Part shown: piece after piece, positions 1 through 61,259 of the stretch
Position numbering within the stretch: the first letter of the stretch is position 1
How the letters are laid out: each line of letters opens with the position of its first letter
Virus record (IMG/VR): IMGVR_UViG_3300042292_000556
Location: 1-61,259 of that record
From: a virus
Reading direction: 5' to 3' (one strand)
Length of the DNA stretch: 61,259 bases
Made by a program: the position numbers and the translations under genes
Notes under the pieces: generated by a model
What the model saw: the letters and a program-made list of their open reading frames with translations, nothing else
What the model was told of the DNA's origin: nothing
Databases searched by the model: none

Positions 1-11
1 TGTGTATAGCA

Positions 12-53
12 TACAGAACGAACACGAGACCATTTTGATAATATATGTGTAAC
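12..53 (+). promoter_or_regulatory. Early promoter-like element 1
   Basis: This is one of 14 plus-strand copies of a 42-bp element. A 16-base block like TACARAACRAAYACGA is followed by 7 variable bases and then TTGATAATAWWAATGTAAC. The GATAAT hexamer always starts 25 bases after the first base of the block. It precedes the 57-residue gene of the terminal repeat. Confidence 0.7.
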
Positions 54-67
54 GAAACAACAACAAT

Positions 68-241
68 ATGAGAACAATAGAAAAATTAGACAAAATAGCG
101 AATGAGTTATTTCAAGTAAATTATGTAAAACTAAGTAAAACTAATGAAATTGAGGTGTTTGCTCACTTTTTAGCGAAATACGCCGTCGAAGTTCAACCCA
201 AATCACGTAGTTATACAAGATATTTGGAAATCAAAGGCTAG
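68..241 (+). CDS. Small early protein encoded in the terminal repeat
   Basis: A 57-codon frame starts with ATG 15 bases after the promoter-like element and ends with TAG. The product is a small, charged, probably helical protein that I do not recognise. It lies wholly inside the terminal repeat, so it is present at both ends of the window. Its position right after an early promoter element suggests it is among the first genes expressed. No signal peptide or membrane segment is seen. Confidence 0.65.
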   Translation: MRTIEKLDKIANELFQVNYVKLSKTNEIEVFAHFLAKYAVEVQPKSRSYTRYLEIKG

Positions 242-321
242 TAAAATAAGTACTTGAGGAGCCTTGAGAGGAGTGATAATAACCGTTAACCCTTTTTTTC
301 TTATAAATAAAGTATAACCTT

Positions 322-363
322 TACAAAACGAATACGATTGGGTATTGATAATAATAATGTAAC
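322..363 (+). promoter_or_regulatory. Early promoter-like element 2
   Basis: This is a near-consensus copy of the 42-bp early element, with the TACAAAACGAATACGA block and a GATAATA core at the fixed 25-base offset. It precedes the gene starting at 378. The stretch 242-321 before it has no recognisable gene. Confidence 0.75.
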
Positions 364-377
364 TAAAAAATAATAAT

Positions 378-656
378 ATGAAAGTAGTAAAAAGTAGAAT
401 TGAGTATTTTAGTGTTGATTACGATAGAAGAGTATTAATCATTAAAGAGGGTAATGTAATTGTGGGTATTGATTTCATGCAAGGTGAAGAACCGCATGAC
501 TTTAGCGATAGTATTGGTACTCCGAGTATTTTAAAAGTTTACAATGCAACTAATGCCTATTTGTCCGGCGATACCGAAAATGAATGTGTTAACCAAGCAA
601 TATGTATATGGTTTGAATTAATAAATGATGGTTTCCGACGTATCGATAACGATTAA
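378..656 (+). CDS. Unknown early protein, 92 residues
   Basis: I do not recognise this protein. It is acidic and soluble, with mixed strand and helix tendency and no membrane segment or Cys motif. The ATG lies 15 bases after the end of an early promoter-like element and only A-rich sequence precedes it, which suits Bacteroidota translation signals. The next gene follows after 5 bases, so the two are probably co-transcribed. A role in host takeover is only a positional guess. Confidence 0.75.
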   Translation: MKVVKSRIEYFSVDYDRRVLIIKEGNVIVGIDFMQGEEPHDFSDSIGTPSILKVYNATNAYLSGDTENECVNQAICIWFELINDGFRRIDND

Positions 657-661
657 TAAAT

Positions 662-1048
662 ATGTTGTCCGCTAAATTAACTAAAAAAAGTAATGATATG
701 AACGAGTATTTTATTAAAAGTTATCACGAAATATACGTTGATGACTACAATGAGGGTGAAGGTGAGATGATTAACTTCTATATGAATGAAGCGAAAGTGC
801 ATGCTAATGACCCAATTGATGCGATTAAGGAGTATTTTAATACACAATTTTACTATGATTTTGATGAATCGTTGGTATGTACCGATGCGGAAGACCCTAC
901 AAATGTGGTGTGGTATAATGTAATGGTTAATGAACTTATAGATGAAGCCACCCCATCTGAGGTTGAATTATGGAAAAATGGTAAACTTAAGTTATATAAC
1001 AATAGTATACGAATTGAGTTATATCAAGTAACACCGATTAACATATAA
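662..1048 (+). CDS. Unknown acidic early protein, 128 residues
   Basis: This acidic protein is unknown and rich in Asp, Glu, Asn and Tyr, especially in its first 70 residues. Strong negative charge is common in small phage proteins that inhibit or mimic DNA-binding factors, but nothing in the sequence proves that here. It follows the 92-residue gene by 5 bases and its stop codon abuts the next promoter-like element. A second in-frame Met at residue 13 could be an alternative start. Confidence 0.7.
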   Translation: MLSAKLTKKSNDMNEYFIKSYHEIYVDDYNEGEGEMINFYMNEAKVHANDPIDAIKEYFNTQFYYDFDESLVCTDAEDPTNVVWYNVMVNELIDEATPSEVELWKNGKLKLYNNSIRIELYQVTPINI

Positions 1049-1090
1049 TACAAAACAAATACGATTAATGAATGATAATAATAATGTAAC
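1049..1090 (+). promoter_or_regulatory. Early promoter-like element 3
   Basis: This copy of the 42-bp early element starts directly after the stop codon of the preceding gene. It precedes the DpnD/PcfM-like gene at 1106. Confidence 0.75.
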
Positions 1091-1105
1091 TAAATAATAT
1101 ATAAT

Positions 1106-1279
1106 ATGAAAGAATTTCAAGTAGAAGTGTGTGAAACACTTATTAGAATAGTAACGGTTGAAGCTCAAAGTGAAGAACAAGCACTTGAGTTTGTGAGATA
1201 CGATTATAACAATGCGGAATTAGTGTTGGATAGCGATGACTTTTTTGATGTGGACTTTAACTTAGTAAACCAAGATTAA
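1106..1279 (+). CDS. DpnD/PcfM-like small protein
   Basis: This 57-residue frame matches what I know of the DpnD/PcfM-like C-terminal domain. It opens with an MKEFQVEV strand, continues with an ETL.RIVTVEA strand and an EEQALE helix, and ends with LVLDSDDFFDVDF. The family occurs on phages and conjugative elements and its biochemical role is unknown. The ATG follows an early promoter-like element by 15 bases, and the next gene begins one base after the stop. Recognition is from memory of the family pattern. Confidence 0.7.
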   Translation: MKEFQVEVCETLIRIVTVEAQSEEQALEFVRYDYNNAELVLDSDDFFDVDFNLVNQD

Positions 1280-1280
1280 T

Positions 1281-1385
1281 ATGGAAGAATATAGCGATTG
1301 TTGTGGTGCACCAAGACATCACATATTTGATGAACTATGCGGTGATTGTTTAGAACACTGTTCATTTGACGAAGAAGAATATTAA
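1281..1385 (+). CDS. Very small zinc-ribbon-like protein
   Basis: A 34-residue frame starts one base after the previous stop. It contains Cys-Cys near residues 7-8, paired His at residues 13-14, and a CGDCLEHC knuckle. This pattern fits a minimal zinc-binding fold of the kind often found in phage early regions. Translational coupling with the preceding gene is likely. Such proteins may bind nucleic acid or a host factor, but the target here is unknown. Confidence 0.6.
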   Translation: MEEYSDCCGAPRHHIFDELCGDCLEHCSFDEEEY

Positions 1386-1401
1386 CTAATAAAAAATAAA
1401 T

Positions 1402-1710
1402 ATGAGTAACAAAATAACAGAAGATTCGGTTGATGCATTCTTAGCACGTCGATCGTTTCGCAGAGAAAACATGGAAGTAATTGTAAAAGATAATGTATCA
1501 TACTTATACTTATTCGGTAATAGAATCGGTATCAATACAAACGGTATGGTATCTATATCAACTTGCGGTTGGGAAACACGTACAACACTAATGCGATTAA
1601 GAGAAGTGCTACGTAGAGTATCACCTAGCTCAAGACTATATACTAAGCGGTATGTATTATACCTTAATGACAAAGAATGGAATGGTAACTTTAAACTAAT
1701 CAACGACTAA
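1402..1710 (+). CDS. Conserved phage protein with LYLFGN / ISTCGW motifs
   Basis: This basic, mostly beta protein has 102 residues. Its core, a strand with YLYLFGNRIG followed by MVSISTCGWETRTT, resembles a widespread family of small phage proteins of unknown function. The C-terminal half is Arg-rich, which would suit nucleic-acid contact. It belongs to the short run of genes behind early element 3. An antisense frame covering the same bases has no such similarity and was discarded. Confidence 0.7.
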   Translation: MSNKITEDSVDAFLARRSFRRENMEVIVKDNVSYLYLFGNRIGINTNGMVSISTCGWETRTTLMRLREVLRRVSPSSRLYTKRYVLYLNDKEWNGNFKLIND

Positions 1711-1712
1711 TT

Positions 1713-1814
1713 ATGAAACTAAGAAAAAGATTTATCCGCAAAATACTATTAAGAATTGCATTTGAATTCCGTGAAGGTGCACGAAATGCATCATACATAA
1801 TCAATAACCCATAA
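1713..1814 (+). CDS. Very small basic protein, 33 residues
   Basis: This short frame begins two bases after the preceding stop and is strongly basic at its N terminus (several Arg and Lys in the first ten residues). It is probably helical. Nothing identifies a function. It is included because it fills the space between two confident genes on the same strand with tight spacing. Confidence 0.45.
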   Translation: MKLRKRFIRKILLRIAFEFREGARNASYIINNP

Positions 1815-1825
1815 AATATATAACT

Positions 1826-2089
1826 ATGACTAGAATTAACGAATTAACTAAAACAGATAGAATAGAATTCTTTAATGAAATTGTAAAACAACACAACCTC
1901 GACCATGCAATAAGTTGTGTTAGAGATAACAACCGATTATCCGAGTGTTGTGCATTCCATAAAACCGGTAACGAATCCTATTGGAGAGATTTATACGACA
2001 ATGGTTATCCTACAGTTGAAATGACAATAACTGAAATTGAGAAAAAGCTAGGTCTAATGCGTAACACATTGAGAATAATCATTAACTAA
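1826..2089 (+). CDS. Unknown early protein, 87 residues
   Basis: This small protein has a helical N terminus, a central segment with a Cys-Cys pair near residues 39-40, and a C-terminal helix (TEIEKKLG). No family was recognised. The Cys pair and nearby His residues could bind metal, but the spacing is not diagnostic. It ends where early promoter-like element 4 begins, so it probably closes a short transcription unit. Confidence 0.7.
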   Translation: MTRINELTKTDRIEFFNEIVKQHNLDHAISCVRDNNRLSECCAFHKTGNESYWRDLYDNGYPTVEMTITEIEKKLGLMRNTLRIIIN

Positions 2090-2131
2090 TACAGAACAAA
2101 TACGAATCTATATTGATAATATAAATGTAAC
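2090..2131 (+). promoter_or_regulatory. Early promoter-like element 4
   Basis: This copy of the 42-bp early element begins directly after the stop codon of the previous gene and precedes the small gene at 2148. Confidence 0.75.
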
Positions 2132-2147
2132 TAATAAATAATATACT

Positions 2148-2324
2148 ATGAATAAAATTAAATTTTTACCGGCAAACAGATTACTACTAAACAAAGTACC
2201 ATACAAAGGCTACACTGTTGGTAACTTGCCACCATCATTCGCATTCATATACGATGCTGATAATGAAACTGAGGGTATAACGTCTTTCTTTAATCACAAA
2301 GGTTTAACTTATATACGAGAATAA
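2148..2324 (+). CDS. Unknown early protein, 58 residues
   Basis: A 58-codon frame starts 16 bases after a promoter-like element and ends one base before the next gene. The N-terminal third is basic (KIKFLPANR). The rest has a turn-rich TVGNLPPS segment and a C-terminal strand. I do not recognise it. The tight junctions on both sides and the promoter position support that it is real. Confidence 0.6.
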   Translation: MNKIKFLPANRLLLNKVPYKGYTVGNLPPSFAFIYDADNETEGITSFFNHKGLTYIRE

Positions 2325-2325
2325 T

Positions 2326-2547
2326 ATGACAATGAAAGAACTAATCGCCTATAGCGAAAACAAACGTAAGCAAAAATGTTTGCAGCACCACAAAGCTGTG
2401 GTTGCTATACACGGTAACTGTAAGCCGTTCACTCAAAAGCAGTATAACCAAGTAACTACAAAACAAAAAGCTAGTTTCACTAAAGGTAAAAGCTTCGCAT
2501 TCAAGGGCTTATGGAATCATAATAATATTAATTTAAAACCAGTATAA
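2326..2547 (+). CDS. Small basic early protein, 73 residues
   Basis: This is a strongly basic, Lys- and Gln-rich protein with several His residues (CLQHHK, AIHGNC). The charge suggests nucleic-acid binding, but no fold is recognised. It starts one base after the previous stop, so its expression is probably coupled to that gene. The next gene follows two bases after its own stop codon. Confidence 0.65.
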   Translation: MTMKELIAYSENKRKQKCLQHHKAVVAIHGNCKPFTQKQYNQVTTKQKASFTKGKSFAFKGLWNHNNINLKPV

Positions 2548-2548
2548 T

Positions 2549-2761
2549 ATGCAAGTAGTAAAAAGTAAAGACGTAATTGTGGGTCAATCATATTATTTAG
2601 ACCCTACTATGACCACTTATGGCAAGGTAGTAAGCAATGAAAACGGTAGTGTATACTTTGAATTAGAATCAAAAAACGACGGTTATTATATAGCTGAAGA
2701 CAATAATACAGTAGGCTTCCATGTAAGTCCTTATATTGAATTTATATTTAAAAACAACTAA
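2549..2761 (+). CDS. Small beta-rich phage protein, 70 residues
   Basis: The sequence reads as a small beta barrel: a VGQSYYLDP turn, a GKVVSNENGSVYFELE hairpin and a final IEFIF strand. This pattern recurs among small phage early proteins, but I cannot name the family with confidence. The first residues resemble the start of the 92-residue protein at 378, though the rest differs. Confidence 0.65.
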   Translation: MQVVKSKDVIVGQSYYLDPTMTTYGKVVSNENGSVYFELESKNDGYYIAEDNNTVGFHVSPYIEFIFKNN

Positions 2762-2763
2762 TT

Positions 2764-2913
2764 ATGAGTAACAGAGATAAAGCAATGCTTGAGTGTGACA
2801 AATTTCACTTATGGCTACGAGATAAAGTACAAAATGTACATTACGCTAACAACGAAAAAATGGCTGAAGCGTATGCTAGAGTTTATAAGAGCGCGATGAC
2901 AAATACAGTCTAA
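2764..2913 (+). CDS. Unknown small helical protein, 49 residues
   Basis: A 49-codon frame begins two bases after the preceding stop and is predicted to be almost fully helical, with an ECDKFHLWLRDKVQ segment. No function is recognised. Its 3' end overlaps the start of early promoter-like element 5, so the promoter block lies partly inside the coding sequence. Confidence 0.5.
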   Translation: MSNRDKAMLECDKFHLWLRDKVQNVHYANNEKMAEAYARVYKSAMTNTV

Positions 2914-2942
2914 ACACGAATAACAATTGATAATAATAATAT
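2904..2942 (+). promoter_or_regulatory. Early promoter-like element 5, abutting a start codon
   Basis: This is a degenerate copy with the upstream block TACAGTCTAAACACGA and the TTGATAATA core at the normal 25-base offset. The start codon of the next gene follows immediately. If GATAAT is a -10 hexamer, transcription would begin at or next to the ATG, giving a leaderless message. Confidence 0.55.
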
Positions 2943-3146
2943 ATGACAACGATACAAAGCAAACTAAGAGACAAAGCATTCTCAAAGATGAGTAATCTTA
3001 CAGTAGAAGTAAGAGATATAGAAAACGATATAAAATATGGTTTATCTATATTAGATGAAGATCAACTACAAAACATGGTAAGAAAAACAAAAGAAGATTT
3101 ACAGTTATGGAGTTACATAGCTGAACTAGTAGAAAAAGATATTTAA
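2943..3146 (+). CDS. Small coiled-coil-like early protein, 67 residues
   Basis: The protein is nearly all helix, with heptad-like spacing of Leu, Ile and Val between charged residues. It is probably a small coiled coil or helical hairpin. The ATG sits directly against promoter-like element 5, leaving no room for a ribosome-binding site if that promoter is used. The function is unknown. Confidence 0.65.
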   Translation: MTTIQSKLRDKAFSKMSNLTVEVRDIENDIKYGLSILDEDQLQNMVRKTKEDLQLWSYIAELVEKDI

Positions 3147-3168
3147 TAACAAACTAAAAAAAAAAATT

Positions 3169-3531
3169 ATGGAATCAGTAAACAGAACATTTGAATTATT
3201 TAAAGAATCAATTGAGTTATCACCCTCAAGTATATTCTCTAACGATGATGTAAAAAAACTTATCGAGCGAGTTAAACAAGATGTATTAAAATTAATTGAA
3301 GAAGAAAAACCAGCGGAAGCACCAGAATTAACAGCATTCAAGCTAGATGTATTACGAGCATTCAGAGATGAACTAGACGACAACCGTTATGGCGAATATG
3401 TTGATCTAGATTCAGCGGAATTTCAAATAAGCTACGACAATAGAGTTGAATTATCAAACATTGATATAAATGTAGATGAATTAGAAAATGCTTTAGAGCG
3501 AGCATTTGGAAGAGCAAACGCAGGTAACTAA
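3169..3531 (+). CDS. Unknown acidic helical protein, 120 residues
   Basis: An acidic, helix-rich protein with a run of Glu around residues 44-52 (LIEEEKPAE) and a second helical block near the C terminus. No domain was recognised. It follows the 67-residue gene after 22 A-rich bases and is followed by another gene after 14 bases, consistent with one operon. Antisense frames over this region are shadows. Confidence 0.7.
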   Translation: MESVNRTFELFKESIELSPSSIFSNDDVKKLIERVKQDVLKLIEEEKPAEAPELTAFKLDVLRAFRDELDDNRYGEYVDLDSAEFQISYDNRVELSNIDINVDELENALERAFGRANAGN

Positions 3532-3545
3532 TAAATATATATACT

Positions 3546-3992
3546 ATGAACTTAAGAAACTTATTAAAAGAAATCAATGATAACGGTGGTGTATCATACA
3601 ATATTACAACAGGTGATTATAATCCTACTGATGGTTATATGGTATCATTACCCGGTTATGAAGCTACATTCACAAAAGAATATCTTAGTGAACAATTAAT
3701 AAAAGATTATATTCTTAAGAACATAGAACTTTTAGCAAGCAGCAATGATTATTATCTTGGTGGCTGGACTGAAAATGATTTAGTATATTTAGATATATCT
3801 GTAAAAGTTGAGAGCTTATTTAAAGCATGTTATTCAGGTATTGCTAACGATCAAAAAGCAATCTATGATAATGCAAATGCGGTTGCTATACACCTGCCTT
3901 CTCCTCAAAAGTCTGGCACGTTTACACAACAAGCAACATATAATAAACAAGCAGCAGATCGCGTTGTTGAAGGATATTTAGCAACGGCATAA
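3546..3992 (+). CDS. Conserved phage protein with YMVS / YLGGWT motifs
   Basis: This 148-residue protein resembles a family seen in many unrelated phages. It has an NDNGGVSYN start, an NPTDGYMVSLPGYE segment, and a NDYYLGGWTENDLVYLDIS segment around residues 75-95. A QKAIYDN region leads into the C-terminal part. The biochemical role of the family is not known to me. It is the last gene before the structured segment at 3993-4275. Confidence 0.7.
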   Translation: MNLRNLLKEINDNGGVSYNITTGDYNPTDGYMVSLPGYEATFTKEYLSEQLIKDYILKNIELLASSNDYYLGGWTENDLVYLDISVKVESLFKACYSGIANDQKAIYDNANAVAIHLPSPQKSGTFTQQATYNKQAADRVVEGYLATA

Positions 3993-4275
3993 TATACACG
4001 GTTGTCCTGCTGATCCGCGCGGTAAAGTAGTGTAGAGGCCGTGTTATCGTGGGAAACAGCACGTAATGCTGAATGAATGTTGGCCGTACTGGCGTTACGT
4101 GAAGATTACCAAGCTTGATCAGCTGGTTGTAACGGAATGGGGAATAAAGAAAATAACTGGTTCCCTGGTCATCAAAGAACTAAGTGCTGGGCTAAATGTA
4201 TACTGTCCATTTGACGAAATACCGGCAAGTCACGACCGACGGGTTTTGGGGTTCGATTCCCCTTTTAGTTCCAAA
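3993..4275 (+). ncRNA. Structured RNA candidate with tRNA-like 3' end
   Basis: This stretch is more GC-rich than its surroundings and holds several helices. ACACGG pairs with CCGTGT in the first 60 bases, CACGTAATGC with GCGTTACGTG in the middle, and GGGAA with TTCCC further on. It ends with a GGGG-TTCGATT-CCCC arm (4248-4262) and TTAGTTCCA, whose partner GAACTAA lies at 4177-4183. A T-arm plus acceptor-like stem is typical of tRNA or tmRNA 3' ends, but I could not fit a normal cloverleaf. No tmRNA tag peptide was found. An 81-codon frame at 4066-4311 crosses these helices and is probably not a gene. Confidence 0.5.
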
Positions 4276-4284
4276 TTAATAACA

Positions 4285-4326
4285 TACAAAACAAATACGA
4301 ATATTAATTGATAATAATAATGTAAC
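4285..4326 (+). promoter_or_regulatory. Early promoter-like element 6
   Basis: This copy of the 42-bp element starts just after the tRNA-like 3' end and precedes the gene at 4342 by 15 bases. Confidence 0.75.
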
Positions 4327-4341
4327 TAAAACAAATTAACT

Positions 4342-4782
4342 ATGAATATATTTTATTTAGACAGAGATCCTGTAAAAGCAGCAGAACAACATTATAATAA
4401 GCATGTTGTTAAAATGGTATTAGAAGCAGCACAATTACTTTGTACAGCGCATCATTTATCCGGTAATCCAGAGGATGTACCATATAAGAAAACACACATG
4501 AATCATCCATCAGCAGTATGGGTACGATCATCACGAGCTAATTACTTATGGTGTTATGAATATATGTTAGCGTTAGGTGCAGAATATACACGTCGTTATA
4601 ACAAACATCATTTAACTATTGCAAAGTGTCGCGGTGTATTATCTAAAGTACCTCATGCTATACATGCTGAAGATTTTTGCGATCCACCACAATGTATGCC
4701 AGACGAATACAAAATGGCCGATGCAGTTGACGGTTATAAAAAATATTACGAAATTGGTAAAGCTCACTTAAAAGATAAATAA
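4342..4782 (+). CDS. Pyrimidine-dimer-glycosylase-like phage protein
   Basis: The opening MNIFYLDRDP, the HYNKHVVKMVLEAAQLL helix, the NHPSAVWVR segment and the PQCMPDEYK segment match a conserved phage family. That family is often placed near T4 endonuclease V (pyrimidine dimer DNA glycosylase). If so, it would excise UV-damaged bases from phage DNA. At 146 residues it is close to the T4 enzyme's length. The assignment rests on remembered family patterns, and the catalytic N-terminal Thr of T4 endonuclease V is not obvious here. The family label is therefore firmer than the activity. Confidence 0.6.
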   Translation: MNIFYLDRDPVKAAEQHYNKHVVKMVLEAAQLLCTAHHLSGNPEDVPYKKTHMNHPSAVWVRSSRANYLWCYEYMLALGAEYTRRYNKHHLTIAKCRGVLSKVPHAIHAEDFCDPPQCMPDEYKMADAVDGYKKYYEIGKAHLKDK

Positions 4783-4783
4783 C

Positions 4784-4987
4784 ATGGTACCAACAGCAGT
4801 GGAATTTTTAGAAAAAAAAATAAAAAAATACCCTACATTATATTTTTTAATGTGTCTTTGGTTTGATGAAGCTAAAGAAATAGAAAAGCAACAGGTTATT
4901 GATGCTTATGAAACTGCTTATATGGATGGGTATTACGACATTGGTAAGTCAGGCACACAATATTATAACGAAAAATTTAATAAATAA
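4784..4987 (+). CDS. Unknown small protein, 67 residues
   Basis: This helical protein starts one base after the previous stop and is likely translated with it. The N-terminal half is basic and hydrophobic (EKKIKKYPTLYFLMCLWF) and the C-terminal half is Tyr- and Gly-rich. No domain is recognised. It could pack against a partner or sit at the membrane surface, but no clear membrane span is present. Confidence 0.6.
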   Translation: MVPTAVEFLEKKIKKYPTLYFLMCLWFDEAKEIEKQQVIDAYETAYMDGYYDIGKSGTQYYNEKFNK

Positions 4988-4990
4988 ATT

Positions 4991-5230
4991 ATGAAAAAAG
5001 TAGTAACAATAAATTATATGGATATTGAACTTGTTGTAACAGGTTATTATGAAGAAGGTACAGATTCTGTACAATATGATTCAGATCTAAGCGGTTATCC
5101 TGGCGATGATGCAATATTCGAAGCAGACGAAGTATATGTAAGCGATTCTAATATAAACATTATAGAATTGTTAAACAACGGACAATTACAAGAAATTGAA
5201 GATATAGTATTAATTAAATTAACAGAATAA
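4991..5230 (+). CDS. Small acidic phage protein, 79 residues
   Basis: This acidic, beta-rich protein has a GYYEEGTDS turn, a DLSGYPGDDAIFEADEVYV segment and a C-terminal helix. Similar short acidic proteins with a pattern of SGYPG followed by an acidic strand occur in many phage early regions, without known function. It lies 3 bases after the previous gene and 2 before the next, in one run of tightly packed genes. Confidence 0.65.
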   Translation: MKKVVTINYMDIELVVTGYYEEGTDSVQYDSDLSGYPGDDAIFEADEVYVSDSNINIIELLNNGQLQEIEDIVLIKLTE

Positions 5231-5232
5231 CT

Positions 5233-5436
5233 ATGAAAAGAACTAAAGATTTAATAGATCAAATGATGGAATACGAATCAGGATTATTAAGTGATCCTGA
5301 AACATTGGAGATGTTTTCAACAATTGTAAAAGAAAAAATGCAATATAGTTTGCAAGGACATTATGGCAGGACTGTTACTAGTCTTATAATAGATGGTTGG
5401 TTAGATAGACACGGCCAAATTTTAAAAGAAATTTAA
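5233..5436 (+). CDS. Conserved phage protein with LQGHYGR motif
   Basis: This 67-residue helical protein carries YESGLLSDPETLEMF followed by a YSLQGHYGRT motif. That combination marks a family of very small proteins found in diverse phages and some cellular genomes, with no established role. The invariant HYGR and the second helix suggest a conserved binding surface. It is part of the same tight gene run. Confidence 0.7.
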   Translation: MKRTKDLIDQMMEYESGLLSDPETLEMFSTIVKEKMQYSLQGHYGRTVTSLIIDGWLDRHGQILKEI

Positions 5437-5449
5437 AAACAAATAAGAT

Positions 5450-5710
5450 ATGAAACAAGAAACACTTGAAGAAGTTAGGGAAGTAAAAAGAACTGAATTG
5501 TTTGATTCTATTTACTCAGTTGTAAAAAAAATCCCAATAGAAGATGTTGATGGAGATGCAATGGATGCTCCTAGTTGTGCTTATGAAATAGAACAGTTAT
5601 TTTATAAATGGCAACAAGAACAAGAAAAGAAATGTTATCATCCATTGCCTTATAGATTAACTAAATCAGATGTTAATTATGAATGTACTTTGTGTGGTAA
5701 ATTTATTTAA
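5450..5710 (+). CDS. Unknown protein with C-terminal zinc-knuckle-like motif
   Basis: The N-terminal 60 residues are helical and acidic. The last 25 contain Cys-Tyr-His, then after 19 residues a CTLCGK knuckle, which suggests zinc binding (C.H...C..C). Small phage proteins with this layout often contact nucleic acids or host enzymes. No more specific family is recognised. Confidence 0.65.
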   Translation: MKQETLEEVREVKRTELFDSIYSVVKKIPIEDVDGDAMDAPSCAYEIEQLFYKWQQEQEKKCYHPLPYRLTKSDVNYECTLCGKFI

Positions 5711-5734
5711 AACAATTTAAAAACAAATAAGATT

Positions 5735-5833
5735 ATGTGGAAAATAGCAACAATAATATTAGCTTCTTTTATGATTGGATTTATTTTAGGAGCAGTAAGA
5801 GAAAGAATATATAATCAATTTAAAAATAAATAA
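5735..5833 (+). CDS. Small single-span membrane protein, 32 residues
   Basis: A 32-residue frame encodes a hydrophobic stretch of about 18 residues (IATIILASFMIGFILGAV) followed by a basic tail. This is the layout of a small inner-membrane protein with a cytoplasmic C terminus. It sits among early genes, so a role in excluding other phages or altering the host membrane is possible but unproven. Confidence 0.55.
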   Translation: MWKIATIILASFMIGFILGAVRERIYNQFKNK

Positions 5834-5836
5834 GAT

Positions 5837-6034
5837 ATGAAACAATTCCTAATATTCACAATAACATGGATAGCTAATAATCTATCAATACCATTCTGGA
5901 TGGTTGGTCACGTACATTTAACTGTTAATGTATATGAAGACATACACGAAATAATAGCTTCATTGGGAATGAATATAATTGTTGCTATAGGATTTATAAT
6001 TGAATACAAAACAAACACGAACCAAAAACGATAA
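5837..6034 (+). CDS. Small two-span membrane protein, 65 residues
   Basis: This protein starts 3 bases after the previous stop. It has two hydrophobic segments (roughly residues 4-25 and 40-56) with a short loop containing His residues, then a basic tail. It is probably an inner-membrane hairpin. Its gene end overlaps the start of promoter-like element 7. Two adjacent small membrane proteins in an early operon suggest a joint membrane function. Confidence 0.6.
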   Translation: MKQFLIFTITWIANNLSIPFWMVGHVHLTVNVYEDIHEIIASLGMNIIVAIGFIIEYKTNTNQKR

Positions 6035-6039
6035 TATAT
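6005..6039 (+). promoter_or_regulatory. Early promoter-like element 7, abutting a start codon
   Basis: TACAAAACAAACACGA is followed at the fixed offset by GATAATATAT, and the next ATG comes directly afterwards. The element begins inside the preceding coding sequence. As with element 5, use of this site would give a leaderless or nearly leaderless transcript. Confidence 0.6.
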
Positions 6040-6306
6040 ATGAAATTAAACGTAAGACTATCACAAGAAGATATTAATAAAATAGCTGATACAGTTGTAG
6101 AAAAAATACTAAGGAAACAATTAGAATATGATTATGCTTATGATCAATCATATCAACAGAATTTAACTTATGATATGGTATTACAACAAATGGTTGGATT
6201 ACAATTATTATTATCAGAGTATGTAACAACTGAAGATTATGAGAAAGCAGAGCTTACTAAAATGAAAATAAAACAACTTAAGTTAATATTAGATAAATTA
6301 AAATGA
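6040..6306 (+). CDS. Small helical protein with UVR-like motif
   Basis: An 88-residue helical protein. Its C-terminal third (TTEDYEKAELTKMKIKQLK) resembles the UVR motif of UvrB and UvrC, a helical hairpin used for protein contact. The N-terminal half also looks helical and is Gln- and Tyr-rich. It might bind a host repair factor, but the motif is short and common in helical proteins. It ends just before the conserved hairpin at 6312-6367. Confidence 0.6.
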   Translation: MKLNVRLSQEDINKIADTVVEKILRKQLEYDYAYDQSYQQNLTYDMVLQQMVGLQLLLSEYVTTEDYEKAELTKMKIKQLKLILDKLK

Positions 6307-6311
6307 TAATT

Positions 6312-6367
6312 AAAATGCGACGATAGGTTGTTAATTAGTTATAGTAGCAGGCTAATGTCACACTTTT
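6312..6367 (+). repeat. Conserved unit-boundary hairpin, copy A
   Basis: This is one of three related inverted repeats. The left arm contains TGCGACGATAG and the right arm is CTAATGTCACACTTTT, separated by an AT-rich loop. The right arm is nearly identical in all three copies and the arms are always 33-35 bases apart. This copy separates the early genes from the middle unit that begins at 6380. It could act as a terminator or as a protein-binding site. Confidence 0.7.
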
Positions 6368-6379
6368 AAATTTAATATA

Positions 6380-7000
6380 ATGCATGATGAAAGAAATATA
6401 GAGTACTTAAATAAACGAAGAATATTATATAGACAAGATCCTGTTAATGATAAGTGTTCAGCAGAGTATGATTGGGGTTATTACTTTGAAAATGGAACTC
6501 GCGAATGCTATACATTATTTAACTCACGAGCTCAAATCAACACATATAAATCATTAAAATGGCATTTGTATGTATTATGGTATCTTAATCATTCAATGAG
6601 TCAGGATCAGTTTGAAACGCTTGCAAAATATATATGTACAAGATCTAATGGGTTTGTTACTTTTAATATATCAGAACATGCTTTAGAAAATATATTATAT
6701 GATGTTAGCATGGTTGATTTAGAAAAACCACCACCAAACAAATTGCGTAAGATTATATTTAAAGACAATACAGGTTTAACAACATCTGAAAAACTATCTA
6801 TTGTAGGACATATAATTGGTAAAAGTAAAAAAGTAACTGAATCTGATATATATGAAGCAATGATTTACATGCATGATCTATCACAGAAAATAACAATAAA
6901 GAATATTGCAGAGCATTTTAAATGTTCAACAAGAACAATACATCGCAATATGAGTAATGAACTTAAAAAAGAAAAAGAATTATTAAATAAACAATTATGA
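6380..7000 (+). CDS. Helix-turn-helix protein preceding the sigma factor
   Basis: This protein has 206 residues. The C-terminal 45 residues contain IKNIAEHFKCSTRTIHRNMSN, which reads as a helix-turn-helix of the kind used for DNA recognition. The N-terminal part is not recognised and is Tyr- and Asn-rich. Its stop overlaps the ATG of the sigma-like gene by 4 bases, so the two are translationally coupled. That pairing suggests a transcriptional switch from early to middle or late genes. It could also be a replication initiator. Confidence 0.65.
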   Translation: MHDERNIEYLNKRRILYRQDPVNDKCSAEYDWGYYFENGTRECYTLFNSRAQINTYKSLKWHLYVLWYLNHSMSQDQFETLAKYICTRSNGFVTFNISEHALENILYDVSMVDLEKPPPNKLRKIIFKDNTGLTTSEKLSIVGHIIGKSKKVTESDIYEAMIYMHDLSQKITIKNIAEHFKCSTRTIHRNMSNELKKEKELLNKQL

Positions 7001-7755
7001 AAAGTTATAACTTACAAAATTACTTAAGATATAAGAAAGATGTTATTGCTGGGCAACCAATTAATAAAGCATGGAGTGAATATACCAGAGATGAATTGAT
7101 TAACAAGTTTTTACCATTAGTTGAAAACATATCTAGAAAATTTTCTACGTCACAACAAGCAGCAGGTGTAATGGATATTACAGATCTAATACAAGAAGGA
7201 AGTTATGGATTAATACAAGCAGTCAATAGATTAGACTGGACACAATTAAACGATTCTAAGGACATAGAAAAAACATTAAAGTCATTCTTATCAAAAAGAA
7301 TTAAAGGCTCAATTAGAAGAGCGTTAGACATCAATAGAGGTAATATAAAGCTGCCAGAACATAAATTAATTGAGATCAGAAAAGATAATGGCCAGAATAA
7401 AGAAATGGTTGCAATGTTTTTTAATTCTATATTCTTAAGCATTGACGAACAGCTTAATGATGAAGACGAAGAGAATATGTTATACCAAGTTAAAGATGAA
7501 TCTGAACCGTATAATATATGTATTATGAATGCTTATCTCACTTCATTATTAAAAAGACATTTGAATCAAGAAGAATACGATGTGTTAAGATTAAGTTACG
7601 GTTTAGATTGTGATAAACATTCCGCTGTAGCAATTGCAGAGAAGTTAAACTTCCAAGGTAAAAGTTCTTACGTACGAGTTTACGAATTAAAAAAGCAAGC
7701 AATAGCTAAATTAATTAATAACGTTGATTCCTCACAAGTGCTTGATTTTCTTTAA
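6997..7755 (+). CDS. Sigma-70-family RNA polymerase factor
   Basis: Residues about 60-75 read DLIQEGSYGLIQAVNRLDW, matching sigma region 2, the part that binds core polymerase and melts the -10 element. The C-terminal third (DVLRLSYGL... SAVAIAEKLNF... VRVYELKKQAIAKL) matches region 4, which reads the -35 element. At 252 residues it is short, like a phage or alternative sigma. Its role would be to redirect host polymerase to phage promoters. The coupled HTH gene upstream and the TACGTAAT site downstream, before the recombination genes, support a regulatory position. Confidence 0.85.
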   Translation: MKSYNLQNYLRYKKDVIAGQPINKAWSEYTRDELINKFLPLVENISRKFSTSQQAAGVMDITDLIQEGSYGLIQAVNRLDWTQLNDSKDIEKTLKSFLSKRIKGSIRRALDINRGNIKLPEHKLIEIRKDNGQNKEMVAMFFNSIFLSIDEQLNDEDEENMLYQVKDESEPYNICIMNAYLTSLLKRHLNQEEYDVLRLSYGLDCDKHSAVAIAEKLNFQGKSSYVRVYELKKQAIAKLINNVDSSQVLDFL

Positions 7756-7790
7756 GTTAAATTCAATAAATGACTAAAAAATAATAAAAA

Positions 7791-7798
7791 TACGTAAT
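7791..7798 (+). promoter_or_regulatory. TACGTAAT site upstream of the ERF gene
   Basis: TACGTAAT lies 38 bases before the ATG at 7836. The same octamer, or one differing at a single base, occurs at similar distances before four late minus-strand genes. It is a candidate core of a second promoter class, perhaps read with the phage sigma factor. There is no direct evidence of function. Confidence 0.45.
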
Positions 7799-7835
7799 TA
7801 TATTAATAAGAACATTAACAATTAAATCAAATTAT

Positions 7836-8399
7836 ATGGCAACAAAAACGAATGAAAAAGAGTTAACACTAAATGAAAAGTTAGCCACAATACAAACCAA
7901 GTTTAAATCTAAGAAGTCTAGGTTTAATTCTTTTGGTAAGTATAATTTTAGATCTGCTGAAGATATATTAGAAGCAATCAAACCGTATTTATGGGAACTT
8001 AATGTTTCGGTTGTAGTGACTGAAAGACTTTTAACAGATCATGGTTCAGCTTTTCCTATTATGGAAACTACAGCAATCATATCTGATAACTTAAGTAATA
8101 TTACAGCAACAGCAATTGTAGGAGTTGACTTAGAACAAAAAGGTATGCAGATGCCTCAGAAGTTTGGATCAGCATCAAGTTATGGTAAAAAGTATGCACT
8201 TGGTAATCTATTATTAATTGATGATACTCAAGATGCAGATGCTACAAATAATCATGATACTAAAAAGCCTGCAACAACTAAACCAAAATTAGAAGGTGAA
8301 GCTTTAGTTAAAGCAAAAGAATATTTAGAGAAAGGTGGTAGCTTAGATGCTATTAAAACTAAATATGATGTATCACCTGAAATCTTAGCAACTTTATGA
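7836..8399 (+). CDS. erf: ERF-family single-strand annealing protein
   Basis: The first 135 residues match the ERF family: ELTLNEKLATIQTKFK, FGKYNFRSAEDILEAIKPYL, and a closing KFGSASSYGKKYALGNLLLIDD followed by an acidic DADATN stretch. ERF proteins anneal complementary single strands and drive phage recombination and genome circularisation. The last 50 residues look like a small helical domain. The stop overlaps the start of the exonuclease gene by 4 bases, matching the usual annealase-exonuclease pair. Confidence 0.88.
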   Translation: MATKTNEKELTLNEKLATIQTKFKSKKSRFNSFGKYNFRSAEDILEAIKPYLWELNVSVVVTERLLTDHGSAFPIMETTAIISDNLSNITATAIVGVDLEQKGMQMPQKFGSASSYGKKYALGNLLLIDDTQDADATNNHDTKKPATTKPKLEGEALVKAKEYLEKGGSLDAIKTKYDVSPEILATL

Positions 8400-9136
8400 C
8401 AGAAAAAGAAATCAAAGCAGCATTAAAAAGATTGGATAACGACGAAGATTATTATGGAGAGTTTGGTAAACAATTCTTATCAAATTCAAACATAAGATCT
8501 TTGTTGAAGGATCCATTATCTTTTAATCAACCAATTACAAACAATCCTAATTTAATAATAGGTAGTTACTTCCATACATTAATACTTGAACCTGATAAAC
8601 TGGAACGTATAAAAATTATCGATGCATCCACTAGAAATACCACAAAGTATAAAGAATTGTCTGAAGGTGAAATGTGTTTGTTACAACACGAAGCAGATAG
8701 TATACAGTTATTAAGAGATACCGTTATGGAAAACAAAATAGCACGTGATCTTATACAAGACATTGATGTTGAATATGAAGTACCTGGTATATTAGAACTA
8801 AGTGGCGAATGGTGGAAATTAAAAGCAGATATTAAAAATAATACGCAATCATTAGTAGTAGATCTTAAAACAACTTCTGATATTGATAAGTTTAGATATT
8901 CAGCAAAAGAATATAATTATGACAGTCAAGCATATATTTATTCTACATATTTTAATATGGACATGGTATTTATAGCTGTTGATAAGAAGTCAAGAAAGAT
9001 TGGTATTTACGATTGTTCACCACAATTTTTAGAATCAGGTAAAGACAAAGTAGAACGAGCAGTGGAAGCTTACAGATTATTCCACAAAACAGAGAATTTT
9101 GATATTAAAAATTATTGTATAACCGAAACCCTTTAA
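8396..9136 (+). CDS. PD-(D/E)XK exonuclease (RecE/DUF3799-like)
   Basis: The protein has LKADIKN followed by VVDLKTT at residues about 140-160. These form the D...D.K core of PD-(D/E)XK nucleases, and a QAYIYS helix follows. The N-terminal IGSYFHTLILEPD segment is typical of the phage exodeoxyribonuclease 8-like family. It probably resects double-stranded DNA ends to load the ERF protein encoded just upstream. At 246 residues it is the normal size for the stand-alone phage enzyme. Confidence 0.85.
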   Translation: MTEKEIKAALKRLDNDEDYYGEFGKQFLSNSNIRSLLKDPLSFNQPITNNPNLIIGSYFHTLILEPDKLERIKIIDASTRNTTKYKELSEGEMCLLQHEADSIQLLRDTVMENKIARDLIQDIDVEYEVPGILELSGEWWKLKADIKNNTQSLVVDLKTTSDIDKFRYSAKEYNYDSQAYIYSTYFNMDMVFIAVDKKSRKIGIYDCSPQFLESGKDKVERAVEAYRLFHKTENFDIKNYCITETL

Positions 9137-9140
9137 AACC

Positions 9141-9347
9141 ATGAAAAAAGTAATCTTAACATTAGCAACAGTAACAACGTTATTAGTATCTTGTAATGAC
9201 AAGAAAACAGAAGCAGCACCAGCAACAGACACGGTCAAAGCAGCTGATTCAATGAGTACAGATTCTACAACAATAGATTCAACACAAATCGATTGTTCTT
9301 GCTGCTGCTGCTACACAACAAAAGTAGATACAACAAAAACAAAATAA
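9141..9347 (+). CDS. Small lipoprotein with a Cys cluster
   Basis: The N terminus is a lipoprotein signal: MKK, a hydrophobic stretch, then LLVSC with the acylated Cys at residue 18. The mature part is Thr-, Ser- and Asp-rich, and near its end carries an unusual CSCCCC run. It would be anchored in the host envelope and may change the surface of the infected cell, for example to block superinfection. It lies between recombination genes, an odd place for an exported protein. Confidence 0.7.
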   Translation: MKKVILTLATVTTLLVSCNDKKTEAAPATDTVKAADSMSTDSTTIDSTQIDCSCCCCYTTKVDTTKTK

Positions 9348-9374
9348 TTATTAATTAATAAACAATTAAATCTT

Positions 9375-9689
9375 ATGGCTAGTATAATAAAAGCAAGCAT
9401 CAACTTAAATGAAATTCCAAAACACAAGATTATCGATGGTAAGAAAGGTAAATACTTACCCATTACAATTACATTAAACAATGAACCAGATCAATTTGGT
9501 AATCAAGGACCAATGATTGTAGAACAATCAAAAGAAGAAAGAGAAAGTAAAGCACCAAAGATTTACTTAGGTAATGTAAAAATTGTATGGACAGATGGTA
9601 CTAATGTTGCAGCAGCACCAAGAACAGACGCTGGTCCTTCACAACAATATGCACCACCATCAGCACCAGAAGATGATTTACCATTTTAA
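9375..9689 (+). CDS. SSB-like single-stranded DNA-binding protein
   Basis: The 104-residue protein has a beta-rich body (about residues 5-75) and a disordered Ala/Pro-rich linker, and ends with the acidic tip EDDLPF. Bacterial SSB and several phage ssDNA-binding proteins end in DDIPF-like tips that recruit partner enzymes. Its place between the ERF/exonuclease pair and the primase-helicase supports a role in coating single strands. The body does not show the usual OB-fold motifs clearly, so this rests on the tail and context. Confidence 0.65.
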   Translation: MASIIKASINLNEIPKHKIIDGKKGKYLPITITLNNEPDQFGNQGPMIVEQSKEERESKAPKIYLGNVKIVWTDGTNVAAAPRTDAGPSQQYAPPSAPEDDLPF

Positions 9690-9741
9690 GGTTATAGCCT
9701 TAAAATAAAATTAAACTTTAAGGTTATAGCCTTAAAATAAA
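9685..9741 (+). repeat. Duplicated 25-base hairpin
   Basis: A 25-base sequence containing TTAAGGTTATAGCCTTAA occurs twice, at 9685-9709 and 9717-9741, separated by 7 bases. Each copy can fold into a six-pair stem with a six-base loop. The first copy includes the stop codon of the SSB-like gene. The duplication directly precedes an intrinsic terminator and may mark the edge of inserted DNA. Confidence 0.8.
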
Positions 9742-9747
9742 TAGTTA

Positions 9748-9769
9748 AGCCCCACAAGTTGGGGTTTTT
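9748..9769 (+). terminator. Intrinsic terminator after the SSB-like gene
   Basis: CCCCA, a five-base loop, TGGGG and then five T residues form a compact GC-rich hairpin followed by a T tract. It should end or attenuate transcription between the SSB-like gene and the GIY-YIG gene. Confidence 0.8.
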
Positions 9770-9804
9770 CTATCTATAATTATTAACAATCAAATCAATC
9801 TATT

Positions 9805-10155
9805 ATGGAAACAAAAAATTGTAGTAAATGTAAAGAATTAAAACCTTTAAAAAACTATGCAAAAAATAGAAATAAAAAAGGAGAACAATTCCATAGAGCT
9901 ATGTGCAATACCTGTAGAAATAACAGAATGAAAACTGGTTATTATTATATTTATTATTTACCTAATGAAAATTATTGTGGGATTACTGACTATTTAGAAA
10001 AGCGTATTTCTACTCATAAAAAAAATGGCAAAAATGTTGATAACTATAAATTATTATATTGCTCTAGTAATAAAAAAGAAGCAGCATATCATGAAATATT
10101 GTTTCAATCTGTTTTAGCGATGGAAGGATTACCAATGACTATGTTTAGAAACTAA
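9805..10155 (+). CDS. GIY-YIG nuclease with N-terminal zinc motif
   Basis: The N-terminal 40 residues carry CSKCKELK and, about 28 residues later, CNTC, a likely zinc ribbon. A GIY-YIG-like core follows: YYYIYYLPNENYCGITDYLEKRISTHKK, with a Glu further on. This is the layout of a small DNA endonuclease, perhaps a homing enzyme. It lies between a terminator and the primase gene, so it looks like an insertion into the replication cluster. The first catalytic motif is variant (IYY rather than GIY). Confidence 0.72.
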   Translation: METKNCSKCKELKPLKNYAKNRNKKGEQFHRAMCNTCRNNRMKTGYYYIYYLPNENYCGITDYLEKRISTHKKNGKNVDNYKLLYCSSNKKEAAYHEILFQSVLAMEGLPMTMFRN

Positions 10156-10171
10156 TTAAATAAAATAATAT

Positions 10172-11905
10172 ATGAATATACAAACAAGCGAAATTAATGG
10201 TTTCTTAATAGATACATTTAATATATATAAATTAGACGAAGGCAAGACTAGTGGTGTTTGTCCGTTGTGTTCACCTGATAGAAAGCCTAAAAATGAAAAA
10301 GCAAAATGCGCTTCTTATGATTGGGAAAGAGGTATTGGTACTTGTCATAACTGTTCTAAAACATTTCAACTTCATACTTACCAACGCAAAGGTAAAAGCG
10401 AAAAAGTATATGTTAAACCAGAGAGAGATGCAGTTATTGATTCTGGATTAGAATATCCATACAATGAAAAAGTATTAAAATGGTTTAATGATCGAGGTAT
10501 ATCACAAACAACATTACAAGAATTAAGAATATCAGAGGGTAAAGAATTTATGCCTCAAACTGGCAAAACTGAAAATGCTATACATTTTAATTACTTTGTT
10601 GGCGATCAATTAATAAACATAAAATACCGCGATGGCAAAAAGAATTTTAAGCTATATAAAGGTGCTGAAAAAGTATTTTACAATATTAATAGTATTGTTG
10701 GTTTTGAGTACTGCGTTATTGTTGAAGGTGAAATGGACGTTCTTGCATTACATGAAGCAGGAATCACTAATGCAATATCTGTTCCAAATGGTGCAACATT
10801 AGGTACAAACAATCTTGAGTACTTAGATAATTGTATTGATTATTTTGATGACAAAGAAAGAATCATTATTGCGGTTGATTCTGATCCAGCTGGTCAAGCA
10901 TTACAAACAGAGTTAGTCAGAAGATTAGGCTCTGAAGTTTGTTATATCGCATCCTTTGAAGATTGCAAAGATGCAAATGAATATTTACTTAAATACGGTC
11001 CTGAAGCTCTATCACAAAGAATTTCAAGATCTAAACCTGTTCCTTTAGAAAATGTTACAACTTTTAGAGATATTGAAGATGAGGTTACGGACTTTGTTCG
11101 AAACGGATTCAAACCTGGTTTCCAAGTTGGTTTGGATAATTTTGATAATATTTTTTCTACGTACACTGGTCAATTCATTACTGTTACCGGTATACCGTCT
11201 TCTGGTAAGTCTGATTTCGTAGATCAAATGGTTATTGGGTATAATGAAAAGTATGGTTGGAAAACAGCTTATGCTTCACCTGAAAATACCCCAACATATT
11301 TGCATGCTCATAAGTTAATGCGTAAAACATGGCAAGGCATGCCAACAGTAGCAGATATTAATTCTGATAGATGGAATCAAGTAGCTGATCATGTTAATGA
11401 TAATTACTTTTTTATTGATATGGAGCGTTATACATTAGATTCAGTCCTTAGAAAAGGAGCAGAGCTTGTTAAACGCAAAGGAATCAAATGTTTAGTTATT
11501 GATCCATTTAATAAAGTAAGAGATAATGATGCCTCTGGTGATGTTAATGTCTACACATTGGAATACTTAAGTAAGATTGAAATCTTTGCTAAGAAGTATG
11601 ATGTATTAGTTATGGTAGTAGCTCACCCTACAAAAATGTATAAAGATTCAAAAGGTAATATTGAAGAACCTACTATGTATAATATTAAAGGTGGTGGTGA
11701 ATGGTATGATGCTTCTTATCATGGTTTATTAGTTCATAGAAACTACGAAGATAAAACTGTTAAGGTTAAAGTATTAAAATGTAAGTTCCAAAATCTTGGA
11801 GAGAATGGTGCAGAATGTCATTTCAAATGGGATCCAGCTTCAGGTTGTTTTATTCCTCATATACCAATAGATACTTCTAACGATAAATTACCATGGGAGA
11901 TTTAA
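10172..11905 (+). CDS. Primase-helicase (T7 gp4-like)
   Basis: Domains in order: a zinc-binding domain with CPLC near residue 30 and CHNC near residue 58; a TOPRIM primase core with VIVEGEMDVLALHE near residue 185 and AVDSDPAGQ near residue 235; and a RecA-like helicase with Walker A GIPSSGKSD near residue 342 and Walker B LVIDP near residue 440. An AHPTK motif follows. It would unwind the fork and lay down primers for phage DNA synthesis. At 577 residues it matches the T7 gp4 class, and it is the only replisome enzyme found. Confidence 0.92.
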   Translation: MNIQTSEINGFLIDTFNIYKLDEGKTSGVCPLCSPDRKPKNEKAKCASYDWERGIGTCHNCSKTFQLHTYQRKGKSEKVYVKPERDAVIDSGLEYPYNEKVLKWFNDRGISQTTLQELRISEGKEFMPQTGKTENAIHFNYFVGDQLINIKYRDGKKNFKLYKGAEKVFYNINSIVGFEYCVIVEGEMDVLALHEAGITNAISVPNGATLGTNNLEYLDNCIDYFDDKERIIIAVDSDPAGQALQTELVRRLGSEVCYIASFEDCKDANEYLLKYGPEALSQRISRSKPVPLENVTTFRDIEDEVTDFVRNGFKPGFQVGLDNFDNIFSTYTGQFITVTGIPSSGKSDFVDQMVIGYNEKYGWKTAYASPENTPTYLHAHKLMRKTWQGMPTVADINSDRWNQVADHVNDNYFFIDMERYTLDSVLRKGAELVKRKGIKCLVIDPFNKVRDNDASGDVNVYTLEYLSKIEIFAKKYDVLVMVVAHPTKMYKDSKGNIEEPTMYNIKGGGEWYDASYHGLLVHRNYEDKTVKVKVLKCKFQNLGENGAECHFKWDPASGCFIPHIPIDTSNDKLPWEI

Positions 11906-11908
11906 TAT

Positions 11909-12250
11909 ATGGGTAGTGGATTTAAAAAAGAAACTGTTGACATGGGTAATTATGCAGCCAATGACAGAGAACAAGCAGCTAAAGATTGGTGTATGAAAAA
12001 TAAAATATATGTTTCACCAACAGCAAAGAATGCATCAGAATGGTATCTTACTATAATAAATAATGGCAAAGAAACACAAAGCCCATTAACTTATAAGAAA
12101 GTAGAAATATGGAAAGAACTTTTTAAATTCTATACTTATTATTATGATAAATACAGTGGAGTTGAAGTAATTAAAAAGGTAGAACCTAAAAAAGTTATTA
12201 AAGAAGAAATTGAAAAACCTAAACAAATAATTAACTATGAACTATTCTAA
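11909..12250 (+). CDS. Conserved phage protein next to the helicase
   Basis: An unknown 113-residue protein with an AKDWCMKNKIYVSP helix-turn, an aromatic KFYTYYYDKY stretch and a Lys/Glu/Pro-rich tail. Similar proteins occur beside replication genes in other Bacteroidota phages as far as I recall. Its last 14 bases overlap the start of the ThyA-family gene. A role as a replication accessory factor is a contextual guess. Confidence 0.65.
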   Translation: MGSGFKKETVDMGNYAANDREQAAKDWCMKNKIYVSPTAKNASEWYLTIINNGKETQSPLTYKKVEIWKELFKFYTYYYDKYSGVEVIKKVEPKKVIKEEIEKPKQIINYELF

Positions 12251-13022
12251 TATAACACAACAGTATGAAGAACAATATCGAGATTTATTGCAAGAATGCC
12301 TTATTAGAGGCGTTACAAGAGCTGACAGGACTGGAGTTGGTAGTAGATCAATATTTAATGCTAGTTTAAAGATTGATGTTTCAAAACGATTTCCTATTAT
12401 AACTGGTAGAAAAATGTTTCAAAAAACATTTGATACAGAATTTGAATGGTTTATGAATGGTGAAACTAATATAAAACGTTTTAAAAATGCCGGCGTAAAG
12501 ATATGGGATGCTTGGGCAGATGAGAATGGTGATCTTGGTCCTGTATATGGTTATCAAATGAGAAACTTTAATAATCAAGGTATTGATCAAATGAAAAACG
12601 TTATTAAAAGTTTAATAATGGAACCAGATAGCAGAAGACATATTATTAGTCTATGGAATCCAGCACAAATTAAAGATATGAAATTGCCACCATGTTATTT
12701 ATATTTTCAATTCTTTGTAGAAGATGGTAAACTTAATATGTTTGTGTTACAAAGATCAGGTGATTTATTTTTAGGAATTCCGTATGATGTAGCATTGTTT
12801 ACAGAAGTACTTTTATATGTAAGTACATTAACGGAATACAAACCAAATTTATTAGAGATACAGATAATTGATGCACATATTTATAATAATCAAATAGAGT
12901 CTGTTAACAAATATTTGCAACAACCAATGTTTGCATTACCAACTTACGAATATAGATTAAATGAATTAAAACTAATTAATTATAATCACGGTCCTGTAAT
13001 TACAGCAAAAATAGCCGTTTAA
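12237..13022 (+). CDS. ThyA-family enzyme, possibly dCMP-specific (hydroxy)methylase
   Basis: The fold is unmistakable: RADRTGVGS near residue 30, E68 in TEFEWF, WDAWADENGDLGPVYG at 90-105, SRRH at 132-135, catalytic Cys153 in LPPCY, QRSGD at 172-176, DAHIY at 212-216 and a C-terminal AKIAV. The residue that is Asn in thymidylate synthases (PFNIA motif) is Asp184 here (PYDVA). In T4 dCMP hydroxymethylase the same position is Asp, and it selects cytosine over uracil. The enzyme may therefore make modified dCMP rather than dTMP. Adjacent MazG-like genes fit that idea. Plain thymidylate synthase remains the alternative. Confidence 0.85.
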   Translation: MNYSNITQQYEEQYRDLLQECLIRGVTRADRTGVGSRSIFNASLKIDVSKRFPIITGRKMFQKTFDTEFEWFMNGETNIKRFKNAGVKIWDAWADENGDLGPVYGYQMRNFNNQGIDQMKNVIKSLIMEPDSRRHIISLWNPAQIKDMKLPPCYLYFQFFVEDGKLNMFVLQRSGDLFLGIPYDVALFTEVLLYVSTLTEYKPNLLEIQIIDAHIYNNQIESVNKYLQQPMFALPTYEYRLNELKLINYNHGPVITAKIAV

Positions 13023-13031
13023 ATCAAATTT

Positions 13032-13913
13032 ATGTATTATATTTATCATATTCCGACTAAAAAAATAGGAGTTACACGTAATCTTAATAAGAGAGTAACT
13101 ATAGCACAAGGCTATAAGATTGGAGAATATGAAGTTCTGGAATCATCTGAAGATATAGATTATATATCAAGAAGAGAGTCAGAGCTTCAACGTTTATACG
13201 GCTACAAAGTAGATCGAGATTCTTATAAAAAAGTAATTAATAAACCTAAAAAATCAAATCAAATGAAATTAAACGTAACAGATCAAACAACAACATTCCC
13301 TTGTCCAATAAATAAATTAAAGGGACAGCTATTAGATGCAATAGGATTAACTTTTGAAACACCATTTGGTAATTATTTATTAAACAAAGAACTAATTGAT
13401 TGGATCATGTCTAATGCAAAAGTTTCAATGTTTAATCCTAACCGATGCTTTATATATAACAAAGCCTTACATGAGGCCATAGCAGTTAATTTTAATCCTA
13501 TTAAGCATATAGACGAAGCATTAAAAGGTGTTTCAAAAGTTGAACAACCAAATGTATACGATTTAATAAGAGAATGGGCTGATGAACGCGGATTATATAG
13601 AAACGGCGATACAAAAACACAATTTGCTAAATTACAAGAAGAAGCGGGCGAATTAGCAAGAGCAATACTTAAAAATGATAGAGAAGAATTTATAGATGCT
13701 ATTGGTGATATGATGGTCGTATTAACAAACTTAGCTGCATTAGAAGGATTGAAAGTAGAAGATTGTGTTGTATCAGCATATACTATTATTAAAAACCGTA
13801 CAGGTAAAATGATCAATGGTTCTTTTGTTAAAGATAATGAATCAAAAACATATAATTCAAATGAAATAAGAATGAATCCATATCCAGGTGTAACCATTAA
13901 AACAACTTTATAA
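13032..13913 (+). CDS. GIY-YIG-like / MazG-like fusion protein
   Basis: Residues 1-65 resemble a GIY-YIG-like domain seen in phage proteins (YYIYHIP, KIGVTRNLNKRV, a RRESELQ helix). The YIG Tyr is replaced by Lys, so nuclease activity is doubtful. The C-terminal part (about residues 175-260) is a MazG-type NTP pyrophosphohydrolase with EEAGE at 203-207 and EEFIDAIGD at 218-226, the acidic metal-binding set. The middle is unassigned. Such an enzyme could remove dCTP or other nucleotides, consistent with the ThyA-family neighbour. The antisense 174-codon frame is a shadow. Confidence 0.78.
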   Translation: MYYIYHIPTKKIGVTRNLNKRVTIAQGYKIGEYEVLESSEDIDYISRRESELQRLYGYKVDRDSYKKVINKPKKSNQMKLNVTDQTTTFPCPINKLKGQLLDAIGLTFETPFGNYLLNKELIDWIMSNAKVSMFNPNRCFIYNKALHEAIAVNFNPIKHIDEALKGVSKVEQPNVYDLIREWADERGLYRNGDTKTQFAKLQEEAGELARAILKNDREEFIDAIGDMMVVLTNLAALEGLKVEDCVVSAYTIIKNRTGKMINGSFVKDNESKTYNSNEIRMNPYPGVTIKTTL

Positions 13914-13914
13914 T

Positions 13915-14169
13915 ATGACAGAAAAAAGTATTAAGTTTCGAGACCCAGTAGTTGAAAGAGTAGTAGACAAATTCATTTCAAGATCTGATGTAGGCTTTAA
14001 AAAATATGGCGTTACAATGGATCAAGATCAATCAAGAATATTTGAATGGCTTAATCATTTACAAGAAGAATTAATGGATGCTATTTTGTATTTACAAAAA
14101 GCTAAAGAAGTTTATTCAGAAGATCTTATGGATGCTGTAGTAAGAAGAATTGAAAAGAATGCGGACTAG
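13915..14169 (+). CDS. Small MazG-like / DUF550-type protein
   Basis: An 84-residue helical protein with RSDVGFKKYGVTM, then EWLNHLQEELMDAILYLQKA, matches the short phage MazG-like family. These may hydrolyse nucleotides or serve as a partner subunit. The EE...D acidic helix is present. It begins one base after the larger MazG-like gene and overlaps the next gene's start by 11 bases, so the genes appear coupled. Confidence 0.7.
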   Translation: MTEKSIKFRDPVVERVVDKFISRSDVGFKKYGVTMDQDQSRIFEWLNHLQEELMDAILYLQKAKEVYSEDLMDAVVRRIEKNAD

Positions 14170-14602
14170 TAAAAAAAAGGGACCTGTAGTATCAAAGAAA
14201 GTGATGTACGACGGCGTCACTTTCGCTTCAGGACTTGAGAAGTATATGTACAAAGCATTAAAAGATGCTGGTATAAAATTTCATTATGAGTATAAAACTT
14301 ATGAACTCCTACCTGCTTTTAATTTTGATAATGATTGTTTTGAAAGACAATCTAATAGTAAAGGTGATTTTATAAATAGAGGTAATAAGAAAGTACTTAA
14401 TCTGAAATATACACCAGACTTTGAAGGTGAAACTTTTATTATTGAAACCAAAGGTAGAGCTAATGATTCATTTCCATTAAGATGGAAAATGTTTAAAAAA
14501 CACATGAAAGATAATGGCGACACAAGAACTTTATATAAACCCCAAAAAAATTCTGAATGCGACGAGACAGTGCGATTAATTCTTTTGAAGCAAAAAGAAT
14601 AG
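14159..14602 (+). CDS. PD-(D/E)XK endonuclease, resolvase-like
   Basis: The protein has FASGLEKYMYKALKDAG (conserved Glu), a long insert, then LKYTPDFEGETFIIETKGR, which supplies the D...E.K nuclease core. This arrangement resembles T7 endonuclease I and other phage Holliday-junction or branch nucleases. It could resolve replication intermediates before packaging. I chose the ATG at 14159 over an in-frame TTG nine bases upstream. That gives 147 residues and an 11-base overlap with the MazG-like gene. Confidence 0.75.
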   Translation: MRTSKKKGPVVSKKVMYDGVTFASGLEKYMYKALKDAGIKFHYEYKTYELLPAFNFDNDCFERQSNSKGDFINRGNKKVLNLKYTPDFEGETFIIETKGRANDSFPLRWKMFKKHMKDNGDTRTLYKPQKNSECDETVRLILLKQKE

Positions 14603-14727
14603 CTAGACAAAAATATGCAGAAAGACATATTGAAAAATGGTATATGTGGTCATTTGAAACATTTGGGAAAATAAGATATAAAGAACTTATGAAAACAATA
14701 GACGCATTTACATTAACTAATCCTTAA
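14557..14727 (+). CDS. Unknown small basic protein, 56 residues
   Basis: This frame overlaps the nuclease gene's end by 46 bases in another phase, then continues alone. The product is basic and aromatic-rich (EKWYMWSFETFGK). Nothing identifies it. It is included because the gap after the nuclease is otherwise unexplained and a further gene follows 10 bases later. Confidence 0.45.
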   Translation: MRRDSAINSFEAKRIARQKYAERHIEKWYMWSFETFGKIRYKELMKTIDAFTLTNP

Positions 14728-14737
14728 AAATAATATT

Positions 14738-14896
14738 ATGACTTACAATGAAGATCCAAGATCTACACAATGGACACTTGAAATAGGGTTCTATCCAGGC
14801 TTATTATTTGGATATAGAGTTTATGAATATGATGATGCACTATTACACGTATTATATATACCATTTATAGATATATCACTTGAGATAAGTAAATAA
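14738..14896 (+). CDS. Unknown small protein, 52 residues
   Basis: A short frame encodes a protein with a WTLEIGFYPGLLFGYRVYEY segment, likely a beta hairpin with a conserved-looking Pro-Gly turn, and a hydrophobic C-terminal strand. No function is recognised. It is tightly placed between neighbours on the same strand, 10 bases after one and 20 before the next. Confidence 0.55.
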   Translation: MTYNEDPRSTQWTLEIGFYPGLLFGYRVYEYDDALLHVLYIPFIDISLEISK

Positions 14897-14916
14897 TAAT
14901 AATTAAAACTAAAACA

Positions 14917-15162
14917 ATGAAAGAAAACGAGTTAATCGGAATGAGGAACAAAATAGAATCACTTACTAATATTGTAAAGTATATATTGGAAGAGGTTCAA
15001 AACATTAAGACTTTAGCATCTGGTACATTTGAAACAGTTAGATTTATGCCAGACTATGAAGAAGCTGTACAAAAGCTAGCTGAGAAAGTTAAAGCCGCAG
15101 CAGCAGGAAATATTGAAGTTAAAGACGAAGAAATAGTAACCCCTAAATTAGAGATAGATTAA
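14917..15162 (+). CDS. Unknown helical protein before ribonucleotide reductase
   Basis: This 81-residue protein is largely helical with heptad-like hydrophobic spacing, an Ala-rich segment near residue 65 and an acidic tail. It is probably a small coiled coil. It ends one base before the ribonucleotide reductase start codon, so the pair is likely co-translated. It may stabilise or regulate the reductase, but that is inference from position. Confidence 0.65.
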   Translation: MKENELIGMRNKIESLTNIVKYILEEVQNIKTLASGTFETVRFMPDYEEAVQKLAEKVKAAAAGNIEVKDEEIVTPKLEID

Positions 15163-15163
15163 T

Positions 15164-17032
15164 ATGAGTTTAAGCCTAGACAAACAAATTTTAAGTGATA
15201 TTACCGTATACACAAAGTATGCAAAGTACGTGCCATCAAAAGAACGAAGAGAGACGTGGGATGAATTAGTAACCAGGAATATGGAAATGCACATTACCAA
15301 ATTTCCGCATTTAAAAGAATCAATTGAACAAATTTATAAGAACTTTGTATTTAATAAAAAAGTATTGCCTTCAATGCGAAGTCTACAATTTGGTGGTAAA
15401 GCTGTTGAACTTAATAATGCTCGCATTTATAATTGCGCTTTTCTGCCTATTGATAATATCCGCAGTTTTTCTGAAACTATGTTTTTACTTTTGGGAGGAA
15501 CTGGTGTGGGCTATTCGGTACAGAATCACAACATTGATAAATTACCTGAAATAAGAAAACCAAACTACGATCGTAAGAAACGTTATGTTGTGCAGGATAG
15601 TATTATTGGTTGGGCGGATGCAATCAAAACATTGTTTAAATCATACACTGGAGAATTAACTTCGCATATTGAATTTGATCTTTCTGATATTAGACAAAAA
15701 GGCGCATTGCTTGTAACAGCAGGAGGTAAAGCGCCAGGACCAGAACCATTAAGATTAGCATTGGTTAAGATTGAAGCTATCCTTCGTGAAAAAGAAGATA
15801 GATCTAAATTAACAGATATTGAATGCCACGATATTCAGTGTCATATTGCCGATGCAGTTTTAGCAGGCGGAATTAGAAGAGCAGCAATGATTTCATTATT
15901 TGACTTAGATAGTAATGCAATGTTAAATTGTAAAGCTGGTAGTTGGTGGGAAAACAATTCTCAAAGAGGTAGAGCTAATAACTCTGTTGTTTTAGTACGC
16001 CATAAGATTGACAAGAAAACATTTGATAAAGTATGGGAACGTATTGAAGCATCTGGATCAGGAGAGCCTGGAATATATCTTACTAATGATAAAGATTGGG
16101 GCACTAATCCTTGTTGCGAGATTGCTTTACGACCATATCAATTCTGTAACTTAACAGAAATTAATATGTCTAATATTGAAAATCAAGAAGACTTCAATGC
16201 TAGATCATCAGCTGCCGCATTTTTAGGAACATTACAAGCAGCATATTCAGACTTCCATTATCTTCGTGATATATGGAGAAAGAACACAGAAAAAGATGCA
16301 CTATTAGGTGTATCAATGACAGGTATTGCATCAGAATCAAATTTAAAATTAAACTATGAAGAAGCTGCTAACGTGGTTAAAGCGACTAATGTCGAAACCG
16401 CAAATCTTTTGGGTATTAACCCTGCTGCTCGTACCACCGCTGTTAAACCTGCCGGAACTACCAGTTTGGTTCTTGGGACTTCTTCTGGGATACACGCTTG
16501 GCATAATGATTACTACATACGCAGAATGCGATTAGGTAAGAATGAAGCAATATATACTTATCTTGCAATAAATCATCCAGAACTGTTAGAAGATGAATAT
16601 TTTAATCCAACATTACAAGCAGTAATTTCTGTGCCTCAGAAAGCACCAGAAGGAGCTATAACAAGATATGAATCTACATTAGATGCACTTGAAAGAGTAA
16701 AGCTAATATCTAAAGATTGGGTTAAGCCTGGACATATTAAAGGTAATAACACTCACAATGTATCTTGCACAGTTTCTGTTAGAGATGATGAATGGAAAAT
16801 TGTAGGTGAATGGATGTGGGCAAATAAAGATTACTATAATGGATTATCTGTTTTACCATATAACGGTGGAACATACAAACAAACTCCATTTGAAGATTGT
16901 ACTAAAGAAGTCTATGAACAAATGATGTCTACATTAAAAGATGTTGATCTATCAAAAGTAATAGAGATACAAGACAACACTAACTTTGCTGATTCAGCAG
17001 CTTGTGGAGGAGGTAATTGTGAAGTTGTATAG
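15164..17032 (+). CDS. nrdJ: Class II (B12-dependent) ribonucleotide reductase
   Basis: Recognisable signatures are LPSMRSLQFGG and NCAFLPI near the N terminus, LLLGGTGVGYSVQ, and NPCCEIAL at residues 315-322, which supplies an active-site Cys and Glu. VKPAGTTSLVLG follows, and the redox-active tail ACGGGNCEVV has Cys614 and Cys619. This fits the monomeric adenosylcobalamin-dependent reductase, which makes deoxynucleotides without oxygen or a second subunit. No nrdB-like gene is present, as expected. At 622 residues it is shorter than the classical enzyme. It ends the middle operon. Confidence 0.85.
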   Translation: MSLSLDKQILSDITVYTKYAKYVPSKERRETWDELVTRNMEMHITKFPHLKESIEQIYKNFVFNKKVLPSMRSLQFGGKAVELNNARIYNCAFLPIDNIRSFSETMFLLLGGTGVGYSVQNHNIDKLPEIRKPNYDRKKRYVVQDSIIGWADAIKTLFKSYTGELTSHIEFDLSDIRQKGALLVTAGGKAPGPEPLRLALVKIEAILREKEDRSKLTDIECHDIQCHIADAVLAGGIRRAAMISLFDLDSNAMLNCKAGSWWENNSQRGRANNSVVLVRHKIDKKTFDKVWERIEASGSGEPGIYLTNDKDWGTNPCCEIALRPYQFCNLTEINMSNIENQEDFNARSSAAAFLGTLQAAYSDFHYLRDIWRKNTEKDALLGVSMTGIASESNLKLNYEEAANVVKATNVETANLLGINPAARTTAVKPAGTTSLVLGTSSGIHAWHNDYYIRRMRLGKNEAIYTYLAINHPELLEDEYFNPTLQAVISVPQKAPEGAITRYESTLDALERVKLISKDWVKPGHIKGNNTHNVSCTVSVRDDEWKIVGEWMWANKDYYNGLSVLPYNGGTYKQTPFEDCTKEVYEQMMSTLKDVDLSKVIEIQDNTNFADSAACGGGNCEVV

Positions 17033-17099
17033 TTATCTTGGTACAAAATGTTGGGTTTATACTTTATATATAAATCAAATATAATAAGCATATAAATTG

Positions 17100-17133
17100 A
17101 TAAAGGGGACCACATTACGTGAATCCCCTTTAT
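17100..17133. terminator. Bidirectional terminator between convergent genes
   Basis: ATAAAGGGG (17100-17108) pairs with CCCCTTTAT (17125-17133) to form a 9-pair stem. It lies in the only convergent junction, between the reductase and the giant late gene. A- and T-rich flanks on both sides would let it stop transcription from either direction. The loop holds ATTACGTG, one base different from the candidate late site, but nothing lies downstream of it to drive. Confidence 0.75.
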
Positions 17134-17183
17134 TGGTTATTAGAACTTTTAGGTATGGTGCCTATTTATCTTTGTTCTTTTTA

Positions 17184-20100
17184 TTAACCCATTTTTCTTT
17201 TTCTTTTTTTCCTAAGAAGTTTTTTTCTTCTTTTTTCTTCTTTAATCTCTTTCCTATAAGCGGCTTTTTCTCCAATAGACATAGCCTTGTATTTTTCTTC
17301 TTCTATTCTTTTGTTTTCCGCTCTAGTTTCAATAGCTTTTTCAATACCCTCTTCTTTACGTTTTTCCTTAGCAGTTTCTTTAATGACTTCATTCTCTTCG
17401 TTCTTCACGTTAAGTTCCCAATCTTTCCATCCTAATGCTAATGCAGCTCTTTGAGTTTTGCTATTTCTTGAATCTATTACTTCAGATATATTATTAACTT
17501 TTTCAACAATTCTGTCTAATGGTAAATTTGTAGTTGCTACAGTAACATTACCTAATATTCTATAATTAGGTGCTAAATTTAATTTACCATCTCTTGTAAC
17601 TTCCCATCCTCGTTCAGCAATAACGTCTTTTTCAAACTTATTGATTCTAATTGCTCCATAAAGTTTTCTTGCTTTTGAACTTATTGGTGGAGATACACTT
17701 GTTAAAGCTAATACAGTATATGCGTGATCTGCAAACATTTCTTTTTCTTCTTGTTTGAAGTATTCCATTACTGTATTTTTTATAGTAGCAATAGCTGCTC
17801 CATATACACCCGAACCTCTTAATAAGGTATCAGCCATACCATTGATCATGTTCGTTATTTTATCTTCCTGTTTCTTCTTTAACTTCTCATATTCTTTTAA
17901 TTCCTCTTTAGTCATTTTAGAAGTGTCAGGCTCATCTTCATCATCGTAACCTAACGGTATAAACAATGCAGATTGTAAGGCCGAGAATAAAATATTTTGC
18001 AATGCTCCGTAGTATACAATTTTAGATACATTTGTTCTCCAGTTTCCACGTCTATTAACTAAGTCTAACGTAGCTTTTTTGATCAATCTATTATATTGCA
18101 TTGGAGTATTACCAAAAGCTAGTATAATACGTCCTAATGCAGTCGTTTGTTGTTTTGAAACGTACATCGGGTCGGCAGATTGCATTGACTGATCCGTTAT
18201 GATTGAAAAGTCATTGAATGCTTTCTCTTCTGCTTCTTGTACAGTATTACCCGCTTTCAAATATGTATTAACTCTATTTCTGTAAAATGTTGCACCACTC
18301 ACTGCAATAGAAAAACTATCTGCTGCTTGCGTAGGTGTAAAACCTATTTTTTGTAAATAAGATATAACTCCATAAAATTTATTTTTAGCAGTACTTGCAG
18401 CATTTGCAATCTCAGCTTGAGTAACATCGGCTTTTAATCCAGATCTTCTTTCTTTTAACTTATCAGAATTAATAATCATTGCAAAGTCTGTCCAATATTG
18501 TTTCTGGTTAAGGAAAGCTTTACCTGCTTTATATGGGTTATTATCATTCCAGTTTATAAAGTTAATTGCTGATATGGTTTGTAATAATGCTGATCTAGTA
18601 TTAAAGAACATAATTGCAGCAGTAGAACCATTAATCCAGTTCATCCAAACATTTGTTACTCTATCAGTACCTTCAGGCCTATTCTTTCCATTCTTCATTC
18701 TATATAAAGAATCTTCTAAAGCTTCTCTTACGTTCGTACCATATATAGATTGTATCTTGTTTAGGTTTTCTTTTGTAAATATTGCATCAGCATTCTCTAT
18801 AAACTCTTCAAGATATTTTTTTCTACCAGCTCCTTCTGTAATATTGTGAAGATCCGATATAATAGTTTCGCTATCCCAAGTAGTTGAAGGATCAATCCAT
18901 CCGCCATCTTGTCTACCGGTTATTGACAATGCGTTAGCAAAAGCCAATAGATCTGGGTTTTGTTTTACAAAATATAATAATTTGTTCTTATCAGTTCTTG
19001 ATAAACCCGGCACGTCTTTACCTGCAGAAGACCAAAGATAAACCCTAACAGCTTGATCATAAGTAAAACCTTTATCTGGAGTTAATTTCACAAGTTTCTT
19101 TTTAATATCAGGGAAGTTATCAAGCAACTTCTTATATTCTTTTCTAATAGACTGGCGTACAGAATCCAAAGTATTAATACCTTTTACATACGGGACAGTC
19201 AAATTCTTATCAAAGAATTCTTGATCTAACTCTCCTTGTTTACCTTTACCTGCAAACATATAAGTTGTTAAACCTCTAAAGTCATCAGCAGAAGGCGGAA
19301 CAAAGAATGATAATGTATTTTTCTTAATACCTGTTCTTTTAGCTACTACATCAGACACTTTTGTAAATGCAGCAACACCGGTGTTTCTCTCTAGTATATC
19401 ATTGAATTCAAAATCTAACGATTTGCTATACATTGTTCCTTTTGGTCTGTTGTTTTCAACAAACTCGTTTAATTGTTTTTCAGCAAACTTAACTGTTTCT
19501 AAATTTAAAGCATCATTTACAGCGGCCATTAATGGTTCACCTTCATTTTCGCGATCTTCAATTACATCAAAGGCATAGTCAACAGCTCTACCCATCTTAA
19601 CAATAATGTCATTTGGTAATATTCCCCAATAGTTTTCAATTTCTTTATTAAGATCATTTAATACATCAAATGATGTTTCTGCATTAATTCTTTTTAAATT
19701 GTTTGCATTTATAAAGTCAGATACTGTAGATATTGATTTGCTTAATTTGCTTTGAGATATATTATTTTCTAAAGATTTTGATAATGCTAATCCGCTTTTT
19801 ACATCAAATATATTTTGTACAGTTTTAGTATTTAATTGCTCTATATTTTGATTATTTTTGTTTTTAGTATAATCATCAATTAGCTTAATAGCATCAATAC
19901 TTTCTCCATTTGTTAATTTTATATTTTCATTAAAATTAATATAATTTCTAATTTGTACTGTGTTATTATTAGTTATTTGATATTCCGTTTTTATAGAAAA
20001 AAGATTATCCATAAAGTCGTCAGGTAAATTTTTAATGTTTTTAAATACATTTTCAAAATTATCCACATTACTATATCCTTTAAAAAAATCAAATACGGTA

Positions 20101-23100
20101 TTACGTATTGTTATAATATCTACTGGTTGTGATTTAATGTCATTAATTGCTTTTATCATATTTAACGGTACATTAGTATATCCAACGATATATCTATTAC
20201 CCATTTTTTTTCTAGCTTTTAAATCATTTAATTGTTCATCAGTAAGTTTAATATAACCAGCATCTGTTTTTTCACCAATTCCTTCCCCTATAAAATTATA
20301 TAATGACTGTTTTTGGCTTTTGATTTTTTCAATAAATGTTTTAGAATTTTCTGATAAATTAAATCTGTCAAATACTCCTTCTGAAATTTTATTTTCAAAT
20401 GAGTTTGCCATAAATGAGCCTAAAGGTACACCTGAATCAGCTTTCTTTTTAGCTTCTATATATACACGAAGTATTGAATTTTTTAATTTTATAGCAATGT
20501 CGGCTATATAAGGATTTGTACCACCTGCTAGTTTTATAGTAAACTTAGAATTAACTCCAGACCCTAATTGTTTTTTTATAAAAGCGGCTTGTACTATTTC
20601 ATAAGCTCTCCATTGTAAACCTTTTATTGTGTTAATTCTTTTTTCAATAAGGTCTCTTAAAATATTAAATTCATCATCATCTTTAAATTTATTTAATTGA
20701 TAAGTTACCGAATTAACTAATTTATTATTATTTACGTCTTTACTTAGTTTATTAAATAATTCATATAATCTTTTAACATCTTTTGATTGTGAATATTTGA
20801 TATTACCCCTTTCAGCTAATCTGTTAAATTCTTGTACAATTACTTTATCTAATTCCGCTCCTAATATTTCTTGATTTTTTTCTAATGCTTGATATATAAT
20901 GCCTTCATTAGCCATATCATCAGAAATTAAATCAAATGCTAATTCCTCACTTATCGCTTTTGCTAATGATTCTTTTCTACCTCTTAATGGTAATCCTGTA
21001 ACTGGATCTATAATAGATTCTAAAAATACTTCATCAGAAACATTATTAGCTACATTTGGTAATCTTCTAACTAATTCAGCTCCAGATGTTCTACCAGCTA
21101 AATCAGTGCTAACCGATTCTCTATCTATTTTTTTACCAACCCAATCAGGGAAATTAACAAATTTACCGTTAACACTTTTTTGAACAGCAAAAGGCATACC
21201 TCCAGAAACGGTTTTGCCGTTATCCTTGCCCATCAACCACGTTGTAGTCATGTTCTCAAGTATTGTTTTTTTGTTTGTTAATAAAAACTTTTTAAGTTGA
21301 CCATCTTCTTTGCCCCCCATCGCTTTTTTAATATCAATGTCTGCTTGTTTACCAATCTCAGTACGTATCTCATTAATTATAGGAGCCGTTGTTCTATTAA
21401 GAGTAGTTTTTTCGTCAATTCTAGATTTCAATGTTCTTATTATAGGCAATATTTTTGCTTGAACATCTACAATTACTTCAGGTGAAAATACACCAGACTC
21501 TAAAATGTTTTGATACTTTTTTCTTTCTGGTAATGTTGGTGTTTTTACTTCAACATCTTCATTCGAAAGTTTAGTCATCTCAGTAACATCTTCTGTAAAT
21601 ACAACATCAGCTACTTGACCAGATTTTAATGCAGCCTTCATTCTATTTGCTAGCTGAGCATTTATATATCCATATAAACTATCATTCTTGGAAGGATCAA
21701 ATTTCTGTATATAGGGTAGCATTGATACTTTTACATAACTAGTCATTTCTTCCATGCTAAAACCGTCTAACCCTCCTTTGTTTTTGTTGGTAAGATCAAT
21801 GATTGTACCATTAGAAGTTCTATAGTTCCTAGATTTAACTTTAACCATCTTGTCTAGCTCATCGTAAATTGCTGGATTGTTTGGATTAAATCCTTTTGGA
21901 TCATTACCAATTGCATCTAATTTAGCTTTTGCTTTTGCAGCTGCTTCACTTATTTCAGTTGGCTCTTTTTGTGTTGTATCTTTTTTAGTTACTTCTTTTT
22001 TAACAACTTTCTTTTCTTCTTCGTATGTTCTTTTAGATTCTTCAAACTCTTCTTGTTCAAGTTTTTCCATTTCTGATTCATACTTGTCCCAATCAATTTC
22101 ATTATTAGATAATTGTAAATCTAACTTTTCCATTCTTTCTTCAATAGACTTTGAAAATGCAGGTGATATTGGTCCTTTTTTTGTTTCAGAAACCAATTTA
22201 CCTTTTGCAGCAGAAGTAAATAGTTTTTTTATTGCTTTATTATCAGTTCCGCCTTTTTGTATAGAAGCATTATAGTCACGTATAAAATTGAATACGTCAC
22301 GCCCTGAATCAAATGTTATATCAATTAATCCTAGATCTTGAAGATATCTTCTAATAGTATCACCCAACTTTGTAAAGAATGATTCATTATATTTTACATT
22401 GCCGGTTAGGAGGGCATCGGAAAAAATTGTTAATAATTCTTCATTTTTAATTCCTTCGCTTTTATCACCATAATTACCTTCAAGTCTAATTAAAACTTTT
22501 TCATTCAAATATAATTCAGGATTTGAAGATAATAAATAGTTTCTTAATTGTTTTCCTAATTCAATTTGAGTATCAACATTACTTAATGTTTTCTCCATTA
22601 ATTTATGAAGAAATTCATGAGACCCAACAGAAACAGCTTTTTGCTTTATTGCTTGTCTTTTGTTTATTACAATATAACTTTTACCGGTTTTATCATTTGT
22701 TATTATACCTCCATCTGCTCCTTTGAAACCAGATATATTTGCTTCTTCAGCTGTTACTAATTTTTGTTGAACTAAACCTTTTAATTTTGTTCTAGCTTCA
22801 GTTAAATTATTAGCTAATATTACTTCTACATTAGCGCTTTCCCCTAACTTTTTTGCTGCATCAAGATTTTCTTGAAACTCTTTTTCTCTAACTTCACCTA
22901 AATCAATTCCCTCTTTTTTATAAATATTTTTTGTTTGGAGTTCTATTTTCTTAAGCACGGTCTTTTTTTCATCCTCATTAAGATCAGGATTAAAAGATGT
23001 CTCTACTCTTTTAGAATTTAAGTCTATTAATTGAGCTCTGCTTATAGGAGATAATGGCTGACCAAACGTTCTAACATTTTCAATACCGCTTGTTAATGTA

Positions 23101-25664
23101 TTTAACTTAGTTTGTTCTATAACATAATTCCTTTTAAGAACTTCTAAATCTACTTCTTTTGATTTTGAATCGGACTCGTTAATGGCATTGGCTTTATTAA
23201 TAAAATCAGCCATTTTAGAAACCGATTTATTAATAGAATTAAATGTATCAATAGGCATTGCATCAATATCAGAAATGGTTTTTTCTAATAAAGTTGTACT
23301 TTCGGCCTTTAATATGGATTCTTTTTTAACTAAAGCTTCTTGTTGTACGCTAGATAAGTCTTTATTAAATTCAAGTTCATGTAATATAGCGGCTAATCCC
23401 CTTGCATTGTCGCTAAGTTTTTGAGCAGTAGTTTTACTCATAAACGGTCTTATAATAGCTCCACCTATTAAAGGAACTCCAGCTAATACAGTAGTAAGCG
23501 TGCCGGCATCTTTAATTGTGGCTTCTGTATTATCTAATAAGTTTACCTCTTTACCAAGCACAAATTTATCAAGGATATTATGCCCAACAGTAGTCAGTAC
23601 TTCAGACGGAACTTCTTCTGCGTATGCCTCTCCTAAATTTATACCAGCTTGTTTAGCGAATTTTTTACCAGTGGCCACTTCAAAATCAAACCATTTTCCA
23701 GGTTCTTTTTTTGCAACATTCATAAAAAATCCTCTACCTTTTTCTAATATTTTACCAGTAGACTTTTCAAATACACCTTCAACATACCCAAATGCAGCGG
23801 GAGCAACAATTAATTGCATTGCATTATAATTTGGCTTTACAAAAACACCATCTTCTGTATAATATCCATTACGCTCTTCATTAACCATGTCAAGATATTT
23901 ACTTCCTGTTGCAACCGCAGCCATACTAGCTGTTTGACGATTAAGAGTTAAATAATCTTTAGCAAACTTACCAGTTTTAGCTAATAATGATTTAGAAGTT
24001 GAAGCAACTACTTGTTCTCCAGCGCTTCCTCCTCGTGTTAATATCATTAATGCTATGTTTGGAGCCTGTGTTATTAATAAATCACCTACTTTTTCAAAAT
24101 TTGCTTCTATCCCTCCTTCTCTTGGTTTTGCATAATTATAAGTAAGTTCTTCTTCATATCTTTCTTTATTTTCTGCCAATGCAGTATTTATTGCTGTAAA
24201 CGGATTTTCAATTCCAGTAATTTCTTTAATATTTAAAGCATCATATACCATTTCAGTTGGCTTATAGGTGTATGAAGCAAAACCTAGTAAGTCATTTGCT
24301 GCCATCTTAAAATTAGTAGCAATTTTTTGCCCTACGCCAGACCAAGAATAGTCCCTGCTAAACATATCACTTTGCAAGTCTAAGTCATCTATGTTTTTTG
24401 ATGAAGCAACTATTTTTTTAGAAGTTTCATTCCTTAATTCAGAAAGATCATCCAAATCTTTAATTAAAGTATTTTTTTTTGTTATAAGATCATTTTCAAT
24501 ATTTATTTCGTCTTGTGTTTGAAATTTATATCCTTTCGGTTTTAGTTTTTCATTAATCTTATTTATATCATTAATATTTTTTTCAATACTCTTTTCGATG
24601 CCATCTTTAAATATAGTATTTTTTACGTAGTCAAGTTCTTCTTTACCTTTGGTTTTTACAGTATAATTGTTTACTATTTCCTTTGCTGTTTCACTTATAT
24701 TTGTAGTGTCTTCTAAAGCATCTCTAAATTTACTTTCTTGTATTTTTTTTATATTTTCCGCTTTCCATAATTCAGCAGCTTGTTGCAATATTTCGTCTTC
24801 TGAAAATTTATTAAGTAAATTTTTAGATTTTAATTGTGCTTTTATTTTTTTAACTTGTTCTGGAAATGCTTGATATTTTTCTTTAACAGCATTAAGTCCA
24901 AGTGCTGTTGGCGACTCTTTTGCCATTAAACCATAATTATCACCTCCAGTATTGGTTACTTGTTGTACTGTATTATTTTTAGCTATCTCTAAATTTATAA
25001 ATTCATCTAAGCCTAGTACTTCCTCGTCAGTTACTTTAGCTGCAGTTTTTGCGTCTTCATACCATTTCTTTGCTTCGTCATTATTTTTTAAAGCAAGGCG
25101 GGACATTCTTGCCTCAAATGTAATTTTTTCTTCTTCTAATTGTTTTGCTTTTTCTGCTTCTTTTTTCTTAGCTTCTTTAAAAGCAGCATTACCAAAACTT
25201 CCTTCAACTGAATTAGGATCTGCCCCTGCTGTCATTACTTGTACTAATTGCCCAAAAATTTCAAATTGTTTATCCTCCTCTTTTTTGCGCTTTTCTTCCT
25301 CTTTTTTTTCAGCCGCTTTTTTTGCTTGAGCTTTTTCAGCAGCTTTTTTAGTCTCTTCACCAGTTTTAAAATTAGCTAATTGATCACCCTTAATACTTGA
25401 TTTATTTGCAGGATCCCATGGATATTTTTTATTACCACTCGATGCCGATGAAGACTTTTTTGAAGATGAAACCGATTTTGTTTTTGTTGGTGCAACAGTT
25501 TGTTTCTTTACAGTTACACCCTGAGTCTTTCCCGGCTTCTCTCCTTCTAAAGACAATTCATTGTCAGCTAATATTTTATCAACATCTACTCCATTTTCTA
25601 AAGCAGCTGCATCAATTTCTTCTTGTGTAAAAATATCTCCTAATTTGTTTATATAATTAGCCAT
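17184..25664 (-). CDS. Giant 2826-residue virion or ejected protein
   Basis: The first 400 residues are low-complexity and charged, with long Lys/Glu coiled-coil stretches. Around residue 1012 a SHEFLHKL segment is an HExxH zinc-protease motif, followed some 65 residues on by NEELLTIFSD, a possible third ligand. Near residue 1318 YIQKFDPSKNDSLYGYINAQL resembles sigma region 2. The C-terminal 500 residues include FFNTRSALLQT, AFGNTPMQYNR and a hydrophobic LFSALQSALFIPLG stretch, patterns I associate with very large phage polyvalent proteins. A hydrophobic TVLAGVPLIGGAII stretch lies about residue 725. It is probably packaged and injected. It is the last gene of the late operon. Confidence 0.75.
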   Translation of the reverse strand: MANYINKLGDIFTQEEIDAAALENGVDVDKILADNELSLEGEKPGKTQGVTVKKQTVAPTKTKSVSSSKKSSSASSGNKKYPWDPANKSSIKGDQLANFKTGEETKKAAEKAQAKKAAEKKEEEKRKKEEDKQFEIFGQLVQVMTAGADPNSVEGSFGNAAFKEAKKKEAEKAKQLEEEKITFEARMSRLALKNNDEAKKWYEDAKTAAKVTDEEVLGLDEFINLEIAKNNTVQQVTNTGGDNYGLMAKESPTALGLNAVKEKYQAFPEQVKKIKAQLKSKNLLNKFSEDEILQQAAELWKAENIKKIQESKFRDALEDTTNISETAKEIVNNYTVKTKGKEELDYVKNTIFKDGIEKSIEKNINDINKINEKLKPKGYKFQTQDEINIENDLITKKNTLIKDLDDLSELRNETSKKIVASSKNIDDLDLQSDMFSRDYSWSGVGQKIATNFKMAANDLLGFASYTYKPTEMVYDALNIKEITGIENPFTAINTALAENKERYEEELTYNYAKPREGGIEANFEKVGDLLITQAPNIALMILTRGGSAGEQVVASTSKSLLAKTGKFAKDYLTLNRQTASMAAVATGSKYLDMVNEERNGYYTEDGVFVKPNYNAMQLIVAPAAFGYVEGVFEKSTGKILEKGRGFFMNVAKKEPGKWFDFEVATGKKFAKQAGINLGEAYAEEVPSEVLTTVGHNILDKFVLGKEVNLLDNTEATIKDAGTLTTVLAGVPLIGGAIIRPFMSKTTAQKLSDNARGLAAILHELEFNKDLSSVQQEALVKKESILKAESTTLLEKTISDIDAMPIDTFNSINKSVSKMADFINKANAINESDSKSKEVDLEVLKRNYVIEQTKLNTLTSGIENVRTFGQPLSPISRAQLIDLNSKRVETSFNPDLNEDEKKTVLKKIELQTKNIYKKEGIDLGEVREKEFQENLDAAKKLGESANVEVILANNLTEARTKLKGLVQQKLVTAEEANISGFKGADGGIITNDKTGKSYIVINKRQAIKQKAVSVGSHEFLHKLMEKTLSNVDTQIELGKQLRNYLLSSNPELYLNEKVLIRLEGNYGDKSEGIKNEELLTIFSDALLTGNVKYNESFFTKLGDTIRRYLQDLGLIDITFDSGRDVFNFIRDYNASIQKGGTDNKAIKKLFTSAAKGKLVSETKKGPISPAFSKSIEERMEKLDLQLSNNEIDWDKYESEMEKLEQEEFEESKRTYEEEKKVVKKEVTKKDTTQKEPTEISEAAAKAKAKLDAIGNDPKGFNPNNPAIYDELDKMVKVKSRNYRTSNGTIIDLTNKNKGGLDGFSMEEMTSYVKVSMLPYIQKFDPSKNDSLYGYINAQLANRMKAALKSGQVADVVFTEDVTEMTKLSNEDVEVKTPTLPERKKYQNILESGVFSPEVIVDVQAKILPIIRTLKSRIDEKTTLNRTTAPIINEIRTEIGKQADIDIKKAMGGKEDGQLKKFLLTNKKTILENMTTTWLMGKDNGKTVSGGMPFAVQKSVNGKFVNFPDWVGKKIDRESVSTDLAGRTSGAELVRRLPNVANNVSDEVFLESIIDPVTGLPLRGRKESLAKAISEELAFDLISDDMANEGIIYQALEKNQEILGAELDKVIVQEFNRLAERGNIKYSQSKDVKRLYELFNKLSKDVNNNKLVNSVTYQLNKFKDDDEFNILRDLIEKRINTIKGLQWRAYEIVQAAFIKKQLGSGVNSKFTIKLAGGTNPYIADIAIKLKNSILRVYIEAKKKADSGVPLGSFMANSFENKISEGVFDRFNLSENSKTFIEKIKSQKQSLYNFIGEGIGEKTDAGYIKLTDEQLNDLKARKKMGNRYIVGYTNVPLNMIKAINDIKSQPVDIITIRNTVFDFFKGYSNVDNFENVFKNIKNLPDDFMDNLFSIKTEYQITNNNTVQIRNYINFNENIKLTNGESIDAIKLIDDYTKNKNNQNIEQLNTKTVQNIFDVKSGLALSKSLENNISQSKLSKSISTVSDFINANNLKRINAETSFDVLNDLNKEIENYWGILPNDIIVKMGRAVDYAFDVIEDRENEGEPLMAAVNDALNLETVKFAEKQLNEFVENNRPKGTMYSKSLDFEFNDILERNTGVAAFTKVSDVVAKRTGIKKNTLSFFVPPSADDFRGLTTYMFAGKGKQGELDQEFFDKNLTVPYVKGINTLDSVRQSIRKEYKKLLDNFPDIKKKLVKLTPDKGFTYDQAVRVYLWSSAGKDVPGLSRTDKNKLLYFVKQNPDLLAFANALSITGRQDGGWIDPSTTWDSETIISDLHNITEGAGRKKYLEEFIENADAIFTKENLNKIQSIYGTNVREALEDSLYRMKNGKNRPEGTDRVTNVWMNWINGSTAAIMFFNTRSALLQTISAINFINWNDNNPYKAGKAFLNQKQYWTDFAMIINSDKLKERRSGLKADVTQAEIANAASTAKNKFYGVISYLQKIGFTPTQAADSFSIAVSGATFYRNRVNTYLKAGNTVQEAEEKAFNDFSIITDQSMQSADPMYVSKQQTTALGRIILAFGNTPMQYNRLIKKATLDLVNRRGNWRTNVSKIVYYGALQNILFSALQSALFIPLGYDDEDEPDTSKMTKEELKEYEKLKKKQEDKITNMINGMADTLLRGSGVYGAAIATIKNTVMEYFKQEEKEMFADHAYTVLALTSVSPPISSKARKLYGAIRINKFEKDVIAERGWEVTRDGKLNLAPNYRILGNVTVATTNLPLDRIVEKVNNISEVIDSRNSKTQRAALALGWKDWELNVKNEENEVIKETAKEKRKEEGIEKAIETRAENKRIEEEKYKAMSIGEKAAYRKEIKEEKRRKKLLRKKRKRKMG

Positions 25665-25678
25665 ATAGTATTATTTAA

Positions 25679-27088
25679 TTATTTATTTACTGTTAAAATT
25701 CCATTTGCTGGTAAACCTAAATATATTCTAGCTTCTTTCAAAGTTAAAGGTTTCTCACTAACCTTGTCTTCATCTTCATCAACTTTATATAGTTTACCAT
25801 CAGCCCCTACTTTTACATATCTAGACCCACTTGTAGAAGGGAATAAAGAGCCAGGAGAGGTATAATTACTGTTTAAATTTTCGCTTAATATATTTTTTGA
25901 TGTTTTTTCTTTTTCTGCTTTTTCTTTTGGTTTTGATGAATTTGCACCTTTTGGTTTAACAGCTTCTGTCTTTCTGGTCTCTTCTATAACTCTTTCAGGT
26001 GATTCATCATCTTCTGTTTTAGGTATAGTTTTAATTAAAGCATCTGCAATGAACTCTCTAACTCTCTGAGTACGTTCAGGTGATAAATCAGTATATAAAT
26101 CTGCAAGATCATCTCCATTACCAACTACATAGTGATTGTAAATAGCTTGAATACTGCCTTCTTTAGCTAACCCGGCTATGGAGGCATCAATTTGCATAGA
26201 TAAAGCAGCCTTCACTTTTTCAGCATCTGGTTCTAAATAATTCTTTTTAATAACTGTATAAACGTCCTTATCAGCTTTATTATTTGTTACAGTAGATTTG
26301 TTTACTTCCTTCTTAGTTTGCTCCACAGAAGTGGTATAATCCCTTAACAAATTACCTTTACCATCAAATACACTTGGATTACTTTTCATTAAATTTTCAA
26401 TAATACCAGTCATTGGTTTTATTATTTTTAATCCACCATTTTCGTCCAACATTTTGTTTATTTGATCGCTAGTCTTCCAACCCGTTAATTCTGTATATCC
26501 AAAAGGCTCATTCTCACCTTCGTTCATCATTCCGCTATAAAATTTTATTCTTGGCTCGTAATTGTTTTCAAAATCATAATCTAACTCTATTTTTCCCGGA
26601 GACAAATTTCCAGCAACCGCCATTGAATGCATAAGGGTCGGATCATTTTGCATAGAAAATCCACCAGTCATACCTATATTAGATATATTTTTAGAATATC
26701 CTTCTCCCAAAGACGCTATGTTCTGTACTAACCCAGATGTTTTCTCGATTGCTGCTAATATATTTTGTTCTTTTAAACGATCTTCTGCTATATTTTTACT
26801 TTTGCCAAAAGCAATATCTTTTTGAATTCTTTCGTATTCAGCAAGTAATGGCTCACATGCTTTTTGTACATTTATAGATGGATTTAATTTTTGTGCTTTA
26901 CTAGAAAAAGATCTAGCTTTAGCCATATTTATATCAATACCTTCCTTAAGCTTTTGATTTTTTTTCCCAATCTCAATAAAGGCATTGGTCATTTGTCTAG
27001 AAGTGGCATTTATGTTTTCTTGTAAATCTCTCCAATGTTGTCCTGACTGTGTGTCCACTAATATTTCTGGATTTGAGTACGCTCCCAT
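25679..27088 (-). CDS. Unknown virion-associated protein, 469 residues
   Basis: A soluble, helix-rich protein with a long N-terminal helical region (about residues 20-130), a mixed middle, and a Lys/Glu/Ser-rich linker near residues 365-400 before a small C-terminal domain. No family is recognised. Its place between the ejection-type protein and the giant protein suggests an internal virion component. It begins one base from the stop of the upstream gene. Confidence 0.65.
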   Translation of the reverse strand: MGAYSNPEILVDTQSGQHWRDLQENINATSRQMTNAFIEIGKKNQKLKEGIDINMAKARSFSSKAQKLNPSINVQKACEPLLAEYERIQKDIAFGKSKNIAEDRLKEQNILAAIEKTSGLVQNIASLGEGYSKNISNIGMTGGFSMQNDPTLMHSMAVAGNLSPGKIELDYDFENNYEPRIKFYSGMMNEGENEPFGYTELTGWKTSDQINKMLDENGGLKIIKPMTGIIENLMKSNPSVFDGKGNLLRDYTTSVEQTKKEVNKSTVTNNKADKDVYTVIKKNYLEPDAEKVKAALSMQIDASIAGLAKEGSIQAIYNHYVVGNGDDLADLYTDLSPERTQRVREFIADALIKTIPKTEDDESPERVIEETRKTEAVKPKGANSSKPKEKAEKEKTSKNILSENLNSNYTSPGSLFPSTSGSRYVKVGADGKLYKVDEDEDKVSEKPLTLKEARIYLGLPANGILTVNK

Positions 27089-28051
27089 TTATTTTATTTT
27101 TTTAAATTCTACATCCAATAAAGAGTAATTAACTCTATCAAAACCATCTGTACCGGTAATTACAGCCTCTTTTGGTACTTCGTCAGACATTACCCCTTGA
27201 TAAACTCCCTCGCCAAATTTTTTGTCTTTATATTCAAAGTTATATATATTAAATCCTTTTTCAGATTTTCCAACATTAATAATGTTCTCTTTTAATCTTC
27301 TATCTGAAGCTGTCGGAGGCATTCCTGCTTTCGCTGTTACAAAATTACCTAAAGCTCCACTTATTCCACTAATCATACCTGTTAATGCTCCGGTTCTATC
27401 AGCTTGTGCCTGCATTTGTCTAGCCTGTGCTCCCTGCAATTGCCCAGCAACTCTATCTATTTTTTGTTGTTCTCTATTTTCTCTAGCGCTAAACATGAAT
27501 GATTTACCAGCCGCTTCCGCCGCTTGCACGCGTTGTGCTTCGCTAAGTTGGACATTTTGGATTCTTTCTTTTTCTTGCATTTTAGCTTCTTGCAATTGAG
27601 CTTCTCCTTGTGCTTTTAATTTTTCATTATTAGCCTCTTGAGATTCAAGATTAGCAGATATACCTTGTTTTGCTTTTAATGCCGCTGTAGCTAAAGCGGT
27701 TGCTCCACCTGCACTTGCCCCTGTTTCCATTAATGTATCTAATGTATTTGCTAATGAAATATCAATTTGTTCTGCTTCAAATTTAGTAGCATTTGTAGCA
27801 ACACCTAAATTTGCGTAAGGATTACTTAACATGCCAGATAAATCTTTTGCAATACTGCTCATGTCTTTTGTAGTTTCATAAGGATTAATAATAGCTTGTC
27901 TACTATTTTCTAAACTTATAAGTTCTGCTCCTAGTCTAGCTTTTTCAGCAGCAGCTGCTCTTTCTCTTTTTTTAGCCTGCCCACCACCAATTAGTCCTCC
28001 TATAATGGACGTACCAACGCTACCAAGCATTCCTGCGACAACCATACTCAT
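27089..28051 (-). CDS. Ejection-type protein with S74-like C-terminal domain
   Basis: The N terminus has a glycine-rich hydrophobic segment (GMLGSVGTSIIGGLIGGG) followed by long Ala/Glu/Gln-rich helices, like internal ejection proteins of T7-type phages. Around residue 250 it switches to SDRRLKENI and then YNFEYKD and YQGVMSDEVP. That is the pattern of the S74 intramolecular chaperone usually found on tail fibres. This combination in one 320-residue chain is unusual. It probably sits in or near the tail channel. Confidence 0.7.
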   Translation of the reverse strand: MSMVVAGMLGSVGTSIIGGLIGGGQAKKRERAAAAEKARLGAELISLENSRQAIINPYETTKDMSSIAKDLSGMLSNPYANLGVATNATKFEAEQIDISLANTLDTLMETGASAGGATALATAALKAKQGISANLESQEANNEKLKAQGEAQLQEAKMQEKERIQNVQLSEAQRVQAAEAAGKSFMFSARENREQQKIDRVAGQLQGAQARQMQAQADRTGALTGMISGISGALGNFVTAKAGMPPTASDRRLKENIINVGKSEKGFNIYNFEYKDKKFGEGVYQGVMSDEVPKEAVITGTDGFDRVNYSLLDVEFKKIK

Positions 28052-28054
28052 ATA

Positions 28055-28528
28055 TTATTCTTTTAATAGTTTATATTCATCATATTGTTTATATGACACA
28101 CAAGCTAATCTATCTTCTAATTCATCTATATCCGTAATATTATCAGGATTAGGGTGAACATTAACAAAGATAGAATCTTCTAATGCACGTATAATTCTTT
28201 TTGTTCCTTCAGGAGCATTCACATAACAAGGGGCTACATAATTTGCAACACCCTCATCTGTAGATATTAATAATTCTCCTTTTAATAGAAACCATGTATG
28301 CGAAAATTTATGTAGTTTTCCAATCACTACACTGTCTTTTTGCATAAACATTTCTCTTATATATACTCCATGTGAAAATGAATGTTTCAACGGAAATAAA
28401 TCTGTATTACCTTTTGCAATATTAGGGCCGTTCATAGCTAGCATAGTTTGTTCTAGGCGTTCCACTTTATCAATGTATTCCTGACTAACTATTCTATGCT
28501 CTTTTTGTGTTTCTAATTTGTTATCCAT
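28055..28528 (-). CDS. Cupin-fold phage protein
   Basis: Residues about 50-130 show a cupin-like beta barrel. It runs from HGVYIREMFM and GKLHKFSHTWFLLKGELLI (His pair in the first cupin motif) to an APEGTKRIIRALEDSIFVNVHP second motif. Similar cupins are encoded among structural genes of many phages. They may bind metal or sugar, or be a minor virion part. It lies three bases from the downstream ejection-type gene and shares the late operon. Confidence 0.75.
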   Translation of the reverse strand: MDNKLETQKEHRIVSQEYIDKVERLEQTMLAMNGPNIAKGNTDLFPLKHSFSHGVYIREMFMQKDSVVIGKLHKFSHTWFLLKGELLISTDEGVANYVAPCYVNAPEGTKRIIRALEDSIFVNVHPNPDNITDIDELEDRLACVSYKQYDEYKLLKE

Positions 28529-28539
28529 TATATTTAATT

Positions 28540-30072
28540 TTAGTAAGATGAGTCTATATAATCAGAAGATACAGCAAATAATTCTGCACTTTTGTTTAAA
28601 CTTGCATTATTGTAATTCATTCTAACTGTTGCTGTTGTTCCTTTAACACCTGTCATTGAGTTACCCCATACGATTTCACTATTTGCTGCTGGTGTAATAT
28701 TAACAAGATTTGCAAAGTATTTATCTTCTTTTCGTTTAAATGAATTAGTAAATAATTGCAATTCTAAATCAGCAAGAGTTGTTGTATAAAATGCTTTAGA
28801 TATAGGAACCGAAACATCAGAGTCAGTATAAAATGATAAAGTTTCCCAACCAGGACCTCCTTCATAATTAATTGTTTTAAAAGTTTTAACTAATGAAACG
28901 TCTGGGTTAAATATAACCTCAACCGCTGAATTATAAGTGATTCCATAAAAACTACCCCACCCGCTATTAGTTGGCGAATAATGTTTCCAAATTTCACCGT
29001 TTTTAAATGTATAAAAGTTATTTCTTAAACTTCCACCCCAATTTGGTTTAAAGTCAAAGAAACTTGTCCAACCTGCTACATCTTCATCAAAGGTCAATGT
29101 TTTGTGTTGGGATTGATTAGTTGGTTGAAGGGATAAAACATATTCTTTATTGTGCATGTCCCACATACCTAATATGAATCCATCATTACCAATTACAGAA
29201 AGATTATCTCTAAAGAAATCTCCCATACCATATTCCGATATTTCAGATATACCATCTTGTGATAATCTTAATACCACATTTCTATTTCTATCAACAAAGT
29301 ACTTACGGAAGCCATAAACAGCAAAACTTTCAGGGTTAGTACCAATACCATAGTTACCAGCATAAGCTTGAACCTGGCCGATTACCATAGCTCCAGATGT
29401 TGTTATTGGTTGTCCTTCAGCAGAATAAATAGCGTCTTTGTCGATTAAAGCTTGACTAACTTTAAATTCTTGGAATACAATTAAATTTGTATCTTCTGAA
29501 TATAGTTTTTGAATAGAGCCATTAGCTGGATCTAAACTTCTTGTTATGTCTTCACCAACAGAAAATTGATTTGTTTGATTTATACCTGTTCTTGAATTAA
29601 ATATACCCGAGTATATTAATGAATTTTGTCTATGCTGTTGCCTGATACTATCCTCAACAATATAAGCTTTAACTCCTAAATCAACATTGGTATTATTATA
29701 TCCACCCCTAATTCTAGCTTCTTCAACAGACCAATCTGATGCTGGAGTTGGCGCATAAGCGCTAGGTATATAGGTAAAATCAGTTAATGGACCAAAAGTT
29801 AACCCCACTCCATCTAATATAGTTACAGGCTCCGTTAGCATAAATTGAGTAGAACTTAGTACTTTATATACAAAAGGATTAGGGGTAGGAGCCCCGGTCC
29901 AATTAACAGTTTGACCAACACTAATTTTATTATTTGCTGATGTTATAGTTATAGTAGCCGAATTAGAAACATTTCCTTCCACTTCTGCTCCTGTATTTTC
30001 TACTCCTACTATTGTATCTAACTTCTTTAACCAAAAAGAGTTAAAGTATTTTAATTCTAATATTGCTGCCAT
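28540..30072 (-). CDS. Tail or stabilisation structural protein, 510 residues
   Basis: A beta-rich protein beginning MAAILELKYFNSFWLKK. It has an early short repeat-like SATITITSANNKISVGQTV segment resembling modules in other structural proteins here. The middle reads like a beta-propeller or tail-tube region (SLQPTNQSQ, WTSFFDFKPNWGG). It follows the 1835-residue tail protein in the operon. A role in the tail tube or needle is likely from position, but no exact family is certain. Confidence 0.65.
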   Translation of the reverse strand: MAAILELKYFNSFWLKKLDTIVGVENTGAEVEGNVSNSATITITSANNKISVGQTVNWTGAPTPNPFVYKVLSSTQFMLTEPVTILDGVGLTFGPLTDFTYIPSAYAPTPASDWSVEEARIRGGYNNTNVDLGVKAYIVEDSIRQQHRQNSLIYSGIFNSRTGINQTNQFSVGEDITRSLDPANGSIQKLYSEDTNLIVFQEFKVSQALIDKDAIYSAEGQPITTSGAMVIGQVQAYAGNYGIGTNPESFAVYGFRKYFVDRNRNVVLRLSQDGISEISEYGMGDFFRDNLSVIGNDGFILGMWDMHNKEYVLSLQPTNQSQHKTLTFDEDVAGWTSFFDFKPNWGGSLRNNFYTFKNGEIWKHYSPTNSGWGSFYGITYNSAVEVIFNPDVSLVKTFKTINYEGGPGWETLSFYTDSDVSVPISKAFYTTTLADLELQLFTNSFKRKEDKYFANLVNITPAANSEIVWGNSMTGVKGTTATVRMNYNNASLNKSAELFAVSSDYIDSSY

Positions 30073-30124
30073 ACTTTATAATCACGTTTTTTTATGGTTT
30101 TTAATTTAATTATAGTATTATATA

Positions 30125-33100
30125 CTATGGTGTTGGATTAGGTGTTTCAGTATATAATACATTATAACTGTAATTTTTAATGGCTATAGGCTCTGTATTA
30201 GCGGTATTTTGTCCTTCCCATGCCGTTTGTACATTTGGTTTTGGAACAATTTGTTCCATTACTTCCCCTCTTGCATTAATTCGCGCGCAATAAAAAGGAT
30301 ATTCGGTATATTTTAATGCGCCACCAGGGAATGCATTGCCCTGCGGATTATAGTTCTTAACTGTTATAAAATTATAAAATTTATCTGCTACAGGTGGAAT
30401 CCACGGCTCTGTAAAATCAGAATCTGTATAAAATCTTCTTATTTCAGTACCTTCTTCAGTATTAGCATATAATTTACCTGCAGTAGGCGAACCGGCTGAT
30501 TGTAGTGTTAGAATTCTACCGACTAAATTTCTTGTTCCACTACTCCAAGGAACGGTTAATTGTATTGTTATTTCAGCTGGATTTAATGGATCAACATAAA
30601 CTACCTTACCAATAATACCAGGGGTGCCAGGTACAGAAATAAATGCAGTAAGACCAAGTGTGGCTTGCTCATTAACGTTAGCCAATATTACTTCAACTGT
30701 AGGTTGATTATCCGCAATACTTCCGAAAGTTATTGCATTATTACCGCTAAAATAACCAAGCCCTCTGGTTGCATCTTGTGTTGCATAAGGGACACCAGAA
30801 GTATAACCTGGAATCATAGGATCCGGTGAAATTTCTTCTAATCCTGTAAAATATTCATACTCATTTATTTGAGCAGGTTCAAATGGTATTGTTGTTGTTG
30901 GATAAGAAAAATTTGCATCATTACCATAAATAGTAACAACTTGTGCGTTTTCACCGCTACCCGTAATGGAAGTGCCTATTAGCGTAACAACTACAGCCCA
31001 TTCATAACTTTCGTTATTAGCTGGGTTGTCAGTTGATTCAATAGTAAAAGATGTTGTAAGTGATTTGGTATTACCAAGCACAAACGTTCCATCAAAAGCA
31101 GATGTAAGCACACTTAACGGCCCTATTTTATAAGGAGGAATTCCTAAAATTTGGCTAGGCTTACCAAAATTATTTTCATTTGTAACCAATTCCCATTGCA
31201 AAGGATTTGTTGGTTGATATAATCTTTTATATAAATATATTGAAGCTTCTCCTATTGAAGTAGCAGAGGTAGTAGTTGGATCATCTGGGCCAGCGGGACA
31301 TATTCCAATTGGGTTAACAGTTAAATTTACAGAAAATCTGTATTCTCCTTGTGTTAATCCGGTTGGCCCAACAATTTGCACAGGAGAATAACTTAACCCA
31401 TTTTTGACTTCTACATTCTCAATAACCGGAGTATTTAAGTTGTTAAGTAGTGGTGAAAAGTAAGCACTTGTTGGATTTAGTTTTTTACCTATATAAGCCA
31501 CTCCTTGCCAAACTCCAGAACTTCCCCCTCCGGATGGAGTACAACCACCAGTACCTATAATGCTAGCACTTGTGTAATCAGGTCTTAACCAAATAGGCAC
31601 AGGGGCATCACCTACATTTATGTTTAATAGCATTTCATCTTTTTGCGTTCCAAATGTAGTATTAATAGGCTCTAGCACTGTACCATCAGATGTATTAACC
31701 GCATCTTGTACTCTAATAAGCAAGTTATATGTACCTAAAGGCACTGAGGGGTTAGTCATTTGTAAAACACCTGATAATGGATTTATTTCAAAATAGTTAC
31801 CTGCATTACCGCTAACTATACTCCAATACAAATCAGAATTTGATAAAGAAAATGAACCATTGTTAGCTTCTAAATCTACAACAACTCCTGGAGTTTGGGT
31901 TATACTGTAATTATCCTCAACAGTAGTTATAATAGGAAGATTATTACCTAGTCTACCACTAATAGTTAATGTTGATGGCTGTGGGGATTCAGCCGAAGTG
32001 TCAGTTACATTAAATGTAAAAATATATGATTCTTTTTCTAAAGCAGTGTGATTAAATACAAAAGGAGACCCTATTGGAGGCGGTTTTATTTTTAATCTAA
32101 ATCGCGTAGGATTTCCGCCAGATGGAGGAATAGTCACTAATTGAAAATCACTAGTTCTATTTACTGCTGGCGATTCTCCATTAACTACAGAAACCAAATC
32201 AACTGTTGGAAATTGAATAGGAGTACCTGTTTGGTTCACTACAAAAAATGCATCAGTTATAAACGGCGAATTAGCTTGCCCTGTACCTGACCCAGATCCA
32301 TTAGGATTTTGCCATTCAAAATGGGAGTAATTAACATTGTCAAAACCGGCTGGGCCGTCAAATCCTGTTAAAACATCTGTATTCAAATCAGATATTAAAC
32401 CCGTAGTTGCTGTTTCCCAAAATAATTCTAATAAACTTTCGTCTGCTCTAGTTTCATATACACTTAAGAAAGGTATCATATCCTTCGCTGTTACTCCAAT
32501 CTGATTAACGGTAGAAACCCTACCTATTAATGGTCTTGTTTGTAATTGATAAAAGTTTAATCCAGCTGTACCACTTAAATTATTTTCTGAACTATCTAAA
32601 AAATTAAATTCATCTGCAGTAGCTATAGATATTACTGTATCAGCTTTTCTAGTTGGAAAATATTGCTTATTTTCTGCTCTTGTTATTGTAAATGTTACAT
32701 ATTGAATAGGCTCTGTAGTACCACCTACTACCCAGTTTGGCGAAGATATTGTTATAGTTCCAGCATTACCAACAACTACATTAGATGTAACCACAGTATC
32801 ACCTAACCATCTATATGGATTTGGTTGTGTACCACCCAAAGGAGGAGTATTTGGAATAGGAGTACTGGCTTCAACACATTGTATTCCATCTCCTGGTTTT
32901 ATTAAAGCCCAATCATTGTTTTTTTCTCCCGGCCCAGGAGGCACAATTGTATATTTTATTGTAACAGTTTTAGATGTAAACTCTGGAACATCACCTATTA
33001 TAGTTATGTTGTCTTCAGTATTTTCAACTCTACCGTATAATTGTACACTACTTCTATATTGCTTTTGATCAGGACCTACCTCAGATAAATCTCTAGGTAC

Positions 33101-35632
33101 TTTATTAATATTATCATTAATTAATACCATGTGTGCTGTATTACCCGTTTCGCTTACTGGAAATTGTGTGGTGTTTATACCGTTATTTAAAACACTAGTT
33201 TGTCCTTCAGGGGCTCTAAAAACAGTTATAGACTGTAAGGTTCCGGAAGTGGCAGGTGTGTTTGATATTGTAAAACTATTTGCATTGATAATCGTTGCTA
33301 TAGTTGTAGTTACTGTAGGTATAATACCACTAACAAAATCACCTACTTTATAATTAGTAGTGCTACCTGATATTGTAATAGTAGAATTACCAGCAGCCCA
33401 AGTAGCGCTTGTAGCATTAGAGAAAGCAGCAGTAGGATCAGTATATGTAACTTGAGATCCAGAAGTTTGATTCTTTGGATAACCGTTAAGCATTCCAGGA
33501 AGATATACATTATAATAGTCTTGCTCTTGTTGTTTAACAACTATTTTATAAGAGTACCAACCAATAGGATTGTATTTATAAGAAAATTTAATATCTGGAA
33601 CATCAAAACCTTGATCAACATAATTATATATATCATTTATATCATCGGAGGTTGTAATTGTAACACTAACGATGGGAGATGTATCGTCCCCAGGTATTTG
33701 ATATATTGGTTCTGAAGTTAATACTGTTACATAATCAACGTATTTTCCTCTTAATATATTACCTACTTCAGGAATAAATTGAGAAGTTAATACGGATAGA
33801 TCCATTGTAAATGTGTATTCTTTTGGAGCATCCTCCGTAAAAGCAGTTATTGCAAAACCAAAATTAGAAGTAGGAATTGCGTATAAGCCACATTGACCAG
33901 TAGGTATATCTTTTTGTTGATTTATAGGGCTATTTAAGTATAATATTAAAGCATCACCAAACCAAGTACGGACATCATCAAATAAAACTGAATTTTCGTA
34001 ACTTGAATAAACCGTTGATCCTTTTGCATAGCCTGCAAGACCAAGATCTAAACCAGGCAAATCACCAGAAGATAATATAACAGGAGATTGTCTACCAAAC
34101 TTATCTGCTATTACAAATCCCACCTGATAATTTCTATTCTTTTTTAATGTATGATTTGGATATTCTATAAAACTAGTACCGGAATCTGACTTAGGCTGTA
34201 CTGCTATATTATAATTTATAGAAGCTAATGATGTATACTTATCATAGTAGTTACCGTAAATTATTCTATTACCAGCGGATTCTTGAGCTCTCGCTCTTAC
34301 AGGAACTTTATCATACACCCTTACGGTTTGATCTTCTGGTAATGTTTTGTATGGTTTTTGTGATTGATATTGTTGTATATAATAATTATTATTAGCGTTA
34401 GCTGTTGTATTTATAAAAGATAAAGGCACTGTTTCGAAAACTTTAATAGCTGCCGAATCAGACTCTTTATATAAAATATCAATCTCAGTTATTTTATAAC
34501 TATTAGCAAGATTACCAATTTTATCAGGAAACGGTATAATTAATTCGATGTTATTAATATTGTTTTCAAACCAATTTATTATTGTACTCCTATACGCATC
34601 CGTTTCGTTTCCATTAATAAAATATCCCTTCTGCTTAGGTATATAAGCTATTTGTGTAAATGGGGCCATTAAAGAATACTCATTGTCATCGTATTTAAAA
34701 CGATAACTAAATCTAACATATCTACTTTCCAAAAATGCAGGATCACCCGGCCATGATGGGACTTGAGATTTATCGGACATTGTGGAAATTAAAAACGTTA
34801 GCTCTGTACCGTCTGCAATAGTTCCAGGATAATTTTTATAAAAAGTAACGACATTTCCAGTAACATCAACAACCGTACAAAAATCTGCTCCAGTTATATT
34901 TTCTGTTACTAATGTCATGCCAGGTACAATACCTGCTGCATCTACAACATCTAATGTATTACCTGATGAACTACCGTCAGCTGTAGTAACTACTTTTTTA
35001 TATAATGTTATAGGTTCTATTGGAGCATATTTAGCTACAGATATTTGGTGTTCTGTAGTATAATAATTTGGATTACTTAGCGCATTGGCTACATTTATTT
35101 TTCTAGGTTGATTTCTATTGTCAGTCCAGAATAATAAGCCTTCTACTAAATTTACCCCTGTTATTTTAAATTGTTTATTTTTTGCAAAGTTTAAAAATAA
35201 CCCTTCCACCAATGTTACATAAGGCGAACCATTACCGTCAAATGTATACATTACTATTTTCATTTTCCATTCAGTATTACGAATTGTAACAGGTGCATCT
35301 TCTGGAAAAGTTATTTGATTTGGGTTTGGATCTGTATAATTCGTTAAAAATTGAAACATACGGTTGTTTTGATTATCCATAAATATACCAATACATTCTA
35401 ACCCCGGTATATAATTTGGATTAGGTGTTTCAGTACCCGGTATATCAAAACCGTTATACGTTTCTTGTAATAATTCATTACCTAAAACATTTTTTAATGC
35501 TCCAATATCATCAGTTTCTGATTTACCAACTGAAATATTATTTGCATATCTATATTCTCCATTAGGGATAAGTCTATCATCTAAGTCTTGATTCATCTTA
35601 GATTTTAAGAAACTATTTTTTACTTCTGCCAT
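30125..35632 (-). CDS. Large tail protein with cadherin-like domain, 1835 residues
   Basis: The start (VKNSFLKSKMNQDLDDRLIPNGEYRYANN, shown here only as a landmark of residues 4-32) and the IGALKNVLGN segment match the large tail-hub or tail-nozzle proteins of crAss-like and related phages. The rest is beta-rich. Near residue 740 there is an inserted SxTTNYKVGDFVSG module, and around residues 1245-1350 a cadherin-like repeat (YWSIVSGNAGNYFEINPLSG). Such Ig/cadherin folds often mediate attachment. It is probably the main tail or receptor-contact protein. Confidence 0.75.
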   Translation of the reverse strand: MAEVKNSFLKSKMNQDLDDRLIPNGEYRYANNISVGKSETDDIGALKNVLGNELLQETYNGFDIPGTETPNPNYIPGLECIGIFMDNQNNRMFQFLTNYTDPNPNQITFPEDAPVTIRNTEWKMKIVMYTFDGNGSPYVTLVEGLFLNFAKNKQFKITGVNLVEGLLFWTDNRNQPRKINVANALSNPNYYTTEHQISVAKYAPIEPITLYKKVVTTADGSSSGNTLDVVDAAGIVPGMTLVTENITGADFCTVVDVTGNVVTFYKNYPGTIADGTELTFLISTMSDKSQVPSWPGDPAFLESRYVRFSYRFKYDDNEYSLMAPFTQIAYIPKQKGYFINGNETDAYRSTIINWFENNINNIELIIPFPDKIGNLANSYKITEIDILYKESDSAAIKVFETVPLSFINTTANANNNYYIQQYQSQKPYKTLPEDQTVRVYDKVPVRARAQESAGNRIIYGNYYDKYTSLASINYNIAVQPKSDSGTSFIEYPNHTLKKNRNYQVGFVIADKFGRQSPVILSSGDLPGLDLGLAGYAKGSTVYSSYENSVLFDDVRTWFGDALILYLNSPINQQKDIPTGQCGLYAIPTSNFGFAITAFTEDAPKEYTFTMDLSVLTSQFIPEVGNILRGKYVDYVTVLTSEPIYQIPGDDTSPIVSVTITTSDDINDIYNYVDQGFDVPDIKFSYKYNPIGWYSYKIVVKQQEQDYYNVYLPGMLNGYPKNQTSGSQVTYTDPTAAFSNATSATWAAGNSTITISGSTTNYKVGDFVSGIIPTVTTTIATIINANSFTISNTPATSGTLQSITVFRAPEGQTSVLNNGINTTQFPVSETGNTAHMVLINDNINKVPRDLSEVGPDQKQYRSSVQLYGRVENTEDNITIIGDVPEFTSKTVTIKYTIVPPGPGEKNNDWALIKPGDGIQCVEASTPIPNTPPLGGTQPNPYRWLGDTVVTSNVVVGNAGTITISSPNWVVGGTTEPIQYVTFTITRAENKQYFPTRKADTVISIATADEFNFLDSSENNLSGTAGLNFYQLQTRPLIGRVSTVNQIGVTAKDMIPFLSVYETRADESLLELFWETATTGLISDLNTDVLTGFDGPAGFDNVNYSHFEWQNPNGSGSGTGQANSPFITDAFFVVNQTGTPIQFPTVDLVSVVNGESPAVNRTSDFQLVTIPPSGGNPTRFRLKIKPPPIGSPFVFNHTALEKESYIFTFNVTDTSAESPQPSTLTISGRLGNNLPIITTVEDNYSITQTPGVVVDLEANNGSFSLSNSDLYWSIVSGNAGNYFEINPLSGVLQMTNPSVPLGTYNLLIRVQDAVNTSDGTVLEPINTTFGTQKDEMLLNINVGDAPVPIWLRPDYTSASIIGTGGCTPSGGGSSGVWQGVAYIGKKLNPTSAYFSPLLNNLNTPVIENVEVKNGLSYSPVQIVGPTGLTQGEYRFSVNLTVNPIGICPAGPDDPTTTSATSIGEASIYLYKRLYQPTNPLQWELVTNENNFGKPSQILGIPPYKIGPLSVLTSAFDGTFVLGNTKSLTTSFTIESTDNPANNESYEWAVVVTLIGTSITGSGENAQVVTIYGNDANFSYPTTTIPFEPAQINEYEYFTGLEEISPDPMIPGYTSGVPYATQDATRGLGYFSGNNAITFGSIADNQPTVEVILANVNEQATLGLTAFISVPGTPGIIGKVVYVDPLNPAEITIQLTVPWSSGTRNLVGRILTLQSAGSPTAGKLYANTEEGTEIRRFYTDSDFTEPWIPPVADKFYNFITVKNYNPQGNAFPGGALKYTEYPFYCARINARGEVMEQIVPKPNVQTAWEGQNTANTEPIAIKNYSYNVLYTETPNPTP

Positions 35633-35638
35633 TTAATT

Positions 35639-36865
35639 TTAGTGTTTAATCCATTTTGATTTTCCTCTCATAACCTGCGTAAATTCTTCTAACTTAATAT
35701 TAGATAATCTAATTTTAGCATTTCTTAATTTAGCACTCCTTTCTCTTTTAAGTCGTTGCACTAAATATTCAGGTTGATTAGCTCTAGTAGATATTATTGA
35801 ATGTAATATATGTGCATACATTGCTTCTTCTGCCATCTTAGGTATCTTACTATCTAATTCATAAGCTAATCCATCAGATATATATTCAAGTACAATTAAC
35901 ATGTCAATTAAATTACTTGAGAATGATATTTTACCTTCTCTGTCATTTATTGTAAATGTACCGTTGTAGTTGGCATATTGTGGGTCCGTACCGTATCTTC
36001 TACCGTAATATCCATAATCATAACCATTGTTCCATCCATCACCATAACCATCTCCTCCAAAATTACCAACTCCGTTTATTAAATTAATTAGTCTACCATT
36101 ATTTACACTCTTCCATCTTTCTTCAGTTATTGAAGTTCCATCAATGTTCTCATCATAACTACTTTGTATTGGTTGCCCATTATTACTTTGTATTGGTGTA
36201 CTTGACGGATCAATAGTTAACGATGTAGGATAAATAGGATGTTTTACACCTTGTTTATCAATCCAAGATATTTTTACATAGTTAACATAGTCTTGTGGTA
36301 ATATAACACTTAAGTTATGCGGTACGGTTAATTCTTGTGATTTTACACTTTTTAATACATCATAACTAAATTCTTGTAAACCTCGTTTAGCATGGAATAA
36401 TACATCAGTTCTTTTAACATCTGATATAAGCTTGCCAGGACCAACGTAAGCCACAATAAAATTATTTATGACATCATCTAAGGTAATATAAGAATAACCT
36501 CCATAATTGTTCTCTACAGTGTTCCCGTAAGCGTCACGGTCCCCATAATCACCTCCATCAATTGCTTTAAGCTGTACAACAACATAACTATATTGAGGAA
36601 CGGCTGTTGCAAATGTTATCGTATTTTTTAATAAACTATATTCTGATATGTATTCTGTAAAATCTATACCGTCTACACTAGTGTATAATTTAAAGTTATT
36701 TAAGGCATAACCAGATTCATTTGGATTCCAACTGCCTAAATATAATTCAGTGTCAAAAGTAAATGTAAATTCCGTTTGACCTAGTACTTTTACCTGAAAG
36801 CCTTGCGATCCGGCATAATATTGTCTATTTGTTTCGGTAATTAAACCACCATCTGGAAATGCCAT
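35639..36865 (-). CDS. Head-tail connector or ring protein, 408 residues
   Basis: The N-terminal third is a beta domain. From about residue 125 (YITLDDVINNFIVAYVGPGKLI) the sequence matches connector proteins of crAss-like phages, with a DVLFHAKRGLQEFSYDVLKS helix and a VILPQDYVNYVKISW strand. A Gly/Tyr/Asp-rich low-complexity loop lies near residue 275. It probably forms a ring between portal and tail. Genes on either side are separated by only 6 bases. Confidence 0.7.
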   Translation of the reverse strand: MAFPDGGLITETNRQYYAGSQGFQVKVLGQTEFTFTFDTELYLGSWNPNESGYALNNFKLYTSVDGIDFTEYISEYSLLKNTITFATAVPQYSYVVVQLKAIDGGDYGDRDAYGNTVENNYGGYSYITLDDVINNFIVAYVGPGKLISDVKRTDVLFHAKRGLQEFSYDVLKSVKSQELTVPHNLSVILPQDYVNYVKISWIDKQGVKHPIYPTSLTIDPSSTPIQSNNGQPIQSSYDENIDGTSITEERWKSVNNGRLINLINGVGNFGGDGYGDGWNNGYDYGYYGRRYGTDPQYANYNGTFTINDREGKISFSSNLIDMLIVLEYISDGLAYELDSKIPKMAEEAMYAHILHSIISTRANQPEYLVQRLKRERSAKLRNAKIRLSNIKLEEFTQVMRGKSKWIKH

Positions 36866-36871
36866 GTGCTA

Positions 36872-37795
36872 TTAAGATTTTGAATTTATTTGTTCTGCTT
36901 GAATTTGTGATGCGGCAATCTGAATTAATTGTGGGTCTTTTATTACAACACCTGAATATAAAAGTATTCTTGTTATAACATTTGTTTGTTCTGAAACCAT
37001 TAATTCAAATTGTTGTGAAGTGTTTGGACTATACGAGTATGTATAAGATGGAGCAGTTGCTGTAAAGTTCCATATAACATCTTTAGGTTTTCTAACAAAA
37101 GAAGCAGAAATACCTGTAGTTATTGTATTTGGATATACGTATAATCTTCCTTCTTCGTATATATATAGTGGATATTTTTTTGTCGGTTTTGTTAAAGGTG
37201 ATTTATTTATATATAATAGATTGTTTCGTTGCACTCTCTGCATCTCAATTGTGTCATCATATATTACAGTACCTAATCTGTAAAAGTCGTTATCAGTAAC
37301 CGTAATAAGCACGTCAAATGCTGATGTAGGTATTGCTGTTAATATTATATTATTGTCTGCTATAGTATATGCTGATGGATTTTGTAAAACTCCACCAAAA
37401 TAAACTTTTACTAAGCCATTTTGTATTCTTGCTTGGGTTAATTGATTACCCAAAATATATGTTGTTTGATTATTGACTGTTGTAAAGCTATAAGAATATA
37501 TAGCCATACCTGATGACGTCGGTAATTCCCATTCACTATTACCTACATAAGTACAATCACCTATAGTTTTAAATACAGCTAATTGCTCATCTAAATTTTT
37601 AATCCTATCAGCATATTCGCTATCATTATCAGGTACTCTTAATTGTTGATTAAGATTATCAAAATAATCCTCGAATATTTCAAGTTGAACTTGAGTTGCT
37701 ATTTTATTAAACTCGTCAGGAGTCATGTAACCACGTTGTTCCTTATTAAGTATTAATAAAACGGTTTTGTAAACTGTATCTACATTTATTGCCAT
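36872..37795 (-). CDS. Ring or tail-adaptor protein, 307 residues
   Basis: The N-terminal segment (VYKTVLLILNKEQRGYMTPDEF, then QVQLEIFEDYFDNLN) matches a protein encoded beside the connector in crAss-like and flavobacterial phages. The middle is beta-rich and the C terminus helical. It probably builds part of the neck. It is preceded by an ATTACGTG site and a strong hairpin, so it may start its own transcript inside the late operon. Confidence 0.7.
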   Translation of the reverse strand: MAINVDTVYKTVLLILNKEQRGYMTPDEFNKIATQVQLEIFEDYFDNLNQQLRVPDNDSEYADRIKNLDEQLAVFKTIGDCTYVGNSEWELPTSSGMAIYSYSFTTVNNQTTYILGNQLTQARIQNGLVKVYFGGVLQNPSAYTIADNNIILTAIPTSAFDVLITVTDNDFYRLGTVIYDDTIEMQRVQRNNLLYINKSPLTKPTKKYPLYIYEEGRLYVYPNTITTGISASFVRKPKDVIWNFTATAPSYTYSYSPNTSQQFELMVSEQTNVITRILLYSGVVIKDPQLIQIAASQIQAEQINSKS

Positions 37796-37812
37796 TTTGC
37801 TTATTTTATTAT

Positions 37813-37853
37813 AATATATGAGCGGTAACCGCTAAGCCACCGCTCTATATATT
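37813..37853 (-). terminator. Hairpin between neck genes, tRNA-half-like
   Basis: GAGCGGT pairs with ACCGCTC, extended by AATATAT against ATATATT, giving a stem of about 14 pairs around a 12-base loop. On the minus strand the sequence GGCTTAGCGGTTA resembles a tRNA D-arm. It may be a terminator, an RNA-processing signal or a tRNA relic. Confidence 0.55.
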
Positions 37854-37856
37854 AAT

Positions 37857-37864
37857 ATTACGTG
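37857..37864 (-). promoter_or_regulatory. ATTACGTG site upstream of the ring-protein gene
   Basis: On the minus strand this reads CACGTAAT, one base different from the TACGTAAT site found before four other unit-leading genes. It lies immediately after the stop of the upstream gene and 62 bases before the start at 37795, with the hairpin in between. Confidence 0.35.
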
Positions 37865-38752
37865 TTAATCTATTTTTTTCTCTATAGACCTGTAAACTTC
37901 TATACCTTCATCTGTTTTAAAGAAAGCGGCCATAGCTGAGTATGGATTTTCATCAAATGGTACAGTCATTAACTTTCTATTGTTCGATGTCCATGTAAAT
38001 GTACGCTGATCTTGAGATAGCGCTATAATATTAGCTTCAACAGCTCGAATAGCTACATTTCTAAGTTGTACATTTTCATCGTTTGCTAAATCAATAAATA
38101 AGTATGGATTGTTTCTAGCAAATAACATTAAGTCTCTTTTAATTTCTTTAGAAGTCATTTTAGAAACTTTAGATCCAATCTCAACTCTTAATATTGCTTC
38201 AGCTTCATCAATATCCATTTCTCTAGCTGCATTCATTGCATCTAATTGAATGTCCATATCTTCTAAATCATCTGTTGCCATCATAACAGGATCAAACTCT
38301 ACGTATTTTCTGTTTAGGTCAGGATGATATAAAGATAATAGTTTTTGTAAATTTTGTTTTTCTTTAGGTACAGTTAAAGTACCGTTCTTAAATATGATAT
38401 GTCCCAAAGTTGCTTCTCCTTTTTGATCTTCAACAAAAACAGAGTTTTGGTTCGTAGCATATCTTAATTCCTTTTGTTCACCTGCATCTTTGTCAAACCA
38501 TAACAATGGAAATCTACCTGTATGTCTTGAAGCTATAGTATAAGTTAATGGTGAATGTGGTCCAGATAAAATATATGTTCTATCTTTAATTTCCCATTTT
38601 GGCTTTACCGGTTGAGGTTTTTCACTAACAAATTTTCCTTCTATATATGTTTCTTCAACAATATCTTCGGTTTTTTTAAATGTGGTTTCTGGTTCAACGT
38701 ATGTACTAGGTTGAGTAGTTTTTGCTTTAGTAGCAGTTTTAGCTTGTGCCAT
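37865..38752 (-). CDS. Unknown head-module protein, 295 residues
   Basis: Encoded directly after the major capsid gene. The first 45 residues are low-complexity (Ala, Thr, Lys, Glu) and look disordered. The middle has a beta region, and the rest is helical and acidic (TDDLEDMDIQLDAMNAAREMD). No family is recognised. It could be a capsid decoration, head-completion or maturation protein. A terminator-like hairpin separates it from the capsid gene, so its expression may be lower. Confidence 0.6.
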   Translation of the reverse strand: MAQAKTATKAKTTQPSTYVEPETTFKKTEDIVEETYIEGKFVSEKPQPVKPKWEIKDRTYILSGPHSPLTYTIASRHTGRFPLLWFDKDAGEQKELRYATNQNSVFVEDQKGEATLGHIIFKNGTLTVPKEKQNLQKLLSLYHPDLNRKYVEFDPVMMATDDLEDMDIQLDAMNAAREMDIDEAEAILRVEIGSKVSKMTSKEIKRDLMLFARNNPYLFIDLANDENVQLRNVAIRAVEANIIALSQDQRTFTWTSNNRKLMTVPFDENPYSAMAAFFKTDEGIEVYRSIEKKID

Positions 38753-38792
38753 GATAAAATATTATATAATTAATTATTGTTTATTAAAAGAG

Positions 38793-38829
38793 TAAAAATT
38801 ACCCCCGTAGATTCAACGAGGGTAAAATT
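38793..38829 (-). terminator. Terminator after the major capsid gene
   Basis: On the minus strand TTTTACCCTCG pairs with CGGGGGTAATT around a TTGAATCTA loop, with one mismatch, and an AATTTTTA tract follows. It sits just downstream of the capsid stop codon and may set the capsid-to-downstream transcript ratio. Confidence 0.7.
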
Positions 38830-38844
38830 TACAATTATTTATAC

Positions 38845-40302
38845 TTATGCTGAAGCAGTGAATAACACGAAGTTATTAGCACCTTGCACACATAAACATC
38901 TTTCAGATAAGAAGTGTACCTCCATTGCATCTAAGTCAGATGTGTAAGCACCTCCAACAGATCCAGTGATCCAAGATTTCATTCTTCTGTCATCAGCTTG
39001 TGCAGCTCTATAACGTACGTGTAAGAATGGTCTACGGATGTTAGTTCCTAAAATTTGATCGTAAACTGTAGAAGTTCCAGCAGGAATTAATACACCTTCG
39101 ATTGAACTACCAACACCTGTCATTGCTCCACGAGTAGAAGCATCGTTTAAGTATTTCCAGTCAGTTTTGTAGAAGTCATAAGAACCTCTTCTGAATCCAG
39201 AGAAACCTAAGTTTAATGCCATTTCAGATGAGTTTTCGAATAAACCGTAAGCAACACCACCTGCAGCTCCAGAAGATAAAGATGCTAACATATCATCAAA
39301 ATCTAAAGATAATTGACGGTTTAAGAATAACATGTTTTCTTCAATTGCTCCTTGAGTATCTAAGTTTTTCAAGATAGAATCAAAATCAGCTAATCCAGCA
39401 GCAGCAGTAAAGTTGTTTAAAATATTACCTCTATCTTCTACAGCAGAGAATAAACCTTGAGTACCTTTTTTACCAGCAGCTAATGCAGCAGATCCTGTAG
39501 TAGCTAATTCACCTTCAACAACAGTCATTTCTAAATAGTCTTCAAAACGTAATCTTGTTTCAGATTCAGCTTTTAAGTACCAGTAGTAACCATCAGCCCC
39601 ATCTTCAGTAGTAATTTCTACCCATCCAATTTGTGCAGTATCAGATCCGTTGATAACATATTTGTTACGGATAATTACTGGTGAGTTATTGAATTGAGTG
39701 AATGAAGGAGTAATACTAGTATAGTTATCTCCTGTTAAAGTAGATCCTTTTTTGTATTCAGAACCATAAACGAAGATTTTTAAATCGTCCATTGCATCTG
39801 TAAATCCAGCAGCAGCTAAAGTAGCAGCAGTATAAGGAGCAACAGTTAAAGCACCTGTAGTAACATTACTAGCAGTAACAATAGCTTTTACTTCTAATCC
39901 TGTAGCAGGATTCATAATAACGATTGTTTGGTTGATTGAAATAACGTTTTGTACGAAATTTTTTGGATCTGCTGGCGTTAAGTCAACAGGAATAAGTAAT
40001 GTATTTGCAGCAGCACTTACCACATCTACTCCTGTATATGCAACGTGTAATCTGTTTTGTTCAGACCAGATAACTTGGTCAGATGACATAGGCATTTCTG
40101 CTCCTACCATACGTAAGAAACCAGATAATGTTCTGTTTCCATAACGTTCTACCTCAGCTTCATAAACTTCTGGTAAGTATTGTTGTGCGAACGATACAAA
40201 ATTTGCATTAGCTGGATCTGTAAAGTTTAAATAGTTTGTCTCTAAAGCTTGTTGTTTTTGAGACGGCTTGATTGTACCGAAATTCGGTGTTACATTTGCC
40301 AT
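38845..40302 (-). CDS. Major capsid protein
   Basis: This 485-residue protein lies after portal and scaffold-like genes. Near its N terminus it has YGNRTLSGFLRMVGAEMPMS and WSEQNRLH, patterns I associate with HK97-fold capsid proteins of crAss-like phages. The body alternates beta segments with Ala-rich loops. Its bases look slightly more GC-rich, with more uniform codons than its neighbours, as often seen for a highly expressed protein. Position, size and downstream terminator support the assignment. Confidence 0.8.
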   Translation of the reverse strand: MANVTPNFGTIKPSQKQQALETNYLNFTDPANANFVSFAQQYLPEVYEAEVERYGNRTLSGFLRMVGAEMPMSSDQVIWSEQNRLHVAYTGVDVVSAAANTLLIPVDLTPADPKNFVQNVISINQTIVIMNPATGLEVKAIVTASNVTTGALTVAPYTAATLAAAGFTDAMDDLKIFVYGSEYKKGSTLTGDNYTSITPSFTQFNNSPVIIRNKYVINGSDTAQIGWVEITTEDGADGYYWYLKAESETRLRFEDYLEMTVVEGELATTGSAALAAGKKGTQGLFSAVEDRGNILNNFTAAAGLADFDSILKNLDTQGAIEENMLFLNRQLSLDFDDMLASLSSGAAGGVAYGLFENSSEMALNLGFSGFRRGSYDFYKTDWKYLNDASTRGAMTGVGSSIEGVLIPAGTSTVYDQILGTNIRRPFLHVRYRAAQADDRRMKSWITGSVGGAYTSDLDAMEVHFLSERCLCVQGANNFVLFTASA

Positions 40303-40319
40303 AATTGTTTTTGTTTAGT

Positions 40320-41480
40320 TTAAAATTTGCTTTTTATTCTTAATTTTGTTGAATCAACACCATTAATAGCTTTTACTTTAAACCCTCCTACATTAATTTC
40401 TCCAGCAGACGTTTGTCTAGGTTCTGTAGAAATATTATTAGATTTTGCTAACATTTCTTTAATCGCGTCAGCTTTTCCTTGTTCGTAAAAATGGTTTGCA
40501 ATACTATCAGTATTTTCAGCGGCATACATTGCTTTATGATAACCAGTCATATCCGTCACTTCACCTTTATCGTTTAAGAACTTCTTAAGTAGGTTTGTAA
40601 TGTTTGATTGTTTATCAGCAATAGCTTCAGTATTTTGTAGATTAAACCTGAATGTTTTTCCACCAGCGTTGAAATCAAAACCTTTGAAATCCTGTGTAAA
40701 AAACTTTTTAGTATTATCTTTGAATACCGAGTGCATTTGCTCAACTGATTGTTGATCCTCTTTATATCGGTTGAAAAAATCAATTGCTTTTTGTTGATCT
40801 GGATTTACATTAGACTTTAATTTAATTTCGTCATAATATTTACTTTTAAGATCCTCTAAAAAGTTTTTGGCTTTACCAACTTCTTCTTTAAAAGCGATAC
40901 GCTTCTTTTTAATTTCTCGCTCATCATCCTCATCTTCATCATACGAAAATGTTTCTTCCATGTGAAAGTCAATTTCGTCTAAATCTAAATGTGGTTTTGT
41001 TTTTTTGTAATATTCTTTTAATAAAACTTCTGGATCTACTTTTGAATAATCCGTATTTAAACGAGTATAATCATTAATGTCTCCTCCTGTTTCTTCCATA
41101 AACGCAATTAACTTTTCTACATTTTCTGGTAATGGTTTACCTGATACTTTTAAATCATTAATTGCTTTATCTGCTTCTGCTTCAAGTTCTTTAGCTTCTT
41201 CAGTATTAGTTTCAATATTAACTACTACTACTTCTTGCTCTTCACCTTGATTGGCAATACCTTCTTGTTGGGTGTTTCCTTCGACCACTTCTTGCAATCC
41301 CACTTGGGACTGTTCTGGCTGTAGCACGCCTTCATCTGTTGTTTGCTCTTGAATGGCATTGTCTTCTGGTTTAATTGTTAAATCTACTTTTGCAATTGAT
41401 TGAGCTGATGCATCTTTTACAACAGGAACCCTTGCTTTTTTAATTTTAAAATCACCTTCTTGCTTAATTGTTTCTTCCAT
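40320..41480 (-). CDS. Scaffold-like head assembly protein
   Basis: A 386-residue, very acidic protein with a disordered Gln/Glu-rich N-terminal third and long helices after residue 100. It sits between portal and major capsid genes, the classical place for a scaffold. No protease motif was found. It probably guides procapsid assembly and is removed or cleaved during maturation. Confidence 0.7.
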   Translation of the reverse strand: MEETIKQEGDFKIKKARVPVVKDASAQSIAKVDLTIKPEDNAIQEQTTDEGVLQPEQSQVGLQEVVEGNTQQEGIANQGEEQEVVVVNIETNTEEAKELEAEADKAINDLKVSGKPLPENVEKLIAFMEETGGDINDYTRLNTDYSKVDPEVLLKEYYKKTKPHLDLDEIDFHMEETFSYDEDEDDEREIKKKRIAFKEEVGKAKNFLEDLKSKYYDEIKLKSNVNPDQQKAIDFFNRYKEDQQSVEQMHSVFKDNTKKFFTQDFKGFDFNAGGKTFRFNLQNTEAIADKQSNITNLLKKFLNDKGEVTDMTGYHKAMYAAENTDSIANHFYEQGKADAIKEMLAKSNNISTEPRQTSAGEINVGGFKVKAINGVDSTKLRIKSKF

Positions 41481-41511
41481 GATAAAATATTATATAATTA
41501 ATTGTTTTGTT

Positions 41512-43929
41512 CTATTTAGGAGAGAACTGCTCCAAACCAAATCCACCTAGATTGTCAAATCCTGCTGATTCAAAATCTTTTGGTAATGTATTATTTTGTC
41601 TTTGTTCAATCAATTCAGATTGTTGTGTGGCTTGTAACTTTGTTCTTTGATCTTTACGATCTTCCATTTTGTTAAGTTTTTCTTGAGCTTGAGCAACCTG
41701 CATTTCTGCTAATTGCATTTGATAACTAAATTCTTCTGCCATCAATTGTTTCTTTATCAATGCTTCTTGTTGCATCTTTTGAATCTCAAACTGTAACTTA
41801 GATTGTTCTAATTGTATCTTTTGTTCTGTAATTGCTTGTTGCTTTTGTACTTCAGCCATCGCTGTTTCCTGCGCCAACTGAGCATTCGCTTGTGCCTGTG
41901 CTTGAATATTAGCTTGCTGATTAGCTTGATCTCTTTCCATTTTTTTCTTTCTCTTATATTTAAGAGATTGATTAGCTAACTTAATATTCTTAATTTGTCT
42001 TAAGTCAATTGCGTCTTCAAGATCAATACCACCTGATTGTAAAGCAACTTGTATGTTTTGTTCTAATTGAGCTTGTTCTTCTTCGTCCGGCTCTAATTCT
42101 AAGAATATACCGAAATCATGTAAGTTTAAATTTTGTAATTCTTTTAATGTTTCAACTGACGAAACCGATATACTCTGCATTAATGAACTTGCTGTTAATG
42201 GGAAGTTTAATGAATCAGCAACTCTTCTTGAAATGTTTTCACATACACGTAAGGTTAAATATAAACTAGATTGTAATATATGCCTTGTTGCTGTGTTTGA
42301 ATTTGCTGCTGCCATTTTTTGTAATCCTACTAAAGCATCTCTATCAGGTGTACTAGCGTCTCTTGCTTCATTCAATCCGGTTACATCACGTATCATCTGT
42401 AAGTAATATTGATATGTTTGTATCAATGATTGTATCTTACCGCTGCCTGATGAAGTTTGTAATTCCTGAATCGGCACCTTAGCTCTATTCATATCACCAT
42501 CCTGTGTCATGGATCTACCAACTATACTACCTGTTTGGAAATACATATTTAATGCTTCTGCCGCATTATATTTTGTACCATTACCTAAATCAACCTCGGC
42601 TAATCCATCAACATCGACGAATACACCATCAGGAACTAATCTAGATAATACTTGTTGTATTTTTAAATGCGTTAACTGAATCATATCTGCAAATCCTGTT
42701 ATACGGCTTACTAATGATTCAATTCTACCTTTGTACATTCTTGGTGCACAAATAGCATAATTCATTTGAACTCTGGTTGTATCAGCAAATGGCCTTGTCA
42801 TATTCTCTGCAAGTTTCCATTCTAACATTTTTTCGTGACCTAATATTTTTGCTCCTGAATATATAACTTCTATACTTCTTGATACTTTGCTAAATGAATC
42901 ATTTTCTGGTGGATTGAAATCATCTGTTTTTTCCAATGCCTTTTCTAAACCAACATCCGTTTGTTTAATTTTAAACACTTGGTTAGAAAATGTTTTATAC
43001 TCAAAATATAATACCTGTACATTAGAAGTATCATAATCTTGTCCGTAATAGTTACGAGTATAATTTACATCTCCTGGATATTTTTCAATCTCTTCTAAGT
43101 CAGCTTTTGTTAAATGTGGAAATTGCATTTTAACCTCTTCTAACGTAATAGATTTAACTTCACCAACATAATATATGTCTTCAAAGTTTGGATCCTCTGT
43201 ATAAGAATAAACAAGGTTAGCAGGATCAACATAGTCTATTGTTACTCCCTCTGCTTTATTCCAATTTGTTTTTGTTGCCGCAATACCCAAAACAACTAAA
43301 TCATAATTTAATCTTTTGTTTATTAACGGATATTTATTATTATCTAATATTTGATTTATTACTTCTTCTTCTGCTATTTCAATTTCTTGTTTATAGCTTA
43401 GTTGCATCCTAATTTCTAATTCTTCTTTATCTTCCGGTAAATTATCGGGATCAGGGCTACTGTACATATTTGCTCCTAAAGTACCCTGTATTTTATCTAA
43501 TAAAGGTTTAGTAAGCATGTCTTTTAATATGTTAGCAGCAAACCCGGTTCTTTTCTTAATTGAATCAGGATCTTGTGCGTATGCTTTAATATCGTAGTTC
43601 TTACTAGATATACCGTTAACAACAATGTCAACAAATTTAGGTATAACCGGAACAGGTTTCCAATCAAGATTCAAATAAGATAAATCACCGTTGATTGATA
43701 ATTCATCTTTATACTTTTGAACCGGTTGTTCTCCTCTAGCATATAATCTTAATCTGTGAAAGTTTTGCCAATTGGACCCCCATCTGTTTCCAGCTCCTCC
43801 AACTCTATCTCCTCTAAACCATTCGTTTTCAATAGCTCTACCGACCAAGGCTCCGTATTCGTAGCTTTGTTTCTCTGAATCCGGTACTACCTGACTAGGA
43901 AAAGAACTATTATTATTAGTATAAACCAT
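41512..43929 (-). CDS. Portal protein
   Basis: The protein has 805 residues and lies directly after the large terminase. The N-terminal region (SYEYGALVGRAIENEWFRG, RLYARGEQPVQKYKD) and the middle DVTGLNEARDASTPDRDALVG segment match crAss-like portals. The C-terminal 200 residues form a Gln-, Ala- and Glu-rich coiled coil, probably the barrel that projects into the capsid. It would form the dodecameric DNA gateway. Four bases separate it from the terminase gene. Confidence 0.85.
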   Translation of the reverse strand: MVYTNNNSSFPSQVVPDSEKQSYEYGALVGRAIENEWFRGDRVGGAGNRWGSNWQNFHRLRLYARGEQPVQKYKDELSINGDLSYLNLDWKPVPVIPKFVDIVVNGISSKNYDIKAYAQDPDSIKKRTGFAANILKDMLTKPLLDKIQGTLGANMYSSPDPDNLPEDKEELEIRMQLSYKQEIEIAEEEVINQILDNNKYPLINKRLNYDLVVLGIAATKTNWNKAEGVTIDYVDPANLVYSYTEDPNFEDIYYVGEVKSITLEEVKMQFPHLTKADLEEIEKYPGDVNYTRNYYGQDYDTSNVQVLYFEYKTFSNQVFKIKQTDVGLEKALEKTDDFNPPENDSFSKVSRSIEVIYSGAKILGHEKMLEWKLAENMTRPFADTTRVQMNYAICAPRMYKGRIESLVSRITGFADMIQLTHLKIQQVLSRLVPDGVFVDVDGLAEVDLGNGTKYNAAEALNMYFQTGSIVGRSMTQDGDMNRAKVPIQELQTSSGSGKIQSLIQTYQYYLQMIRDVTGLNEARDASTPDRDALVGLQKMAAANSNTATRHILQSSLYLTLRVCENISRRVADSLNFPLTASSLMQSISVSSVETLKELQNLNLHDFGIFLELEPDEEEQAQLEQNIQVALQSGGIDLEDAIDLRQIKNIKLANQSLKYKRKKKMERDQANQQANIQAQAQANAQLAQETAMAEVQKQQAITEQKIQLEQSKLQFEIQKMQQEALIKKQLMAEEFSYQMQLAEMQVAQAQEKLNKMEDRKDQRTKLQATQQSELIEQRQNNTLPKDFESAGFDNLGGFGLEQFSPK

Positions 43930-43932
43930 CTA

Positions 43933-46155
43933 TTATATTATTTTTGAACTAAAACCTTCGTTATTATATTTTTTGAAACCTAATGATACCATATCTTTTT
44001 GAGCACGGAACACAGGTGTGTAAGCGTTTTTGTTGCAAGCCATTATAGCTAAACCTGAACTAATAGTAGCATCATGCTTAGTTCTATTGCCTATATTAAA
44101 TCTAGACCAGTCATTTAAAGTTTTCTGGAAATACATATTACCATAACCTCCTTCTAATAATCCTACATTTCTATCTATATAAGATTCTATTGCTGCAGCA
44201 TGTGCTTGTAACATGTCCTGAGAAGCTGAAGGTATGCCTCCAATTTCCTTTTCTGCTGGTGATAAATTATTATATACTTTGTCAGGTCTGTTCATTGAGT
44301 AACCTCTATAACCTCTTCTCTTTAAATAATAAAGTAATCTAGGTTTGTTATTCTCTGCTAATATTGGCATTCCATAAAATACCAAAGCCATTAAAACATC
44401 CTCAAAGAATATCTCTGCTGTTTGTGGTCTAGCTATGTATTCTAAAAAGAAAAGACTAGGTGGAACATCTTCCATTGAGAATTTTGTTAATCCGTGTAAT
44501 GCACCTTTTGATCCTCTGCTTTCGTCAACAGTTCCTGATATATCATAACTATCACATCCAAAAGCACCGCAGTGTTCATTACCTGGATATTTAACTCCAT
44601 TCTTTATAATCACACGATTTTGTAGATTTAGCGGTGGAATCCAAGAAATTAAAAATCTACCATCTTTATTTGGTACAAATATAACTTTAGTATCTTGTAC
44701 ACCGTTTTCCCATTGAAAGCTACCTTGCGTTAAAACATTTGAGTTTCTTAGATCATCATTGTAATCTATTTGCTCATATATTTTTGTAAGATTAAATAAA
44801 GATTGTTTTGCTTCATCCCTAAAAGCATGTTGTTCTGATCTTGGAAACTGTCTGTAGTATTCGTTTAATGCATCTTGATCTGATTTTAAACCATCAACCT
44901 CATTTTGCCAATGTTCAATAACCCCGTAATCAATCCACATATTATCCACACCCCTAACTGGTTGTTCTGGTGTTAAGAAAACAGGCATCCCGTATTTATC
45001 CATAAAACCCTCAAAGTTCCATTCCATTGGTATAAATAAAGAATATAATCCAGAACTAGTTTGCCCGTTACGGTTACGTTTGGTAACGTCTGATCTATAA
45101 TATAATTTTTTAAAGTTTTCTCCTCCTTTATCTAAAGCATTTGAGGTAGAACCCATCATACATTTACCAACAATTCTTCTTCCTAATCGCAAACAGGTTT
45201 GAGTTATTCGCCAGTTATTTAAAATATTATTAGGCTTTTCCCATTTACCACTTTCATCATGAACTAATAATCTTAACTTTTCACCATCATAGCTATTGTC
45301 TCCAGTATTCTTCCAATCAATTGTAGTATCTAGCCCTTCAAGTTCCTCTAATTGTTCTTGAGCTTCTAATTTTCTTCTTGTTAATTTTGATGCAGGTATT
45401 CTATAAGCTAACTCTGTTTTCGGACGGTCCATACCATCTTGAATTGGTTTAAAGAAAAAAGGATAGTTTATTGATATAGGCACAACCTTATCTGTAAACA
45501 TTTTTTTTGCATCATCTCCTGACTTGGATAATATTCCATATCTTGTATCGGAACTTAAGGTAGCTTGGTTAACTAATTCCGCAGATGACATAAATGAAAA
45601 TCCGGAACGTCTATTCTTTAAATAGCACATGCCGTAACATCTGTTATCTGCTTTACAAGCTTCCCAGAATATGAAAAATACTCTATTTGATTCACGAAAA
45701 TCTGGAGCTCCAACATCAATCTTGCTCCATTGTAAATACATATAATGTGTGCCAGTTATATAAGTTGGTACACCATTGTTATAAAAAGAAAAACCTTCTT
45801 CTCTGTATTTAAACTCTGCATCAATAAAGTCGTACCAGTTTTCTTTGAATTTATCCGGATATTTATTCCAATCAAATACACTTTTGATACGTTCAAGCTC
45901 TTTTGGATATACAGCTTGTTCCCAATATTGTTCTTCTTTCTTAGTAGACCTTTTATAAGCATTTTCAATATAAGGTAATGCAATCTTTAAATTTTGTATT
46001 TCTACAACTTCTCCAATCTTACCTGTTTTGCTTATAACAACTACATCGTGTTCTTTATTATATCCGTATTCCCACTTCTTACTTTTATTAAGTCTACTTA
46101 TAATAGAAGGCTTAATATGATTGTCTAAAGTGGTTATTAAATTTTGTTCGTACAT
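43933..46155 (-). CDS. Large terminase subunit (TerL)
   Basis: A 740-residue packaging ATPase-nuclease. The ATPase part has YLKNRRSGFSFMSSAELV (a variant Walker A) near residue 180 and LRLLVHDESGKWE (Walker B with catalytic Glu) near residue 300. The nuclease part has AFGCDSYDISG near residue 540, a likely metal-binding Asp, and NRTKHDATISSGLA near the end. The overall layout resembles crAss-like TerL. The Walker A lacks the usual GKS/T, so the call rests on pattern and context. The start overlaps the preceding stop by one base. Confidence 0.82.
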   Translation of the reverse strand: MYEQNLITTLDNHIKPSIISRLNKSKKWEYGYNKEHDVVVISKTGKIGEVVEIQNLKIALPYIENAYKRSTKKEEQYWEQAVYPKELERIKSVFDWNKYPDKFKENWYDFIDAEFKYREEGFSFYNNGVPTYITGTHYMYLQWSKIDVGAPDFRESNRVFFIFWEACKADNRCYGMCYLKNRRSGFSFMSSAELVNQATLSSDTRYGILSKSGDDAKKMFTDKVVPISINYPFFFKPIQDGMDRPKTELAYRIPASKLTRRKLEAQEQLEELEGLDTTIDWKNTGDNSYDGEKLRLLVHDESGKWEKPNNILNNWRITQTCLRLGRRIVGKCMMGSTSNALDKGGENFKKLYYRSDVTKRNRNGQTSSGLYSLFIPMEWNFEGFMDKYGMPVFLTPEQPVRGVDNMWIDYGVIEHWQNEVDGLKSDQDALNEYYRQFPRSEQHAFRDEAKQSLFNLTKIYEQIDYNDDLRNSNVLTQGSFQWENGVQDTKVIFVPNKDGRFLISWIPPLNLQNRVIIKNGVKYPGNEHCGAFGCDSYDISGTVDESRGSKGALHGLTKFSMEDVPPSLFFLEYIARPQTAEIFFEDVLMALVFYGMPILAENNKPRLLYYLKRRGYRGYSMNRPDKVYNNLSPAEKEIGGIPSASQDMLQAHAAAIESYIDRNVGLLEGGYGNMYFQKTLNDWSRFNIGNRTKHDATISSGLAIMACNKNAYTPVFRAQKDMVSLGFKKYNNEGFSSKII

Positions 46156-46433
46156 TATTTAGACCTCCCTTCTGCAAATCCTTTAAAAACTTTACTTGCT
46201 TTTTCACTAGATTCTTGTAGTTCTAATTTCTGTCTTTCTTCTTCAATACGATTAAGTATTTCAAAAGCATCGAAGATAGCTAACTTTTTTGTTGCAGCTG
46301 CATTCTTTAATTTGTCTGCAGCCAAGTCATCTTCTCCGTTATCTAAAATAGCTTCTTCAGCAACCTTAATCAGTTCCAATACCGCTTTGTGCCCAGCTTG
46401 GATTATATTCTGCTTCGTTTCCTCTATATTCAT
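46155..46433 (-). CDS. Putative small terminase subunit
   Basis: An acidic-to-neutral helical protein of 92 residues immediately upstream of TerL, with a stop/start overlap. Small terminases are typically short helical DNA-recognition proteins encoded here, which is the main evidence. No clear helix-turn-helix is visible. The first 68 bases of the gene lie inside the end of the GroES-like gene in another phase. Confidence 0.5.
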   Translation of the reverse strand: MNIEETKQNIIQAGHKAVLELIKVAEEAILDNGEDDLAADKLKNAAATKKLAIFDAFEILNRIEEERQKLELQESSEKASKVFKGFAEGRSK

Positions 46434-46983
46434 ATTTAATTACAATATCATTTGATTTCATACAATATAATCGTTTACCTTCTATGATAAACTCAAATTC
46501 ACCGTATGGTTTATATCCTACTAAGTCACCTGGCACTATTTTCGCTTCATTTAAGGAGCTATTACCGTATTTTAGTATTCCAATAAGTCTCTGCTCTTTT
46601 TCTAAGCTAAAACTGTTATTATTTTTTATAGGTTGTACAAAGCAACGATCGCCAAAAGCTTTCCAATTACCTGTATCACCATATAAATATATTTGATCAA
46701 TGTCTACAAAATATTTGTCCTCGTTAAAGTATGATCTACTGTTCTTTGCTTTACCTCTAATATCATAAAATCTTCTAAAAACATTATGATGTATTATTAC
46801 TTTATCACCAACTTTAATATCTGTTGTTCCAAATAATGGTACCGCTAAAACTTCAGCCATGTTATTAACAGCTTTAAAAGATTCAACCGATGTATTAATA
46901 ATTAAATCTTTATCACCAACTTTAACTGTATTGTCATACCTATTACCAACAGGTTTAACAATAAAGCTAAACATACTTCTCAT
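46366..46983 (-). CDS. Double-lobed GroES-like protein
   Basis: Residues 1-95 have FIVKPVGNRYDN, an AEVLAVPLFGTTDIKVGDKVIIH strand pair and a DIDQIYLY strand. Residues 110-190 repeat the plan: FVQPIK, LIGILKYGN, KIVPGDLVGYKPYGEFEFIIEGKRLYCMKSNDIVIKY. Each lobe follows the GroES barrel pattern. This would be a tandem co-chaperonin-like protein, separate from the small GroES encoded beside GroEL. It lies next to the terminase genes and may be a specialised cap for folding a virion protein. Confidence 0.7.
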   Translation of the reverse strand: MRSMFSFIVKPVGNRYDNTVKVGDKDLIINTSVESFKAVNNMAEVLAVPLFGTTDIKVGDKVIIHHNVFRRFYDIRGKAKNSRSYFNEDKYFVDIDQIYLYGDTGNWKAFGDRCFVQPIKNNNSFSLEKEQRLIGILKYGNSSLNEAKIVPGDLVGYKPYGEFEFIIEGKRLYCMKSNDIVIKYEYRGNEAEYNPSWAQSGIGTD

Positions 46984-47210
46984 TAGTATTCTAAATCATA
47001 TTCAACTGAAATAGCCATATTGCTATTAAATTTCTTCCAAGGCATAACCTCATCACTCTTTTTTATAAAAATGTTATAAGAGTTATCTGTTTCATCAAAT
47101 AATATATGTGAAATTTTATGTCCACCGTATACCTCTTGACTTACAGAATAATGCATTGCGTCGTTTTTATAATCAGCGCCAATACTTATTTTTCTAATAA
47201 CATTATTCAT
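46983..47210 (-). CDS. Conserved Bacteroidota-phage protein, 75 residues
   Basis: A small beta-rich protein: ISIGADYKNDAMHYSVSQEVYGG, then SYNIFIKKSDEVMPWKKF. I recall similar proteins near packaging genes in crAss-like phages, without known function. Its stop overlaps the GroES-like start by one base and its own start overlaps the preceding gene by 8 bases, so the genes are coupled. Confidence 0.65.
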   Translation of the reverse strand: MNNVIRKISIGADYKNDAMHYSVSQEVYGGHKISHILFDETDNSYNIFIKKSDEVMPWKKFNSNMAISVEYDLEY

Positions 47211-47454
47211 TATCTGTATTTTTTTCTATATTGGTGTAACTACCATCTTCTAAGTTGATATTTACAGCACCATATTCAGCTTCTAATACTTCTTTAAAAT
47301 CTTCAATCTCTTTATTAAGATCTGCAACTTTATGTAATAATGAATGCTTTTGAGTTTCTAATACACCTAAGTTTGTTAATAACTTACCTAAATCAGCTTG
47401 TTGTCCTACAATTTTATCTAATTGTTCTTTTTTAATCTGTTTTACTACTTCCAT
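47203..47454 (-). CDS. Small coiled-coil protein, 83 residues
   Basis: The first 60 residues are a continuous amphipathic helix with heptad spacing (VKQIKKEQLDKIVGQQADLG and onward). A short beta tail follows. It is probably an oligomeric coiled coil. The function is unknown. It is separated from the next upstream gene by the tRNA-like element at 47483-47532. Confidence 0.6.
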   Translation of the reverse strand: MEVVKQIKKEQLDKIVGQQADLGKLLTNLGVLETQKHSLLHKVADLNKEIEDFKEVLEAEYGAVNINLEDGSYTNIEKNTDNE

Positions 47455-47482
47455 TTTTATTTAATTTAATTGTTAACTTTAG

Positions 47483-47532
47483 TAACAAGTGAGGACTCGA
47501 ACCTTGAAGTGACCTAATTTCACTACTTGTTA
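47483..47532 (-). other. tRNA-like element lacking an anticodon arm
   Basis: On the minus strand TAACAAGT and ACTTGTTA form a perfect 8-pair acceptor-like stem. Inside is a GTGA-AATTAGG-TCAC arm with GG in the loop, as in a D arm. A TTCGAGT loop closed by AGG/CCT follows, as in a T arm. There is no room for an anticodon arm. It looks like a deleted tRNA, or a tRNA mimic in a late intergenic gap. Confidence 0.6.
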
Positions 47533-47535
47533 TTT

Positions 47536-47775
47536 TTATTTATTGAATAATCTATTATATAAGCTTTGTTTTTTTAAAGGTAATTCTAAAACAACACTAC
47601 CAGGAAACTTATAATTGCTTCCTGGTTGCATTACTTTTTTATTACCTTTATTGTCTATGCCTAATACCGGAAAATCTACACCTTCCATTGTTATATCTCC
47701 GCTTGGTATAATATTATATTCTCTGTTTTTATCAGGACTATTTCTTTTATAACCTTTTGTAGATATGTTTTTCAT
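47536..47775 (-). CDS. Unknown basic protein, 79 residues
   Basis: A basic protein rich in Lys, Asn and Gly. The middle (VDFPVLGIDNKGNKKVMQPGSNYKF) suggests small beta strands. No domain is recognised. Its start is contiguous with the stop of the upstream Lys/Ala-rich gene, so the two are probably translated together. It may be a minor virion component. Confidence 0.6.
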   Translation of the reverse strand: MKNISTKGYKRNSPDKNREYNIIPSGDITMEGVDFPVLGIDNKGNKKVMQPGSNYKFPGSVVLELPLKKQSLYNRLFNK

Positions 47776-48708
47776 TTAGCAAGACTTCTTTTTTAATTTA
47801 CTCATTTGCATAGTTGGAGCACCTGCTTTAGCTGCCATACCCGCCGCTTTAGCTGCTAACCCTCCTTTAATACTTCCTGCTTTACCAACAAGCCCTGTTC
47901 TGGATCTTTGCATAGCTGGAGCCACTGGCTTAGCTGCCGCTGCTGCTGCCGCTTTTTGCTTTTTAGCTCTTACAGCAGCCCCAAATTGGTTCATTTTTCT
48001 TATTTGATCTAACTCTGGCGTACCAAATCCAAAATCGTATGATAGTTGTTTTGTTGGTGCTTTTGACGCTTTTGGCTTTGTAGTTGTAGAAGTCGTTGCT
48101 GGTTTTTTAAATGCTTTTTTTGATACTTGTTTTGCTGGAGGCATTTTAGCACCTGCCTTCATTCTTTGTTTAGCCGGGGCATTAACAACAACTGCTTTTC
48201 CAAGACCTACTAAAGATTGTTTTTGTTTTTCATTAAGATTTTCTGGAGCAGTACCTCCACCCATGGCATTGTAAAGCTCAGCATTTCTAGTTTGTCTGCT
48301 TTTAACGTCTGCATTTCTAATTTCAACTGCTTTAGTTAATTTTTCCGCAGCTTCACCACCTTTTTCCCTCATACTGTTCCATGGGACCTCTTTAACTACA
48401 TTTCTTTTAGAATCATATTCTCTAAGAAAAGATCCAGCTCTTTCTACTGTATGCATAGGTAAGTTTGGAGTAGCTGTCCCTGTAGGGGCATCAATACTAA
48501 TTCCGGTCTGTTTTTCATAATCCTTTTTCATATTAGGATCTTGTCTATTTTCAGCCATTTTTTTCTTACCTTTTTCGTATTCAACGGTAAGTTCAATATC
48601 GGTACCCTGTTTTTCTTGATACATTGGTGATCCACTCATTAATGTAGGCGGAATACCTCTTCCTGTTTGTAAAAATGGAGCTCTTCCATTTGGTAGTTTA
48701 AATGCCAT
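47776..48708 (-). CDS. Basic Lys/Ala/Pro-rich protein, 310 residues
   Basis: The first ten residues (MAFKLPNGRA) resemble the start of the HExxH protein at 49140. The rest is low-complexity and strongly basic, with KKPATTSTTTKPKASKAP and an Ala run near residue 255. Such composition is typical of disordered, histone-like or DNA-condensing proteins. It could be packaged with DNA, but no domain proves it. The gene sits between small structural genes and the tRNA-like element. Confidence 0.6.
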   Translation of the reverse strand: MAFKLPNGRAPFLQTGRGIPPTLMSGSPMYQEKQGTDIELTVEYEKGKKKMAENRQDPNMKKDYEKQTGISIDAPTGTATPNLPMHTVERAGSFLREYDSKRNVVKEVPWNSMREKGGEAAEKLTKAVEIRNADVKSRQTRNAELYNAMGGGTAPENLNEKQKQSLVGLGKAVVVNAPAKQRMKAGAKMPPAKQVSKKAFKKPATTSTTTKPKASKAPTKQLSYDFGFGTPELDQIRKMNQFGAAVRAKKQKAAAAAAAKPVAPAMQRSRTGLVGKAGSIKGGLAAKAAGMAAKAGAPTMQMSKLKKKSC

Positions 48709-48727
48709 CTTGTTTTTTTTTAGTTGT

Positions 48728-49081
48728 TTAATTGTTTAGTACTCTTTTATATATAACTGTATCAGGGGCATCACAAACATAATCAGCAACCATAGTGTTT
48801 TCATCTATAATAACAAATTTAGCTAAAGCCTTCCAGTCATTTGGATTGTATAATGTTTTTAAATAAAAATTATTTTTATTAAATTGATAAGATATTACTT
48901 CAAAATCATATCCTGTTAAAGTAGAAAATGATTCTATTTTAAAATCTTTTTTGTTCGTTCCCGTAAATGTAATTTCAACTGTTTCTGATCTCCATTTTCC
49001 TTGAAGGAATTCTTTACTCATTTTTTGAGCGTTAGAGAATAACGATAATGCCAATGCTGTAATAATAAATAAATTTCTCAT
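48728..49081 (-). CDS. Exported protein with signal peptide, 117 residues
   Basis: MRNLFIITALALSLFSNAQ is a classical signal peptide, cleaved after NAQ as in many Flavobacteriia. The mature part, with GKWRSETVEITFTG and beta strands throughout, resembles a small lipocalin-like fold. It would be secreted to the host periplasm or surface. A TACGTAAT site lies 38 bases before its start, so it may have its own late promoter. A role in exclusion or envelope modification is a guess. Confidence 0.65.
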   Translation of the reverse strand: MRNLFIITALALSLFSNAQKMSKEFLQGKWRSETVEITFTGTNKKDFKIESFSTLTGYDFEVISYQFNKNNFYLKTLYNPNDWKALAKFVIIDENTMVADYVCDAPDTVIYKRVLNN

Positions 49082-49118
49082 AGTGTATATATTTAATTAG
49101 ATTAGTATTAATATATAT

Positions 49119-49126
49119 ATTACGTA
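49119..49126 (-). promoter_or_regulatory. TACGTAAT site upstream of the exported-protein gene
   Basis: The minus strand reads TACGTAAT, 38 bases before the start at 49081, the same distance as at the ERF and groEL genes. It is a candidate late or middle promoter core. Confidence 0.45.
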
Positions 49127-49139
49127 TAATATTTACTTT

Positions 49140-49451
49140 TTATTGTTTTGCATAAGCTTCTTGTTCCCAAGGTAATTTCTTGCTACCTTCTTTCATTGTT
49201 GCTCTTGGATATCTTTTGCCTTTCCAGAACACATAGGAATCATTATAATCTAGATCACCTCTTTTCATTTGATCTAAATGAACTTTCTCGTGTGATATAG
49301 TTTTATTCTTTTTTAATGTAGCAGGTGAAGCATTTTTGTTTACAAGTATACTTCCTGTATTAGTAGCCATACCTAAAACATCATCTCCCATATCTTGTTG
49401 ATATATTGGGGTATTGTCAATCTCGTAAGGACTTCTTAATTTAAACGCCAT
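49140..49451 (-). CDS. Small HExxH metalloprotease-like protein
   Basis: This protein has 103 residues. ISHEKVHLDQMKRGDLDYN carries an HExxH zinc motif, and a LPWEQEAYAKQ segment near the C terminus offers a Glu that could be the third ligand, as in minimal gluzincins. It begins MAFKL, like its neighbour at 47776. It may be a virion-associated or maturation protease. Its small size leaves little beyond the catalytic core. Confidence 0.65.
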   Translation of the reverse strand: MAFKLRSPYEIDNTPIYQQDMGDDVLGMATNTGSILVNKNASPATLKKNKTISHEKVHLDQMKRGDLDYNDSYVFWKGKRYPRATMKEGSKKLPWEQEAYAKQ

Positions 49452-49514
49452 ATATCTTGTACATTTAATAAAGCAACCACAAATTTCTTCATGGTTGCTC
49501 TTAAATTATTATTC

Positions 49515-49793
49515 TTAGGAAGCTGTGACTACTGGTGGGTTTGCAATTGTAACTCCAGGAGGTAATACTGCTGAATTTACAATAGGACCAACAGGGCTAA
49601 GCATTGCTTTGTTTATATTAACTATAGTATCTGCAGCACCATCAGCTGAAGTTGTGAAAGTGTAAAGTCTTCCGTGCGCATGAATACCAAAAGTTGTTGT
49701 AGTAATATACACAACTGTATTTATAAGGTCGGTATCAAAAGTAACACTAGGGATACTAGCATTTGTAGTAGGTATTGATATATATCTTGCCAT
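49515..49793 (-). CDS. Small structural-type protein, paralogue of 49819 gene
   Basis: Its N terminus (MARYISIPTTNASIPSVTFD) is closely similar to that of the next upstream gene, and the following beta region is related in spacing. The 92-residue size and Thr/Val-rich composition suggest a beta domain for virion assembly. I do not know its function. It probably arose by duplication with the 240-residue neighbour. Confidence 0.6.
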   Translation of the reverse strand: MARYISIPTTNASIPSVTFDTDLINTVVYITTTTFGIHAHGRLYTFTTSADGAADTIVNINKAMLSPVGPIVNSAVLPPGVTIANPPVVTAS

Positions 49794-49818
49794 TTTTTTT
49801 ATTTTTATTTGTTAATTA

Positions 49819-50541
49819 TTATACTACTGTTAATGTTGTTACCGTTAAATCTGCTGCTGATATTGTTGCTGCTGCAAGAGTAGTAGTCGGTGCTGCAGAT
49901 ACTACAAATTGAGTTCCATTTGTAATAGAAGCAATTGTTGTATTTAAAGCAAATGCGCCTGCTCCCGCAACAACAGTAACCGTCATACCAACTGATAAAC
50001 CAGCTGTACTATTTACTGTAATAGTTGTTTGTCCTGTAGCGCCTACTCCATTTGTAACTAATGTAGCATTTAAGTCTACATTCGAGCAAATAGGAGATGG
50101 ATTCCCACTAATTATAGCATTGTTTATAATTTTTGATGCAGCAATTGCATTAGCATTTTGAACAGCCGAAGTTGTTCCACTAAAAGTAAGTCTAAATGCT
50201 TTGCTCTGCATCCACAAAGTAGAATAAGGAGTTGTTGCTACAATTGTTGCTCCAGAAAGAGTTGTAGTTGGAGCAGTTGAAACAACAAAAGTAGTACTAT
50301 TAGTAACTGAAGAAACAATAGTACCAGGTGCAAATACACCCGTTCCTGCTGTAACAGTTACTGCCATACCAGCTACTAATCCAGTTGTACTTGTAACAGT
50401 TATTGTAGTTGTACTACCTGCACCAGCCGCTAATGATACTGTTTCAGTAGATGGCGGCATTACCGCTGTAATGTTATCCTTATTGAAAAGAATATTTGGT
50501 TGCCCAACAATCTGTGTTGGAATAGAAATGTATTTTCCCAT
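49819..50541 (-). CDS. Thr/Val-rich protein with duplicated beta module
   Basis: This protein has 240 residues. A module of about 60 residues appears twice: TTTITVTSTTGLVAGMAVTVTAG leading to FVVSTAPTTTLSGAT in the first copy, and TTITVNSTAGLSVGMTVTVVAG leading to FVVSAAPTTTLAAAT in the second. The N-terminal 20 residues match the 92-residue neighbour. It resembles a surface or fibre-type protein. Related short modules occur in the 510- and 1835-residue structural proteins. Confidence 0.7.
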   Translation of the reverse strand: MGKYISIPTQIVGQPNILFNKDNITAVMPPSTETVSLAAGAGSTTTITVTSTTGLVAGMAVTVTAGTGVFAPGTIVSSVTNSTTFVVSTAPTTTLSGATIVATTPYSTLWMQSKAFRLTFSGTTSAVQNANAIAASKIINNAIISGNPSPICSNVDLNATLVTNGVGATGQTTITVNSTAGLSVGMTVTVVAGAGAFALNTTIASITNGTQFVVSAAPTTTLAAATISAADLTVTTLTVV

Positions 50542-50577
50542 TTTTGTTTTTTTGTTTGTTAATATATTGATTTTTGT

Positions 50578-50793
50578 TTATCTGCTTTTTGCTCTTTGGG
50601 TAATTGGCATGATCATTGGCGATTCATCACCACAATCCATTTTTAATTTAATGCCGTTTTTTCCACTGCTAGATCCTTGACCTTTTGGATAACCAGTTGT
50701 ATCAAATGGTCCATCCCATAAGTGATTTAATCCAGAGACTTTATCTCTTGCCATTTTCATCAAATGTGGATCAGTTGTTTTTTCGTTCATCAT
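50578..50793 (-). CDS. Unknown small protein, 71 residues
   Basis: A basic protein with an N-terminal helical part (LMKMARDKVSGLNHLWDG) and a Gly/Ser/Lys-rich C-terminal half, probably disordered. No family is recognised. It lies among small late genes of similar style and could be a minor virion component. Confidence 0.55.
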   Translation of the reverse strand: MMNEKTTDPHLMKMARDKVSGLNHLWDGPFDTTGYPKGQGSSSGKNGIKLKMDCGDESPMIMPITQRAKSR

Positions 50794-50811
50794 ATCTTTG
50801 TTATTTAATAA

Positions 50812-51081
50812 TTACATTTGTGGTTCTTGCGCGGGATCCATACTTGACATTGTTCTGTCAAATGAATTTTCCATACCTGTTCCAAATACACCATTAATTG
50901 TAGATGCATTTTGTGGACTAAACGGCACTGGTGCTCCAGTTGGTTTAATATTAGGATTCATCGGTCTAGGTGGTGCCATTAAGCTTTGATTAGCACCCAT
51001 CTTTGGATTTAATGTTTGTGATGCATTGGTATAATTATCAACCGTTAATTTAGGTTGTATATCCTGTAAATAATTTTTCAT
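50812..51081 (-). CDS. Pro/Asn/Met-rich unknown protein, 89 residues
   Basis: The protein is low-complexity (MAPPRPMNPNIKPTGAPVPF) and likely disordered. Its start overlaps the stop of the winged-helix-like gene by 4 bases, so it is translated as part of the chaperonin-proximal operon. It may be a flexible virion linker or a scaffold-type peptide. The function is unknown. Confidence 0.55.
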   Translation of the reverse strand: MKNYLQDIQPKLTVDNYTNASQTLNPKMGANQSLMAPPRPMNPNIKPTGAPVPFSPQNASTINGVFGTGMENSFDRTMSSMDPAQEPQM

Positions 51082-51524
51082 CGCGTTTTATCTTGGTTAA
51101 CATTCTGTATTGCTGATTGTAAAACAGTATCTGTGTAAGTTTTACCCTTCATTATAATATTTCTTCTTTCGCTGGTTGGTATATCTTCATCACCAATCAT
51201 AATACGGTACATCCTACTTATTAGTTGTTTGCACTTGAAAGAGACTTTATATATATTGTATTTTTGAGTTGTATGGTTTCTTTTTCTCCAAACCACTATC
51301 CACCCTTCTTTTAACAACCTGTCCCAGCGCATCTTATCCCAACTATATGTATAAGTACCTATTTCATAATCATGTCTAGTAAAGAAATCTAAACAATCAA
51401 AGTATATTAATAATTCTAAATCCGCATCAGCAAGACCATTGTTCCTGCAAGCCCATCTCCTAATTATTCTGTAATGTTTTAATAAACCAGATTCACGTAG
51501 ATCACTAGCTTCTAAACGTCTCAT
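51078..51524 (-). CDS. Winged-helix-like protein after GroES
   Basis: A 148-residue basic protein with DLELLIYFDCLDFFTRHDY, a WDKMRWDRLLKEGWIVVWRKRN recognition-helix-and-wing pattern, and basic C-terminal helices. The fold suggests DNA binding (a winged helix). Similar proteins occur in late regions of Bacteroidota phages as I recall. It could control late transcription or act in packaging. It overlaps GroES by 4 bases. Confidence 0.6.
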   Translation of the reverse strand: MRRLEASDLRESGLLKHYRIIRRWACRNNGLADADLELLIYFDCLDFFTRHDYEIGTYTYSWDKMRWDRLLKEGWIVVWRKRNHTTQKYNIYKVSFKCKQLISRMYRIMIGDEDIPTSERRNIIMKGKTYTDTVLQSAIQNVNQDKTR

Positions 51525-51784
51525 AATACAACAACTATATCTTGTAATTTTATAACTGTATATTTATTGCCTTCAAATTCAATCATGTGACCAGCGTGTT
51601 TATCATAGTAGATCTCGTCTCCCTCTTTAATAGCTGTTATGTCTTCACTGACTGATACTATTGTTGCTTCTTTATATCTAATATCTTCACTGTCTTTTTC
51701 TTTTAAAATAAGACCGTCTTTTGTTTTCTTTGTAGCTTCTACCTTCTTTGGTAAAATAACTATATTATTACCTATTGCCTTCAT
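51521..51784 (-). CDS. groES: GroES co-chaperonin
   Basis: The 87-residue sequence has the GroES plan: MKAIGNNIVILPKKVEA, KDGLILKEKD, ATIVSVSEDITAIKEGDEIYYDKHAGHMIEF and a final IKLQDIVVVL. It would cap the folding chamber of the phage GroEL encoded just upstream. The start overlaps the GroEL stop by 17 bases, typical of coupled translation. The mobile-loop region is short, as in phage versions. Confidence 0.88.
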   Translation of the reverse strand: MKAIGNNIVILPKKVEATKKTKDGLILKEKDSEDIRYKEATIVSVSEDITAIKEGDEIYYDKHAGHMIEFEGNKYTVIKLQDIVVVL

Positions 51785-53321
51785 TAATTCTTAAATTATT
51801 AATTACACAATCGGTTGATAAAATAGTTGTTGCAACTGAAGAAGCATTCTTTAATGCAGACTTTGTTACAAGCAATGGATCAATAATACCAGCTTCAATC
51901 ATATTAACAATCTCTCCTGTTATAACATTTAATCCTATTCCTTCATTTTGAGGCATTGGTATTTCAATTCCTGCATTTGATAATATCGTATGATAAGGTG
52001 CTTTGATTGCATCTAATAATACCCATTCTCCTTCTGTTAATCCACCAATATACATTGCCGCATTCATTAAAGCAATTCCTCCTCCAGGTACAATACCTTC
52101 TTTGATCGCCGCTTTAGTTGCACAAATAGCATCTTCAACTCTATCTGCTTTTTCTTTTAATTCTATATCTGACCCAGCACCAACTTTTACAACTGCTACT
52201 TTACCGGATAATCTTGCTAATCTTCTTTCCAATCGAATTACTTCTGCTGGAGCTTTAGCAACTTCTAATTGTTTTTTTACTGTATCAATAAGATCAATTA
52301 CTTCTTGTGAATATTCCCCAACTTGAATAATTGTTTCTGTATCTGTTGTTACAGATTTAATGCATGATCCTAAATGTTCTGGAGTTATAAGATCCATATC
52401 ATCTCCAAGATCTTCATTAATAATTGTAGCACCAGTTAATAATGCTAAATCATCTAAGGTATCTTTTTTATTAATACCGTATGTTGGTGCATTAATAACA
52501 TTTGCTTTTAAATTACCTTTAACTTTATTCATTGCAATGACTGAAAGAACTTGTGGTTCCATGTCCGCAATAATAAGTAACGGTTTTTTTATTTTCATAC
52601 AGTGTTCTAAAACGCCTTGTATTTGTCTAATATTTTCAATTGGTGATTCAACTATAAGAACTAAAGCATTATCTAACTCTGCTGCCTTCTTAGACACACT
52701 TGTTATAAAATGTGAATTAACTAATCCTTTATCATATTGAATACCATCAATAATTTCTATTTCTGTTGTATTAAGATCTGACATCTCCATCATCACAACA
52801 CCATTGTCTCCAGCCGCTCTAAAAGCATCTCCAATAACTTTACCAAGTTCAGGATCATTATTTACTGAGATTGTAGCCACGTGATCAATCATATCGCCTG
52901 ATACCGGAATTGCAACACTTTCTAAATACTCAATTACTTTTTCTGTAGCGTTTTCAATACCTTCTTTTAATTCTCTGCTACTAACTGTTTTGGGCACTTT
53001 ATAAGCATGGTGCAAAATAGAATGCGTTAATACCGTTGCGGTTGTTGTTCCGTCTCCGGCTTCTTTAACTGTTTTCCTTGCTGCTTCCTTAAGTAACGTT
53101 GCACCCATATTTTCAACTGGATCCAATAGTATAATACTATCCGCTACTGTTACACCATCTTTTGTTATCACCGGTCTACCGGCTCCATCTTCCAATATTA
53201 CACATTTACCGCTAGCACCAAGTGTTGAACTTACGGCTTTAGTTAATTTAGTAATACCTTCAAATATCTTATTCTTTGCGTCTTCCCCAAAGTTAAGATT
53301 TTTTACAATTGCTTCTGTCAT
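51768..53321 (-). CDS. groEL: GroEL chaperonin
   Basis: This is a full-length chaperonin of 517 residues. The equatorial ATPase has TLGASGKCVIL, TKDGVTVADSI and GDGTTTATVL (Asp90). The apical and intermediate parts follow the family throughout, with GAGSDIELKEKADRVEDAICATKAAIKEG and PGGGIAL near the end. The C terminus lacks the usual Gly-Gly-Met tail of bacterial GroEL. Phage-encoded chaperonins are known from a few large phages. Here the complete pair sits in the late region, upstream of the head genes. Confidence 0.93.
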   Translation of the reverse strand: MTEAIVKNLNFGEDAKNKIFEGITKLTKAVSSTLGASGKCVILEDGAGRPVITKDGVTVADSIILLDPVENMGATLLKEAARKTVKEAGDGTTTATVLTHSILHHAYKVPKTVSSRELKEGIENATEKVIEYLESVAIPVSGDMIDHVATISVNNDPELGKVIGDAFRAAGDNGVVMMEMSDLNTTEIEIIDGIQYDKGLVNSHFITSVSKKAAELDNALVLIVESPIENIRQIQGVLEHCMKIKKPLLIIADMEPQVLSVIAMNKVKGNLKANVINAPTYGINKKDTLDDLALLTGATIINEDLGDDMDLITPEHLGSCIKSVTTDTETIIQVGEYSQEVIDLIDTVKKQLEVAKAPAEVIRLERRLARLSGKVAVVKVGAGSDIELKEKADRVEDAICATKAAIKEGIVPGGGIALMNAAMYIGGLTEGEWVLLDAIKAPYHTILSNAGIEIPMPQNEGIGLNVITGEIVNMIEAGIIDPLLVTKSALKNASSVATTILSTDCVINNLRINEGNR

Positions 53322-53358
53322 GATTTGATTTTATTTAATTTAAGTTGATAGTTGTATT

Positions 53359-53366
53359 ATTACGTA
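53359..53366 (-). promoter_or_regulatory. TACGTAAT site upstream of groEL
   Basis: The minus strand reads TACGTAAT 38 bases before the GroEL start codon, the same spacing as at the ERF and exported-protein genes. It probably marks a promoter for the chaperonin unit. Confidence 0.5.
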
Positions 53367-53383
53367 TATTTTAGTCTTTTAGG

Positions 53384-53854
53384 TTATAATAGTTTACTTT
53401 TAAATTTTTTATATAACCAAACAACTAATATTAATAACACAATCCAAATAGATAAATAGAACATAATTGTTTTTGCTTCTTTCTTGTCTACTGTTTTAAC
53501 TTTCTCTTTCTTTGTTTCTTTAATTACTGTTTTAGCTCGTTTTAAGCTTGTTTTAGACACTTTATTATCTTCTGAATATATAGTGTTATCTTTCTTATTT
53601 TTAATCTTAACACGTGCATTAAAATACTTTTTGTCAGCAACAACAAATTCTTTAGTAGAATCTATTGGAGTAAATTCAATTTCTTGCGTTTCAACATTGT
53701 ATTTAATTTCCGTATTTACTACTTCGTTAACAGAATCCTTTTGTGTAACAACTTCAACAGTTGTTTTATCTTCTGTTTTATCTTCTTTATTTACTTTTCT
53801 GGCACCACACGCTATAAGTAATGTCGATGCTAATATCAATATCAAGTTTTTCAT
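53384..53854 (-). CDS. Unimolecular spanin-like lipoprotein
   Basis: The N terminus has a lipoprotein signal (MKNLILILASTLLIAC, acylated Cys at residue 16). The long middle is charged and beta-like to coiled-coil. The last 30 residues hold a strong membrane span (FYLSIWIVLLILVVWLYKKF). Outer-membrane lipid anchor plus C-terminal inner-membrane span is the layout of unimolecular spanins that fuse the two membranes at lysis. It is encoded directly after the endolysin. Confidence 0.75.
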   Translation of the reverse strand: MKNLILILASTLLIACGARKVNKEDKTEDKTTVEVVTQKDSVNEVVNTEIKYNVETQEIEFTPIDSTKEFVVADKKYFNARVKIKNKKDNTIYSEDNKVSKTSLKRAKTVIKETKKEKVKTVDKKEAKTIMFYLSIWIVLLILVVWLYKKFKSKLL

Positions 53855-53855
53855 A

Positions 53856-54320
53856 TTATTCTTTTATTTCAAAATGCATCCAATCATAATTTTTTTCTCT
53901 ACCCAACGATATAAATCCATGTTTATAAAATATGTCAATCATTGGTTTGTACTCCGATTTTGCAAATCGAGCCGTCTTGCTTGTTTCTTTTAATTGATTT
54001 CTAGCCGGATCTAAATCAATAGCTATTCCCCAAGAGTGCATAGACCAGTCATTACCGCCTCTCATTTTTCTAAAGTTGAAGCATCCTCCAAATAAGTCAA
54101 TGCCTAATTCTTTTATTTTAGCATAACCATATACTCTTAATATTTCATTAAACACCGCTAAGAATCTTCCAGCAACCAATTTATGGCATCTCATTTTATT
54201 AACAACACTTTCTGTGTCCCAGGCTATTCGCATTGGATAAGGCAATAGTATAGTTACTAAATAACCGTCACCGGTTACATTAGGTTTACCATATTTAGAT
54301 ATTGTCTCCTTTGTTGTCAT
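53856..54320 (-). CDS. M15-family endolysin
   Basis: The 154-residue protein has [12 protein letters not shown] (His95, Asp102) and DWMHFE (His149, Glu151), the zinc and catalytic set of M15 peptidases such as VanY/L-alanyl-D-glutamate endopeptidases. It would cleave peptide cross-bridges in host peptidoglycan. It has no signal peptide and so needs a holin, provided by the adjacent membrane proteins. Its start overlaps the preceding small membrane protein gene. Confidence 0.85.
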
Positions 54321-54474
54321 CTTTTTTCTTTCTTAATGTTTCTACTGTTTTTAATAATGTATAAAATATTGATGCTATTAATAACATTATCTTTAAAGCA
54401 CTTTCAATGTTTGAAAAGCTCAATGCCATAGTTACACTATTTACTATATAAAGTCTCAAATCCGTATTAGACAT
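54295..54474 (-). CDS. Small membrane protein in the lysis cassette
   Basis: A 59-residue frame has one clear membrane span ([19 protein letters not shown]) with a short Asn/Ser-rich N terminus and a very basic tail (RKKKDDNK). It overlaps the holin-like gene upstream by 8 bases and the endolysin gene downstream by 26 bases. The tight overlaps and position suggest a second holin, antiholin or lysis regulator. Confidence 0.6.
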
Positions 54475-54664
54475 TTTTAGTTTTCATTAAACGTTCAACA
54501 ATATTTGTAACACCTTCTATAGTTATATATGATGTTGCAACAATCACCCAATCAGTAGATGTAAGATTTCCAGAGAATAAACCTACTGAAGCAATTACAA
54601 ATACAGTTAATTTTCTACTCACCCATTTACTAAGTAGTAAGTCTATTTTTTCTTTACTACTCAT
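54467..54664 (-). CDS. Holin-like membrane protein
   Basis: The 65-residue protein has two hydrophobic segments (LTVFVIASVGLFSG and WVIVATSYITIEGV) joined by a short polar turn, with charged ends. This matches small phage holins of Bacteroidota phages as I recall them. It would form the membrane lesion that releases the endolysin. It is first in the lysis cassette. Confidence 0.65.
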   Translation of the reverse strand: MSSKEKIDLLLSKWVSRKLTVFVIASVGLFSGNLTSTDWVIVATSYITIEGVTNIVERLMKTKNV

Positions 54665-55332
54665 TAGTAAGTTTTTGTAAGATTAAACATTCCACAATAA
54701 ATAGAGTTAGAAGCGCTAGCTGCTCCCCACTGTACTGTTACAACAATGGTGTTTGATACCGTTGTATCAAAATCCTCTTCGTTTTGTTTTTCAAAACTTA
54801 ATAATTCAGGAGTATTACTACCGTTCTTATTATATGAAAACCTAGTAGCCGTTGTGGCTATAGCTGTACCAGCTGCACCGGCTTGACGAACGGTAAGATC
54901 CATATCTAAAGACCATTGCTTAGATGTAGCAGCACTCATAGTCATTGCTCCTGTTTCCGCTAAAACAACTCCATCACTTGTAGCTACTGTTATTTCAAGA
55001 GTAGCAGCGGCTAAAGAACTAAGAGCCCCAGTCATTCTAATGTTTAAAGAACTCCCCGTAAGAAGTGTATTTGCTGCAATGGTTCTACTACCAACACCTG
55101 TTCCATATAAATTTCCTACTATTGTTGTATTACTTATTAAAGGAGAACTATCCGTTTGAGAAAATAAACCATAGTTTACACTTGCCGGTATTGCATTACC
55201 ATTTTCTATTAAAGCTAGTATTTCACTTACTCTAAAGTTTCTAGTGATATTACCTGCATCTTGTATTTTTGTACCTAATAGCAAATCGTTTAATTCCGGT
55301 AATGCTGTTGGGAATGTAGTTATTATTGACAT
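54664..55332 (-). CDS. Fibre-type protein, paralogue of 57897 gene
   Basis: This beta-rich protein of 222 residues shares its plan with the 57897 gene: GLFSQT followed by an ISNTTIVG/VETTIIG strand, GVGSRTIAANTLLTGSSL, LEITVATSDGVVLAETGAM, WSLDMDLTVR and a final NLTKTY/TLTRVY. The two are clearly paralogues, probably jelly-roll fibre or capsid-spike proteins. It ends one base from the holin-like gene. Confidence 0.75.
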   Translation of the reverse strand: MSIITTFPTALPELNDLLLGTKIQDAGNITRNFRVSEILALIENGNAIPASVNYGLFSQTDSSPLISNTTIVGNLYGTGVGSRTIAANTLLTGSSLNIRMTGALSSLAAATLEITVATSDGVVLAETGAMTMSAATSKQWSLDMDLTVRQAGAAGTAIATTATRFSYNKNGSNTPELLSFEKQNEEDFDTTVSNTIVVTVQWGAASASNSIYCGMFNLTKTY

Positions 55333-55350
55333 GTCTTTATAATTATTTGT

Positions 55351-55701
55351 TTAACAATTCCACTTGTCTAATGCAAGTTTCTTTCTAGTTGGTTCTCCGT
55401 TAGGTTTTTTCATTGGTCCTGGCATACCAGACATTCTTGCACAGAAAGATTTTCTACGCTTTGCATCTTTACTACCCGGTTTTAACTCAGATGGTTTTTT
55501 AGTTACAGCTGTCTGTAATTTAGATCCTGGATTTTCTCTTCTATAACTTGCAACACCTTTAGCATTCAATCCACCTTTAGGATCTTTACCTTCTTTACGC
55601 GTCCAAGCTGCTGTTTTCTTTAATGGAGAACTATCACAACCACATTTATGTTTCAAAGCATCATTAGTCTCAGCGAAACGGTCTAATATTTTTGGTCTCA
55701 T
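55351..55701 (-). CDS. Basic Cys-containing protein, DUF6321-like
   Basis: A 116-residue basic protein with AAWTRKEGKDPKGGLNAKGVASY, KRRKSFCARMSGM and TRKKLALDKWNC, patterns I associate with a domain family (DUF6321) shared by some phages and giant viruses. The family is small, basic and unknown in function, perhaps nucleic-acid binding or a virion protein. It lies in a run of three similar basic genes. Confidence 0.7.
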   Translation of the reverse strand: MRPKILDRFAETNDALKHKCGCDSSPLKKTAAWTRKEGKDPKGGLNAKGVASYRRENPGSKLQTAVTKKPSELKPGSKDAKRRKSFCARMSGMPGPMKKPNGEPTRKKLALDKWNC

Positions 55702-55713
55702 TATTTATTTATT

Positions 55714-55968
55714 TTATGATACATTACTTTTACTAGATCTTCTAGCACCCATACCAACTTTCTTTTTTGCTGATACAACTTTTGTTTTCTCTGCTTGTGT
55801 CATTTGACCCCAAGGTTTTGGAGAATCTTTACTAACTCTAACTGATGGCCTGCATGCTTTAACTCCTTTATTTTTAGTTGAACCACATGGATTACCTTTT
55901 TCATCGGTCCACTTTTCTTTAAACCATCTTTTTAGTGATGCTCCTTTTTCAGTCTTACGGATAGCCAT
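55714..55968 (-). CDS. Small basic protein, DUF5872-like
   Basis: I place the start at the Met before AIRKTEKG, giving 84 residues, because the longer upstream frame overlaps the previous gene and is Leu/Val-rich without conservation. The core ASLKRWFKEKWTDEKGNPCG and a KVGMGARRSSKS tail match a small basic domain (DUF5872-like) found in several phages and giant viruses. A nucleic-acid or virion role is plausible only. Confidence 0.7.
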   Translation of the reverse strand: MAIRKTEKGASLKRWFKEKWTDEKGNPCGSTKNKGVKACRPSVRVSKDSPKPWGQMTQAEKTKVVSAKKKVGMGARRSSKSNVS

Positions 55969-55969
55969 A

Positions 55970-56299
55970 TTACTTTCCTTTATTCTTTCTACATTTAGCA
56001 ATAGCACCACTCGCATAAGCCGATGGAAATACATCATAAGTAGCTTTTACTTTTTTATAACATGCATCTTTAAGCTTTAATGGTGATTTCTGTTTCATCG
56101 GAGATTCAATAACTCCTCTACCAATTAAAACATCTTTCTGAGTAACTTTACCATCACCGCTTAGATCTTTTAATTTTTTCATTGGACTTTTACCACATTG
56201 GCAAATACCTCTACATCCGCAACCTTTACCTGTACCTTCTCCAATAGTATAACCATTGTTTTTATTCATACCTAATCCTTGTGGTCCTATTCCTCTCAT
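55970..56299 (-). CDS. Cys-rich and basic protein, DUF5872-like C terminus
   Basis: The N-terminal half has GKGCGCRGICQCGKSP, a tight Cys cluster that may bind zinc, and a DLSGDGKVTQKD segment that resembles a single EF-hand-like loop. The C-terminal ACYKKVKATYDVFPSAYASGAIAKCRK matches the DUF5872-like motif. It is 109 residues, basic and unknown in function. It is separated by one base from the following small basic gene. Confidence 0.68.
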   Translation of the reverse strand: MRGIGPQGLGMNKNNGYTIGEGTGKGCGCRGICQCGKSPMKKLKDLSGDGKVTQKDVLIGRGVIESPMKQKSPLKLKDACYKKVKATYDVFPSAYASGAIAKCRKNKGK

Positions 56300-56304
56300 A
56301 TCTT

Positions 56305-56523
56305 TTATTTTTGTATTTCTTCTTCTTCTATTATAGGGTTGTAATCAATAACCTCTAACTGTTTTAGTTTATCTAAAATAGCAGTATACGCTTCACAGTA
56401 TAAAACATTCACATCAGTTATCCAATTATCATTTGCATCTTTAATAAATGATAATCTATATGGTAAATTTTCAAATCCATTAAGCTCTTTATATTGAGCT
56501 TCATTTGCTTTAAGTACTTTCAT
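56305..56523 (-). CDS. Unknown acidic protein, 72 residues
   Basis: An acidic, helix-rich protein with an AQYKELNGFENLPYRLSFIKD start, a WITDVNVLYCEAY middle and a Glu-rich end. No family is recognised. Its start codon overlaps the stop of the upstream Ig-domain gene by one base, so they are co-translated. It may be a chaperone or cap for the fibre protein, which phages often encode just downstream of a fibre gene. Confidence 0.6.
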   Translation of the reverse strand: MKVLKANEAQYKELNGFENLPYRLSFIKDANDNWITDVNVLYCEAYTAILDKLKQLEVIDYNPIIEEEEIQK

Positions 56524-57578
56524 TATATTGCGTTTATATAGGTGTTATAATCAGCTACAAATGCTGCGTTTTCAGAAATCATAGAAGCACCCATACCATA
56601 CATAGAAACTGTATGAAGTCCTTGAGCACTACCTGCTCTAAGTATAATTTGATTTTGAGTTGCTCTTGTAGACGAAACAGCCACTCTGCTAGCGCTTACT
56701 GTGCCATTAAAAAGTTGTACATCAGTAGCACTTGTTCTATGAATAGATTTCATCCCTCTAGTAGTGTTATATTGAAAATTTGAATCTACATTAAGAGTAC
56801 CTTGATTTATTTGCTGAACGTTAGAACTTGTTATCCTTATTGAATTACCATTCGATAATAATAAACCATCTATTGGATTAGTACCTGACGCGGTATACAT
56901 ATACACATATCGACTCGCATTATTTAGTGAGTATTGAGTACCATTACTTCCTGAAAAATTAGTATTTATAAAAGAACCTGCACTACCTGTAAAACCTACG
57001 TTTGAAGTAAAAGCAGGGGCATTTTCTAATGTAGCTAAATTAGCACTAGGATTTTTCCAATTTAAAGTTCCAAAACTTGCACTACCATTATTAGCAAAGT
57101 TATAAAACACATCTAATTTGTCCCAAACCCCATCGGCTTTCATACTCATTAATAAAGTATTCTGTAACTTTTGTTGTGCTAAAGTTGGTAAAGTGTAACT
57201 TAATGCAGTACCTCTGTTTAAAACAGCTTGATAATCTGCATCAAATAAGAATATACTATTACTACTGCTTACATAGGCACTTGTACCATCTGCATCAGTT
57301 GCAGCAACTCTACAAGTAATATCAAAAGCTACATCCGCTAAAGCTAAAACATAAGTACTATTAGTAGCGCTTGTAATCGGAGTGGCACCTCTATACCATT
57401 GGTATAAATATCCTGTTATTCCAGTATCGCTAGTCCAAGTACCTGTTGTAGAAGTCAATGTTTGACCTATAGTAGCAGTACCACTAATAGTAGGCGCAAC
57501 AGTATTTACAGGTACGTTACCGTCGGATCTGCTTCCTGCAGCGGGCCAACCTATTCCTATACCTATTCCCCAACCCAT
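56523..57578 (-). CDS. Fibre-like protein with Ig-type domain, 351 residues
   Basis: After a Gly-rich start (GWGIGIGIG) residues 25-110 form an Ig-like beta domain (PTISGTATIGQTLTSTTGTW, YLYQWYRG, YVLALADVAFDITCRVAA). The C-terminal 230 residues are a Ser/Asn/Thr-rich beta region, probably a receptor-binding module. The protein resembles a phage tail-spike or fibre. It is close to three other fibre-type genes at the left end of the late region. Confidence 0.7.
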   Translation of the reverse strand: MGWGIGIGIGWPAAGSRSDGNVPVNTVAPTISGTATIGQTLTSTTGTWTSDTGITGYLYQWYRGATPITSATNSTYVLALADVAFDITCRVAATDADGTSAYVSSSNSIFLFDADYQAVLNRGTALSYTLPTLAQQKLQNTLLMSMKADGVWDKLDVFYNFANNGSASFGTLNWKNPSANLATLENAPAFTSNVGFTGSAGSFINTNFSGSNGTQYSLNNASRYVYMYTASGTNPIDGLLLSNGNSIRITSSNVQQINQGTLNVDSNFQYNTTRGMKSIHRTSATDVQLFNGTVSASRVAVSSTRATQNQIILRAGSAQGLHTVSMYGMGASMISENAAFVADYNTYINAI

Positions 57579-57874
57579 TAGTAAAGTGCTACTATGTCAG
57601 TACAAGTTGTAGAAATAGTATCACCATCATTGAGCCATACATTTCCAACTATAACTGGAAAGAAAGTACCATCTGGTATTTTTTTAAATACAGTTGTATT
57701 GGGAGCTGGATTGCCCTCGCTATTTCCACCTATTACATTACATACTAATGTACCACCAGTTCCAATATATAATGCAGCCGAACCTAAATTCTCTCCACCG
57801 CTATTTCCATCCCCTGTTGGTTGTATTTCTTTTGCTCTTGTTCCAAAATCTGGTTGATTTCCGTATTGTCCCAT
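57578..57874 (-). CDS. Small virion protein, 98 residues
   Basis: A Gly-rich beta protein with ALYIGTGGTLVCNVIGG, DGTFFPVIVGNVWLNDGD and a terminal TTCTDIVALY. The pattern resembles small decoration or spike-tip proteins of Bacteroidota phages as I recall. It overlaps the fibre gene by one base, so it is translated with it. An antisense frame over the same bases is a shadow. Confidence 0.65.
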   Translation of the reverse strand: MGQYGNQPDFGTRAKEIQPTGDGNSGGENLGSAALYIGTGGTLVCNVIGGNSEGNPAPNTTVFKKIPDGTFFPVIVGNVWLNDGDTISTTCTDIVALY

Positions 57875-57896
57875 AATTTATTTTTTTTATTAGTTA

Positions 57897-58547
57897 TTAA
57901 TATACTCTTGTGAGTGTAAAGTTTCTTGATGATATTGAATTACCTGCATTTGTTGTATTCCATTGCATAGTTATATCAAGTGTGTTATCTATTGTTGTAT
58001 CAAAAGTAGTTGAGTTAATGTTACTTAACACATAACCTTCAAAGTTAGTTCCAGAATTTTTAATATATGAAAATAATCCTCCAGAAGAAATAGAAGCTAC
58101 ACCAACTCCACCTAAAGTTCTTACTGTAAATTCTAAATCTAAATTCCAATTTTTATTAGTTGCTGCGTCCATCGCTATTATACCTGTGTCAGCAAGTATT
58201 GCGCCTGATGAGGTTTTAACGTGAACATGAAGTGTTGCACTACCAACACAAGAAATTATACCATCTAATTTTGCTACAAAACTATTTCCAACAATAAATG
58301 AATTTGCTGGAACAGTTAACGTACCAACTCCAGGACCTATTATTGTTGTTTCAACTGTCGTAGCAGTTACAGGACCTCCATTAGCGGTTTGAGCAAATAA
58401 ACCAGGTAATGCTAGAGTTACAGTATCTGTTATATCTTGCATAGTATACCACTCATTCATAGCTTGTAATGCGGCACTTCCTCCATAGGTAGTATTGGTG
58501 TTTTGCGTTACCATGAATACTTTATCTGTTGCTGGTATTATTGACAT
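57897..58547 (-). CDS. Fibre-type protein, paralogue of 54664 gene
   Basis: I use the Met at 58547 (MSIIPATDK), which matches the paralogue's MSII start and avoids overlap, rather than a longer frame. The beta plan is shared with the 222-residue protein: GLFAQTANGG, TIIGPGVGTLTVPANSFIVG, LHVHVKTSSGAILADTG, WNLDLEFTVR and a TLTRVY end. Probably a trimeric surface or fibre protein. Confidence 0.75.
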   Translation of the reverse strand: MSIIPATDKVFMVTQNTNTTYGGSAALQAMNEWYTMQDITDTVTLALPGLFAQTANGGPVTATTVETTIIGPGVGTLTVPANSFIVGNSFVAKLDGIISCVGSATLHVHVKTSSGAILADTGIIAMDAATNKNWNLDLEFTVRTLGGVGVASISSGGLFSYIKNSGTNFEGYVLSNINSTTFDTTIDNTLDITMQWNTTNAGNSISSRNFTLTRVY

Positions 58548-58548
58548 A

Positions 58549-58794
58549 TTATTTTGTTTTATATTTTTTACCACTTTCGGTCTTGGTACCTAAACCATCG
58601 TTACCTCTATTCTGCGCAGGTGATTCCCATCTTTGATTCTTATGATCCCAATCTTTTCCTTTCGCTCCATTTGGATCTGCTCTTCTTCTTCTCTGCGCAT
58701 CCGCTTTCTTTGCTCTTCGATCCGGGGTTTTTGCATAAGCCAAATCTCTAGCTGCTTTTTTCTTCGCCGCCTCGGCGCTTAATCTTTGTGCCAT
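58549..58794 (-). CDS. First late gene, small very basic protein
   Basis: I place the start at MAQRLSAEAAKKK, giving 81 residues, because the longer frame upstream is hydrophobic and overlaps the promoter-like site. The product is extremely Lys/Arg-rich, with a RRAKKADAQRRRRAD stretch. It is probably disordered and DNA- or RNA-binding. It is the first gene of the late unit. A TACGTAAT site lies 28 bases before this start. Confidence 0.65.
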   Translation of the reverse strand: MAQRLSAEAAKKKAARDLAYAKTPDRRAKKADAQRRRRADPNGAKGKDWDHKNQRWESPAQNRGNDGLGTKTESGKKYKTK

Positions 58795-58821
58795 ATAAAT
58801 AGATTTTAGTATACCTGTATC

Positions 58822-58829
58822 ATTACGTA
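58822..58829 (-). promoter_or_regulatory. TACGTAAT site upstream of the first late gene
   Basis: The minus strand reads TACGTAAT 28 bases before the start at 58794. It lies at the head of the entire late strand, next to conserved hairpin copy B. This is the most likely main late promoter if the site is functional. Confidence 0.5.
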
Positions 58830-58855
58830 TAAATACCAAAACATACATTGTAATA

Positions 58856-58907
58856 TAATGCGACAATAGCCTACTACTATATAATATACCAGCTAATGTC
58901 ACACTTT
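58856..58907 (+). repeat. Conserved unit-boundary hairpin, copy B
   Basis: The left arm is TAATGCGACAATAG and the right arm CTAATGTCACACTTT, with an AT-rich loop and 33 bases from the GCGAC to the right arm. It lies in the divergent gap between late (minus) and early (plus) units, close to the candidate late promoter. Confidence 0.7.
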
Positions 58908-59260
58908 GTGTGTGTAAAAAATGTTGTTAGATATATAGAGACACGGGAATTAAATATGTTATTAGATATACTGAAGTAAGGGGTTACATACTCATTTCAA
59001 TATTAATATTTGAAAAAGAAAATGAATCTGATTTACACCACCCCCCGGTCTTTTATAAGTTTTATTGAAAAAGTTTTGCCTTTTGCTTTGAAGTTTCGTA
59101 GATGTTTGGGATATTGCTGTAGATATACAGACAGTGTTGTATGATGTGCTGATGTGGTCAGTGTATGTACGTTGTATGATGATGATATAACATGACGACG
59201 ATATGAGCAATAGCAATAGCAGTAGCATAGCGGCGAGCGCAGCGAGCAACGCGTATAGCA

Positions 59261-59301
59261 TACAGACTGGACACGAAGGACAATTGATAATATAAGTGTA
59301 A
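59261..59301 (+). promoter_or_regulatory. Early promoter-like element 8
   Basis: TACAGACTGGACACGA, then the TTGATAATATAAGTGTAA part at the fixed offset. A frame of only ten codons (59324 onward) lies between it and element 9. Confidence 0.6.
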
Positions 59302-59329
59302 GTAAAATATTAAATGTGAGAGTATGACT

Positions 59330-59367
59330 TACAAAACAAATACGACGAATAAATGATAATATAAATG
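59330..59367 (+). promoter_or_regulatory. Early promoter-like element 9
   Basis: TACAAAACAAATACGA and GATAATATAAATG at the fixed 25-base offset, upstream of the gene at 59406. Confidence 0.65.
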
Positions 59368-59405
59368 AATAAAGAAATTAATATAAACAATTAAATAAAT
59401 AAATT

Positions 59406-59525
59406 ATGGAATTAGAATTAAAGGAAATTTGGTTAGTAAAAGAATTAATCTATAAAAGAATAGATGAAGTAAATGGTTATGAAAACTTGGAAGAGGAATT
59501 AAAAGAATTATTAAATAAATTATAA
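59406..59525 (+). CDS. Very small helical protein, 39 residues
   Basis: A short acidic frame encodes an amphipathic helix or helical hairpin (LKEIWLVKELIYKR, then NLEEELKELLNK). It follows promoter-like element 9 and ends just before element 10. No function is recognised. Promoter position and clean boundaries suggest a real early gene. Confidence 0.5.
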   Translation: MELELKEIWLVKELIYKRIDEVNGYENLEEELKELLNKL

Positions 59526-59531
59526 TCTTAA

Positions 59532-59573
59532 TACAAAACGAATACGACGACTAATTGATAATATAAGTGTAAC
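59532..59573 (+). promoter_or_regulatory. Early promoter-like element 10
   Basis: A near-consensus copy of the 42-bp element, upstream of the gene at 59591. Confidence 0.75.
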
Positions 59574-59590
59574 AAATAAAATATATAACT

Positions 59591-59770
59591 ATGATAATCA
59601 AAATTCAAAAAAACTTTAAAAAACAAATCTTTAGTGAATTATCTAATTCAAATAAGTTAGAATATCCATATAGAATTGTAGGGTCAAATTTATTAATAAA
59701 TAATAATGACTTTGAATATGTTGAAAAAGTCTTTAATAGACTATGTTTAAGATTTAAAATAATATCTTAA
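59591..59770 (+). CDS. Unknown small basic protein, 59 residues
   Basis: A basic protein with a KIQKNFKKQIF start, a YPYRIVGSNLLINN strand-like middle and a C-terminal helix. No family is recognised. It is bracketed by promoter-like elements 10 and 11, so it is a single-gene unit. Its stop touches the start of element 11. Confidence 0.55.
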   Translation: MIIKIQKNFKKQIFSELSNSNKLEYPYRIVGSNLLINNNDFEYVEKVFNRLCLRFKIIS

Positions 59771-59812
59771 TACAAAACGAATACGACGTTGAAATGATAA
59801 TAATAATGTAAC
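59771..59812 (+). promoter_or_regulatory. Early promoter-like element 11
   Basis: Full TACAAAACGAATACGA block and GATAATAATAATGTAAC core, beginning right after the previous stop and preceding the gene at 59831. Confidence 0.75.
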
Positions 59813-59830
59813 CAATTAAATAAAATATAT

Positions 59831-60190
59831 ATGAAAACTAAAGTAACAAAAATCGAAGAAGTAGTTGTAACAACTAAAACAAACAAAGAATTATTACAAG
59901 AGGCCATCGCTAAACTAACACCTGAAGAATTGGCTCTAATCTATCCGCCAATCGAACGAGCGAACTTTGTAGTCAGAAAATCTTGGTACGGTCGTAATCA
60001 AACGATAACATTCATCAACAACAAAAATCAACGAGTAACTTACAAACACGACGAAGTACTTGATGTAATGTTGCCAAGACTATCAATCATGCCATGCTGG
60101 ATTAAACGTGAGTACTGGTCACAATCAACTGATATGCCAAGTAATGTCAGACATCTAGCGACTGTAGAGCAATTAGTAGCGCCTGAATAA
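59831..60190 (+). CDS. Unknown early protein, 119 residues
   Basis: The N-terminal 40 residues are helical and Lys/Glu-rich. The middle (RKSWYGRNQTITFINNKNQRVTYKHDE) is a basic beta hairpin region, and the rest is mixed with Trp and Met. Basic aromatic strands suggest nucleic-acid or protein binding. It has no recognised family. The codons appear less A+T-biased than the neighbouring small genes. Confidence 0.7.
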   Translation: MKTKVTKIEEVVVTTKTNKELLQEAIAKLTPEELALIYPPIERANFVVRKSWYGRNQTITFINNKNQRVTYKHDEVLDVMLPRLSIMPCWIKREYWSQSTDMPSNVRHLATVEQLVAPE

Positions 60191-60202
60191 GGCGTTGCTA
60201 TA

Positions 60203-60244
60203 CACAGAACGAATACGACGTACAATTGATAATATAAATGTAAC
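60203..60244 (+). promoter_or_regulatory. Early promoter-like element 12
   Basis: CACAGAACGAATACGA and TTGATAATATAAATGTAAC at the fixed spacing, preceding the gene at 60259. Confidence 0.75.
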
Positions 60245-60258
60245 TAAAAATAAATAAA

Positions 60259-60402
60259 ATGGATGAATTAATAGACAAATACGGAATTAATATAATTATG
60301 TTTACTATAAAAGTGGACAACTTATCTCCTAGCGAGATTATGGACTTTGATTATTTAGAAGATAGAATACTAACACACTTAGAAGAATATGAGAACCAAT
60401 AA
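60259..60402 (+). CDS. Very small acidic protein, 47 residues
   Basis: An acidic frame with a hydrophobic NIIMFTIKV strand and two helical parts, including LSPSEIMDFDYLEDRI. Unknown function. It begins 14 bases after promoter-like element 12. Its end overlaps the next small frame by 14 bases. Confidence 0.5.
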   Translation: MDELIDKYGINIIMFTIKVDNLSPSEIMDFDYLEDRILTHLEEYENQ

Positions 60403-60517
60403 CAAACACAAGTACATCGCTCGGGTAGCTCGGGCAAGTACAACACTAGACGCATTTATTACTAACAAATTAAAACCTAAAAAAGATGAAAACTCAACAA
60501 CAACAACAAGAAGATAA
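60389..60517 (+). CDS. Very small basic protein, 42 residues
   Basis: A basic frame (RTNNKHKYIARVARASTT, then KLKPKKDE) overlaps both the preceding and following genes. The overlaps suggest translational coupling, but the size makes it uncertain. The Thr run at its end comes from the CAA-rich start of the next gene read in another phase. Function unknown. Confidence 0.4.
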   Translation: MRTNNKHKYIARVARASTTLDAFITNKLKPKKDENSTTTTRR

Positions 60518-60725
60518 AATAATTGGTATACTTGCATTATGCGGAGCATTAATAAGTATTGTAGCCTTAAGTATCATGGCTGACTTAGATGCGTACGAAG
60601 CAGAGCAAGACGGTCCAAAACCTGTGTTCATCTGGAATGATGACATCGAATCTGTACCGAATCAAGGTTACATTAAGATCGACACGATAGTAAACGATAC
60701 AATATACCTGTCACCAGACGAATAA
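60486..60725 (+). CDS. Small membrane-anchored protein, 79 residues
   Basis: A Gln-rich N terminus precedes one membrane span (IIGILALCGALISIVALSIM) and then an acidic domain of about 45 residues. This is a single-span protein, with the acidic part probably in the periplasm. As an early-region gene it may modify the host envelope or block superinfection, but no family is recognised. Confidence 0.65.
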   Translation: MKTQQQQQEDKIIGILALCGALISIVALSIMADLDAYEAEQDGPKPVFIWNDDIESVPNQGYIKIDTIVNDTIYLSPDE

Positions 60726-60747
60726 CACCCGATTAGGGTGTATAGCA

Positions 60748-60786
60748 CGCAGAGTGAACACGGTTCTTTTTTGATAATACCTATGG
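60748..60786 (+). promoter_or_regulatory. Early promoter-like element 13, no gene downstream
   Basis: CGCAGAGTGAACACGG, then TTGATAATACC at the fixed 25-base offset. The first downstream frame has only four codons and a terminator follows within 60 bases. Confidence 0.55.
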
Positions 60787-60841
60787 CCTGGCTTTGAAAT
60801 AGTGTCGGAAGAGTAGACTCCGCACTACACGGGATTTTTTT
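60787..60841 (+). ncRNA. Candidate small RNA ending in a terminator
   Basis: Between promoter-like element 13 and a T tract lies a short segment with no usable frame. It ends in the GTGTCGGA / TCCGCAC stem. If transcribed, it would give an RNA of roughly 55 bases. Length and sequence do not match a family I know. Confidence 0.4.
60802..60841 (+). terminator. Intrinsic terminator after element 13
   Basis: GTGTCGGA and TCCGCAC form a stem with one bulged base and a 9-base loop. Five further bases, a GGGA and then seven T residues follow. Confidence 0.6.
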
Positions 60842-60880
60842 ATCGATCTTTAGGCACCGAACCGCCAAAGTTGAGTAAAA

Positions 60881-60936
60881 AAAAGTGTGACGTTAGCCTC
60901 TTATTATATTACTTAAGACCCTAATGTCGCACTTTT
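60881..60936 (+). repeat. Conserved unit-boundary hairpin, copy C
   Basis: AAAAGTGTGACGTTAG pairs with CTAATGTCGCACTTTT over 16 positions, allowing G-U pairs, around an AT-rich loop. It is the best-formed of the three copies. It sits 47 bases before the terminal repeat. Confidence 0.75.
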
Positions 60937-60994
60937 GGGTTTTTGGGTCGCCAAGGTACTTTTTAACCTCATACTTTACCTAATGTGTATAGCA

Positions 60995-61036
60995 TACAGA
61001 ACGAACACGAGACCATTTTGATAATATATGTGTAAC
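60995..61036 (+). promoter_or_regulatory. Early promoter-like element 14 (copy of element 1)
   Basis: Identical to element 1, since it lies inside the right terminal repeat. Confidence 0.7.
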
Positions 61037-61050
61037 GAAACAACAACAAT

Positions 61051-61224
61051 ATGAGAACAATAGAAAAATTAGACAAAATAGCGAATGAGTTATTTCAAGT
61101 AAATTATGTAGAACTAAGTAAAACTAATGAAACTGAGGTGTTTGCTCACTTTTTAGCGAAATATGCCGTCGAAGTTCAACCCAAATCACGTAGTTATACA
61201 AGATATTTGGAAATCAAAGGCTAG
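61051..61224 (+). CDS. Second copy of the terminal-repeat small protein
   Basis: Same 57-residue frame as at 68-241, with two substitutions near the middle (Lys to Glu and Ile to Thr). If the repeat is only an assembly overlap, this is the same gene seen twice. The differences then record variation between template molecules. Confidence 0.65.
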   Translation: MRTIEKLDKIANELFQVNYVELSKTNETEVFAHFLAKYAVEVQPKSRSYTRYLEIKG

Positions 61225-61259
61225 TAAAATAAGTACTTGAGGAGCCTTGAGAGGAGTGA

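Follow-up and report, generated by a model that had tools for sequence, protein, structure and literature searches.

The tRNA region of phage T4 encodes two RNAs, RNA C and RNA D. Both are late RNAs that have been checked by Northern blot and have no known role (2010 review, 2022 omics study), and RNA C (rnaC, species 1 RNA) has been reported as expressed (PMC9697503). The fold of rnaC comprises an acceptor stem, a large arm, a hairpin and a T-arm, and among five T4-like phages the acceptor changes from A-U to G-C and the T stem changes in pairs. tRNA-like structures are also found at the 3' ends of plant RNA viruses, an example being the histidine-accepting one of TMV, and in MALAT1, a noncoding RNA with the tRNA-like element mascRNA on its 3' side. 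Among phage RNAs, GOLLD and ROOL often lie near tRNA genes. They are large structured RNAs (PMC12286853).

The locus described here lies in a virus record of 61,259 bases, from an uncultured phage, that is called the window below. Among the hits listed for its portal protein, the nearest come from Flavobacterium and Cellulophaga phages, at 41-52% identity; the host type is Flavobacterium-type bacteria, the phage being related to phages of such hosts. The genome also encodes a primase-helicase, a thymidylate synthase, a ribonucleotide reductase, GroEL and a sigma-factor. Between an ORF at 3546-3992 and the phrog_624 gene at 4342-4782 lies a segment with a GC content of about 44%, as compared with roughly 31% for the genome. 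It is made up of four modules (3996-4271), all on the + strand and arranged 5' to 3' as M0, M1, M3 and M4. A first-pass annotation had described a structured segment of 285 nt (3993-4275) with a tRNA-like 3' end in a gap without a credible gene; it had missed that the segment is composed of several modules.

The segment at 3996-4271 is noncoding. The frame at 4066-4311, which might have been a conserved protein, is open in the window only and carries stops in each of the nine relatives examined, so the protein reading failed. Across the M3-M4 span all three frames carry stops in nine relatives, which bears out the view of a gap without a credible gene, and the spacing between M3 and the T-arm differs among relatives by lengths not divisible by three. 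There is hardly any doubt that this noncoding locus is structured and conserved and has a tRNA-like part, and the structured segment noticed at first is confirmed overall by its conserved modules, its covariation and its freedom from genes.

Relatives were collected as 31 loci through the two flanking genes, with additional ones found through DNA patterns. Most of the closer relatives likewise have tRNA genes or noncoding RNA in this slot, with differing content; the slot upstream of the phrog_624 gene is occupied by ordinary tRNAs in L018 and L007. Modules are inserted and exchanged at the locus between close relatives. A further module, M2 (GACTCAGG.AGCAGTGAGTTCGTTAAATAAGAACTGTT), is found at the same place in L003, L005, L080, L082 and L084, and other phages gain or lose modules. 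A blastn search of the window segment against named phages gave no match. No host or prophage copy was found, as a scan of bacterial genomes with the M3 pattern returned four matches, all inside genes and all attributable to chance. Downstream of M4, the stretch up to the phrog_624 gene (4274-4341; ACAAAACAAAYACGAATATTAATTGATAATAATAATGTAAC) shows strong conservation among relatives and is found again ahead of other early genes; it is probably a promoter or leader.

Folding energy is of little help for this locus. The RNAfold minimum free energy had a z score of +0.34 relative to dinucleotide shuffles, 133 of 200 of which folded equally well, and energy-based folding was dropped as structure evidence. 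Since the stability of the segment is no greater than that of the shuffles, its stems need comparative evidence. The several long stems reported in the first-pass annotation are upheld by covariation in 15-16 relatives, but not by energy alone.

M0 (3996-4044) is formed by a stem of ACACGG (3996-4001) and CCGTGT (4039-4044) that encloses a variable hairpin. The stem changes in pairs, to ACACAA/TTGTGT in L081 and ACACGTT/AACGTGT in L078, and L084 carries a second M0 copy in tandem. M1 (4048-4074) is a hairpin, CGTG-GGAAACAG-CACG, followed by the conserved TAATGCTGAAT. Its loop is invariant and its stem is compensated, with CGTG/CACG in the window replaced by CGCA/TGCG in L084, CGCG/CGCG in L197 and CGTG/TACG in L085.

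M3 (4079-4173) is a three-way junction RNA with a probable pseudoknot. Its stems are P1 (4079-4084 with 4168-4173), P2 (4093-4098 with 4129-4134) and the P3 hairpin, whose loop reads TAAAGAA...CTGG; the pseudoknot would pair CTGG at 4089-4092 with the 3' end of the P3 loop. In a sequence-only alignment of 16 copies, 90.7% of cells were paired under P1, P2, P3 and the CTGG/CCGG pseudoknot. Two-sided compensated cells numbered 39 as compared with 12.8 in shuffled alignments (0 of 500), and the covariation score was 0.415 as compared with 0.260 (0 of 500), falling to 0.12 or less when the partners were slid. P2 was paired in 100% of cells, with four covarying pairs and exchanges among GC, GU, CG and AU. 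The pseudoknot pairs were also kept in 100% of cells, by one-sided changes only, and for this reason we regard the pseudoknot as no more than probable. RNAalifold placed CTGG/CCGG in a nested pairing, which we replaced by the pseudoknot because the latter lets the covarying P3 hairpin form. Four records were retrieved with an M4 pattern not overlapping M3; in three of them a covariance model of M3 built from 13 copies (R1) detected M3, scoring 60-69 bits, and the copy newly found in L198 shows new compensated bases. An R1 match in phage PM2 at 13 bits was rejected, as was an M3 pattern lacking the P2 anchor, which returned mostly unrelated coding matches in viral contigs. Genomes having M3 carry one copy each; in L082 P1 is partly broken.

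M4 (4177-4271) is the tRNA-like part of the locus, with G-1 at 4177, a body at 4178-4270 and C73 at 4271. It is present in 15 copies in related phages, one per genome. The acceptor 5' strand AACTAAG (4178-4184) pairs at all seven positions, with one G-U, with the 3' strand TTTAGTT (4264-4270, followed by C73), giving a score of 13 out of 14; both strands and the G-1/C73 pair are invariant in the 15 copies. The 7-bp acceptor is stacked without a gap on a 5-bp T-arm with a TTC(A/G)A loop (TGGGG-TTCGATT-CCCCT, 4247-4263). Every copy retains the loop and the four inner T-arm pairs; at the outermost position the window has U-U, whereas six copies (L084, L085, L195-L198) have A-U or G-U. The T-arm and its upstream acceptor partner, both suspected at first sight, are thus present, but the acceptor does not end in an encoded CCA as then proposed. 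After C73 the next bases are CA or CT, and the three bases read CCT in five of the 15 copies; an encoded CCA was rejected as the 3' end and lies outside the conserved unit.

The interior of M4 departs from the tRNA plan. No D-arm and no anticodon arm with a 7-nt loop were found; the space is taken by arm A (4184-4233), which replaces both, and by hairpin B (GACC-GACG-GGTT, 4234-4245), which sits at the position of the long variable arm of a tRNA. Because a variable arm and a small hairpin stand where a tRNA has its D and anticodon arms, M4 is without an anticodon, and the anticodon arm is absent from all 15 copies; the shortest (L197, 63 nt) has no room for one. Arm A, closed at its base by 4185-4186 with 4231-4232, varies strongly in length. 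Its pair 12-57 appears as GC, AU, UA or GU and is unpaired in four of the 15 copies, and the single arm A difference between L081 (GTA...TAC) and L195 (GTG...CAC) is a G-C/A-U exchange. Hairpin B, shared by all copies as RACC-GACG-GGUU, is paired in 98.3% of cells with one-sided changes only (A-U/G-U, C-G/U-G). As the acceptor and T stem are invariant, their pairing has no covariation support inside the family, and these two stems rest on conservation and on the group-wide result given below. M4 model matches in elemoA, which fall in a terminator hairpin, were rejected as chance.

Known families do not account for the segment. ARAGORN called no tRNA or tmRNA in the window segment and none for M4, so that the clean standard tRNA call that could have explained everything was not made. 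No Rfam family reached its gathering score in the segment, and the M4 family is absent from Rfam 15. The best sub-threshold match of the segment was tRNA-Sec at 15.4 bits against a cut-off of 47, and the sole tmRNA signal, confined to 15 nt of the T-arm, reached 13.3 bits where the gathering score is 47. Such weak signals, together with a TTCGATT T-loop and a layout lacking a D-arm that recall the tRNA half of tmRNA, are what one could cite for a divergent tmRNA, or for a tRNA whose insert is spliced out to restore an anticodon. Both signals, however, are far below the gathering scores, no conserved reading frame exists and no tag frame survives in relatives, and the 63-nt copy in L197 cannot fit an anticodon arm. 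Splicing of an interior insert was rejected, with RtcB ligase not found in 21 records and no Rfam group I or II intron model matching. We therefore regard these two readings as very improbable. The description as an unusual or interrupted tRNA holds for the acceptor and T-arm, which are tRNA-like, but not for the remainder, which lacks an anticodon arm (0 of 15) and is replaced rather than interrupted. Of the options offered in the first-pass annotation, the right one was a structured RNA of a new kind, with a 3' end resembling that of a tRNA.

A T-arm plus an acceptor 3' strand commonly serves as an attachment core, and the tRNA 3' half of M4 could on this general ground be an integration site, an attP core with a captured tRNA 3' end. 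We give this reading almost no credence. The tyrosine integrase domain Phage_integrase (PF00589) was absent from ten records, the window and nine relatives, in a search that covered this domain alone and detected the control in 14 of 14 cases; the first-pass annotation had likewise seen no integrase. The conserved unit, moreover, takes in the 5' acceptor strand and the interior arms, and in relatives the position of the element among the phage genes is fixed.

The phage group to which the window belongs has several tRNA-shaped RNAs that do not decode, M4 among them. In a survey of 23 records (22 related phage records and the window) there were 61 T-arm-like stretches, 32 of which had an acceptor partner with a score of at least 13 within 300 nt, as compared with 7.0 expected from random 7-mers. 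ARAGORN calls only about a third of the group, the remainder having restructured interiors. Among the uncalled RNAs, acceptors pair at seven of seven positions despite sequence change (AGTCAGG/CCTGACT, GATCGAG/CTCGATC, GGTCAAG/CTTGACC, GATTGAG/CTCAATC, AACTAAG/CTTAGTT and AGTTAAG/CTTAACT). Several members begin with an ordinary tRNA-Leu D-arm and then depart from the tRNA plan. The open-access literature yielded no account of such RNAs from Flavobacterium phages.

Several members of the group are worth recording individually. At L166 9157-9287 (-), L184 1306-1431 (+) and L123 2939-3097 (-) there are tRNA-Leu-like RNAs whose D-loop contains an extra hairpin; the stem of this hairpin differs in sequence among the three but is paired in each. 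L150 18952-19486 (record G028) holds a row of three tRNA-shaped RNAs, 124, 92 and 176 nt long, with 7/7 acceptors, perfect or near-perfect T-arms and no ARAGORN call. RNAs with an acceptor, a T-arm and an aberrant interior are also found at about L121 1495-1600 (-) in a more distant relative (record G018) and at L202 1719-1805 in a crAss-like Cellulophaga phage. ARAGORN reports "tRNA-???" with a six-base anticodon loop at L085 7719-7791 (-) and L145 6155-6227 (-).

Other RNA-like elements were seen in the same phages and in phage tRNA clusters. A noncoding element of roughly 330 nt at L005 3597-3935, with conserved blocks TGTTGTTCCCTTGAGAAAGGAATG...CAACACAAATGAGTTCTCAGCAAGTAG...AGAGGGTGCTAA, occurs also in L009, L084, L193 and Cellulophaga phi14:2 (L202, about 1230-1700). 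One of its hairpins resembles part of T4 RNA D (GATGGTTCCCTGAGTAAGGAATTG...CATCACAGCAG), and the element is a possible RNA D relative. A conserved, unannotated RNA-like module, AACGAGTACGCTNTTAGG...AAGGGTTAATAGTA...AGTAACCCTGAAACACCCAAAGTT, lies within tRNA clusters of T4-like, T5-like and Flavobacterium phages: L085 (4795-4872 region, reverse-complement view), L199 1501-1570 (Pectobacterium phage PM2), L200 1501-1556 (Proteus phage Stubb) and L201 1501-1578 (Flavobacterium phage immuto). The PM2 copy matches 35 phage records; the module has no Rfam family and is absent from the window.

Could M4 be a decayed tRNA gene, a pseudogene with a degraded interior left in a recombination-prone tRNA cluster? 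Its missing anticodon, the swapping and insertion of modules among close relatives and the ordinary tRNAs in the same slot of two relatives would fit. Conservation largely refutes this explanation, and we consider it improbable. The 43-nt core of acceptor and T-arm is 95-100% identical to the window (the core pattern does not match L197) across strongly diverged phages, in the more distant of which the neighbouring gene is 48-62% identical at third codon positions, with protein identity down to 58-61%. The interiors covary, the D-loop insert hairpins of G005, G007 and G013 stay paired with different bases, and an intact acceptor and T-arm in 15 copies is not expected from decay.

We lean, by a modest degree, towards M4 being a stable tRNA mimic that host tRNA enzymes process and that defines the 3' end of the leader RNA. 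The stacked acceptor/T half of a tRNA is the part recognised by RNase P and in 3'-end trimming and CCA addition. With its acceptor and T stems stacked as in tRNA, M4 would be recognised by host enzymes that read this half. RNase P would cut at the 5' end of M4 (4177/4178), 3'-end trimming and CCA addition would follow, and M4 would then accumulate as a stable small RNA by analogy with T4 RNA C. Such a cut, 1-5 nt past M3, would release the leader M0-M3 with a defined 3' end (for 4177/4178, M3 ends 2-4 nt upstream). M3 lies directly 5' either of M4 or of a different, tRNA-Leu-like RNA, and in both cases the gap is 1-5 nt, which would be the outcome if the 3' end of M3 were set by the tRNA-like part. 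The same spacing could mean that M4 is purely a processing signal, comparable to mascRNA for MALAT1, making the 3' end of a leader that is itself the functional molecule; the half of M4 read by tRNA-processing enzymes is indeed where most of its conservation lies. However, M4 occurs without M3 in L081 and L195, and the conserved plan of arm A and hairpin B would be needless for a bare processing signal, so this reading appears unlikely. From the absence of M3 in these two loci, and from another RNA that intervenes between M3 and the tRNA-like part in L012, it follows that M3 and M4 are not obligate partners.

As a stable tRNA mimic, M4 would be unable to decode, lacking an anticodon arm. The G-1/C73 end pair is a feature of bacterial tRNA-His and the main histidine identity element, and because this pair is invariant, M4 may by analogy be charged with histidine. 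Most likely, we infer, M4 engages a tRNA-binding host factor as a decoy or competitor, possibly against a defence nuclease. Phage tRNAs counter tRNA-cutting defences (PMC13096335), and this, together with the fast module exchange in an accessory region, makes counter-defence our leading guess for M4, rather than a result. Extended to fast-evolving modular tRNA mimics in phages of Flavobacterium-type hosts and in T4-like phages (RNA C), the proposal that they act as counter-defence decoys or competitors against tRNA-binding or tRNA-cutting host factors, some of them charged yet non-decoding, is speculative, and we would not expect it to hold in this general form.

Compared with known systems, M4 shares with tRNA the 7-bp acceptor, the T-arm with a TTCGATT loop and the tRNA-His-type G-1/C73 pair, but is without a D-arm, an anticodon arm, a conserved encoded CCA and an ARAGORN or Rfam call; among tRNA types, tRNA-Leu is nearest to the sister RNAs of the same phages. 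The plant viral structures likewise keep the acceptor and T parts, replace the rest and can have a histidine-type end, but they terminate RNA genomes, whereas M4 is a predicted DNA-phage transcript and a candidate for charging. The mascRNA is similar in being a tRNA-like element, open to cutting by RNase P, that lies 3' of a noncoding RNA, although it is eukaryotic and unrelated in sequence, and cleavage at M4 is a prediction. The Rfam covariance models of GOLLD and ROOL had no match in the window or its relatives, and the segment is far smaller than these RNAs and built of exchangeable modules. The closest likeness is to T4 RNA C, which has the same order of acceptor, large arm, hairpin, T-arm and acceptor and likewise sits in a phage tRNA slot. 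In RNA C the acceptor is interrupted at its centre by a UU/UU mismatch, unlike that of M4, and the arm lengths also differ; M4 has the G-1/C73 pair and a structured leader (M0-M3), and host phylum and phage family are different. An rnaC search matched T4-like phages only, among the organisms listed, with no detectable similarity to M4, and the model R2, run against the T4 region as a homology test of M4 and rnaC, found no match there. Because sequence homology is absent, M4 is like RNA C in plan and is not established as RNA C. M4-type RNAs are a new, unnamed family of a known but unexplained kind. Rfam and the tRNA finders in present use overlook this family of structured RNAs, which lies in the tRNA clusters of phages. 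With a second, unrelated phage group showing the RNA C plan in many natural variants, there is a comparative handle on which parts never change (acceptor, T-arm and end pair) and which are swapped, and the role of a non-decoding phage tRNA becomes testable by processing, charging and pull-down assays.
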